32,247 nucleotides of DNA from a virus (IMGVR_UViG_3300030110_001999:1-32247), one strand, 5' to 3'; shown: positions 1 to 32,247, counted from the stretch's first letter. Notes: generated by a model not told the origin, from the sequence alone. Numbers and translations are program-made.

Positions 1-72
1 ATTAATATATTCTTTTTTTAATAAATCATCAGATAAATTTTTTATTATTGAGGCTTTTAGTTTTTTAATCAT
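1..72 (-). CDS. 5' fragment of the Cys-His-Asp protein gene (copy of 32105-32176)
   Basis: The ATG at 72-70 opens a frame that runs off the left edge after 24 codons. It is base-for-base the same as the start of the 113-residue gene at 31835-32176. On a closed circle this is one gene, and the fragment here only reflects where the contig was cut. The ATG overlaps the TGA of the DUF5664 gene (ATGA), so the two are probably translationally coupled. Confidence 0.85.
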   Translation of the reverse strand, partial: MIKKLKASIIKNLSDDLLKKEYIN

Positions 73-143
73 TCTGTACCTGATATTATTTGATCGTGTG
101 GTATTCTGTAAGTTCCAAACTGTTCATCATAACCCTCATCAAA
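1..143. repeat. Left copy of terminal overlap
   Basis: Bases 1-143 match 32105-32247. The first 77 positions are identical. Mismatches are at 78, 93, 106, 112, 113, 114, 138 and 140. This is the pattern of a circular genome whose contig ends were assembled from two sequence variants. A genuine diverged terminal repeat or tandem duplication is less likely, because the duplicated stretch is cut mid-gene at both ends. Confidence 0.9.
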
Positions 144-431
144 CTTATCTCCTTCTATTTCTTTTTGTAAGTGTGCTAATGCTCTCCAAGCTATTTTTGC
201 TGAGTGTCTTACTCCGTCTATATCGTGCATACCATTTTCCATTAGGTGTCGCATCAATGCATCTAAATCATCGCTACTCTTTTCTCTGTCCCAATGTATA
301 TCCTCGTCTGGGTGATGTTGTTTAGATCCTATGTAGCTTACTCGTGCGACTTCGCATAGTGCATCAGGAAAGTATTTTATTAGTCCTTTATATAAGGGTA
401 TCTCTTTTCTCTTTTTGTTGTTCTTTTCCAT
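69..431 (-). CDS. DUF5664 / dATP-dGTP diphosphohydrolase-like protein
   Basis: A 120-residue soluble protein that I recognise as the phage DUF5664 type, named in databases after the N-terminal region of dATP/dGTP diphosphohydrolase. Visible landmarks are a GLIKYFPDALCEVARVS block (about 16-32), then WDREKSSDDLDALMRHL (about 48-64) with acidic residues suited to binding metal and nucleotide, and a second helical part with HSAKIAWRAL (about 76-85). The likely role is trimming the dNTP pool in favour of phage replication or modified-base synthesis; this is family inference, and no catalytic assignment can be proven here. The start overlaps the preceding gene by 44 nt and the stop overlaps the next start as ATGA. 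The last 24 codons exist in a second, slightly different version at 32173-32247 (D to H, T to D, R to K), so two alleles are present. Confidence 0.7.
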   Translation of the reverse strand: MEKNNKKRKEIPLYKGLIKYFPDALCEVARVSYIGSKQHHPDEDIHWDREKSSDDLDALMRHLMENGMHDIDGVRHSAKIAWRALAHLQKEIEGDKFDEGYDEQFGTYRIPHDQIISGTE

Positions 432-828
432 CTATATCTTTTAAGGGTAATGTATCTACTATCATCAAAAGTTTCTTTAAGTCCTTTTCTTTTGTGTAGT
501 CTATTATGTGGTTTATTAATGCTCTTCTTAATTTTGATTTGTTTTTTACTCTTAGTAAAACTATATCAAAATATTTATCTAATTTCGGATTGTATCTTCT
601 GTTCATTTCAAAGGCTTTTAGACTATGAATTGCAGTAGCGTGATTGTATTTCTTTCCTTTAGAAATGTAAAAATCTTTTATTTGGTGAAATGTCATTCTA
701 CAATGATGTCTTAACATAAAAGTAAGCAAACTTCTTACCTCTACATATTCTCTTTTTCTACTATTTTTAAATACATCTATTCCAGATATATCTATAATGT
801 TCTTTGCAATTTTATTTGCTTCTTTCAT
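388..828 (-). CDS. Stand-alone DnaA domain-IV-like DNA-binding protein
   Basis: 146 residues. Residues about 22-75 (SRKREYVEVRSLLTFMLR, then an Ig-like helix, then NHATAIHSLKAF) follow the layout of the C-terminal DNA-binding domain of DnaA: a basic R-K-R-x-Y-V-E-x-R-S helix, a helix-turn-helix, and an H-A-T-A-I-H signature in place of DnaA's D-H-S/T-T-V-x-H-A. There is no AAA+ ATPase part, so it can bind DNA but not assemble as DnaA does. The rest is a basic helical tail. It may mark the phage origin for host replication proteins, compete for host DnaA boxes, or act as a regulator. It overlaps the methyltransferase gene upstream by 17 nt and DUF5664 downstream by 44 nt, so all three are likely co-translated. 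Confidence 0.65.
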   Translation of the reverse strand: MKEANKIAKNIIDISGIDVFKNSRKREYVEVRSLLTFMLRHHCRMTFHQIKDFYISKGKKYNHATAIHSLKAFEMNRRYNPKLDKYFDIVLLRVKNKSKLRRALINHIIDYTKEKDLKKLLMIVDTLPLKDIDGKEQQKEKRDTLI

Positions 829-1462
829 AAATTCTTTTATTAATTATTTTACAATATTTATTATCTATTTCATAACTGATAGTATTATAACCTAAATCAT
901 AAGCAACTTTACTTGTTGTGCCACTTCCTGCAAATACATCAATAATAATTTGATTTTCTTTTGCTGTAGTTTTTATGATCTTACTGATCAGCTCTTCAGG
1001 TATTTGACAAGGGTGTTCTGTCTTTTCCTTGCTTACATTTTTGACTTGATTGATATTCCACCAATCATAAAGTTTTGCACCTGTTTTACCCTCTGCTATT
1101 CTTTTTTGAATTCGCTTGTCGTTTAAATTTTTATAAGGTTGTCTTACTTTTCTAAAGTCAGGCTTACAACCCCACCAACTTATTAATCTACTTTGTTTGC
1201 CCGTATTACTATTGTAAACCCAACATACAACTTGTTCACATTTTACTTTTAGAGCTTTAGGTAAAAGGTTTATTGTTTCTTCTGGATAATGAATAATAAC
1301 GCAAGGTGTAGGTATTTTAGATAACAAATCTATATAGTCATCTTCTGAAATTCTATCTTTGTATCCATTGTAATGGTAACCTTGATTGTAAGGCGGATCT
1401 GTAATTGTCAATCCTTTAGGAACTATACAATCTCTAAAATCTTTATTTATTATTGAAATCAT
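812..1462 (-). CDS. Beta-class site-specific DNA methyltransferase
   Basis: 216 residues. The catalytic motif IV DPPY is at 22-25 and the S-adenosylmethionine-binding motif I (DVFAGSGTT) is at 175-183. That order, catalytic motif first and SAM motif last, defines the beta group of amino-methyltransferases (N6-adenine or N4-cytosine). DPPY favours N6-adenine but does not prove it. HPCQIPEEL (150-158) is the conserved helix before motif I in this group. The protein is short, with a small target-recognition insert between about 30 and 150. No cognate restriction enzyme is adjacent, so protection against host restriction is the likely role. It overlaps the RecE-like gene by 4 nt (ATGA). Confidence 0.88.
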   Translation of the reverse strand: MISIINKDFRDCIVPKGLTITDPPYNQGYHYNGYKDRISEDDYIDLLSKIPTPCVIIHYPEETINLLPKALKVKCEQVVCWVYNSNTGKQSRLISWWGCKPDFRKVRQPYKNLNDKRIQKRIAEGKTGAKLYDWWNINQVKNVSKEKTEHPCQIPEELISKIIKTTAKENQIIIDVFAGSGTTSKVAYDLGYNTISYEIDNKYCKIINKRIYERSK

Positions 1463-2232
1463 AAAGTTCCTTTAATGCAGTAACTATCGATGTCGGCACC
1501 ATTGATGAAAAATGTCTCAAAAGTTTGTATTGCTTTTGTTACTTTGGCTTTGCCTTGTAAATAAAACTCTTCACTTACATCATAGATTCCTATATCTAAA
1601 CTTCCTTTGTCTATAGCTGCAAACTTAAACTCTTGGTAAGGTTTATTAAATAGTTCTGAGTATAAATATACTTGTACATCATATCCATATTTTCTAGCTG
1701 CATAGGGAAATGCTTTTAAGTCTGCTGTTGTTTTTAGATCAACTATTCTATAAGAATCTAAGACGTCTGCCTTGCCTCTAAATGGGTAGCCTTGAATCAT
1801 TGATATTGCAGGAACTTCAAACTCGCAATTAGTAATTAGTTTTAAAGCGTGTTCGTTTCTTAGAAAGGCATCAGCTAATCTTTCAGCATCGTTTTTTTGT
1901 TTCATTGTAAATACCTTTCCGTGTTCTTCTTTGGCTAACTTATAAGCCTTTGTGTTTTTAGATTGTACATCTACGTATATTTGTTTTTCAAATACATCTG
2001 GCTCAAGTATTGCTGTATGGAATAACCAACCTGCATCTAAAGCATTTGATTCTTGCGATCCGTATTCCGTGACATATTTGTATTTCTTAGGGCTGTCTAA
2101 GAGTAGTTTAATTGATGAAGAGCTGAGTGCTGCTTTGCCTAAGTATCCATAATAGAACTCATCATCTTTCATAAGTTCTAATATCTCATCGTGTTTAAAT
2201 ATTTCTCCGTTTAGGAGTTGAATAGTATCCAT
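1459..2232 (-). CDS. RecE / exonuclease VIII-like PD-(D/E)XK nuclease
   Basis: 257 residues. The family signs are SSSSIKLLLDSPKKYKY (37-53), GWLFHTAILEP (68-78), the metal-binding pair GKAD (153-156) and DLKT (165-168) giving the D-x(n)-D-x-K nuclease core, and Q187/Y189 in the following helix (YDVQVYLY). This is the arrangement of RecE C-terminal and DUF3799-type exonucleases, which resect double-stranded DNA ends for single-strand annealing. No RecT/Red-beta-like annealing protein was found, so the SSB-like proteins or host factors would have to supply that step. The product is much shorter than full RecE because only the nuclease domain is present, as is normal in phages. Confidence 0.85.
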   Translation of the reverse strand: MDTIQLLNGEIFKHDEILELMKDDEFYYGYLGKAALSSSSIKLLLDSPKKYKYVTEYGSQESNALDAGWLFHTAILEPDVFEKQIYVDVQSKNTKAYKLAKEEHGKVFTMKQKNDAERLADAFLRNEHALKLITNCEFEVPAISMIQGYPFRGKADVLDSYRIVDLKTTADLKAFPYAARKYGYDVQVYLYSELFNKPYQEFKFAAIDKGSLDIGIYDVSEEFYLQGKAKVTKAIQTFETFFINGADIDSYCIKGTL

Positions 2233-2300
2233 AGTAATGTGATTATTAAACCTAAGTAACTATAAGCTGTTGCTTTGATTTTGTTTTCGTAATTTTTCAT
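2211..2300 (-). CDS. 29-residue single-span membrane peptide
   Basis: A small gene overlapping its upstream neighbour's stop by 4 nt (ATGA at 2300-2297) and running into the start of the RecE-like gene (its stop lies 22 nt inside). It has a basic, polar N-terminus (MKNYENKIKA) followed by one hydrophobic helix of about 15 residues (YLGLIITLLWILF). The exact start/stop overlap and the membrane helix support translation. Function unknown. Confidence 0.5.
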   Translation of the reverse strand: MKNYENKIKATAYSYLGLIITLLWILFNS

Positions 2301-2542
2301 TTTGTTTCTTTGTGTGTGTTTAGATATACTCTTGAGTGTTTAGGTACTCTGTCGTATTTTGCTCTTTGAGGTTGTTGCCCTTGTACTGCTCTCGATCTTG
2401 CCTTATCAATATTGCCACTATGTATTAGGTGATTTTCTAAATCAATTATTTTATAGCGGTGCTTAACAAGTAGTCGCATTGCATTATGAATTTTTTTTGC
2501 TTCTTCTCTATAGCTGTGAAATATTTCGTTATAAATTGGCAT
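2297..2542 (-). CDS. Small basic protein of unknown function
   Basis: 81 residues; family not recognised. The N-terminal half is predicted helical with alternating charge (SYREEAKKIHNAMRLLVKHR). The C-terminal half is basic and low in hydrophobics (KARSRAVQGQQPQRAKYDR), suggesting nucleic-acid contact or disorder. The start overlaps the end of the next gene upstream by 14 nt and the stop overlaps the following membrane peptide by 4 nt, so it belongs to the early operon. Confidence 0.6.
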   Translation of the reverse strand: MPIYNEIFHSYREEAKKIHNAMRLLVKHRYKIIDLENHLIHSGNIDKARSRAVQGQQPQRAKYDRVPKHSRVYLNTHKETK

Positions 2543-2822
2543 ATTTTTTTATTTTTTGTTTTAATTCTTGATTTTCTTTTTCTGATTTTCTTGCTCTCTC
2601 TATAGCTCTGTTTTTTGACAGTCTATAATCTGAGAGTGCTTTTTTATAAAGTCGTTTGTTGTTAATGTTTTCTTGGAAATAAAAAGTGAGCCTAGATATA
2701 GCATCTGCCATTTCCTCAAGCTCACTTGTTTTTTTTTTGTTATATTCTTTTAGGATTGTACTAGCTAGAAAACTAATATCTCCCCAGATTTCCAAATCCT
2801 TAAGGTTGTCAATCTTTTTCAT
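2529..2822 (-). CDS. Coiled-coil protein of unknown function
   Basis: 97 residues when started at MKKIDNLKDL (ATG at 2822). An in-frame ATG 13 codons upstream exists, but it would overlap the small membrane gene at 2824-2913, which ends just before 2822. The chosen start is therefore preferred. The protein is helical throughout, and its last 40 residues form a basic coiled coil (NRAIERARKSEKENQELKQK). No catalytic motif is seen. Confidence 0.6.
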   Translation of the reverse strand: MKKIDNLKDLEIWGDISFLASTILKEYNKKKTSELEEMADAISRLTFYFQENINNKRLYKKALSDYRLSKNRAIERARKSEKENQELKQKIKKYANL

Positions 2823-2823
2823 A

Positions 2824-2913
2824 TTATACAAATATCCAAAGTGACGCCCAAAGTAAGGCAAATACTGATACTACAAAAATAAATTCTGCAATAAGTTTTA
2901 ATGTCTTTTTCAT
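2824..2913 (-). CDS. 29-residue single-span membrane peptide
   Basis: A start/stop overlap of 4 nt (ATGA) joins it to the preceding 48-codon gene, and one base separates its TAA from the next ATG. The sequence has a short basic N-terminus (MKKTLK) followed by about 20 hydrophobic residues rich in F, V, L and W, typical of a single transmembrane helix. It is the second such mini-gene within 700 bp. Function unknown. Confidence 0.5.
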   Translation of the reverse strand: MKKTLKLIAEFIFVVSVFALLWASLWIFV

Positions 2914-3056
2914 TTGTTAAATTGTTTATATAGTTCGTCTGAATGATTATACGCTTCTTGCGCTGCTTGTTTAATAGATATGTCTTTAGTGTTTCTCATA
3001 ATAAACTTGAGTAACCCATCTATTTTACCAAATTTTCCTGCTTGATATATATTCAT
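2910..3056 (-). CDS. 48-residue protein of unknown function
   Basis: The frame is bounded by 4-nt ATGA overlaps on both sides: with the coiled-coil gene at 3053 and with the membrane peptide at 2913. That strongly suggests translation by coupling. The protein is polar and helical (GKIDGLLKFIMRNTKDIS, then KQAAQEAYNHSDEL) with no Cys cluster or membrane segment. I do not recognise the family. Confidence 0.6.
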   Translation of the reverse strand: MNIYQAGKFGKIDGLLKFIMRNTKDISIKQAAQEAYNHSDELYKQFNK

Positions 3057-3256
3057 AATTGTTTAATTTTATTTTCTAGTTTTTGAATTTGATTCTCTTT
3101 ACATTCTAAATCGATTTTTAACCCCCACTTATCTTCTCTCAAATCTTCAATCAGAACATCTTTTAGTTCGATTACACTAATTAACCAGTTGATTTTTTCT
3201 TGATTTGAACTTATTTCATTTAATAATTCATTCAATTTTTTAATTTTTGTTTTCAT
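3053..3256 (-). CDS. Short coiled-coil protein, first gene after a promoter
   Basis: 67 residues from the ATG at 3256. An earlier in-frame ATG at 3280 lies inside a predicted stem of the leader RNA. The 3256 start also has the same TAATAACAA...AAAACA leader seen before two other small genes, so it is preferred. It is almost entirely heptad-like (LNELLNEI, VIELKDVLIEDL, ENQIQKLENKIKQL), a coiled coil of about 60 residues, as in small phage assembly or inhibitor proteins. It is the first gene of the transcription unit from the promoter-like element at 3351-3381. Confidence 0.6.
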   Translation of the reverse strand: MKTKIKKLNELLNEISSNQEKINWLISVIELKDVLIEDLREDKWGLKIDLECKENQIQKLENKIKQL

Positions 3257-3278
3257 TGTTTTAGTTTTTGTTATTATC

Positions 3279-3341
3279 AAGAGGGTTAAATAGCGGTGGT
3301 GATTTCTGTCAGTATATAGCTATTATACTTTTTGCCCTCTC
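3279..3341 (-). promoter_or_regulatory. Structured 5' leader (nested inverted repeats)
   Basis: Read on the minus strand, the RNA begins with GAGAGGG (3341-3335), which can pair with CCCTCTT (3285-3279): 7 pairs including one G-U. Nested inside, AATAGC (3324-3319) can pair with GCTATT (3294-3289). A competing local hairpin can form from AGTATA/TATACT (3329-3324 with 3316-3311). Two mutually exclusive folds just before a start codon are what a regulatory leader or operator would look like. No known riboswitch class is recognised. Confidence 0.4.
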
Positions 3342-3350
3342 AATTATACT

Positions 3351-3381
3351 GCAATATACAAATAATATCGATATAAACAAA
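3351..3381 (-). promoter_or_regulatory. Candidate Bacteroidetes-type promoter
   Basis: On the minus strand, TTTG (3381-3378), a 19-nt spacer, then TATATTGC (3358-3351). The Bacteroidetes vegetative consensus is TTTG at -33 and TAnnTTTG at -7 with similar spacing; here the -7 box is an imperfect match. It lies directly between the stop of the 46-residue gene and the structured leader, so it would start transcription of 3256 down to the modification block. Confidence 0.4.
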
Positions 3382-3387
3382 TGTTAA

Positions 3388-3528
3388 TTACTTTTTCTCA
3401 AAAATAGAAGAACAAACTGCAATTCTCTGGTTTGCATCTCTGTATTCTGATGTCATAACATTGTTAGTGATACAACGTTGCATAAAATCTTTTCTTGACT
3501 CGTTTACTTTTGGTTTAGGTAGTGGCAT
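3388..3528 (-). CDS. 46-residue phage protein of the MPLPKPK type
   Basis: The start at 3528 gives MPLPKPKVNESRKDFMQRC and ends in an RIAVCSSIFEKK tail. This short pattern (PxPKP, E-S-x-x-D-F-x-x-R-C, then Q-R-x-A-V-C) is one I recognise as a recurrent small phage protein and as an N-terminal module of some phage proteases. Its function is not established. Longer in-frame starts overlap deeply with the upstream nuclease-like gene and read as non-native sequence, so they are rejected. The two Cys could bind metal or form a disulfide. Overlap with the gene upstream is 14 nt. Confidence 0.7.
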   Translation of the reverse strand: MPLPKPKVNESRKDFMQRCITNNVMTSEYRDANQRIAVCSSIFEKK

Positions 3529-3931
3529 AATTAATGTGTATTTTCTTAGCATCACTTTCATCCAGCAAGTAACACTGTTTATTATTTCGTTTCTTAGTCC
3601 AAAGAGTTGTATCTGGACAATACAGCTCAACGGTTTCTTGTTTTACTAAATCGTTTAACCAAAAAATATAATGCCCTTTCGGATCTGACACAAAGTATAA
3701 AGCATCTGCATCTTCTTCTAAAAGTTTATCAAATTTATATTTTTCAATCATTTTTTTTTCATAGTATTTGTTTCTGTGTTTTATTTCTATTACAACTTCT
3801 TTACCTTTAGGCGAAATACCAATAGCGTCAAAATGTTCAAAACCTCCTCCGCACCATTCAAGTTCCCAACCCTCCCCATTTAATAAAGAAACTATGGTTT
3901 GTTCATATTTATGTACTTTACTTAGATTCAT
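3515..3931 (-). CDS. PD-(D/E)XK-fold nuclease-like protein
   Basis: 138 residues. FDAIGISPKGKEVVIEIKHR places D35, then E49-x-K51 after 13 residues, the metal-binding core of the PD-(D/E)XK superfamily. The upstream helix (KVHKYEQTIVSLLNGEGWELEW) and the later segment DADALYFVSDPKGHYIFWLN fit the same fold, resembling Holliday-junction-resolvase or restriction-endonuclease-like proteins. The substrate is unknown; a role in recombination or in resolving replication intermediates is the likeliest given the neighbours. It overlaps the genes on both sides by 14 nt. Confidence 0.6.
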   Translation of the reverse strand: MNLSKVHKYEQTIVSLLNGEGWELEWCGGGFEHFDAIGISPKGKEVVIEIKHRNKYYEKKMIEKYKFDKLLEEDADALYFVSDPKGHYIFWLNDLVKQETVELYCPDTTLWTKKRNNKQCYLLDESDAKKIHINYATT

Positions 3932-4118
3932 ATTTTATATTTATTTCTTCAATCCAAGTTTTGTAGATCTTACCATTGCAAGTACAGGGTTCTGAATATT
4001 TATGAAAATATAATTCCGAATGTAAACGAGCAACAAGCTCTACTTGTGTTCTGTTAAGTTCACTTTGGTTTTTTCTATTTAGAAACTTTTTCCATTCTTT
4101 TCTATCTTTTTCTACCAT
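3918..4118 (-). CDS. 66-residue protein with CxC motif, unknown function
   Basis: A short helical, basic N-terminal half (KEWKKFLNRKNQSELNRTQVELVARLHSELYFH) resembles a small helix-turn-helix or helical bundle. It is followed by EPCTCNG (C45, C47), which could be half of a metal site, and IYKTWIEEIN. This pattern is reminiscent of small phage proteins but I cannot name it. The ATG lies 7 nt inside the end of the upstream 43-residue gene and the 3' end overlaps the PD-(D/E)XK gene by 14 nt, so it is translated in series with them. Confidence 0.6.
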   Translation of the reverse strand: MVEKDRKEWKKFLNRKNQSELNRTQVELVARLHSELYFHKYSEPCTCNGKIYKTWIEEINIKYESK

Positions 4119-4243
4119 AGCTTTACTTTATTTGCTTTGTCTTTTCGTTTGTCGCATCCACACTGATCACCCCATATTTTTTTTACTATCCATTTAATTC
4201 CAGTAAATTTTGTTATTTTTTCTATTAAATCTCCTAATCTCAT
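4112..4243 (-). CDS. 43-residue conserved phage protein with CGC motif
   Basis: The start is inside a TAATG stop/start overlap with the upstream gene at 4243, and the end overlaps the next gene. The sequence begins MRLGDLIEKITKFTGIKWIV and ends with QCGCDKRKDKANK. The G-D-x-I-E-K-x-T-K-x-T-G-I-K plus C-G-C-x-x-R-K pattern is one I recognise from small proteins near replication genes of Bacteroidetes phages. Function is unknown. The Cys pair may bind metal, possibly with the CxC of the next gene product. Confidence 0.7.
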   Translation of the reverse strand: MRLGDLIEKITKFTGIKWIVKKIWGDQCGCDKRKDKANKVKLW

Positions 4244-4677
4244 TATGAATGTATTTTATCTTTGTATTTAAATAATAAATGATATTTAATCAAATATGCT
4301 TTTTTAGTTTTTATATCTCCTTTGCAAACAAATTTATATTCTTTTAATAAATTTTCTTGTATACATTTTTGTAAGTTCGTAGTTAAAAACCAGTTATATT
4401 GTTTCCCATCATATATAACCCAGTATTTCGCTTTTGTTGTACTTATACCTGATGGTTTGTTATTTGATTGTGTTTCTATTATAATGTTTCCTGTTTCTTT
4501 TGATTTTTCATCAAACTTAACTTCTATCCCAAAACCCAATTCAGGAACATAAATGTCATACTCTTTAAAATAACCATCTACAATATATGCTTGTTTATAT
4601 TTCTTTTGTATTTTATTTAAAAGATATATTTCGTGATATTTACCTCTTTCTAAATCTTTTTTAAAATCCTCTACCAT
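4243..4677 (-). CDS. PD-(D/E)XK endonuclease-like protein
   Basis: 144 residues. YDIYVPELGFGIEVKFDEKSKETGNIIIE gives D41, E52 and K54, the catalytic triad of the PD-(D/E)XK superfamily. E16 in an N-terminal helix (GKYHEIYLLNKI) could be the extra acidic residue seen in Holliday-junction-resolvase-like members. The C-terminal half is beta-rich and basic. Together with the neighbouring PD-(D/E)XK protein and the RecE-like exonuclease it forms a recombination/repair set. The sequence specificity is not visible. The start overlaps the sigma-factor gene by 7 nt. Confidence 0.65.
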   Translation of the reverse strand: MVEDFKKDLERGKYHEIYLLNKIQKKYKQAYIVDGYFKEYDIYVPELGFGIEVKFDEKSKETGNIIIETQSNNKPSGISTTKAKYWVIYDGKQYNWFLTTNLQKCIQENLLKEYKFVCKGDIKTKKAYLIKYHLLFKYKDKIHS

Positions 4678-5162
4678 TCTATATTTTTTCTAATTAACAT
4701 CTTAGTATTTTTATAAGTGTTGTACAGGCTATAATAACTTATGCCTGATTGTCTAGATAATTCTTTTATTGACATTCCACTAGATATTAAATCGAATACT
4801 TTCTTATCGTACCAAAACATTTTATTTAATAAGGTGTTTAATTCTATCATTTTCCCTGTGATGTCTTTATGATTTGTTTCTTGTTCTGGTTGAACAAATT
4901 TTTCTAAATAATCTAAATTAACTTTTTGAATCTTAGATTCTTTTCTGCATAAATCTAAAAACAAAGATTTAAGACATCTATACATATAAAAATAATTTAT
5001 ATCATCTTCGTAGGTAATATCTAGCCCTTTAGATAATAAAACATTAATTTTAAGATAAGCCTCTTGTACGACATCTTCACACAAATAACCTTTGCATCCA
5101 AAAGACTTTACAATCCTTATCCAGGTTTTATGTTTACTAGCTAGCTTTTCGAGGGTTGTCAA
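4671..5162 (-). CDS. Sigma-70-family (ECF-like) RNA polymerase sigma factor
   Basis: 163 residues with the two-domain sigma layout. Region 2 is at about 25-75 (CEDVVQEAYLKI, then FYMYRCLKSLFLDLCRKESK), matching the D-x-x-Q-E-x-x-L/Y-K core helix. A region 4 helix-turn-helix is at about 118-157 (KKVFDLISSGMSIKELSRQSGISYYSLYNTYKNTK). This size and spacing fit ECF-type or phage late sigma factors. It would redirect host RNA polymerase to phage promoters, and the CGTTATA element before structural genes is a candidate target. It overlaps the ATPase gene upstream by 26 nt, so both are expressed from the early operon. Confidence 0.75.
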   Translation of the reverse strand: MTTLEKLASKHKTWIRIVKSFGCKGYLCEDVVQEAYLKINVLLSKGLDITYEDDINYFYMYRCLKSLFLDLCRKESKIQKVNLDYLEKFVQPEQETNHKDITGKMIELNTLLNKMFWYDKKVFDLISSGMSIKELSRQSGISYYSLYNTYKNTKMLIRKNIEW

Positions 5163-6057
5163 TTTTTAGTTGTTTTTTAGATCTATACTTAATTAAGTTT
5201 TTACCACCTATTTCAAATCCTACATTGTTTAATATTGATTTAAACATAATTGGTTGTTCGTGACTTGTCGGTTTATAGCCCATCGAAATTTCCTTCACTT
5301 TACATACATAAAGTCTTGTGTACATCCAAGCATCAGGTGAACTTATGTACCTATGTACTACCAAAAAATCATCAGATCGGTTTCCGTTTACGGCACCACC
5401 TTCAGAATCTCCTAAACTCGGAGGAGGTACTTGTCCACCAAATTCGTGATTAGGGGAATGCTTACGGCGCAGGCTCTCTGTCACAGCGTGCGCACATATC
5501 CAAGTTGATATATTATATTTTTTACAGAAAAGTCTTATCTCGGTTAAGCATTCATAACTGTATTCATAACCGTTTGTATTTCTTAAATCTTTTCTTAAAG
5601 AGTTTATAGGATCGATTAATAATCCGTCATAATCCCAAGCATCCTTAACTTTTTCAGCTAAGTCTAATAATTCTTTATAAGTGTATTGTCTATTTATGTC
5701 AACAAACTTAAAATGATTATATACTAACTCTTTTGATTTTTCGTAATCTTTTTCTTCTATTTTGTTTATTGGTTTACCTTCTAAGAATTCAATAAGTTTT
5801 TTGATAAGTTGAACAGGATCGTTCTCACTTGAAAAAACTAACCATCTTATTTTATGCTTAATTGTATATAGTAACATTAAATAAAATGTAAAATGTGTTT
5901 TACCTACGTTATTATGTCCCAGAATAAAATTCATATTTCCAGCAACAAAACGAAAGCTAGCGTCTAGCTCTTTATTACCTAGCTTTAACGCCTCTTTAAC
6001 TTTACCTTTTCTAAAGTCGTTTAGTTTGTCTATATGTTCATCGTAATTTATAAGCAT
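5137..6057 (-). CDS. RecA/DnaB-like P-loop ATPase (putative replicative helicase)
   Basis: 306 residues. Walker A GHNNVGKT is at 47-54, Walker B GLLIDP at 145-150 and the sensor-like WICAH at 186-190. A DnaB-type motif follows at 217-236 (GDSEGG, NRSDDFLVVHR), resembling the 'SGAIEQDADVVLFLHR' region of hexameric helicases. It lacks a primase or an N-terminal DnaB domain. It probably unwinds DNA at the fork or acts as a RepA/gp41-like helicase recruiting host primase and polymerase, since no phage polymerase is present. Its ATG touches the T tract of a terminator-like hairpin (6058-6082), so expression may depend on read-through. No later Met gives a plausible start before the Walker A loop except M42. 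Confidence 0.75.
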   Translation of the reverse strand: MLINYDEHIDKLNDFRKGKVKEALKLGNKELDASFRFVAGNMNFILGHNNVGKTHFTFYLMLLYTIKHKIRWLVFSSENDPVQLIKKLIEFLEGKPINKIEEKDYEKSKELVYNHFKFVDINRQYTYKELLDLAEKVKDAWDYDGLLIDPINSLRKDLRNTNGYEYSYECLTEIRLFCKKYNISTWICAHAVTESLRRKHSPNHEFGGQVPPPSLGDSEGGAVNGNRSDDFLVVHRYISSPDAWMYTRLYVCKVKEISMGYKPTSHEQPIMFKSILNNVGFEIGGKNLIKYRSKKQLKIDNPRKAS

Positions 6058-6082
6058 AAAAAAAGGGGGTAGTTAGCCCCCC
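6058..6082 (-). terminator. Terminator-like hairpin abutting a start codon
   Basis: On the minus strand, GGGGGG, a 7-nt loop region, CCCCC, then seven T and immediately ATG of the ATPase gene. The hairpin and T tract satisfy intrinsic-terminator rules and follow the SSB gene. With no space for a promoter before the next ATG, it may be a partial terminator or attenuator setting the SSB-to-helicase ratio. Confidence 0.7.
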
Positions 6083-6087
6083 TATAT

Positions 6088-6429
6088 TTAAAATGGTAAG
6101 TCATCTTCTCTATCTGGAGACTGAGCCTCCACCGCAACTTCTTCTCTGTACTCTCTTACTCTCCAACCTTGTAAGCTAGTAAACCAAAGGGTTTTTCCCT
6201 CTCTGTTTTCCCAAGCTCTACCCCTTACATTGTAAAACACCTCTACAGTATTACCAACTTTACAAACAGAGTCATCTAGTAATCCGACATTATTGTTTGT
6301 AAAATCTAAAGCTACTACTTGAGGATATTTCTCGATCGTTTCTATAATTAATTTTCTTACTCTAAAAGTTCCTTTTTCTTCTATTTGAGTAATTTGTTGC
6401 ACTTTTCCTTTAATTGACATTTGATTCAT
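6088..6429 (-). CDS. DUF3127-like single-stranded DNA-binding protein
   Basis: 113 residues. An OB-fold-like N-terminal part is at 4-95 (MSIKGKVQQITQIEEKG, RVRKLIIET, VVALDFTNN, GNTVEVFYNVRGRAWENREGKTLWFTSLQGWRV), followed by an acidic tail ending in DREDDLPF. The DDLPF terminus is the classic SSB tail that docks replication proteins. The DUF3127 family is the usual SSB of Bacteroidetes phages. Translation could begin at M1 or M4. It sits 3 nt after the preceding OB-like gene and is followed by the hairpin at 6058-6082. Confidence 0.85.
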   Translation of the reverse strand: MNQMSIKGKVQQITQIEEKGTFRVRKLIIETIEKYPQVVALDFTNNNVGLLDDSVCKVGNTVEVFYNVRGRAWENREGKTLWFTSLQGWRVREYREEVAVEAQSPDREDDLPF

Positions 6430-6432
6430 TTT

Positions 6433-6789
6433 TTATTTGTTTATAAAATCTATTAATAATTGACTATCCGCTAAAACTGTATGGATGTCTGATTGTGGAC
6501 GACTGCTGTGGAATTCACAAGAAGCCTTTACCATTGATTGACGAATAATAAGTTGTTCTTTACTATTGTTGTTTACTGTAGGTTGAGGGTTATACTCTAG
6601 CTTGGCTGTTTTGTATTCCTCGTTTGTTACTTTGTATTCAACCATTTCTCCGACAGACTTTTTAAAATCTCCTTTGGCTAAGAACTGAAATTCTCTACCA
6701 TCGTCGAATCTAACTTGATACTTGTTAAAAACTCCAGAAGCGTTTGAATATTCGCCTCTAGGAATTATGTGGGTTATTTTTCCTTTCAT
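6433..6789 (-). CDS. OB-fold-like DNA-metabolism protein
   Basis: 118 residues in two parts. Residues 1-60 (MKGKITHIIPRGEYSNASGV, VRFDDGREFQFLAKG, VGEMVEYKVT) look like a small OB-type barrel. Residues 75-118 form a helical domain (KEQLIIRQSMVKASCEF ... HTVLADSQLLIDFI) resembling C-terminal parts of phage proteins near SSB. It may bind single-stranded DNA or be a helicase-associated factor; the substrate is not evident. It is the middle gene of the 6883-6088 unit that follows a promoter-like site at 6898-6927. Confidence 0.55.
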   Translation of the reverse strand: MKGKITHIIPRGEYSNASGVFNKYQVRFDDGREFQFLAKGDFKKSVGEMVEYKVTNEEYKTAKLEYNPQPTVNNNSKEQLIIRQSMVKASCEFHSSRPQSDIHTVLADSQLLIDFINK

Positions 6790-6883
6790 AATTTAATTGT
6801 TGTGTTAATTGATTAATTTTAAACTCCATAGCTTGTATTCTTCTATAATACATTTCTATGAGTTCGTCTTTTGGTGTTTTCAT
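6758..6883 (-). CDS. 41-residue protein, unknown function
   Basis: The frame begins MKTPKDELIEMYYRRIQAME and continues as an amphipathic helix (FKINQLTQQLNYER). It ends 32 nt inside the next gene. It is the first frame downstream of the promoter-like element at 6898-6927 and ahead of the SSB genes. It looks like a small coiled coil. The position immediately after a promoter and the start/stop overlap favour a real gene, but no family is recognised. Confidence 0.5.
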   Translation of the reverse strand: MKTPKDELIEMYYRRIQAMEFKINQLTQQLNYERKNNPHNS

Positions 6884-6897
6884 AATTTTAGTTTTCC

Positions 6898-6927
6898 TAA
6901 AGTTATAAAAAATATTTTAAATGCAAA
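6898..6927 (-). promoter_or_regulatory. Candidate Bacteroidetes-type promoter for SSB operon
   Basis: On the minus strand, TTTG (6927-6924), an 18-nt spacer, then TAACTTTA (6905-6898), 7 of 8 to the Bacteroidetes -7 box TAnnTTTG. It sits between the terminator at 6939-6972 and the first small gene at 6883, just where a promoter is needed. Confidence 0.55.
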
Positions 6928-6938
6928 CTATTGTTAAT

Positions 6939-6972
6939 AAAAAAAAGAGGCTTACCGAAATAAACCCCTTTT
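6939..6972 (-). terminator. Intrinsic terminator after ninG-like gene
   Basis: On the minus strand, a 12-bp stem (AAAAGGGGTTTA with TAAGCCTCTTTT, two wobble pairs) and loop TTTCGG, followed by a run of T. It ends the NinG-like transcript 19 nt after its stop codon. Confidence 0.85.
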
Positions 6973-6990
6973 AAAACAAAGGAAAAAAAA

Positions 6991-7386
6991 TTATAACAAA
7001 CTTACTTTTTCTTTATATACATCTATCAAATCTAATAAATCTTCATCAGATTGTTTGACTATTTTTTTACTTTCTATTAACAATTCTTCAGCTTTATTAA
7101 AACCAAATTCTTTATTTAAATTAGCTCCAAAAATATATGCTTGTCCATATCTCATACAATTACAAGCGTAACATTGGGGACGACAGTTGTCTTCTCTCCA
7201 GCGCAATATCCTACTAGATCGACTAATAAAATGTCCATTTTGCATCCCCTCGCCTTTCCAATATGCTTTTTTATTACAGGTATAGCATTTAACAAAGCCT
7301 TTTTTGTCTGCGTATTTACGCCTTATATATTCACTAAATATTGCATCTAGTTTTTTAACAAGAGTTTTTCTTTTTGCTTTTCTCAA
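6991..7386 (-). CDS. ninG: NinG/Rap-like recombination nuclease
   Basis: 131 residues. Signature of lambda NinG (Rap) and related HNH-like zinc proteins: KCYTCNKK (C34, C37), NGHFISR (H52), then NCRPQCYACN (C68, C72, C75). NinG/Rap is a structure-specific endonuclease that acts on D-loops and Holliday-like junctions during phage recombination. The basic N-terminal helix (RKAKRKTLVKKL) fits DNA binding. It is the first gene after the AT-rich gap at 7387-7718 and is closed off by its own terminator, so it forms a separate small unit. Confidence 0.8.
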   Translation of the reverse strand: MRKAKRKTLVKKLDAIFSEYIRRKYADKKGFVKCYTCNKKAYWKGEGMQNGHFISRSSRILRWREDNCRPQCYACNCMRYGQAYIFGANLNKEFGFNKAEELLIESKKIVKQSDEDLLDLIDVYKEKVSLL

Positions 7387-7508
7387 AGTTTTGTTTTAAA
7401 GTTACAAAATTTTAATATACCTTTGCCATATATATATATAATATATACACTTCCCTTAAACAACCTAACCTATAATTTATATATATGATTTATATATATA
7501 CCAGCATA

Positions 7509-7537
7509 ATTATAACATTATGTTAAATAGAAATCAA
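7509..7537 (-). promoter_or_regulatory. Promoter-like TTGATT-N17-TATAAT with operator-like spacer
   Basis: On the minus strand, TTGATT (7537-7532), 17 nt, TATAAT (7514-7509), which is close to the general bacterial sigma-70 consensus. The spacer consists of the 19-nt repeated element, including the palindrome AACATAATGTT. This is the layout of a repressible promoter. It is reported with caution because Bacteroidetes primary sigma factors prefer other boxes. Confidence 0.4.
7515..7533. repeat. 19-nt repeat, copy 1 (palindrome core)
   Basis: Plus-strand ACATTATGTTAAATAGAAA, identical to the copy at 7696-7714. Here the core is part of a perfect inverted repeat AACAT-T-ATGTT (7514-7524). Confidence 0.85.
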
Positions 7538-7695
7538 TAACTAAATTCTTAACATTTGTTACTATTTCTTATCAGGGATTTTACGCTAATAAACTTTCTC
7601 AACTTTTAGGAGTAACTATATTATAGAGGGTACTTAATGTCTTAAAACGCTTAAAAACACGCTTTAATGAGGTGTGTAAAATAAGCACTTTTTAT

Positions 7696-7714
7696 ACATT
7701 ATGTTAAATAGAAA
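7696..7714. repeat. 19-nt repeat, copy 2
   Basis: Exact repeat of 7515-7533, located 4 nt past the stop codon of the holin gene. The palindrome is one base weaker (ACAT-T-ATGT). Confidence 0.85.
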
Positions 7715-7718
7715 CGCT

Positions 7719-8174
7719 TTATTTTTTAAATAAACTTGTAGCTTTTTCTGTCGTTCTTCCACCAAAATAAGCCAACACAACAGCCATCATAACTTTTTCA
7801 AAAGTATCATTCCAAGTTGCATTTATGTGAAAAGGTACACTATCTATACTGTCTAAAATACCTGCTAAAGAAAAAATTACAATACACCAAATTAAAACTA
7901 ATGGGCGAACATTCTTAGATAAAAAAGAGTCACTCATTGAGTCAGCTTGCCATCTTGATGTTATTGCTTGTATCTCTTTATTTTGTTGTTCATATATAAG
8001 TTGCTGTAACTTTATTTTATCTTCTTCTGAAACTTTTGATTTAGTTATTTCTGCAATTGCTTCTTGCGGAGAAGTTACGCCTTCTAATACATTTCCTAAG
8101 GTAGGGTTTATTAATGATGTTGCACCTAATAAAATTTTCCCTATCGTGCTATCTTTAAAATTTTTTTTACTCAT
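7719..8174 (-). CDS. 3TM-type phage holin
   Basis: 151 residues. The C-terminal part has SRWQADSMSDSFLSKNVRP (73-91), a hydrophobic helix at 91-108, a second at about 127-138 (VMMAVVLAYFGG) and the GRTTEK end. This is the arrangement of the 3TM holin / gene-transfer-agent holin family: helices near the C-terminus preceded by a soluble stretch with the RWQAD motif. The protein would open the inner membrane for the M15 endolysin encoded just upstream. An N-terminal weakly hydrophobic segment (IGKILLGATSLINP) may be the first membrane-associated helix. It overlaps the 47-residue gene upstream by 8 nt. Confidence 0.8.
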   Translation of the reverse strand: MSKKNFKDSTIGKILLGATSLINPTLGNVLEGVTSPQEAIAEITKSKVSEEDKIKLQQLIYEQQNKEIQAITSRWQADSMSDSFLSKNVRPLVLIWCIVIFSLAGILDSIDSVPFHINATWNDTFEKVMMAVVLAYFGGRTTEKATSLFKK

Positions 8175-8310
8175 AATAAAATCTCCATTTTAATTGAACG
8201 ATTAATAAGTATACATTTACTTCTTCGTATTCGTGTTCTGTATCTCTAGGAAAATAATTAAATCCTATATTGATTCCGTTTGGTAATAAAAGTATTATAG
8301 AAAAGTCCAT
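8167..8310 (-). CDS. 47-residue lysis-cassette protein, unknown
   Basis: The start lies in a TAATG overlap with the end of the endolysin gene and the stop overlaps the holin start by 8 nt. The sequence MDFSIILLLPNGINIGFNYF then an acidic stretch (EHEYEEVNVYLLIVQLKW) is of a kind I recognise beside lysis genes of Bacteroidetes phages. It is beta-rich and moderately hydrophobic without a clear signal peptide. It could be a membrane-associated lysis accessory; no function is known to me. Confidence 0.65.
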   Translation of the reverse strand: MDFSIILLLPNGINIGFNYFPRDTEHEYEEVNVYLLIVQLKWRFYYE

Positions 8311-8768
8311 TAGTATAATTCGTATTTTGTTTTCCCGTTTTCTCTTATAGCTCTAAGCACTCTGTTTCTGTTTTCTTTTTTACTCACATAAGAAACGTGA
8401 ATCCAATCTGGATTATCATTAGTACCAAATTCATATATTAACTGATCGAAGTCTAAATTTTCTCTTATGTACTGAAACATCTCAAAATTTGTTTTATGTC
8501 CAAATACATCATCTATGTCAATTGCTTGTCCTTTACAATGCTGTGAATTTGTACTTCCACCTATAGCAGTATTAACTTCTGGACTTCTAAAAAAAGATGT
8601 AATCTTTATAGCTCCCCCCACATACATTCTAAGAGGCTCAAATATAAAATCGGCAATTTTGTACATATTATCTAATTGGTTGTCGTTAGGTGTGTTATTT
8701 AAGCCCCTACGTTTAGCTGTAGCACTATGAACTGCTTCTTTATAAGATATGTGTTTACTTATTTGCAT
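8310..8768 (-). CDS. Peptidase M15-type endolysin
   Basis: 152 residues from the ATG at 8768 (MQISKHISYKEAVHSATAKR), the usual opening of this family. A 16-codon longer frame reads across the upstream gene's end and is not used. Zinc and catalytic residues are visible: SxHxxGxAxD at 75-84 (H77, D84), E113 in IYEFG and H124 in DWIHVSY. This is the D-Ala-D-Ala carboxypeptidase / L-Ala-D-Glu endopeptidase type that cuts peptide cross-links of peptidoglycan. It has no signal peptide, so release depends on the holin two genes downstream. Confidence 0.88.
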   Translation of the reverse strand: MQISKHISYKEAVHSATAKRRGLNNTPNDNQLDNMYKIADFIFEPLRMYVGGAIKITSFFRSPEVNTAIGGSTNSQHCKGQAIDIDDVFGHKTNFEMFQYIRENLDFDQLIYEFGTNDNPDWIHVSYVSKKENRNRVLRAIRENGKTKYELY

Positions 8769-8770
8769 TA

Positions 8771-8914
8771 TTACATATTTGTTGGTTCGGGCATATTTAC
8801 TTCGGGAATATCGCATTTATCTAAGTTAAATGTAAATTTATAAATTAACGCATTCCATTTACGTTTTAATATGCAACAATAATTTTTAAAATTATCTTTT
8901 ATTTTTTGTATCAT
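8771..8914 (-). CDS. 47-residue basic protein, unknown
   Basis: It overlaps the beta-barrel gene's stop by 4 nt (ATGA) and ends 2 nt before the endolysin ATG. The basic, aromatic N-terminal half (MIQKIKDNFKNYCCILKRKW) is followed by a short acidic Pro-rich end (DIPEVNMPEPTNM). C13, C14 and C34 are present. The region around 11-30 is amphipathic and could sit on the membrane. The position between envelope protein and endolysin suggests a lysis accessory; this is inference. Confidence 0.55.
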   Translation of the reverse strand: MIQKIKDNFKNYCCILKRKWNALIYKFTFNLDKCDIPEVNMPEPTNM

Positions 8915-10251
8915 AATCTAAAGTTTATACCAGCTGAGGTGTTAAATATTTCACTATCCCAGAACTTTGTGTATTCTCCCTCAACAAAGAAACCTAAAGT
9001 TCTACTTAATTTCCAACCCATAATAAAACCTGCTTGATAATCACTCCATTGCTCTGGCGATGAATCTTCTTTTAATCCACCTAATCCCCAATTATTACGA
9101 TTTAAATAGTTAAAATCTGAATCTCCTTTAAAATATTTGTGATAAGGTAATATCCAATTTGCGTAAGAATGTATCCAGAATTTACTTCTTTGGTGATAAA
9201 AATCAAAACCAATAATAGGAGCATATTCTGCATAAGGATCTAAAGTGTCCCATATTTCATTATTATATCTATTCATCAATCCACCAAATATTTCATCTCT
9301 AAATTGCAAGTCTGTATAAGCTACGATTTCACCTTGAGAATTAATCCAATACCAGTCCGACATTTCATTTCCATACTGATCAGTAGAAGTGTAATATATA
9401 TCATCATATCCATACATAAAACCTAAACTATACCAAGCATTAACAGGATACTCAAAAACATTACCTTGAGAGTCTGTATATGAATCAGTTTCATTTAACC
9501 ATATTTCAATAGGATTATAACCATACGCTTTTTGATGTGTTCTAGCAATAACTCCCCCAGAAATACTAAACTTTTTACCAATAGGTAATCTTAATCTTGC
9601 CTCTGCTGATTGATATTTGAAACCTACGTTTCCCTGTTCTCTTTGTTCTAATTTTACAATATGGTTTTTTCCTGTATGTCTTATAAAATATCTTGAGTTA
9701 GTAAATGTTTCTCCTCTACGTCTTTCTTTTTCAAAATGTAATAAATACTCAAATCCTTGCACAGCTGCGGTTGGAGCTGATAATGACTTATTGTTTTCTG
9801 TTCCATCATAATAATGCTTGGCTTTTATTTCATAATCAAATCTTGCTAATTTTCTAAAACCAAAACCAACTCTATAATCAAAAGGGTGATATATTGTTTC
9901 ATCTATTACTTGAGGTACATCATAAAGGTTTTCTGGATTTGTTCTTACAAAGTAATCTTTTCGTTGTTGTTCATAAGAGTTTCTCCCATCTCCTGCTACA
10001 TATAAAGTTCCATATTTAAAAAACTCTTTATATATATCCTTAAAGAATGTTTTTTTTCTTTTTAATGGCTCTTGTGTTATTACTTGTGCAGATGTTCCAA
10101 CAAACACAAACATTAAAATTAGTGCAATAAGTTTTTTTTGTTTTTGGATAAGTTTAAAAGTAAAATACAAAACACTTAAAATAAATGCTAGGTGAATTAA
10201 ATTTAAATGACTTTCTCCACATATTCCTAAAATGTGATTTATTATTTCCAT
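8911..10251 (-). CDS. Phage-encoded outer-membrane beta-barrel-like protein
   Basis: 446 residues. The N-terminus has two hydrophobic segments: about 16-34 (after MEIINHILGICGESH) and 39-56 (KKLIALILMFVFVGTSAQ, which reads as a full signal peptide ending at A-Q). The mature part is rich in aromatic, alternating beta strands (DYRVGFGFRKLARFDYEIKAKHYY; RLPIGKKFSISGGVIAR; WSDYQAGFIMGWKLSRTLGFFVEGEY). It ends in SAGINFRL, consistent with a barrel insertion signal. A family of this kind occurs in marine Bacteroidetes phages, but its role is not known to me. Possibilities are outer-membrane disruption at lysis, receptor masking or superinfection exclusion. It lies between a secreted thioredoxin-like protein (2 nt apart) and the lysis genes. 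Confidence 0.6.
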   Translation of the reverse strand: MEIINHILGICGESHLNLIHLAFILSVLYFTFKLIQKQKKLIALILMFVFVGTSAQVITQEPLKRKKTFFKDIYKEFFKYGTLYVAGDGRNSYEQQRKDYFVRTNPENLYDVPQVIDETIYHPFDYRVGFGFRKLARFDYEIKAKHYYDGTENNKSLSAPTAAVQGFEYLLHFEKERRRGETFTNSRYFIRHTGKNHIVKLEQREQGNVGFKYQSAEARLRLPIGKKFSISGGVIARTHQKAYGYNPIEIWLNETDSYTDSQGNVFEYPVNAWYSLGFMYGYDDIYYTSTDQYGNEMSDWYWINSQGEIVAYTDLQFRDEIFGGLMNRYNNEIWDTLDPYAEYAPIIGFDFYHQRSKFWIHSYANWILPYHKYFKGDSDFNYLNRNNWGLGGLKEDSSPEQWSDYQAGFIMGWKLSRTLGFFVEGEYTKFWDSEIFNTSAGINFRL

Positions 10252-10253
10252 AG

Positions 10254-10613
10254 TTAAAATTTACTTTCTATTATTTTTTCTATTTGTTCTTCGATCGATT
10301 CAACAGCATTCTCTGGCAGTTTTAAAGATATTCCAGACTCTACTCTAAAAACTTCTTCACCATTATTAAAAAGTATAATTGTAGGAATATATTTTACTTT
10401 ATTTTTGGCAAAGAGCTTGCTTGCTTTAGACATATATAAAGTATTGACTTCATAACCTCTAAAGTTTTTTAATGATATTTCGTTGTCTTTTACAAATTCT
10501 GCACTATATTGAATAATCTCAATATTAGATTGAGCAATACTCACAAAAGTCAGAAAGAACGCAATTATTACACATATTTTATTTTTTTGATATTTGATAC
10601 AACCTTTCATCAA
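10254..10613 (-). CDS. Secreted thioredoxin-fold protein lacking CxxC
   Basis: 119 residues. Residues about 8-28 (KNKICVIIAFFLTFVSIAQ) form a signal peptide with a basic start, hydrophobic core and small residues before the cut. The mature part follows the thioredoxin pattern: IEIIQYSAEFVKDN in place of the WCxxC strand-loop, EVNTLYMSKASKLFAKNKVKYIPTIILFNNGEEV with the cis-proline at P77, and a closing helix. No CxxC is present, so disulfide exchange is not expected; it may be a chaperone or a structural partner of the outer-membrane protein encoded 2 nt downstream. Start M1 or M2. Confidence 0.65.
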   Translation of the reverse strand: MMKGCIKYQKNKICVIIAFFLTFVSIAQSNIEIIQYSAEFVKDNEISLKNFRGYEVNTLYMSKASKLFAKNKVKYIPTIILFNNGEEVFRVESGISLKLPENAVESIEEQIEKIIESKF

Positions 10614-10878
10614 TTTTATTTAGTTGTTCTTTTATTTCTCCTACAGATTTTTCTAATCCTTGTACTTTTTCATTAGTGTTAGATATTTCAGATCTTACCA
10701 ATTCATCTTTATAACTCCATTCTATTTTAGACACCTCAGGCTTTGGTTCTTCCATTGCTCTTGCTATGTCAGATTTTAAAACAAAATACATTGATGAAAT
10801 AGAAACAGTAAATCCTATTATCAATGATATTGTTTTTAAGTCCAAAGTTACATTAGTATCCTCACTAATCTTAGCCAT
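10579..10878 (-). CDS. Membrane-anchored coiled-coil protein (possible lysis accessory)
   Basis: 99 residues: a short polar N-terminus (MAKISEDTNVTLDLKT), one transmembrane helix at about 16-34 (ISLIIGFTVSISSMYFVL), a linker, then a coiled coil over the last 40 residues (NEKVQGLEKSVGEIKEQLNKIDERL). The layout resembles inner-membrane spanins or XhlA-like proteins. No outer-membrane lipoprotein partner is evident in an embedded frame, although the beta-barrel protein nearby could fill an outer-membrane role. It overlaps the thioredoxin-like gene by 35 nt. Confidence 0.6.
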   Translation of the reverse strand: MAKISEDTNVTLDLKTISLIIGFTVSISSMYFVLKSDIARAMEEPKPEVSKIEWSYKDELVRSEISNTNEKVQGLEKSVGEIKEQLNKIDERLYQISKK

Positions 10879-11246
10879 TACATTTTATTTTTTTGATATG
10901 ATACTCCCATAAAAGAATGGACTCCCTCGCTATCTATATCAACAGCGTAAGACTTCCACCCATAAGGATGTTCATAAGTTATGTTTTCTTCTTCGTCTAT
11001 TTCTTGTATTTCGCTACCATTCCAAAGAACGTCAACGTGATATTTAGTAGAATAAACAGGAGCTTTTGTTTCATTGCCCTCATCATCATACTCACCTTGC
11101 TCTACGACAATATTACCTAGCTTAACAACGGTGTGTTTATGTGAAGGAAAATCATTGCCATCCACATCCTTTACACTTGGTAAAGCATTTATTTTTGTGT
11201 CTGCTTGACTTTTAGAATCAAATTCGTATTTACTTACTTTTATCAT
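10878..11246 (-). CDS. Small beta-rich protein, probably virion or fibre accessory
   Basis: 122 residues from the ATG at 11246 (MIKVSKYEFDSKSQADTKIN). Nineteen further codons upstream are strongly basic and overlap the neighbouring 58-residue gene, so they were not used. The protein is acidic with beta-type repeats (HTVVKLGNIVVEQGEYDDEG, KYHVDVLWNG, ENITYEHPYGWKSYAVDIDSEGVHSFMGVSYQ). The GVHSFMGVSYQ end is typical of small proteins downstream of phage tail-fibre genes. It could be a fibre tip, chaperone or decoration protein. Confidence 0.6.
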   Translation of the reverse strand: MIKVSKYEFDSKSQADTKINALPSVKDVDGNDFPSHKHTVVKLGNIVVEQGEYDDEGNETKAPVYSTKYHVDVLWNGSEIQEIDEEENITYEHPYGWKSYAVDIDSEGVHSFMGVSYQKNKM

Positions 11247-11406
11247 TTTTCTTTTTTGCTTTGTATTCTTTCCACGCTTCAGGCTCTTTGCCATCCCATT
11301 CAATAATTATAGAATTACCATCTAAAACTATTCCGTGAGAATGTGGTGTTTTAATGCTATTATACATTGCTATCATTTCATCTCTATCTTTAAAATTATA
11401 TTTCAT
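11230..11406 (-). CDS. 58-residue protein downstream of tail fibre
   Basis: It starts 2 nt after the fibre gene stop and ends 17 nt inside the next gene. Sequence MKYNFKDRDEMIAMYNSIKT, then PHSHGIVLDGNSIIIEWDGKEPEAW and a Lys-rich end. It is compact and polar, with an H-S-H-G turn. No known domain is recognised. Similar small genes often trail fibre genes in marine phages, so a virion-related or assembly role is plausible. Confidence 0.6.
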   Translation of the reverse strand: MKYNFKDRDEMIAMYNSIKTPHSHGIVLDGNSIIIEWDGKEPEAWKEYKAKKKNDKSK

Positions 11407-11408
11407 AT

Positions 11409-12935
11409 CTAACTTGTTAATGTTACTAATTCTGTATCTGATAATGCTTCTTTAAATACTGCTATACATTTTACTTTTCCGTAGAATATATTTGAATTTC
11501 CTACAGCATTAGCAAATTGTACTTGTGATAAACCAACAGGTGCTGCACCACTTGTATCTGTTTTTACTTTATTACCATTAACCCATAAAGCATAATCGTT
11601 AACTTTGTACTTAATTGCAATTTTGTTAAAATCTGTTATTTCTGATAATGTGAAATTATTGTCAAAAACATTTGAGCCTCCTGATGAAGCTAATACATTT
11701 ATAAAATTAGATGTGCCACCATATCTTAATACAATTCTGTTTGATGTAGTTCCATCAGAAACTGAGATAGTCCTAAAAGTTAAATCATCTGCAAGTGCAG
11801 CTATCTCTGCATATAAAACACCCTCTGTAGAGTTTATTAAGTCGCTGTTTCCTGCATTGTTTGCTGCATCTGCACTACGAGTAACTGCACTTCCTGAAGT
11901 GTGTATTAAAGATGTTGCATAGCTTCCGTGTTCTATCTGCATTCCCCAAGCTAAAAAATCTACACTTGTTATTGAATTTATAACAGGATATACACCAACA
12001 TTACAAAAATTAGTGCTTCCTGAACCTGTAAACTCATATCTTTGCCAATTAGTAGTTATTTCTACTGAATTTATACTTGAGTTTCTTCCGTAAAATGCTA
12101 TAGTTTGATTTTGAGAAGTATTAGATTTAAGCCAAACACTACCACTATAACTGCCACTTGTTGATGTTACAGCAGTTGAACTTTTAACAGCATAACCTGA
12201 GCCTGTAGCAGAAGCAACTATTCTTGTAGCTGATTGTGTTCCTTCAGGAGAAATTGCATAGTTTGCAGTAGAAGTAACAGCTCCATCTCCACCTGTACCA
12301 TTTGGTAATAAATGTATATTGTCACTGTTAGTCGTTTGGTTTGTTCGCTGAGGCTCAAGCAAGATACTTCCTACTCCACTTAAATAATCTATTCTTGGAA
12401 TGTTAGCAGCTACTGTTTCTATTAAACTCCTTTCGTTTACTCTTGTTGCAGTTGTAGATCTTGTGAAGTCAAAGTCGGCATCTGTTACTTCTTTTATACT
12501 AACATTATCTATTGAAAATTGTGGGTTGCTTATTGCATATAAATAAAGTGTTGGAGTGCTTGATGTAGAAACTACCTCAAAAGTATGTTCTCCATTACCT
12601 GTAAATTGTGTAATTACTTGCCCACTAAATTGAGGCTGTATTAAACCTTGTGTATAATTACTAATAGTAAGTTTTATTTCATAAAGGAAATTTGCTCTAA
12701 CACCACTTAAAGATTGTGTTATTGCTGTTGTAGCATTATGATTTACTGTTGCAATTCCGTTAGCAATAGTCCAACCTGTCTGAACATTCCAATCATTACT
12801 GCCATTACTGAAATCTCCATTTGTAACAAGCTCAGTGCCTAAAGAATAAACAGGTTTTATAGAATTAAGTATACCTGTCCCATACGCTGTTGGAGTCAAT
12901 ACAATACTTGCTTTTTGTAATAAAGGATGATTCAT
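11409..12935 (-). CDS. Tail fibre / receptor-binding protein with carbohydrate-binding-like domains
   Basis: 508 residues. After a short N-terminal attachment segment there is a CBM_4_9-like jelly-roll (about 33-150: ELVTNGDFSNGSNDWNVQTG ... YAISNPQFSIDNVSIKEV), a linker typical of phage fibres (FDFTRSTTATRVNERSLIE, about 154-172), a second jelly-roll (about 205-345, SATRIVASATGSGYAV ... LAWGMQIEHGSYATS) and a concanavalin/LamG-like C-terminal domain (about 365-508, EGVLYAEIAAL ... KVKCIAVFKEALSDTE). It probably binds host surface glycans. Composition is high in S, T, N and G, unlike the Lys/Glu-rich early proteins. It overlaps the small gene upstream by one base (TAATG). Confidence 0.75.
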   Translation of the reverse strand: MNHPLLQKASIVLTPTAYGTGILNSIKPVYSLGTELVTNGDFSNGSNDWNVQTGWTIANGIATVNHNATTAITQSLSGVRANFLYEIKLTISNYTQGLIQPQFSGQVITQFTGNGEHTFEVVSTSSTPTLYLYAISNPQFSIDNVSIKEVTDADFDFTRSTTATRVNERSLIETVAANIPRIDYLSGVGSILLEPQRTNQTTNSDNIHLLPNGTGGDGAVTSTANYAISPEGTQSATRIVASATGSGYAVKSSTAVTSTSGSYSGSVWLKSNTSQNQTIAFYGRNSSINSVEITTNWQRYEFTGSGSTNFCNVGVYPVINSITSVDFLAWGMQIEHGSYATSLIHTSGSAVTRSADAANNAGNSDLINSTEGVLYAEIAALADDLTFRTISVSDGTTSNRIVLRYGGTSNFINVLASSGGSNVFDNNFTLSEITDFNKIAIKYKVNDYALWVNGNKVKTDTSGAAPVGLSQVQFANAVGNSNIFYGKVKCIAVFKEALSDTELVTLTS

Positions 12936-13111
12936 TATAGTTCTTCTAAAAGTTTAACTGTTTCTCCGTTGTTCTCGTATGTTATTGTTCGCCTTCTAAG
13001 ATCTGAAGTGAGATACGCTACATAGTAGTCATCTCCCCAACTAACATCATTTTGTCCGTTTCCCCAATAACTGTACGAGTAACTTATTCCCCAATTGTTT
13101 GTATTTGCCAT
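12935..13111 (-). CDS. 58-residue Trp/Tyr-rich protein, probably virion accessory
   Basis: It ends in a TAATG overlap with the fibre gene. The N-terminal half is rich in W, Y, G, S and N (NWGISYSYSYWGNGQNDVSW) and the C-terminal half is a short charged segment (RRRTITYENNGETVKLLEEL). Such aromatic-rich short proteins commonly sit next to fibre genes. An adhesin tip or fibre-binding role is inferred from position only. Confidence 0.6.
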   Translation of the reverse strand: MANTNNWGISYSYSYWGNGQNDVSWGDDYYVAYLTSDLRRRTITYENNGETVKLLEEL

Positions 13112-13159
13112 TTAAATACTGTTTTAATTTAATTATATTTTTTTTTTTTGGTTTATATA

Positions 13160-13663
13160 TCACAGCACCCATCCATTAAATAAACCATCTGAATCTGGAT
13201 AAACATCACCTCCAGTGTTTTGATTATATTCAGGAAACAAATTATTATTGTTATTTATGTAATCTAAAAATCTCTGAGTATAATACTCTGCTGTGTTTCT
13301 TGCTTTTTGTACTATAAAATCTACTTCAGTTTTATTTACAGTTTCTGCATTTTCTGAAGTGTGTTTAAACATACCTCCGTTTTTAATTTGATAAGCTGCA
13401 TAAGGAATATATTCTGCCTGTGCATACCAAATCAACATAGGTTGTACATATTCATTTACTAATGTTAAATAGTTGCCCTGTAAACCAGGAACAGAATTTA
13501 TATCATTAGCTATCTTATCATATAATTTAGTTCCTAGATAATTCTGAATTTCAATCTCTTGCGCTACTTTTACGAATTGAATAAATTTGTCCGTATCGGT
13601 ATTTCCGTCAATGATAGAGTTTTTTACTAAGTCCGTTCTTGTTATAAATAATACTGTCGCCAT
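13160..13663 (-). CDS. Head-tail connector-like protein (DUF6712 type)
   Basis: 167 residues, helical. The opening (MATVLFITRTDLVKNSIIDG) with KFIQFVKVAQEIEIQNYLGTKLYDKI and the long helix around NTAEYYTQRFLDYINN resemble gp6-like adaptor proteins and the DUF6712 family of Bacteroidetes phages. It follows the portal gene by 2 nt, where an adaptor is expected, and would form the ring between portal and tail. A poly-T stretch at about 13139-13149 separates it from the fibre group. Confidence 0.6.
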   Translation of the reverse strand: MATVLFITRTDLVKNSIIDGNTDTDKFIQFVKVAQEIEIQNYLGTKLYDKIANDINSVPGLQGNYLTLVNEYVQPMLIWYAQAEYIPYAAYQIKNGGMFKHTSENAETVNKTEVDFIVQKARNTAEYYTQRFLDYINNNNNLFPEYNQNTGGDVYPDSDGLFNGWVL

Positions 13664-13665
13664 AA

Positions 13666-15594
13666 TTACCTTTTCAAATTATCATAAGTGAATCCCATTT
13701 TCTTCCAATAAGCTGCGGTGTATCCCTCGTATTGCATATTTCTTGGTGCTATAGCAACTTTTTTATCATTTTTTTTCGGTTTAAAACCTTCGCTTATTGC
13801 TTTAGTAGTACTTATAGTTCCAGCATCTCTAAAAGATTCACCATCTTTTCTAGCATATATTTTACGAGTCCATCTATGGAAACATCGAGCCCCGCCTTTC
13901 CAAAGCCAGATAGAATATGTTGCTGCGCCACCTTTTCCAAAGCCAGGATTTACTGCAACATCACCCATTGCAATAATATCTTCTTTACGATAAACTTTTT
14001 TATCTTGCATCATTTTAACGCAAAACTCTCTTGATGAATCTGCTTTTCCAGGTGCTTTAGTGTACATATATCTAACTAAATATGTAACATCGTCTTTCTT
14101 TTTACTTTTGCCATCTTGCTCGCTTTTTCTTGTCTTGTTTGCTCTTCCTGTAGATGCTAATTTAACTTCGTTGTTTAGCTGATCAATGTTTTTATTTAAT
14201 TCATCGTCTAAATCATAGTCAACCTCGTGTTCATCTATTAAATCATATTCTTTTAATATGTCTTCTTCATTTTCTCCTAAGTTTATAAACTTGTCAAGTT
14301 CTGTAGCTTCTTTATGATTTTTACAAGGCATAAACCAAGTCTTCCCGTTTTCTTCGTGTTCGTGATAACCTTCACAATCTAACTCTTTAGCTTTTTCAAT
14401 CGCTTCTTCTTTAGTAGAATACACTTCTTGTCCATCTATCTTTTTTAGCTTGACTCCTGTTTCTTCTTCTCTTGTTTCTTTGTCCGTTACATTACTTAAA
14501 TCAGTAAATTCAAGAGGCTGAAGCGTTTTAAAGTACAAATGAAGCGAGATATCGTTATAAGTAAGGATTTTATCAAAGGCATTAATTAAAAGCGTCTGAA
14601 AGGGACGTATTACCATATTATCCATTAAGATACTTGCTGTTTTTAATTCATCTGCATTACTTCCAAAACCTGTGTTATCTTTTACTCCTAATAACATTGG
14701 AGAAACAACCCTATGGGCTACCATTATCTTTTTAGAACTTTCATCAGAGAGAAATTGATATTGATTATGAGCATCACTTAATTGAATAGGATCGATAGTT
14801 GCTGCTGTACTAGAATCATCATTAAAACTAAGAATAAATTTACCTGCATTAGAGGATCCTCCCCATTTCTGGTATATTCTTTGTTCTATCATCTCTCTTT
14901 CTTCCGGAGATGGAGTTCCATTATTCATATTAATTAACATACTTGGTGCTAAGCCATTTAAAATATTATTTAAGTGATAATTTGATATTTCTTCTTCAAG
15001 CTCTGCATACTGAGTTCCTCCTTCGTAATCTGGCGGACTATAATATTTATATCCTGAACGATAAGGCTTCACATATAGTATCTCTAGCCCTTCGTTTGAC
15101 ATTCCAAATGCAGGTATTCTAGTTAGTTTGCTGTTTCTTTTGTATTTACTCCAATCATTAAAATAATAATACGCAGGTACTTCGCCTTTATCATTGCATT
15201 TTTCAGCTCTAAGAGTTTCAACAGGTATATGTTCTAATTCAACAATCCTACTTCTGTTTTGAGAATAAATAACTTGTATTGCACATTGTCCCATTAATTT
15301 TAAGTCCGAACATAATCTTCTAACTACTTCATCCTTAAATAAAGAAACCATCATAGCATATTGTTCTGGGCGTCTATTAGAATCAGTAGCATCTAAGCCT
15401 TTTCCATAAATCATCTCTGAGATACCATTTATAATAGCCATATTTGTTGGTGAACCATTATATCTATCAATTAAATATTGAAAATAATTATTATCCAATC
15501 CAAACTCTATCCAATCAGCTCCAGCTTTTTCTTTAACTTGTGGAGATGTGTAGGTACTTAAATTAACAATACTTAATTGTGTCTTATTTTTCAT
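13666..15594 (-). CDS. Portal protein with long C-terminal extension
   Basis: 642 residues. About 1-375 reads as an HK97-like portal: FGLDNNYFQYLIDRYNGSPT, IYGKGLD, DLKLMGQCAIQV, KWGGSSNAGKFILSF and DESSKKIMVAHRVVSPMLLGV. The extension contains a small Cys motif (AIEKAKELDCEGYHEHEENG ... FMPCKNHKEA, about 398-432), an acidic linker (about 440-480), and a basic domain (DDVTYLVRYMYTKAPG ... GGARCFHRWTRKIYARKDG, about 505-590), ending in a Lys-rich tail. The portal forms the dodecameric DNA channel of the capsid. The extension is not part of a standard portal and may carry a second head protein as a fusion. The end of the gene upstream overlaps this start by 4 nt. Confidence 0.8.
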   Translation of the reverse strand: MKNKTQLSIVNLSTYTSPQVKEKAGADWIEFGLDNNYFQYLIDRYNGSPTNMAIINGISEMIYGKGLDATDSNRRPEQYAMMVSLFKDEVVRRLCSDLKLMGQCAIQVIYSQNRSRIVELEHIPVETLRAEKCNDKGEVPAYYYFNDWSKYKRNSKLTRIPAFGMSNEGLEILYVKPYRSGYKYYSPPDYEGGTQYAELEEEISNYHLNNILNGLAPSMLINMNNGTPSPEEREMIEQRIYQKWGGSSNAGKFILSFNDDSSTAATIDPIQLSDAHNQYQFLSDESSKKIMVAHRVVSPMLLGVKDNTGFGSNADELKTASILMDNMVIRPFQTLLINAFDKILTYNDISLHLYFKTLQPLEFTDLSNVTDKETREEETGVKLKKIDGQEVYSTKEEAIEKAKELDCEGYHEHEENGKTWFMPCKNHKEATELDKFINLGENEEDILKEYDLIDEHEVDYDLDDELNKNIDQLNNEVKLASTGRANKTRKSEQDGKSKKKDDVTYLVRYMYTKAPGKADSSREFCVKMMQDKKVYRKEDIIAMGDVAVNPGFGKGGAATYSIWLWKGGARCFHRWTRKIYARKDGESFRDAGTISTTKAISEGFKPKKNDKKVAIAPRNMQYEGYTAAYWKKMGFTYDNLKR

Positions 15595-15956
15595 ATTATA
15601 ATATAATCATTATCGTAAGCGTCTGCACCGGTTGGAACAATATAAGATCCATCATTAACTGAATAGTAATCATTGTTTGTTTGATTAATAGTTTGATCTG
15701 TACAGAAAATCTTGTCTTTATAAATAACACTTGTTCCCTCTTTTACTGTTAAGTCATAAAATCTTCCCTCTACTAAAACTGGGCTTAACGCTTTAGATAT
15801 TACGAGATAGTTTTTATCGGTTGTTGTTGTAATACCTGCATAAGTTGTTGAGGTGTTTGTTGAGTCGTCTCTTACTACCATACTAACAGTTCCACCATAA
15901 CTTCTAGGAATTATTTTCATAGTTTGTGCTGATGCCGTTGTTGTCAAGTGTATCAT
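15591..15956 (-). CDS. Small virion structural protein
   Basis: 121 residues from the ATG at 15956 (MIHLTTTASAQTMKIIPRSY). A start five codons upstream would place the CGTTATA element inside the coding sequence, so the later start is preferred. It is beta-rich (GGTVSMVVRDDSTNT, NYLVISKALSPVLVEGRFYDLTVKEGTSVIYKDKIF) and resembles small phage immunoglobulin-like or head/baseplate proteins common in this phage group. Preceded by the CGTTATA-N5 element and two terminators, so it begins its own transcription unit leading into the portal gene. Confidence 0.6.
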   Translation of the reverse strand: MIHLTTTASAQTMKIIPRSYGGTVSMVVRDDSTNTSTTYAGITTTTDKNYLVISKALSPVLVEGRFYDLTVKEGTSVIYKDKIFCTDQTINQTNNDYYSVNDGSYIVPTGADAYDNDYIII

Positions 15957-15968
15957 ACTTATATAACG
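15957..15968 (-). promoter_or_regulatory. CGTTATA-N5 start-proximal element
   Basis: CGTTATATAAGT immediately followed by ATG. The whole 15-nt sequence including ATG is identical at 26638-26652. It lies 22 nt past a terminator, where a new promoter is expected. Confidence 0.6.
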
Positions 15969-15990
15969 CACTATCTTTAAATTTTGTACA

Positions 15991-16020
15991 TAAAAAAAGA
16001 GGAGTCCGAAAACTCCCCTT
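15991..16020 (-). terminator. Intrinsic terminator (second of a tandem pair)
   Basis: On the minus strand, an 8-bp stem AGGGGAGT/ACTCCTCT (one wobble pair), loop TTTCGG, then seven T. The loop is the same as in the 6939-6972 terminator. Confidence 0.9.
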
Positions 16021-16067
16021 ATAACAAAACTAATTTATGAAAACTTATAAATGTGATGTAAATATAT

Positions 16068-16103
16068 AAAAAAAAAGGGATACGTTTTACATACCCCCTT
16101 TAA
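16068..16103 (-). terminator. Intrinsic terminator (first of a tandem pair)
   Basis: On the minus strand, AAAGGG with CCCTTT plus an imperfect upper stem (GTATG/CGTAT with a bulge), then nine T. It lies 15 nt after the stop of the 174-residue tail-tube-like gene. The plus strand can also form this hairpin followed by a T run. Confidence 0.8.
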
Positions 16104-16118
16104 TTTTTTTTAATAATC

Positions 16119-16643
16119 CTAGTTAGGAGTTATTTGTGCACCTTGATTAGCACCTGTTACAACACTTGCTTGTGTGAAGTCTGGAGCTTGTTTTTCTTGT
16201 GCAACAAAAGTTAATGAGTAACCACTTAAGTCTCCCATTGCTGCTCCTGAAGAAAAAGTACCTGTTGTTAATTCTGCACCATTTTCTTTTCCTACCAACC
16301 AATAGTTCCCATTGTAATCTTCAACCCAAATATGTGGACGAGCAATAGCAAGAAGTCTTATTTCTTCCTGCGTATCTTTTTCTTGGAAAGTAAAGTTTAA
16401 GGTTAATGTACTTTCATAGAAAGTAGTACCATTGTCTCTTGAACTTGTAACTGTGGTTTCAAATGCTGAATTTCCTTTCAAATCGAACTGATATAAAGTA
16501 GGAGTACCAGAAATTGCAGTGATCTCGAAGGAAGTAGTGGTGATTGTACCTAATCCACCAAAATCAGTGAAGTAAACACTTTTCAAACCGCCGACTGCCG
16601 ACTTACACGGTACTGTTCTCCCTTTAGTTAATAAACACGCCAT
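16119..16643 (-). CDS. Probable tail-tube / major tail-type structural protein
   Basis: 174 residues. Opening MACLLTKGRTVPCKSAVGGL is a recurrent start of a structural protein in Bacteroidetes phages. The rest is beta-rich (FEITAISGTPTLYQFDLKG, STLTLNFTFQEKDTQEEI, LSGYSLTFVAQEKQ), in keeping with tail-tube folds. The gene is flanked by terminators on both sides (16693-16727 and 16068-16103), implying a separate high-level transcript, as expected for a major virion component. No coupled neighbour. A head-decoration role is the alternative. Confidence 0.6.
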   Translation of the reverse strand: MACLLTKGRTVPCKSAVGGLKSVYFTDFGGLGTITTTSFEITAISGTPTLYQFDLKGNSAFETTVTSSRDNGTTFYESTLTLNFTFQEKDTQEEIRLLAIARPHIWVEDYNGNYWLVGKENGAELTTGTFSSGAAMGDLSGYSLTFVAQEKQAPDFTQASVVTGANQGAQITPN

Positions 16644-16692
16644 CTTGATTTATTTTTTATTTTAACTTTTACAAGTTAGGTTAATATTTATA

Positions 16693-16727
16693 AAAAAAGG
16701 TAAGTAGATATAACCCACCTACCTTTA
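16693..16727 (-). terminator. Intrinsic terminator after major capsid gene
   Basis: On the minus strand, AAAGGTAGGTGGG pairs with the TCTACTTACCTTT arm (about 13 bp with G-U pairs), loop TTATA-like, then a run of T. It follows the capsid gene stop by about 17 nt. Confidence 0.85.
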
Positions 16728-16743
16728 TTTATTTTCTAATTTA

Positions 16744-17724
16744 TTATGCGTAAGAAACTAAATCTGATGCAATTCCGAATTGCACTGCACTAGTAAACCT
16801 CATAATAAATCTACAGTTCTGCGATCCGTCAATGTCTTGCATATCTAAAACTTTTACTTCCTGCATTTGATTTAGTAATCCCGTACCGAAGTAAAGGTTG
16901 CTTCTTTCTGCTGCGTACATTTTGTTATCCGCCATTCCTGGACAAACAAAAATCTTTACACCGTTTACAGATAATGAACCGTTATTCCACCATTGTGTTC
17001 CCTGATTGTTAACACCATTAGCACCTAATCCTGCTGCTGCAAACCCGCCAAGAGCTTGTACATAGAATTTTGCTGCACTACTTGGAATATAAATATATAA
17101 TTCTTCTTTTCCGTATAATGAACCTGGAATAGCATCAACTACTTTTGATAATTCTGCAATAATATTAGTAGCATCTAAACCACCACCTACTGCTGCAATT
17201 GATTGAGCTGCTGGAACATCTCCTGCTGCTACTGATGCCGCTATTAGTTTTTCAAACCCGTCAAATGAATTATTAGATAAAGCTGCTGTATCTCCTTGCC
17301 ATATACATCTTTCTGTATTTTGCGCAACTTCAGATGCTACGTGAGCAATCATAAAGTCAGCAAATTTAGGAGGTAGAGTTTGACTCATTCCGTATCCCAT
17401 TTGTTGAGCTTCCCAATCACTTACAAAGTCTTTCTTACATAATTGTAAGTTTACTTGTAATTCAGTAGGCTCTAATATTCTTTCTGTAAGTGTTACAGAA
17501 GAATCTGGATTAAAATCACAACTAGCTGCAGAAACTAAATTTCCTGTCGCAAGTTTTTTAATTACTTCTTTGTATGCAATATTTGGTTTTACAGTTATTC
17601 CTCCGTCATCGATTGTACTTGCCGAAAGAAGAGCTGCTGCAATATATTCACCTGCAAATTCACCTGCATACGTTGTAGTGATATTTGTAACTGTGCCTAA
17701 ATTTACATTTCTTAAATTACTCAT
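16744..17724 (-). CDS. Major capsid protein
   Basis: 326 residues. Features expected of an HK97-fold coat protein: an N-terminal arm (MSNLRNVNLGTVTNITTTYA), a long spine-helix region (TERILEPTELQVNLQLCKKDFVSDWEAQQMG), Ala/Gly-rich central domain (ELSKVVDAIPGSLYGKEELYIYIPSSAAKFYVQALGG) and a C-terminal beta region (VKIFVCPGMADNKMYAAERSNLYFGTGL). Codons and residues are biased to A, G, S and T compared with early genes, as for abundant proteins. It follows the scaffold and one small structural gene and is ended by a strong terminator. The identity as capsid rests on gene order plus fold-like pattern. Confidence 0.8.
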   Translation of the reverse strand: MSNLRNVNLGTVTNITTTYAGEFAGEYIAAALLSASTIDDGGITVKPNIAYKEVIKKLATGNLVSAASCDFNPDSSVTLTERILEPTELQVNLQLCKKDFVSDWEAQQMGYGMSQTLPPKFADFMIAHVASEVAQNTERCIWQGDTAALSNNSFDGFEKLIAASVAAGDVPAAQSIAAVGGGLDATNIIAELSKVVDAIPGSLYGKEELYIYIPSSAAKFYVQALGGFAAAGLGANGVNNQGTQWWNNGSLSVNGVKIFVCPGMADNKMYAAERSNLYFGTGLLNQMQEVKVLDMQDIDGSQNCRFIMRFTSAVQFGIASDLVSYA

Positions 17725-17750
17725 TTTTCTTATTATTTAATTAATTATTA

Positions 17751-18221
17751 TTATTGTCCTACTTCACTAAAATCTTCGAATTTGTAAGCTACCCATACTT
17801 CAATTACACCGTCTCCTTGTGTTGGAGGTGTACCACCGGTTAATTCAAGTTTCTTAGTATAGTTACCAGTAGAGATAGTTCCGTCATTTCCTATTTTCTC
17901 AGTTACATAAGGTTCGGTAGCTGAATTTAATGAAGCTCTGCTTGGACTAAGTGAACCATCTGGAGCTGAATTAGGAAAACCAAAACTTCCTGACATTGTT
18001 GGAAAATCAAATGCTGTGCTTCCTGGTGTAAATTTCCAAGCTGTGTAATAAGGAACTAATCTTTTTCCTAATTGTCCAGCCGCTGGTGCTACTTCTGCTG
18101 CAATTACTATTGGAGTAGTATATATTGCTGTTACCTCTGCTAAACCGTTTAATTTTTTATAGTACCAAGAAACCCCTGCTGGTACGCCTTCTTGTCCTCT
18201 AATTGCTGTTAATGTTGCCAT
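17751..18221 (-). CDS. Virion structural protein (possible head decoration)
   Basis: 156 residues, beta-rich and low in charge. MATLTAIRGQEGVPAGVSWYYKKLNG, AEVAPAAGQLGKRLVPYY, AWKFTPGSTAFDFPTMSGSF and a final GVIEVWVAYKFEDFSEVGQ. It sits between scaffold (4 nt after it) and capsid (26 nt before it), the usual place of a capsid decoration or stabilising protein. No catalytic motif or membrane segment. I do not recognise the family. Confidence 0.6.
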   Translation of the reverse strand: MATLTAIRGQEGVPAGVSWYYKKLNGLAEVTAIYTTPIVIAAEVAPAAGQLGKRLVPYYTAWKFTPGSTAFDFPTMSGSFGFPNSAPDGSLSPSRASLNSATEPYVTEKIGNDGTISTGNYTKKLELTGGTPPTQGDGVIEVWVAYKFEDFSEVGQ

Positions 18222-18225
18222 ATTT

Positions 18226-18813
18226 TTATTTATTTAATTTATTTAATACTCTATCTAAAGTTGTCATATTTTTGCTTTGAGCAAAAACTCTTTTTTTAAT
18301 TTCTTGTACTTCTGGATTATGAGAAATAGGTTCTGCCGCTGGAGTTTCTGATAACTCTTGTTTTACATTTTCTTCTACTTTTGCCATTTCCTCTTTTTCT
18401 CCTACCCTTGATTTTAAATCAGCAATTGCATCTTCAAGATTCTTAATTCTTTTTTCCATACCTGCCCAATCATCCACTGCTGCCTCTTTTCCTTCATCTC
18501 TCATTTCTTCTTTTTTTTCTTCTAATTCGTCTTCTTTTTGTGGAACTTCATCCGATACTTCTCTTACATCAGCGATAATTCCTTCTTCTTCGACTACTAA
18601 AAGTCTACCATCTTCAAGAATATACTCTCCGACTGGCATTGCTACTTTCTCGTCATCTGTTTTAATGAAAATCTCTTTTCCCTTTTCAAATGATTCTGAT
18701 TCTACTACTGTTCCGTTTTCAAGTTTAGATTCTTCTAACTCTACTTTTACTTCTTCTTGAGTTTCCTCACCTAAGAAAGTTTTGATGTTTTTTAAGATTT
18801 CTGTTGCTTTCAT
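18226..18813 (-). CDS. Scaffolding-type protein
   Basis: 195 residues, very rich in E and K. N-terminal domain (MKATEILKNIKTFLGEETQE) is followed by short beta repeats (KLENGTVVESESFEKGKEIF; VGEYILEDGRLLVVEEEG), an acidic low-complexity part (about 88-115), a coiled coil (MEKRIKNLEDAIADLKSRVG, about 119-138) and a basic C-terminus (MTTLDRVLNKLNK). This composition is that of phage capsid scaffolds, with a basic tail for binding coat protein. It lies between the prohead protease group and the capsid genes. The start is set by the CGTTATA-N5-ATG element. Confidence 0.75.
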   Translation of the reverse strand: MKATEILKNIKTFLGEETQEEVKVELEESKLENGTVVESESFEKGKEIFIKTDDEKVAMPVGEYILEDGRLLVVEEEGIIADVREVSDEVPQKEDELEEKKEEMRDEGKEAAVDDWAGMEKRIKNLEDAIADLKSRVGEKEEMAKVEENVKQELSETPAAEPISHNPEVQEIKKRVFAQSKNMTTLDRVLNKLNK

Positions 18814-18825
18814 ACTACTATAACG
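18814..18825 (-). promoter_or_regulatory. CGTTATA-N5 start-proximal element
   Basis: CGTTATAGTAGT directly before ATG of the scaffold gene; same spacing as three other structural-gene starts. No terminator precedes it. Confidence 0.55.
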
Positions 18826-18852
18826 TTTATTAATATTTATTTGTATTTTTGA

Positions 18853-18999
18853 TTATGTTGATTTTGTAATGTTGCCTATTCCTTGATTTATCATATCACC
18901 TTTGCAACATTCTACAGAGTAAACATCTCGATCTGCACAAAGACACCCTCTGCGTCCACCTTTTGGACTTGTTTTACTTGGTATTCTAACTTGTTTCAT
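18853..18999 (-). CDS. 48-residue Cys-rich conserved phage protein
   Basis: It begins with an ATGA overlap on the preceding 39-residue gene. A basic opening (MKQVRIPSKTSPKGGRRG) leads into G-C-L-C-x(9)-C-C-K-G, four Cys at 19, 21, 31 and 32, then INQGIGNI. I recognise this type, with a CLC...YS-x-x-C-C pattern followed by Q-G-I-G-x-I, from head-gene regions of Bacteroidetes phages. It could be a zinc-binding or disulfide-linked minor virion protein. Function unknown. Confidence 0.7.
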   Translation of the reverse strand: MKQVRIPSKTSPKGGRRGCLCADRDVYSVECCKGDMINQGIGNITKST

Positions 19000-19115
19000 C
19001 TTCCTTGTCCTCTATATTTTTTTTTATATCCATTTTGTCCTAAACTCGCATTTTTGCTGTGTGGATGAGATTTTCTTTTTGGTTTAATATATGCTTTAAT
19101 TACATTCCTAGCCAT
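18996..19115 (-). CDS. 39-residue strongly basic protein
   Basis: It starts 8 nt inside the end of the protease gene and ends as ATGA on the Cys-rich gene. Composition is K/R/H/N-rich (AYIKPKRKSHPHS; GYKKKYRGQGR) with no hydrophobic core, typical of small DNA- or RNA-binding or disordered virion peptides. The R-G-Q-G-R end recurs in such phage mini-proteins. It may neutralise packaged DNA or bind the scaffold; this is inference. Confidence 0.6.
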   Translation of the reverse strand: MARNVIKAYIKPKRKSHPHSKNASLGQNGYKKKYRGQGR

Positions 19116-20034
19116 CTAATTCTTTCATCTTGCTTTTGCTCCATCTTAAAGCAGCTTTACCACCCCAAAGCAAATATGATATAGTACCACAGGCTTTAGA
19201 ATCTCCCTCATCGTAATATTCTTCGGCTCTGCTTAAATAAGAGTACATTCTTTTTATCGTTTCTTTTGAGATTGGTTTTCCTGCTGCTAATTGTGTAGCT
19301 CTTACTTTTCCAACTTGTGTAGCACATTTATTGTTTACCTTGTTGTTTAATTCTAAGCCTTTTTTAGCGTTGTTCTTTACTCCATCTGGGTAATCACTAT
19401 ATGATTCGAGTTCTCGTTTTTTACCATCCTTTAAACGCTTATCTTCTCTTACTATAGATCTGATAACAGACAACATTTGTTCTGCCTCTTCCTCTTCAAA
19501 GTCGTTTATTGGTTCTTGTGGACGTTCGGCTTTGTCAGCAAAGTATCCTTCAATAGAAAATCCTTTAACTTTACCTGTTTTTACATATTCATCCCAAACC
19601 TCATCAGAGTTTACCTTAACAGCTCCCATCCAAGTTCCTACAGGCACATTTAAACCATACTTTCTAGATTTGTCGTGTACTTCGTCCTCTACTAGCCAAG
19701 ACTCAACTAAAGTTAATCCTTTTAGCTTGTGCAGGTGTTCTAAAGTTGTATTGTTTTGGTTTCCATTCATTAAATACAACTGAGATGCTTTTTCTATTGT
19801 TTTTTTAGAGAAATAGATATAATATTCTTCTTGTTCGTTTTTTCTGTAGATAGGTTTGTTTGGAACTAGCAATGCGCCCATTAAAATACGCTTCTCGTTT
19901 GATATTTCTGCTAGTTTTACATCCTGTGACTTTAAAGCGATAAAATCTTCTTCAATTGCTGGTGATTCCACTAACGAAATTGCTTCTATACCTGAAAGAA
20001 TATCATCTCCTAAAATAAGTTCTATAATCTTCAT
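19108..20034 (-). CDS. XkdF-like prohead protease with C-terminal domain
   Basis: 308 residues. Residues 1-170 match the XkdF-type phage serine protease pattern: LVESPAIEEDFIAL (21-34), KRILMGALLVPNKPIYR, LEHLHK with H100, VESWLVEDEVHDKS and GFSIEGYF with S160 as the likely nucleophile. An acidic linker (about 172-190) precedes a second domain (YSDYPDGVKNNAKKGLELN ... ACGTISYLLWGGKAALRWSK), a module seen in other phage head proteins. The protease would mature the capsid or remove scaffold. Preceded by the CGTTATA-N5 element; followed by two overlapping mini-genes. Confidence 0.75.
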   Translation of the reverse strand: MKIIELILGDDILSGIEAISLVESPAIEEDFIALKSQDVKLAEISNEKRILMGALLVPNKPIYRKNEQEEYYIYFSKKTIEKASQLYLMNGNQNNTTLEHLHKLKGLTLVESWLVEDEVHDKSRKYGLNVPVGTWMGAVKVNSDEVWDEYVKTGKVKGFSIEGYFADKAERPQEPINDFEEEEAEQMLSVIRSIVREDKRLKDGKKRELESYSDYPDGVKNNAKKGLELNNKVNNKCATQVGKVRATQLAAGKPISKETIKRMYSYLSRAEEYYDEGDSKACGTISYLLWGGKAALRWSKSKMKELDG

Positions 20035-20046
20035 ATTATTATAACG
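20035..20046 (-). promoter_or_regulatory. CGTTATA-N5 start-proximal element
   Basis: CGTTATAATAAT directly before ATG of the protease gene, 19 nt after the stop of the tape measure gene. Confidence 0.55.
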
Positions 20047-20065
20047 TATTAATTATTTTTTTTGT

Positions 20066-21784
20066 TTATCCTATTGTTGCTCCCTCAATAATATTTCTAT
20101 CAAGTTCCTGTGCTGTTGTTATATCATTAGAAACTACAAATGCTTGTACTGGTTGGCGTTCTTGTTCACCAATTACACTTGCTAGTTGATTAGTCGCACT
20201 TGCTCCAACAACATTAAATGCAGGTGATTGTGATGCTAAATTACCTCCCCCTGAATCTCTAGGTGTTACAGAATTAGGATTACCACCTTCTTTTAAGGCT
20301 GCGAGTCCTTGTGCAGTTGCAGCTACAGAAGCAGCTATACCGGTAAACATTCTTATTTTATTAGCTAAAATTAAGGCTGGAGCAGCAATACCCCCTTCTA
20401 AAGTTAATCTAGCATTTGCAGCATTTGTGTTTATAATATTAGAAGCAATACCAACGGCATTGGTTGCAATAAGCATCGCAGCTTGTAATTTTTTATTTTT
20501 TTTATCCGTTGAAGCTAAAAGCCTAAATCCTGTCATAAGAGCCCCTGCCGCAGCGTTGTGTATTTGAAGTTTTGCGTCTTCTACTGCTTTTTCATCTGCT
20601 AATTCTTTATCTCTTATTACTTTCTTATCGGCTGCTAATTTTTTTGCTCTTTCTAGATCTTGTGTGTCAAATTCATTTTGTTTATCTATTTTGGCTTGCC
20701 TTTGTGCATCTTCTAGTTCAGTAGTTTCTAAATTATTTTCTACTGCTTTATTTATTAACTCTTGATAATGCTCATCTATTTTTTGTAACTCTAAAGCTCT
20801 TTTATCTTCCTCAGAAACAGCTTCTGCATCTCTAATATTTTTCTTTAAATCTGCTAAGGCTTTTTCGTCTGCTATTTCTTCTGCTTTAGCTTCTCGTCTA
20901 TTGGTAGTTAATTCTGCATTTAAGGTTTTTTGTTTCTTTAATCTTCCAGCCTCTAGTTCAATCAATCTTGCTTTCAATTGTGCCTCCTCATCTAAATCTT
21001 CTTTAGTTGATTGTGATAGTTTGTTCTCAGCACTTTTTGCTTCAAATCTCAATCTAGCAGCTTCAATCTCTTTAAGAGTTATTTCTTCTTCAATTTTACC
21101 AGCCTTTACTAAGAAATTAATCCTTTCTTGTGCTGAAAAGTTTTCTTTGTCTGCCGCTTTTTCTCTAAGGGAATTATATTTTCTTGTTGCCTCAGCTCTT
21201 TCTACTATTAAATCTCTTTCTAATATATCTGCTTTAGCTCTTTTATCTGCTAACTCTCCTGCTACTTTTAATTCTTTAGCCGTCTCTTCTCCAAAGTTTT
21301 TTATACCTTCTGTAACCTCGTTTAAGGCTTCTCCGGCTGCTTTAAAGTTTCCAGTAAATACATTAAACATAACTTTACCAAAATCACTAACTATGTCCAT
21401 AACATTGCCCGTGATCACGCCAATTTTAGTCATTAATTTAGCAAACTTGTTTTGCCCTGCTTCAGAGTTTTTAAACATAGCAATTAAAGAACTTACAGCC
21501 ACAACTAATAAACCAATAAAACCTGCTGCTACTTTAGCTTTAGTAAATGCTTTTGCCACACCTCCTAATGAAGTTTGTAAGGCTTTAAATTTAGTTACTG
21601 CACCTCCTGTAACTTTGTCAAGCACATTACCCATTTCATTCTGGGATTGGGCTGCCTTTTCTACTTGTTTGTCATATTTGTCAACCTTTTTTTCTAACTT
21701 GGTGTACTCTTTCTGCATTTCATCCAAGTTCTTGACAGCTTCTTTATATTTTAATTCAAAATCTATATAGACTTTCTTTGCCAT
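20066..21784 (-). CDS. Tail tape measure protein
   Basis: 572 residues. Long coiled-coil N-terminus (YKEAVKNLDEMQKEYTKLEK), a hydrophobic segment at about 87-105 (AGFIGLLVVAVSSLIAMF), a large charged helical middle (EEIADEKALADLKKNIRD, EDAQRQAKIDKQNE), a second hydrophobic region (about 430-490) and a C-terminal QPVQAFVVSNDITTAQELDRN. The end motif is one I recognise from tape measure proteins of Bacteroidetes phages. At roughly 0.15 nm per residue the protein predicts a tail of about 85 nm, short for a siphovirus. The gene is the last in the tail block. Confidence 0.8.
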   Translation of the reverse strand: MAKKVYIDFELKYKEAVKNLDEMQKEYTKLEKKVDKYDKQVEKAAQSQNEMGNVLDKVTGGAVTKFKALQTSLGGVAKAFTKAKVAAGFIGLLVVAVSSLIAMFKNSEAGQNKFAKLMTKIGVITGNVMDIVSDFGKVMFNVFTGNFKAAGEALNEVTEGIKNFGEETAKELKVAGELADKRAKADILERDLIVERAEATRKYNSLREKAADKENFSAQERINFLVKAGKIEEEITLKEIEAARLRFEAKSAENKLSQSTKEDLDEEAQLKARLIELEAGRLKKQKTLNAELTTNRREAKAEEIADEKALADLKKNIRDAEAVSEEDKRALELQKIDEHYQELINKAVENNLETTELEDAQRQAKIDKQNEFDTQDLERAKKLAADKKVIRDKELADEKAVEDAKLQIHNAAAGALMTGFRLLASTDKKNKKLQAAMLIATNAVGIASNIINTNAANARLTLEGGIAAPALILANKIRMFTGIAASVAATAQGLAALKEGGNPNSVTPRDSGGGNLASQSPAFNVVGASATNQLASVIGEQERQPVQAFVVSNDITTAQELDRNIIEGATIG

Positions 21785-21912
21785 ATTTCTTGTTTTAGTT
21801 GTTTATATCCCTCTTTAATAGTTTCTGGCATTTTATATCTGCCTTGTGCTATTCTTATGTTTTCTGTTTCGCCTTTTGCATAAGGCAATAATTCTATTAG
21901 GTTTCTTATCAT
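21763..21912 (-). CDS. 49-residue tail-region protein
   Basis: It is locked between an ATGA overlap with the upstream tail gene and a 22-nt overlap with the tape measure start. Sequence MIRNLIELLPYAKGETENIR then IAQGRYKMPETIKEGYKQLKQEIW: a compact helical protein. The position directly before the tape measure suggests a tail assembly partner. No family name known to me. Confidence 0.65.
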   Translation of the reverse strand: MIRNLIELLPYAKGETENIRIAQGRYKMPETIKEGYKQLKQEIWQRKSI

Positions 21913-23987
21913 AATGCTAATAATAATTCTAGGTTTGCCATACCAGTTGACAGGTTTGTTGTAATACTATTAATTCTATAATCAGTTCCGTTTATTGTAA
22001 ATTTATCAGCCAATGAATAATTTAATACAATATTTAAAGGAAGTTTAGCTTTAATTTTAGTTAGTCTGTTTTGACTATTAAAAACATTAGCTATATAACT
22101 TGAATAATAATTTTGAAATAAAGTACCAGTAAAAGTTTCATCCCCTGTATATTCATTAATCTCATTATTAAAGTTTATGTTAGCTGTACTTGTTCCTGAT
22201 GACAATGCAACTGAATTACTAGGAATGTTAATACTTCCCGTAATCGTATCTTCTGAAGTAAAATTACCACTTGAATCTATTGCGGTAACATAACTTATAT
22301 TATTTGCACTCATAGAGTTATATATTGGGTAAAATAACAAAGGCTTACCAATGTATGATTCTTGATTGTCATCTACACTCCAACCCCACTGTATAGTGGT
22401 ATTAGCGCTTCCTGTTATATTTATGAGTCTTTCATATTTTTGATGTTCAAAACCTAACTTTAACTTATATACTGTTCCATCTAAATCAGGATCGTTTTGA
22501 CTCCATTTTATTGTCCCCCACTCTTGTCCAAATAATTGATTGTGAATAGCAGAGAAAAAAGGTTTGGTATCTTCGTATAAAAAGTTTATTTGTTTAAATG
22601 GTAATGCTACATTTACTTGCCCTGAATCTATTCCTACATATTCTGATATGTCGTATGTAGTTCCACCTGAATAATAACTATCTAATGTTTTAACCACAAT
22701 TACTCCAGCATTATTTACATAAGCAGTTAAATTAAACATACGAAATATGTTAGCTAGAAAATCTATTATTTTCATATCTGGTAATTGCTGAGGAACTATA
22801 AACTCAAAATCTGTAGCAGCATTAAAACTTGTACTATAAGAGTCTGTAATTGCAGGATCGCCAGGCTCTTGAGTGGTTACCGTCCACACTATTGATGTAA
22901 AAGTCACAGCTGCAGTTACAGTTAAAGTTACAGTGTAATCTCCCTGTTCTACAATTCCTCCATTTAAACTATACAGGTTTATTGTAGTACTTCCTGTTAT
23001 ATCATTTTGTTGATATTCAGTAACACCATTTCTTTCTATAAGTAAATCATAATTACCACTACCTGATGATTCATTAAGTGATAAAGTAAAAGCAGTTCCA
23101 AAACTTTGATTGTCAGATGTTATTCTTAGGGTGTTTTGATTTGATAGTATTGAACTACCTCCTGTTCCAGCTCCTGCAGTCCAACCTGTTACAATTTGTG
23201 GATAGTCTGCTACTTGTGAACCACTCTCTACCATTCCTTTTTTTCTTTGACACCACATAAATAATTTTGAGTATGCATCGTTTCCTGTTTCAGTAAAAAA
23301 ATCACTTGAAAAAGTAATATCAGGATTATCAGTTTGTATTGCTTCAATTATGTTATGTAATCTAATAGCGTATTTTAAATTATCCCATCTTACCCCGTGT
23401 GTGTTTGATGAAGTAGCAAGATTTCCTGTATCTGCTGTTGTTTCTCCAGAGTCATAATACAACCTTTGGGTGTGGGTAATTAACGGAACAATAATGTCAC
23501 TTGAAGAAGGATTGGTTGTTAAATATGTTTTTAATGTTGCTTCGTCATAATCTTTATTTAAACTTGTCAGGCTATTTAAAGATGAAAGTTTTTTTTCACC
23601 TAATATGTCTTTTAGATCTACGGTATCTCCAAAAAATGTAACTTTATATGCATAAGGTTGATTAAGTTTCATATCAACTCCTTCTAGCTTTATTTTACCC
23701 TTTTTAAAAGGTGATTGATTTATCTCTATATATGCAGATACTTTTTTTCTAGCATCAAAACCGCTTACTAAGTTTGATTCACTAGGGTTAATTATATTGA
23801 AATTATAATAGTGTTGAAATAGTTGATTATTAGTTGATGATGCTGGTAAGGTAAAAGTTTTAGTAAATGTTGCAAATACTTTTCCTATATCTCTTACATT
23901 TTGAATTGAATCAGTTAAACTTATTGTTTCATCTTTAAATAAGTCAACCCTTGTGTTTTGTATGTATAGTTGGACTTCACGCTTCAT
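21909..23987 (-). CDS. Large tail/baseplate structural protein
   Basis: 692 residues. N-terminal part (KREVQLYIQNTRVDLFKDET, TDSIQNVRDIGKVFATFTKT, FTLPASSTNNQLFQHYYNF) is a start I recognise from tail proteins of Bacteroidetes phages. The remainder is beta-rich, with a region of S/T/G-rich immunoglobulin-like strands (about 265-375) and a hub-like middle (LPDMKIIDFLANIFRMFNLTAYV). It probably belongs to the tail tip or baseplate hub; no enzymatic motif is seen. Gene order is inverted relative to lambda, since the tip proteins precede the tape measure. It starts as TAATG on the gene upstream. Confidence 0.65.
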   Translation of the reverse strand: MKREVQLYIQNTRVDLFKDETISLTDSIQNVRDIGKVFATFTKTFTLPASSTNNQLFQHYYNFNIINPSESNLVSGFDARKKVSAYIEINQSPFKKGKIKLEGVDMKLNQPYAYKVTFFGDTVDLKDILGEKKLSSLNSLTSLNKDYDEATLKTYLTTNPSSSDIIVPLITHTQRLYYDSGETTADTGNLATSSNTHGVRWDNLKYAIRLHNIIEAIQTDNPDITFSSDFFTETGNDAYSKLFMWCQRKKGMVESGSQVADYPQIVTGWTAGAGTGGSSILSNQNTLRITSDNQSFGTAFTLSLNESSGSGNYDLLIERNGVTEYQQNDITGSTTINLYSLNGGIVEQGDYTVTLTVTAAVTFTSIVWTVTTQEPGDPAITDSYSTSFNAATDFEFIVPQQLPDMKIIDFLANIFRMFNLTAYVNNAGVIVVKTLDSYYSGGTTYDISEYVGIDSGQVNVALPFKQINFLYEDTKPFFSAIHNQLFGQEWGTIKWSQNDPDLDGTVYKLKLGFEHQKYERLINITGSANTTIQWGWSVDDNQESYIGKPLLFYPIYNSMSANNISYVTAIDSSGNFTSEDTITGSINIPSNSVALSSGTSTANINFNNEINEYTGDETFTGTLFQNYYSSYIANVFNSQNRLTKIKAKLPLNIVLNYSLADKFTINGTDYRINSITTNLSTGMANLELLLAL

Positions 23988-24919
23988 TATACTACGTTAT
24001 TAATAATATCGTTTGATTGTTCTACTTCTAGCGTGTATTGGATCAGTCTGTCATTTAATGATGTCTTGAATGTTAAAGAGCTTGATGTAACAACAACAGG
24101 ATTATAAGTTACACCTCCAAAAGTAATCCACACATACTCGCTTAATAAAATATCTTCCATTACTTCATTATAAGCCTCAATCATATAGTTTGTGTTTAGG
24201 GTATATTTAATATTTCCGTTTTTATTAAACACTTGTTGTTGATGTTCTGTAGTTGTATATCTAGCCCCAGTGTATTGAAATATGTTTCTTTTAAAATTCT
24301 CTGCTTTTGAGCTCATACTTTCAACTGACTTTAAAAAGAAATAATGTTCTTGTTGTACTCCATTTCTATTTATAAACGTCATTAATACAGGTGTGTATTT
24401 AGGATTGCATATTCTCTCTATTGTCCAGGTATAATTTCCTGAAGTTGCTGCAACGCTTGTGGCTGATGTGCTTATCGTTGCTTTTGTTGCAGTCCCACTA
24501 TTCATATCATAAGCAAAACTCGCCGTATTGTCCGGCAAGTATATTACTTGACTTCCTCCAGTGTTTGTTAATTCATAATCATCTGGATCAATGTCTTGAT
24601 TTACCCCTCCTGTAAATAATGAATATCCATAAAATCCAGTATGTGTTACTGTTGCAGTTGCTAATTGACTACCTCCTCCATCTACTGCATCGTAAGCATA
24701 CCAAGTAGCCGATATTGAAACGGTATCTAAAGTAGTAGTGTCTGAAATCCAATAGTCTTTAGATAGACTTGCTATTTCAAATACTGTTACATTTGATGAA
24801 GCGTTTTTGACTAATGTATATCTTAAAGTACCATCAACAGAAAGTTCTAACTTAGCTGACAAATGGGATCCTGTAGTTATTGATAAAAAGTAGGGACTTC
24901 GTAATAGTATATTAGCCAT
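23987..24919 (-). CDS. Tail structural protein
   Basis: 310 residues, beta-rich and low in Cys. Two similar halves of sandwich-like strands can be seen: ILLRSPYFLSITTGSHLSAK ... FEIASLSKDYWISDTT, and a C-terminal part with YTPVLMTFINRNGVQQEHYF, QQQVFNKNGNIKYTLNTNY and YTLEVEQSNDIINN. It resembles distal-tail or baseplate proteins of this phage group. It ends in a TAATG overlap with the large tail gene and begins 2 nt after the gp10-like gene. An assignment beyond tail component is not supported. Confidence 0.6.
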   Translation of the reverse strand: MANILLRSPYFLSITTGSHLSAKLELSVDGTLRYTLVKNASSNVTVFEIASLSKDYWISDTTTLDTVSISATWYAYDAVDGGGSQLATATVTHTGFYGYSLFTGGVNQDIDPDDYELTNTGGSQVIYLPDNTASFAYDMNSGTATKATISTSATSVAATSGNYTWTIERICNPKYTPVLMTFINRNGVQQEHYFFLKSVESMSSKAENFKRNIFQYTGARYTTTEHQQQVFNKNGNIKYTLNTNYMIEAYNEVMEDILLSEYVWITFGGVTYNPVVVTSSSLTFKTSLNDRLIQYTLEVEQSNDIINNVV

Positions 24920-24921
24920 AA

Positions 24922-25440
24922 TTAATTTTTATTCATATTTTCTGGAAAAAACATTTTATCTTGTTCTATATCAAAAATAAATGCATCTCTTAATTCGTTT
25001 GGTAATAATTTAAATGCTCTTTGGAATGGTTTAGTAAAAAAAAAGCTAGGTTTAATACCGTGTAAAAATATGCCTCTTGCTACTGCATATTGTAAAGACT
25101 TTCTTTTAACAAACTTTCCAGACTTATCTCTAGTGCCTTCTAATCCTTTTCGTACTACCCATTGACTAAATGCTGATGGAGGTGGCATCTTGTTTGTGTA
25201 TTTGTAAGGAGTATTGTATTTAGTCTTAGTACCACTTACTCCTAAGTCTTGAAACGCTCCATAATCTTCCATACTAAATAATAAATCAATACTATCTTTA
25301 TATTGGTTTATTCTATAATCAACACTGTTGTAAAGCTCTTTAGTAACATTCTTCTTTTCTCTTGTAAGATTACTCTTTGCTTGTTGAACAACATACCGGG
25401 CAAACTTGTTTAATATTTTATTTGTGTCTTCTAGTCGCAT
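24922..25440 (-). CDS. HK97 gp10-like neck / tail-completion protein
   Basis: 172 residues. Pattern of the HK97-gp10 family: an N-terminal helix with basic residues (LEDTNKILNKFARYVVQQAK), short strands around VDYRINQYKDSIDLLFSMEDYGAFQDLGVSG, the GAFQDLGVSG loop and a C-terminal helix (FFFTKPFQRAFKLLPNELRD). Such proteins sit at the head-tail junction. It precedes the structural tail genes and overlaps the tail-terminator gene upstream by 10 nt, as neck and terminator genes usually do. Confidence 0.7.
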   Translation of the reverse strand: MRLEDTNKILNKFARYVVQQAKSNLTREKKNVTKELYNSVDYRINQYKDSIDLLFSMEDYGAFQDLGVSGTKTKYNTPYKYTNKMPPPSAFSQWVVRKGLEGTRDKSGKFVKRKSLQYAVARGIFLHGIKPSFFFTKPFQRAFKLLPNELRDAFIFDIEQDKMFFPENMNKN

Positions 25441-25904
25441 AAGTTTATATCATTTTGTACAAACACATCAAAAGTGCAAGTTACCCCAGCCATTTCATTT
25501 TCAAATCTGTCATAAAAGAATTCACAGTTGGCTTCTCCAGTGAGTTGATATTTGTTAAAATGTATTGTTCCCTGTCTTAAAGCTCCTAATAATCTATTAA
25601 CTACAGCTAATTGAGTATTAATAACATCCTGCTCATTATTGTTTCCTCTAAATATATCAGTCGTTTCTTCTTTACTGAGGTTTACTAAGTCCATTGCTAA
25701 AACACTAATATTAAATTGTAATACTTCCTCTGTGATAATTACATTGTTTATTATAATATGACTCAAGGGAAAAATTGTTTGTTTAGATAAATCTATTTCT
25801 GTGATGTCGCCTGTTGTTACTGTATTGACATTTTCATCTGCTAATAATTGTGTCTTAATAGTTTCAGTTATTTGATAATATCCTCTTACTCCTTGATTAC
25901 TCAT
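25431..25904 (-). CDS. Tail-terminator-like protein
   Basis: 157 residues, alpha/beta. An N-terminal helix (YYQITETIKTQLLADENVNT), a run of strands (ISVLAMDLV), a long helix (EQDVINTQLAVVNRLLGALRQG) and a final CTFDVFVQN strand match the phage tail-terminator / gpU-type fold layout. The start (ATG 25904) overlaps the stop of the frameshifted chaperone reading frame by 4 nt (ATGA), so ribosomes finishing the fusion protein would reinitiate here. It caps the tail tube and joins it to the head. Confidence 0.65.
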   Translation of the reverse strand: MSNQGVRGYYQITETIKTQLLADENVNTVTTGDITEIDLSKQTIFPLSHIIINNVIITEEVLQFNISVLAMDLVNLSKEETTDIFRGNNNEQDVINTQLAVVNRLLGALRQGTIHFNKYQLTGEANCEFFYDRFENEMAGVTCTFDVFVQNDINLCD

Positions 25905-26640
25905 TTTTTAATTTTACTTTTAATTTGTTTAGATTCTAACTCGGCTTTCTCTTTCATAAAACTTAAAGCGTATAAACACTCGTGTAAATTTAATTTAGTG
26001 ATATGTTTAAATCTTGTAATATCCCCTTGAGCGAGTCCGAAAATTGATTGATACCATCCCCATTTTTTTCCAAAGTGAGCTGCTGAACTAAATCCTTGTT
26101 CTGAGGATCCTGTAAATAATTCATCATAGTTTTTGACAAGTCCATCCCTAAATGATAAAAAAAAAGTATTGAACTGATCACGGCATTTAGAGGCATATCT
26201 TTCATTTTATCTGTGTCTTCCGCAGAGTATTCTTCTATTAAATATTTATCTCTATATCTTTGAGTAATGGGACGATATAATACACTCATTGCTCTATGCA
26301 TATTTTCATAATCCCCTATATATGTGTCTAAATCTACATACTCTCCAAATGTTATATTTTCTAGATCTGGTATAAAACCATAAGTAATACCATTCATCTT
26401 AAACTCTTTAACTAATTGAGGTTTTTCGTCAAACATTTCTGCTAGTACACTAGTTATGTCTCTAATGCTAGATGCTTTCATTTTCATAATTAGATCAGAT
26501 CTAATACCGCAAAAGATTTCTATCATCTTAATAGATAAAAATGTTTCATCTTCATTGTTATCTTGAATCATTAAATATTTTTGATATTGCTCTAATGTAA
26601 TTTCTTTTAGTGAATTAGGAACTATTACTTCTTTTCTCAT
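25901..26640 (-). CDS. Predicted -1 frameshift fusion of tail-assembly chaperone (gpGT-like)
   Basis: If ribosomes slip -1 on A-AAA-AAT (26068-26062), the first 193 residues of the 216-residue chaperone continue into another 53 residues in the -1 frame, beginning WGWYQSIFGLAQGDITRFKH and ending KQIKSKIKK with TGA at 25903-25901. The extension is protein-like (aromatic W-G-W-Y, A-Q-G-D, L-N-L-H-E-C-L) and no ATG lies near its beginning, so it would not be made otherwise. The stop of the extension exactly overlaps the next gene's ATG. A W-G-W-Y-x-S-I extension is what I know from gpT-like parts of this chaperone type. A slip at the T9 run (26157-26165) is an alternative. Confidence 0.75.
25990..26640 (-). 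CDS. Tail-assembly chaperone (gpG-like)
   Basis: 216 residues. The opening (MRKEVIVPNSLKEITLEQYQ) and the body (KMIEIFCGIRSDLIMKMKAS, FGEYVDLDTYIGDYENMHRA, VLYRPITQRYRDKYLIEEYS) match a conserved protein of Bacteroidetes siphophages, alpha-helical like gpG chaperones. The C-terminal stretch (LEKNGDGINQFSDSLKGILQ) carries the slippery codons. It would bind the tape measure during tail assembly. It is the first gene of the tail unit and has the CGTTATATAAGT element right before ATG. In many phages chaperone and tape measure are adjacent, whereas here about 4 kb separate them. Confidence 0.75.
   Translation of the reverse strand: MRKEVIVPNSLKEITLEQYQKYLMIQDNNEDETFLSIKMIEIFCGIRSDLIMKMKASSIRDITSVLAEMFDEKPQLVKEFKMNGITYGFIPDLENITFGEYVDLDTYIGDYENMHRAMSVLYRPITQRYRDKYLIEEYSAEDTDKMKDMPLNAVISSILFFYHLGMDLSKTMMNYLQDPQNKDLVQQLTLEKNGDGINQFSDSLKGILQDLNISLN
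26062..26068 (-). promoter_or_regulatory. Candidate slippery heptamer A-AAA-AAT
   Basis: On the minus strand AAAAAAT, in frame as A AAA AAT with codons GAA AAA AAT GGG. After a -1 shift the next codon is TGG. It fits the X-XXY-YYZ rule and is the last A-run before the two frames diverge. Confidence 0.75.
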
Positions 26641-26652
26641 ACTTATATAACG
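26641..26652 (-). promoter_or_regulatory. CGTTATA-N5 start-proximal element
   Basis: CGTTATATAAGT directly before ATG, identical to the element at 15957-15968. It lies 23 nt past the terminator at 26676-26703. Confidence 0.6.
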
Positions 26653-26675
26653 AAGAAATAAAAAGTTTTAGAGCA

Positions 26676-26703
26676 TAAAAAAACCCCTACTTTCGTAGAG
26701 GTA
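26676..26703 (-). terminator. Intrinsic terminator with GAAA tetraloop
   Basis: On the minus strand, ACCTCTAC-GAAA-GTAGGGGT (8 pairs, one wobble) then seven T. It ends the small-gene unit after the terminase and precedes the tail operon start. Confidence 0.92.
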
Positions 26704-26728
26704 TTTATATTTGTTTTAATTGTTAGGT

Positions 26729-27010
26729 TTATTTTTTTCCGTAACATAAAACCATTACGTAGTATAAAAGGTTTACTTTAGTCCAAGATTTCATTTGCTC
26801 ATATTTAGAAGAAAAGAAATCAATCTCATCATCTAATTTTTCTGAAATCGTATTAATCATTAATTCCTTAGATGGTTTAGAATCTTCAGTTAAAAATGTA
26901 GTGTGTCCTAATAATACTGAGTCTACCATACATCTACCTTGTTCTGTTAATGTGTTTAATCCTTCGTTAACTTGTTTAAGTGTTAATCTTTTAATGTCTG
27001 TGTTTTTCAT
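26729..27010 (-). CDS. 93-residue helical protein, unknown function
   Basis: Predicted helical: KRLTLKQVNEGLNTLTEQG, ELMINTISEKLDDEIDFFSS and a C-terminal NLLYYVMVLCYGKK. There is no signal peptide; the C-terminal hydrophobic stretch is too short and polar to be a clear membrane helix. The gene has the TAATAACAATTAAAACAAAACA-type leader shared with the next upstream gene, which suggests the two are regulated alike. It lies between terminase and tail genes, a place where late regulators or virion proteins are both possible. It is not recognised as a known family. Confidence 0.55.
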   Translation of the reverse strand: MKNTDIKRLTLKQVNEGLNTLTEQGRCMVDSVLLGHTTFLTEDSKPSKELMINTISEKLDDEIDFFSSKYEQMKSWTKVNLLYYVMVLCYGKK

Positions 27011-27044
27011 AATGTTTTGTTTTAATTGTTATTATCTAACCTGA

Positions 27045-27263
27045 TTATTCTATTATATTTTCAAACTCTTCATACAATCTGATTACTTCATTAATTTCTG
27101 ACATTCTGTAGTAGTCAGCACCTGCCCAATGGCAAATATTTGAAATCATTATGGCATCATACTTTTTTTCATATGCAAATAAAACTTCTTCGATACCTTT
27201 CTCGATAGTTATAATGAAACTTTCTTTTTTTATGTTTCTTAGTTTTGTTTCTAATTTTCTCAT
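27045..27263 (-). CDS. 72-residue protein, unknown function
   Basis: Mixed alpha/beta: an amphipathic N-terminal helix (MRKLETKLRNIKKESFIITI), a strand (YDAIMISNICHWAGADYYR) with C44 and H45, and a C-terminal helix (INEVIRLYEEFENII). No recognised motif. It is the first gene after the large terminase. A 126-nt gap upstream holds a TATATTTA -7-like box (27301-27294), but I see no convincing -33 box. The leader is of the TAATAACAA type. Confidence 0.5.
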   Translation of the reverse strand: MRKLETKLRNIKKESFIITIEKGIEEVLFAYEKKYDAIMISNICHWAGADYYRMSEINEVIRLYEEFENIIE

Positions 27264-27389
27264 TTTGTTTTGTTTTTATTGTTATTAATACTGTAAATAT
27301 ACAAACCTTTTTTGGATTATTAACTATTGTTAGGAACTTTTTTTTAATTATTTTTATCCAACAGAGAAGAGTAGTTAAAACTTTAACAT

Positions 27390-28559
27390 TTATTGTATGG
27401 CATAACTACCTCTATTTGGGTTTTTTAATTGCATCATTAATGCATATCGAGATGCATCAATACAATCAGGATGTAAGCCTGTAGGTTTTTGTAAATTGTT
27501 TCCTTCTTTGTCTTTATCCCATACATAACCTTGTAGTTCTTTAATAAGATTCTTAGACTTAGATGTTACATAGATTTCATTCTGGTTGATTAGGTTGATA
27601 CCATAGATTATAGAATCTCTACCTTTTGTAACAGGAAATATTTTATGCCCATAGTTTCTTAGTTCTTGGATAGATTTAGGCTCAGCGCTATCTGCATATA
27701 TGTTTTCTCGTATCTCGTTCTGTTTGATAAAATAACTTATATCTCTATTTAACATTCCCTTTCTATAAAGTACCTCATCAAAGATATAAGCATCATTCCA
27801 TTTATATAATCTTATAATTGTGCTTGGATCTACAGAATATCCAAAATCTAAGCCTGCGCAAAGTAATCTTGCTTCTTGTGGTATATTGTCAATAGGTTTC
27901 CAGTCTGGAATACATACACCCTCTAAACTACCTATCTGTCCCAGTCCATATACCTTCCACCAGTTAGCCCAATAAGTAGAAGTCTTAGCTTTTACTTTAG
28001 CTTTCTCTATTTCTTTTACTATAGATTCTGGTAGGCTGTTATTATCCTTATAAGTTAAGGTTATAAAGTTCGCATCTTGCTGTCCGATTAATTCTTTATC
28101 TACCCAAAACAAATTAGCTGGGTTAAAGTCTAGCCATATATTACCAGATGTTCTAACTGCTAATTGTTGGTAAGAATCAAAGCTGACATTGTTACACTCG
28201 TTTATAAATAAGTCTGTTCTTCTTGCTCCTCTTAGTTTGTCTGGTTGATCAGTACTGAAGAACTCTATATAGCTACCATTACTGAATTCGTATTTTAAGA
28301 TGCTTTTATTGAACTTTCTATCGTCATATCTATTCAACCCTTTAAGTATATTAAGAAAGTCCTTTAAAGCGCCTCTACGTAAGTGTGGTATTGATTCAGC
28401 TACTATGCTTATTTCTTTTCCTTTGTTTCGTATCGCATAGTCAATTAGGATTGCTATGATACCAATTGTTTTACCAGCTGAAGAGCCTCCTCTAATTATA
28501 CGAACTCTTTTATCTAGCTCTCTTAGTTTATTAAGTGCTGAGGTTTTGGTTAGTTGCAT
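27390..28559 (-). CDS. terL: Terminase large subunit
   Basis: 389 residues. ATPase: Walker A RGGSSAGKT (23-31), Walker B DLFINE (116-121), coupling region LAVRTSGNIWLDFNPA. Nuclease: acidic residues D238 (AGLDFG), D290 (IYADSAEP) and D365/D368 (HPDCIDA), the RNase-H-like triad. Length and order are normal for TerL, which drives DNA into the prohead and cuts it. The partly permuted, redundant contig ends agree with headful packaging but do not prove it. Its start overlaps the stop of the small terminase gene by one base. Confidence 0.93.
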   Translation of the reverse strand: MQLTKTSALNKLRELDKRVRIIRGGSSAGKTIGIIAILIDYAIRNKGKEISIVAESIPHLRRGALKDFLNILKGLNRYDDRKFNKSILKYEFSNGSYIEFFSTDQPDKLRGARRTDLFINECNNVSFDSYQQLAVRTSGNIWLDFNPANLFWVDKELIGQQDANFITLTYKDNNSLPESIVKEIEKAKVKAKTSTYWANWWKVYGLGQIGSLEGVCIPDWKPIDNIPQEARLLCAGLDFGYSVDPSTIIRLYKWNDAYIFDEVLYRKGMLNRDISYFIKQNEIRENIYADSAEPKSIQELRNYGHKIFPVTKGRDSIIYGINLINQNEIYVTSKSKNLIKELQGYVWDKDKEGNNLQKPTGLHPDCIDASRYALMMQLKNPNRGSYAIQ

Positions 28560-28798
28560 TAATCAATAAATAAAGGTACATCTTCGTTTATGTGTATGTC
28601 CTTTGTTTCTTTTGGTTTACCATATCTATAACCCATATATAAACCCATAGCCCTCATATCTCCACTAAGAGCTTTTTCTCCTAACTTTTTTATTACTTCT
28701 TCTTTGTTTATAATAGTATCGAGCTTGTCTATTAGATCTTGTTCTTGTTGTTTAGGCTTTCTACCTGCGCCCTCTCTTTTACCTCCGTGTTTACTCAT
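28559..28798 (-). CDS. terS: Terminase small subunit-like protein
   Basis: 79 residues from the ATG at 28798 (MSKHGGKREGAGRKPKQQEQ). The G-G-x-R-E-G-A-G-R-K-P opening is a typical basic N-terminal arm of phage small terminases and related HTH proteins. The rest is helical (DLIDKLDTIINKEEVIKKLGEKAL, GDMRAMGLYMGYRYGKPKE). It would bind the packaging site and feed DNA to TerL. An in-frame ATG 32 codons upstream adds a hydrophobic stretch reading through the leader hairpin and is rejected. Confidence 0.7.
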   Translation of the reverse strand: MSKHGGKREGAGRKPKQQEQDLIDKLDTIINKEEVIKKLGEKALSGDMRAMGLYMGYRYGKPKETKDIHINEDVPLFID

Positions 28799-28802
28799 CT
28801 TG

Positions 28803-28824
28803 AAAAAAACTTGATTATTCAAGT
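28803..28824 (-). terminator. Terminator-like hairpin in the terS leader
   Basis: On the minus strand ACTTGA-ATAA-TCAAGT followed by six T, ending 4 nt before ATG of the small terminase gene. With only 6 pairs and few G-C, it is weaker than the other terminators and may be a leader hairpin rather than a stop signal. Confidence 0.45.
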
Positions 28825-28825
28825 A

Positions 28826-28832
28826 TATAACG
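28826..28832 (-). promoter_or_regulatory. CGTTATA element, displaced from start
   Basis: The same CGTTATA core (as GCGTTATATA) lies 27 nt before the terS ATG instead of 5 nt, with the hairpin between. If it is a promoter, transcription here would have a short leader. Confidence 0.4.
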
Positions 28833-28847
28833 CAAGAATTTAAAATT

Positions 28848-29696
28848 TTATAAACCACAATATCCAGAATCACAATCATTAAAGTCATCTTCAAATAATG
28901 GTAATTGTTTAAAGCTATTTTTTATTTGTTCGTATGTTACTCCATTTTTGAATGTTCTTACATTATACCCTGTATCTTTTTCTTGTTCTATAAACCAATC
29001 AAATTTGTTTGGATGCTTTTCAGACATTAGTTTTAATAATGCAGGATTTCTATGAAAACAACCAATACAATTATTCATATATGCAAATCTAACTGGCTTA
29101 TCTTTCCAATAGCTTTCTATATCATCTTTCCATATTTGATTTTTAATTAATGGAAATTCAGGTTTTTGCCATTCTATATCAGCCCATTTGTTTTGAGTTT
29201 TTCTTTTACCAACTATTGCTTTAAAAGTTGATAAACCATTTTTGTTTAATTTAGATAGCATTGTTTTAGCTCTCTTTTGTTCGTTTACTCTATATCCTAT
29301 TCTTGTAGCTATTGGTTTGCCTATTTCTTTTTGCCACCATTCAAATATTGGTTTTAATTTCATTTCAGTTGTACAAAATCTTTGTGTAACATTTGGTAAA
29401 TATGTTTTGCCATTTCTATTTATAACTTTGTCAAATGTTTTGCCTGTTACCCAAGTTATCTTTCTTCCTATGTATTGTTCTAAGTCTAGCATAGTGTAGA
29501 TTATCATATCATCTTCTAAAGTTCCAATAAACTCTGTCCCTAATTTGTCTGATACTTCTTGTCGTATTTTAGAATCAGGAAACATACAATTCTTATCATC
29601 AGTTCTAACTAATGCGAAAACATCATAATCAGCAGGGTAATGTGCAGCTATGTATGCTGAGGTTTTGCCACCACTAATCGAGTTTACTGTTTTCAT
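28848..29696 (-). CDS. PAPS-reductase-like PP-loop ATPase, possible Fe-S protein
   Basis: 282 residues. The PP-loop SISGGKTSAY (6-15; SGGKTS at 8-13) begins an adenine-nucleotide alpha-hydrolase domain. RFCTTEMKLKP (106-116, C108) is the conserved second motif of phage PAPS-reductase-like proteins. Further Cys at C210 and C213 (NNCIGCFHR) and C275/C280 (CDSGYC) could complete an iron-sulfur site with C108, as in DndC-type proteins. The enzyme would adenylate or sulfurate a substrate; in this neighbourhood DNA base or backbone modification is a reasonable guess. No DndD/E-like or cysteine desulfurase gene is present, so a complete phosphorothioation system is not encoded. It overlaps the Dam-type gene by 23 nt. 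Confidence 0.75.
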   Translation of the reverse strand: MKTVNSISGGKTSAYIAAHYPADYDVFALVRTDDKNCMFPDSKIRQEVSDKLGTEFIGTLEDDMIIYTMLDLEQYIGRKITWVTGKTFDKVINRNGKTYLPNVTQRFCTTEMKLKPIFEWWQKEIGKPIATRIGYRVNEQKRAKTMLSKLNKNGLSTFKAIVGKRKTQNKWADIEWQKPEFPLIKNQIWKDDIESYWKDKPVRFAYMNNCIGCFHRNPALLKLMSEKHPNKFDWFIEQEKDTGYNVRTFKNGVTYEQIKNSFKQLPLFEDDFNDCDSGYCGL

Positions 29697-30120
29697 CTAA
29701 TTGTTTTAAAATTACTATCATACTATCGTGCATTGCTCCTTTGTCAACTACTCTTTCTCCAAATGTATTAACTCCTATAAACTTTACTCTGCCTTTTATA
29801 AATCGTATTTCTTTTTTGTTTGGGAGTATGTAATCGTGAAATAGTACACTGCTTGTAGAAACGGGAATTAATAAAACACAGAGTTTCCCTTTGTTAGATT
29901 CTTCAATTGCTTTTTTTACAAATTTTCCTTTTAGTTTTCTGCTGTAGGGAGGATTGATAAAGTTTCTTTCTTTCCATTCTATTTTTAGTCCATCCCATTT
30001 AGTAATGTCGTGATTTATGGGACACGGATCAAAATTAAAATCAAACTCTTCATTTAACTTGTTATAAAGTTCTTTAGGCGTTTCCCAGTGGTTGCTATTA
30101 GTTCTTATCTTGTATTTCAT
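29674..30120 (-). CDS. Phage Dam-type DNA N6-adenine methyltransferase
   Basis: 148 residues. Landmarks of the phage DNA N-6-adenine-methyltransferase family: HWETPKELYNKLNEEFDFNF (11-30), DPCP (31-34), DGLKIEW and the catalytic FINPPYS (54-60). This compact family has no separate target-recognition domain and methylates short sites. It ends within the start of the PAPS-reductase-like gene and follows a 40-residue gene with which it overlaps by 23 nt, so it is part of the modification block. Confidence 0.88.
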   Translation of the reverse strand: MKYKIRTNSNHWETPKELYNKLNEEFDFNFDPCPINHDITKWDGLKIEWKERNFINPPYSRKLKGKFVKKAIEESNKGKLCVLLIPVSTSSVLFHDYILPNKKEIRFIKGRVKFIGVNTFGERVVDKGAMHDSMIVILKQLDENSKLD

Positions 30121-30220
30121 CTAATTGTTTTTTTATTTGTTCTACATTATGATAAATTATAGCAACTATGTTCTCTAATCTTTTTATTCTTTGTATTGTG
30201 GTGTATTTTTTGTTTACCAT
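30098..30220 (-). CDS. 40-residue helical protein
   Basis: Frame MVNKKYTTIQRIKRLENIVA continuing as an amphipathic helix (YHNVEQIKKQLDEIQ). Its start overlaps the methyltransferase end by 7 nt and its stop lies 23 nt inside the Dam-type gene. It fits coupled translation. It looks like a short coiled coil; function unknown. Confidence 0.5.
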   Translation of the reverse strand: MVNKKYTTIQRIKRLENIVAIIYHNVEQIKKQLDEIQDKN

Positions 30221-30900
30221 AGTCTGCCTTGTTGTTTATGTTGTTCTATTCGTTTCTTTGCTGCTTCAAAGTATTCTTTATCTATTTCGTATCCTGTAAA
30301 GTCAAAGCCTAAATTATGACAAGCGATCGCAGTAGTGCCACTTCCTAAATATATATCTAAAACTTTAAGGTTTTGTGGAAAACATTTTAATATGTCTGAA
30401 ACCATTTCTAATGGATAAGCTCTTTTGTGCTTCTTTTTTGTTCCGACAGATTTCCAATAGTTAACATCACTTAAATTTAAATTGTTTGTAAATTTAGTTT
30501 TTTTTTGTTTTGACATCCAATATATTCTTTCACTAAATGGATAAAACCTTATCTTATCGAAGTTTTGACTTCTGTTAACCCATACCAATTCTTGTTTAAT
30601 TTTCCATTTAGTTTTTAATAACCATTCATAAGGAGATATTTGAAAGCCATTCCTAATTCTGTTTTTATGATTATAAAAAACACTACCATCATCTTTTATA
30701 ATTCTAAACAACTCGTTTAGTATGTTTATTTGATTGTGTTGATATTCATCTTCAGGATAGTCATCTTTATATGGAGTAAAATATTTCTTACCTGTATGAT
30801 GTTTTTTACCTAAATTGTATGGAGGGCTTGTAATACATATATCAAAAGTATTATCCTTAATCTCTTTCATAGCTTCCATACAGTCTTGGTTGTATATCAT
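30214..30900 (-). CDS. Beta-class DNA methyltransferase (SPPY type)
   Basis: 228 residues. TSPPYNLGK (24-32) is the catalytic motif and LDIYLGSGTTAIA (181-193) the SAM-binding motif, the catalytic motif coming first (beta group). SPPY is most common in N4-cytosine enzymes but also occurs in N6-adenine ones, so the base is undecided. The middle (about 35-160) is the target-recognition part with KTKWKIKQELVWVNRSQNFD. AYPLEMVSDILKCF is the conserved helix before motif I. It adjoins the Mom-like gene (stop and start directly abut). No restriction partner. Confidence 0.88.
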   Translation of the reverse strand: MIYNQDCMEAMKEIKDNTFDICITSPPYNLGKKHHTGKKYFTPYKDDYPEDEYQHNQINILNELFRIIKDDGSVFYNHKNRIRNGFQISPYEWLLKTKWKIKQELVWVNRSQNFDKIRFYPFSERIYWMSKQKKTKFTNNLNLSDVNYWKSVGTKKKHKRAYPLEMVSDILKCFPQNLKVLDIYLGSGTTAIACHNLGFDFTGYEIDKEYFEAAKKRIEQHKQQGRLW

Positions 30901-31842
30901 TTAAAATAATTCTGTTTGTGTTGTTGTTTTATAACTCGTATCGTAGTTTGTGTTTTGTCCTTTTGGGTATGGTAAAGAACTATATTTAAAATTGTTTATT
31001 ATTTGTTTTTTCAAACTTCTATTTGCTTTTATATAAATATATCTATTTTTAGGCAATATGTTTATTTTAGTAAGATCTAACTTTTTAATAATTTCTTTTA
31101 CATCTGCAACCCATTCGTAGCTCATCATCACAGCATCATATTTGTTATCTAAACTTAATAATTCTTTTAATCTTATCCAATCATCTATATTTGGAAAACT
31201 AAAATATTTGTCAGTTCTAAACCAATGCCCAGCAGTATCTTTATACCCAAATTCTAAATCTAATTGTTTTGCCGTCCATTCTCCTTTATGCTCTCTTAAA
31301 TAATTTGCAATTTCTTCTTTTTTTATTTTATCCTCATCTAATCTTCTTTTAATTAGTTTTACGTTTAGCCTGTTGTTTTTTTGATAGTGTCCTATGTTTC
31401 TAAAATGAAATTCGTTTCCATCTTTATCAATGTACATACTATCATTTGTGGTTTTACCTGTATATAAAAAATTTGTTGCCTGATATATATAACCTGTGTG
31501 ATTCATATTGTTATCTGAAAATGAAACAATTATTTTATTGTTAGGTAATTTTTTTATACTGTTAGATACAAAATAACTTAGAGCGTTTTTTTCTAAACCA
31601 TCATTAACTACTAATCTATTCAATTCTATTACAAGATTAGAATACTCTTTACCTGCTATTGATTCTGCAAGTGTAGAGCTGGGAGGCATACCAAAGGTGA
31701 TAACACCTACTAATATGTTTTTATAAAACAAACCAAAAGAATACATAATATTAGGAATACGTTTTGCATAATGTTTGTACAACAACCACTCTTTGCAAAG
31801 TTCTTTTTTTATAGATTTTACTTTATAGGTTTCTTTAATCAT
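30901..31842 (-). CDS. Mom-like adenine-modification protein with extra C-terminal region
   Basis: 313 residues. About 15-130 matches the phage Mom family (GNAT-like adenine N6-methylcarbamoylation): HYAKRIPNIMYSFGLF (24-39), LVGVITFGMPPS (44-55), VIELNRLVVNDGLEKNALSYFV (71-92), IIVSFSDNNMNHTGYIYQAT (104-123) and FLYTGKT. The Mu enzyme modifies adenine to block host restriction. A further region at about 165-250 (winged-helix-like, with GHWFRTDKYFSFPNIDDWIR) may guide target recognition, and the end (KNRYIYIKANR, then PYPKGQ) closes the protein. It overlaps the Cys-His-Asp gene by 8 nt. The catalytic assignment is by family pattern. Confidence 0.8.
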   Translation of the reverse strand: MIKETYKVKSIKKELCKEWLLYKHYAKRIPNIMYSFGLFYKNILVGVITFGMPPSSTLAESIAGKEYSNLVIELNRLVVNDGLEKNALSYFVSNSIKKLPNNKIIVSFSDNNMNHTGYIYQATNFLYTGKTTNDSMYIDKDGNEFHFRNIGHYQKNNRLNVKLIKRRLDEDKIKKEEIANYLREHKGEWTAKQLDLEFGYKDTAGHWFRTDKYFSFPNIDDWIRLKELLSLDNKYDAVMMSYEWVADVKEIIKKLDLTKINILPKNRYIYIKANRSLKKQIINNFKYSSLPYPKGQNTNYDTSYKTTTQTELF

Positions 31843-32176
31843 TTAATATCTTGTTTATTAGTTTCTTGCTTCGTTTAGATGGTTGTTTTGTAAGAAAAAA
31901 ACCTCTTACAGCATTTTGATAATTAACTGGTGTTTTAAATTGTTTGTATGTTAAATCAATTATATTATCTAAATTATCTTTTAAAAACCAGTGTGTAGTG
32001 TTTTCGTGTTTTATATGATAAACTTTAAGGTTTTCATTTGACAAGTGATAATAAGTTTCACTCGCTATATAACAATGCCCTGTGTACCTGTTTTTATTAG
32101 GTAAATTAATATATTCTTTTTTTAATAAATCATCAGATAAATTTTTTATTATTGAGGCTTTTAGTTTTTTAATCAT
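31835..32176 (-). CDS. Cys-His-Asp protein coupled to the Mom-like gene
   Basis: 113 residues. Pattern GHCYIASETYYHL (C35), HENTTHWFLKDNLDNIIDLT (H62, D74) and RGFFLTKQPSKRS. A Cys in a helix start, then His and Asp on following strands, is the order of papain/transglutaminase-like folds, so an acyl-transfer or amidase reaction is possible. I recall the same protein type next to Mom-family genes in other phages, which would suggest a joint role in base hypermodification, but no function is established to my knowledge. The stop overlaps the Mom start by 8 nt. On the circular genome it follows the DUF5664 gene as ATGA. Confidence 0.7.
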   Translation of the reverse strand: MIKKLKASIIKNLSDDLLKKEYINLPNKNRYTGHCYIASETYYHLSNENLKVYHIKHENTTHWFLKDNLDNIIDLTYKQFKTPVNYQNAVRGFFLTKQPSKRSKKLINKILND

Positions 32177-32247
32177 TCTGTTCCTGATATTATTTGGTCG
32201 TGTGGTATTTTGTAATCGCCAAACTGTTCATCATAACCCTCGTGAAA
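32105..32247. repeat. Right copy of terminal overlap
   Basis: Matches bases 1-143 with 8 substitutions and no gaps; the first 77 positions (32105-32181) are identical. It represents the other allele of the junction region. Confidence 0.9.
32173..32247 (-). CDS. 3' fragment of a second DUF5664 allele
   Basis: The last 24 codons plus TGA of the DUF5664 gene, running off the right edge. Compared with 69-143 it has three amino-acid changes (D to H, T to D, R to K) and three silent changes. That is variation under coding constraint, not sequencing noise. Confidence 0.8.
   Translation of the reverse strand, partial: FHEGYDEQFGDYKIPHDQIISGTE

Follow-up and report, generated by a model that had tools for sequence, protein, structure and literature searches.

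The genome of a marine phage, known from an IMG/VR virus record of 32,247 bases (IMGVR_UViG_3300030110_001999; the whole stretch analysed is called the window here), encodes side by side a Mom-family DNA-adenine modification enzyme and a small YunG-like Cys-His-Asp protein. Because close relatives of the latter are built into Mom in other phages, the two probably work together, and we consider that they probably protect the phage DNA jointly. There is good support for Mom and YunG as a functional unit. For the more specific reading, in which the two form one DNA-modification unit and the YunG-like cysteine enzyme acts on the group handled by Mom by forming or cleaving an acyl or amide bond, we put the probability at about 0.5. 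The chemistry of such a pair is perhaps not yet described. The pair bears on two questions, the source of the amide in the Mom modification and its possible diversification among Mom-type phages.

Results

All recognisable genes of the window lie on the minus strand, and the nearest match of its terminase is in Flavobacterium phages (48%). The two contig ends (1-143 and 32105-32247) share a 143-nt overlap (94.4% identity). A sister contig that is 99% identical (L001) spans the junction, its genes there being, in order, the dATP/dGTP-hydrolase-like gene, the Cys-His-Asp gene and Mom. Closing the contig, as claimed in an earlier note made from the sequence, is therefore justified, and the genes at 69-2232 thus lie upstream of the Mom block. 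Given only this level of identity between its ends, the record is probably a merger of strains whose genome is circularly permuted or terminally redundant. Following transcription, the closed contig encodes, in this order, a PDDEXK exonuclease, a DPPY methyltransferase, a DnaA-C-like protein, a dATP/dGTP-hydrolase-like protein, the YunG-like protein, Mom, an SPPY methyltransferase, a Dam-type methyltransferase, a PAPS-like protein, the small terminase (assigned by position and sequence only) and the large terminase. The methyltransferase and the nucleotide-hydrolase-like gene that had been placed upstream after closing were both found across the junction: the DPPY N6/N4 DNA methyltransferase (812..1462; PF01555, 1.2e-27) lies three genes upstream of the YunG-like gene, and the dATP/dGTP diphosphohydrolase N-terminal-like protein (69..431; PF18909, 4.5e-11) is encoded directly upstream of it, a junction seen in L001. 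The gene for the DnaA-C-like protein (388-828) is likewise upstream across the junction.

The five minus-strand open reading frames described in the earlier note are all in place, each with a family match. They encode the YunG-like Cys-His-Asp protein, of predicted papain-like fold (31835..32176, 113 aa; phrog_12251, 1e-10; PF24585, 2.3e-4, below cut-off), the Mom-family enzyme, of GNAT fold and split by a helical insert (30901..31842, 313 aa; PF25680, 8e-34; phrog_1384, 4e-58), and three proteins of variable cassette genes, namely an SPPY N6/N4 DNA methyltransferase (30214..30900, 228 aa; PF01555 (N6_N4_Mtase), 1.5e-27), a Dam-type N6-adenine methyltransferase (29674..30120, 148 aa; PF05869, 4.9e-20) and a PAPS-reductase-like protein with an SGGKTS motif (28848..29696, 282 aa; phrog_424, 1.6e-24). 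The Cys-His-Asp gene and Mom overlap by exactly 8 nt, as had been reported. The description of all five genes as consecutive and overlapping applies to this joint and to that between Dam and PAPS (23 nt), but not to the others, as Mom and SPPY abut and 93 nt separate SPPY from Dam.

Comparison with near-identical sisters rules out the five-gene block of the earlier note as one unit. In L001, which is 99% identical over Mom, Mom is followed by the small terminase, and the SPPY, Dam and PAPS genes are missing; in another sister (L002), a methyltransferase occupies the YunG slot and Mom and Dam are present; two more (L003 and L004) carry Mom and PAPS. The block is thus a shuffled set of DNA-modification cassettes, and SPPY-Dam-PAPS is a removable cassette, whose natural loss can be seen at L001:1499-1824, where Mom, ~100 nt from the intergenic stretch and the small terminase follow one another. 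The Moms of L002-L004 are 95% identical to the window's and come without YunG, so that Mom, judging from these sequences, works without YunG, which is an optional accessory.

The Mom of phage Mu turns adenine into N6-carbamoylmethyl-adenine; it has a GNAT fold and binds acetyl-CoA and iron. The window's Mom scores 117.4 bits against PF25680 (curated cut-off 27.1) over residues 6-178 and matches Mu Mom in PDB 8bv8, whose title describes the inactive S124A mutant, with an E-value of 2.9e-11. Residue S89 (31576-31578) aligns with the Ala of the 8bv8 sequence, which we mapped to Mu Mom S124 according to our reading of the 241-residue numbering of that entry. Among Mom relatives, S89, H24, Y25 and Y120 are invariant (56/56), D110 is present in 55/56 and R76 is likewise conserved; by this alignment, the catalytic positions of the window's Mom are intact. 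The fold was compared on the predicted structure of a fused relative, L058, to which the window's Mom is 67% identical. This model superposes on 8bv8 with Z 18.9 over 197 residues at 3.6 A, the GNAT-like Mom fold being kept across the YunG insert. No Mom core residue separates YunG-bearing from YunG-less phages among the 56 relatives compared, and the idea of such a residue as a marker was dropped. NCBIfam holds no model that fits YunG or Mom. Elsewhere, one phage region carries three Mom paralogues (L005:5995-9848, at 5995-6939, 8440-9138 and 9180-9848), and a Mom at L083:3530-4939 is extended at its N-terminus by ~250 residues for which neither Pfam nor PHROG gave a family match. A DruA-like protein (L215:4996-5700; Pfam, 2.3e-7), whose gene has a YunG-like gene nearby, is recognised by the Mom profile as well (E 7e-5), and this double match may reflect a distant kinship of DruA and Mom.

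Between the Mom core and the last strand lies the helical 'GHWFR' insert of ~100 residues (~residues 163-255; 31078..31356, minus strand), which is absent from Mu Mom and from short Mom relatives. It is homologous (E 2e-9) to the insert or recognition region of a C5-cytosine methyltransferase encoded at L021:7129-8472, itself identified by Pfam DNA_methylase (1e-72). This homology suggests that the insert is probably a DNA-recognition domain, and since the domain is common to long Moms and to the methyltransferase recognition region, Mom may have borrowed it. In relatives with an internal YunG domain, this domain is inserted at the N-terminal border of the recognition insert, at ~residue 161 of the window's Mom.

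The Cys-His-Asp protein belongs, by its sequence matches, to the large YunG-like family (PF24585 superfamily, phrog_12251). It scores 21.7 bits against a PF24585 cut-off of 27, and for this reason we call it YunG-like only; the homologues in L083 and L096 exceed the cut-off (30.7 and 27.6 bits in a DNA search). The putative triad consists of C35 (32072-32074), H62 (31991-31993) and D74 (31955-31957). In an alignment of 45 diverse homologues, the GHC, HW and D.T..Q motif is conserved, with H34, C35, Y36, H62, W63, D74, T76 and Q79 invariant, and the gene is under purifying selection (dN/dS 0.05-0.28). B. subtilis was the sole control genome matching YunG, and we found no activity or function for any member of the family, B. 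subtilis YunG included. Relatives in named phages amount to 33 records, mostly Caulobacter phages. Some family members are fused to NUDIX, GNAT, deaminase, ART or mCpol domains, and a single protein at L168:1742-3796 combines mCpol (minimal CRISPR polymerase), YunG-like and GNAT domains.

The confident AlphaFold2 model of the YunG-like protein (pLDDT 94.9) places C35 at the start of helix 35-46, H62 in strand 60-66 and D74 just after strand 72-73. At the level of predicted secondary structure, this is the papain-like layout, with Cys at a helix N-terminus and His and then Asp on or beside neighbouring strands. The closest structural neighbour, LapG, is a weak match (Z 5.1, 87 residues, 3.5 A), as are MepS, a C39 peptidase, Tse1, a papain-like toxin and staphopain (all Z <=5.1). 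A Foldseek search of the PDB with the model gave no significant match, and a sequence search of the PDB with the protein returned nothing. As most of the structural matches, though weak, come from one superfamily, we read the protein as a putative papain-like cysteine enzyme.

The association with Mom was surveyed in an IMG/VR census of the best 80 of 496 YunG relatives, using a Mom profile within 6 kb. Mom was present in 22/80 of these loci, and in 19/19 of those whose YunG is at least 60% identical to the window's. The earlier note had held that a Cys-His-Asp family occurring mostly without Mom would speak against the pair; this is the situation in the broad family, with 58/80 loci lacking a Pfam-type Mom within 6 kb and Mom in 0/5 of the named phage records checked, but not in the window's own branch. 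Its proposal of a functional pair gains from the complete co-occurrence among close loci, from two types of fusion and from overlapping neighbours. In one type (L057-L068 and L070, the last lacking its start), the Mom chain is interrupted by the YunG domain at one loop of the GNAT fold. Internal insertion of this kind accounts for most of the 19 close loci. L039 probably belongs to this internal-insertion type; as its contig ends inside YunG, we dropped it as a distinct C-terminal fusion. The other type is an N-terminal YunG-Mom fusion in one chain of a different phage (L096; PF25680, 2.5e-45; PF24585, 1.6e-5). Its YunG lies far from the window's branch on the YunG tree, and by this placement the fusion arose independently.

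In L087 and L083, YunG and Mom are separate genes, and in 13 further loci YunG overlaps a Mom-like/GIY-YIG gene. The N-terminal half of the latter is remotely related to Mom (hhalign probability 92%, E 5e-7), and its C-terminal half proved to be GIY-YIG in the one member scanned. This arrangement is found at L071:5992-7840, where a Gp23 capsid gene adjoins, and at 12 similar loci. On the YunG tree, which has many unresolved forks, the Mom label needs at least 4 changes. The co-occurrence in close loci, the fusions, the overlaps and the Mom fold kept in L058 together indicate an association beyond neighbourhood chance. Outside the Mom branches, a comparison of near and far genes yielded no steady YunG partner. 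Acetyltransf_1 was encoded by 6/127 near genes versus 2/143 far genes and Acetyltransf_10 by 5 near versus 3 far genes, counts that are suggestive, not decisive, and a general YunG-GNAT link was set aside.

Discussion

The main rival to a shared chemistry is that the YunG-like domain has a separate anti-defence or host-takeover activity, as a cysteine peptidase, deamidase or amidase acting on a host protein. It would accompany Mom because each of them counters restriction early, and the fusions would be polyvalent proteins whose parts share no chemistry. The close structural neighbours of the domain are peptidases and amidases, the family also contributes to phage proteins of several domains, among them NUDIX, GNAT, ART, deaminase and mCpol, and among the best 80 of 496 relatives it occurs mostly without Mom. 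However, the YunG domain is inserted in the Mom fold repeatedly, in many phages, and the couplings in L096 and in the Mom-like-GIY-YIG group are independent ones. Both observations speak for a shared substrate or location, and we regard this rival as rather unlikely.

Control or maturation of Mom, for example by processing it or inhibiting it until late infection, would make sense of the partnership with no role in DNA chemistry, as Mom expression is toxic, and the 8-nt gene overlap does suggest translational coupling. Yet near-identical Moms manage without YunG, the triad is conserved and of a catalytic type, and the fusions keep both domains in one chain; such control is improbable. That the two genes are chance neighbours in a hot spot of anti-restriction cassettes is largely refuted, even though sister phages differ in which methyltransferases, PAPS-like and other genes surround Mom. 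Mom is rare, occurring in ~0.6% of named phage records (292/50,697), and nevertheless accompanies all 19 close relatives of the window's YunG in the census, with at least 3 separate associations that include insertion in the chain.

The reading that we prefer is a single DNA-modification unit. Mom, with its GNAT fold and guided by a methyltransferase-type recognition insert, would place a carbamoylmethyl-type group on N6 of adenine, and the YunG-like domain, a compact papain- or transglutaminase-type cysteine enzyme, would make or break an acyl or amide bond in this group. Papain-type Cys-His-Asp enzymes make or break acyl and amide bonds via a thioester. This chemistry, together with the coupling to Mom, suggests that the likeliest role of the YunG-like protein is on the carboxamide or on the acyl donor. 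We infer that the cysteine is catalytic and that its substrate is the Mom group; the YunG-like domain could hydrolyse or exchange the carboxamide after transfer, or make the donor before it, and in either order it would widen the range of modifications through a second step that is optional. As the broad family is found mostly without Mom and fused to NUDIX, GNAT, deaminase or mCpol domains, the chemistry of the domain need not be specific to Mom. More tentatively, the YunG-like enzyme could turn the Mom carboxamide into another group, such as an acid or a substituted amide, in a previously undescribed two-step hypermodification of adenine. A limited search found no paper linking Mom with a papain-like or YunG domain, and an earlier mention is possible. 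If the second step is true, a new modification chemistry would be added to phage anti-restriction. A cysteine-enzyme domain within the Mom fold offers a direct handle on this question, since the gene pair or the fused polypeptide allows the product to be compared with and without the cysteine.

Compared with Mu Mom (PF25680; 8bv8), the window's enzyme has the same GNAT-like fold, as predicted for the fused relative L058, the aligned serine and the conserved H24, Y25, R76, D110 and Y120. It differs in its recognition-type insert of ~100 residues and in its YunG-like partner, or internal YunG domain in relatives, neither of which exists in Mu Mom. Mom thereby appears as a modular enzyme in which a single loop accommodates both a recognition domain of methyltransferase type and a second domain of catalytic type. 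With the YunG family (PF24585; B. subtilis YunG), the small protein shares the GxC ... HW ... DxT..QF motif and length, although it scores below the Pfam cut-off. Papain-like enzymes such as LapG/BTLCP, NlpC/P60 MepS, the C39 peptidase and the T6SS amidase Tse1 have the same Cys-His-Asp order, a Cys at a helix start and His and Asp on or next to neighbouring strands. In contrast to these, the YunG-like protein has ~110 residues and weak structural scores (Z 5.1 or less), and it belongs to an intracellular phage context in which its gene adjoins that of a DNA-modifying enzyme. Mom domains fused to endonucleases have been described in jumbo phages (PMC7824862), and the Mom-like-GIY-YIG genes downstream of YunG may be of this Mom-nuclease kind. 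In both cases Mom is a modular domain joined to another activity; here, however, the partner is papain-like rather than a nuclease, and in relatives it is inserted within Mom itself.
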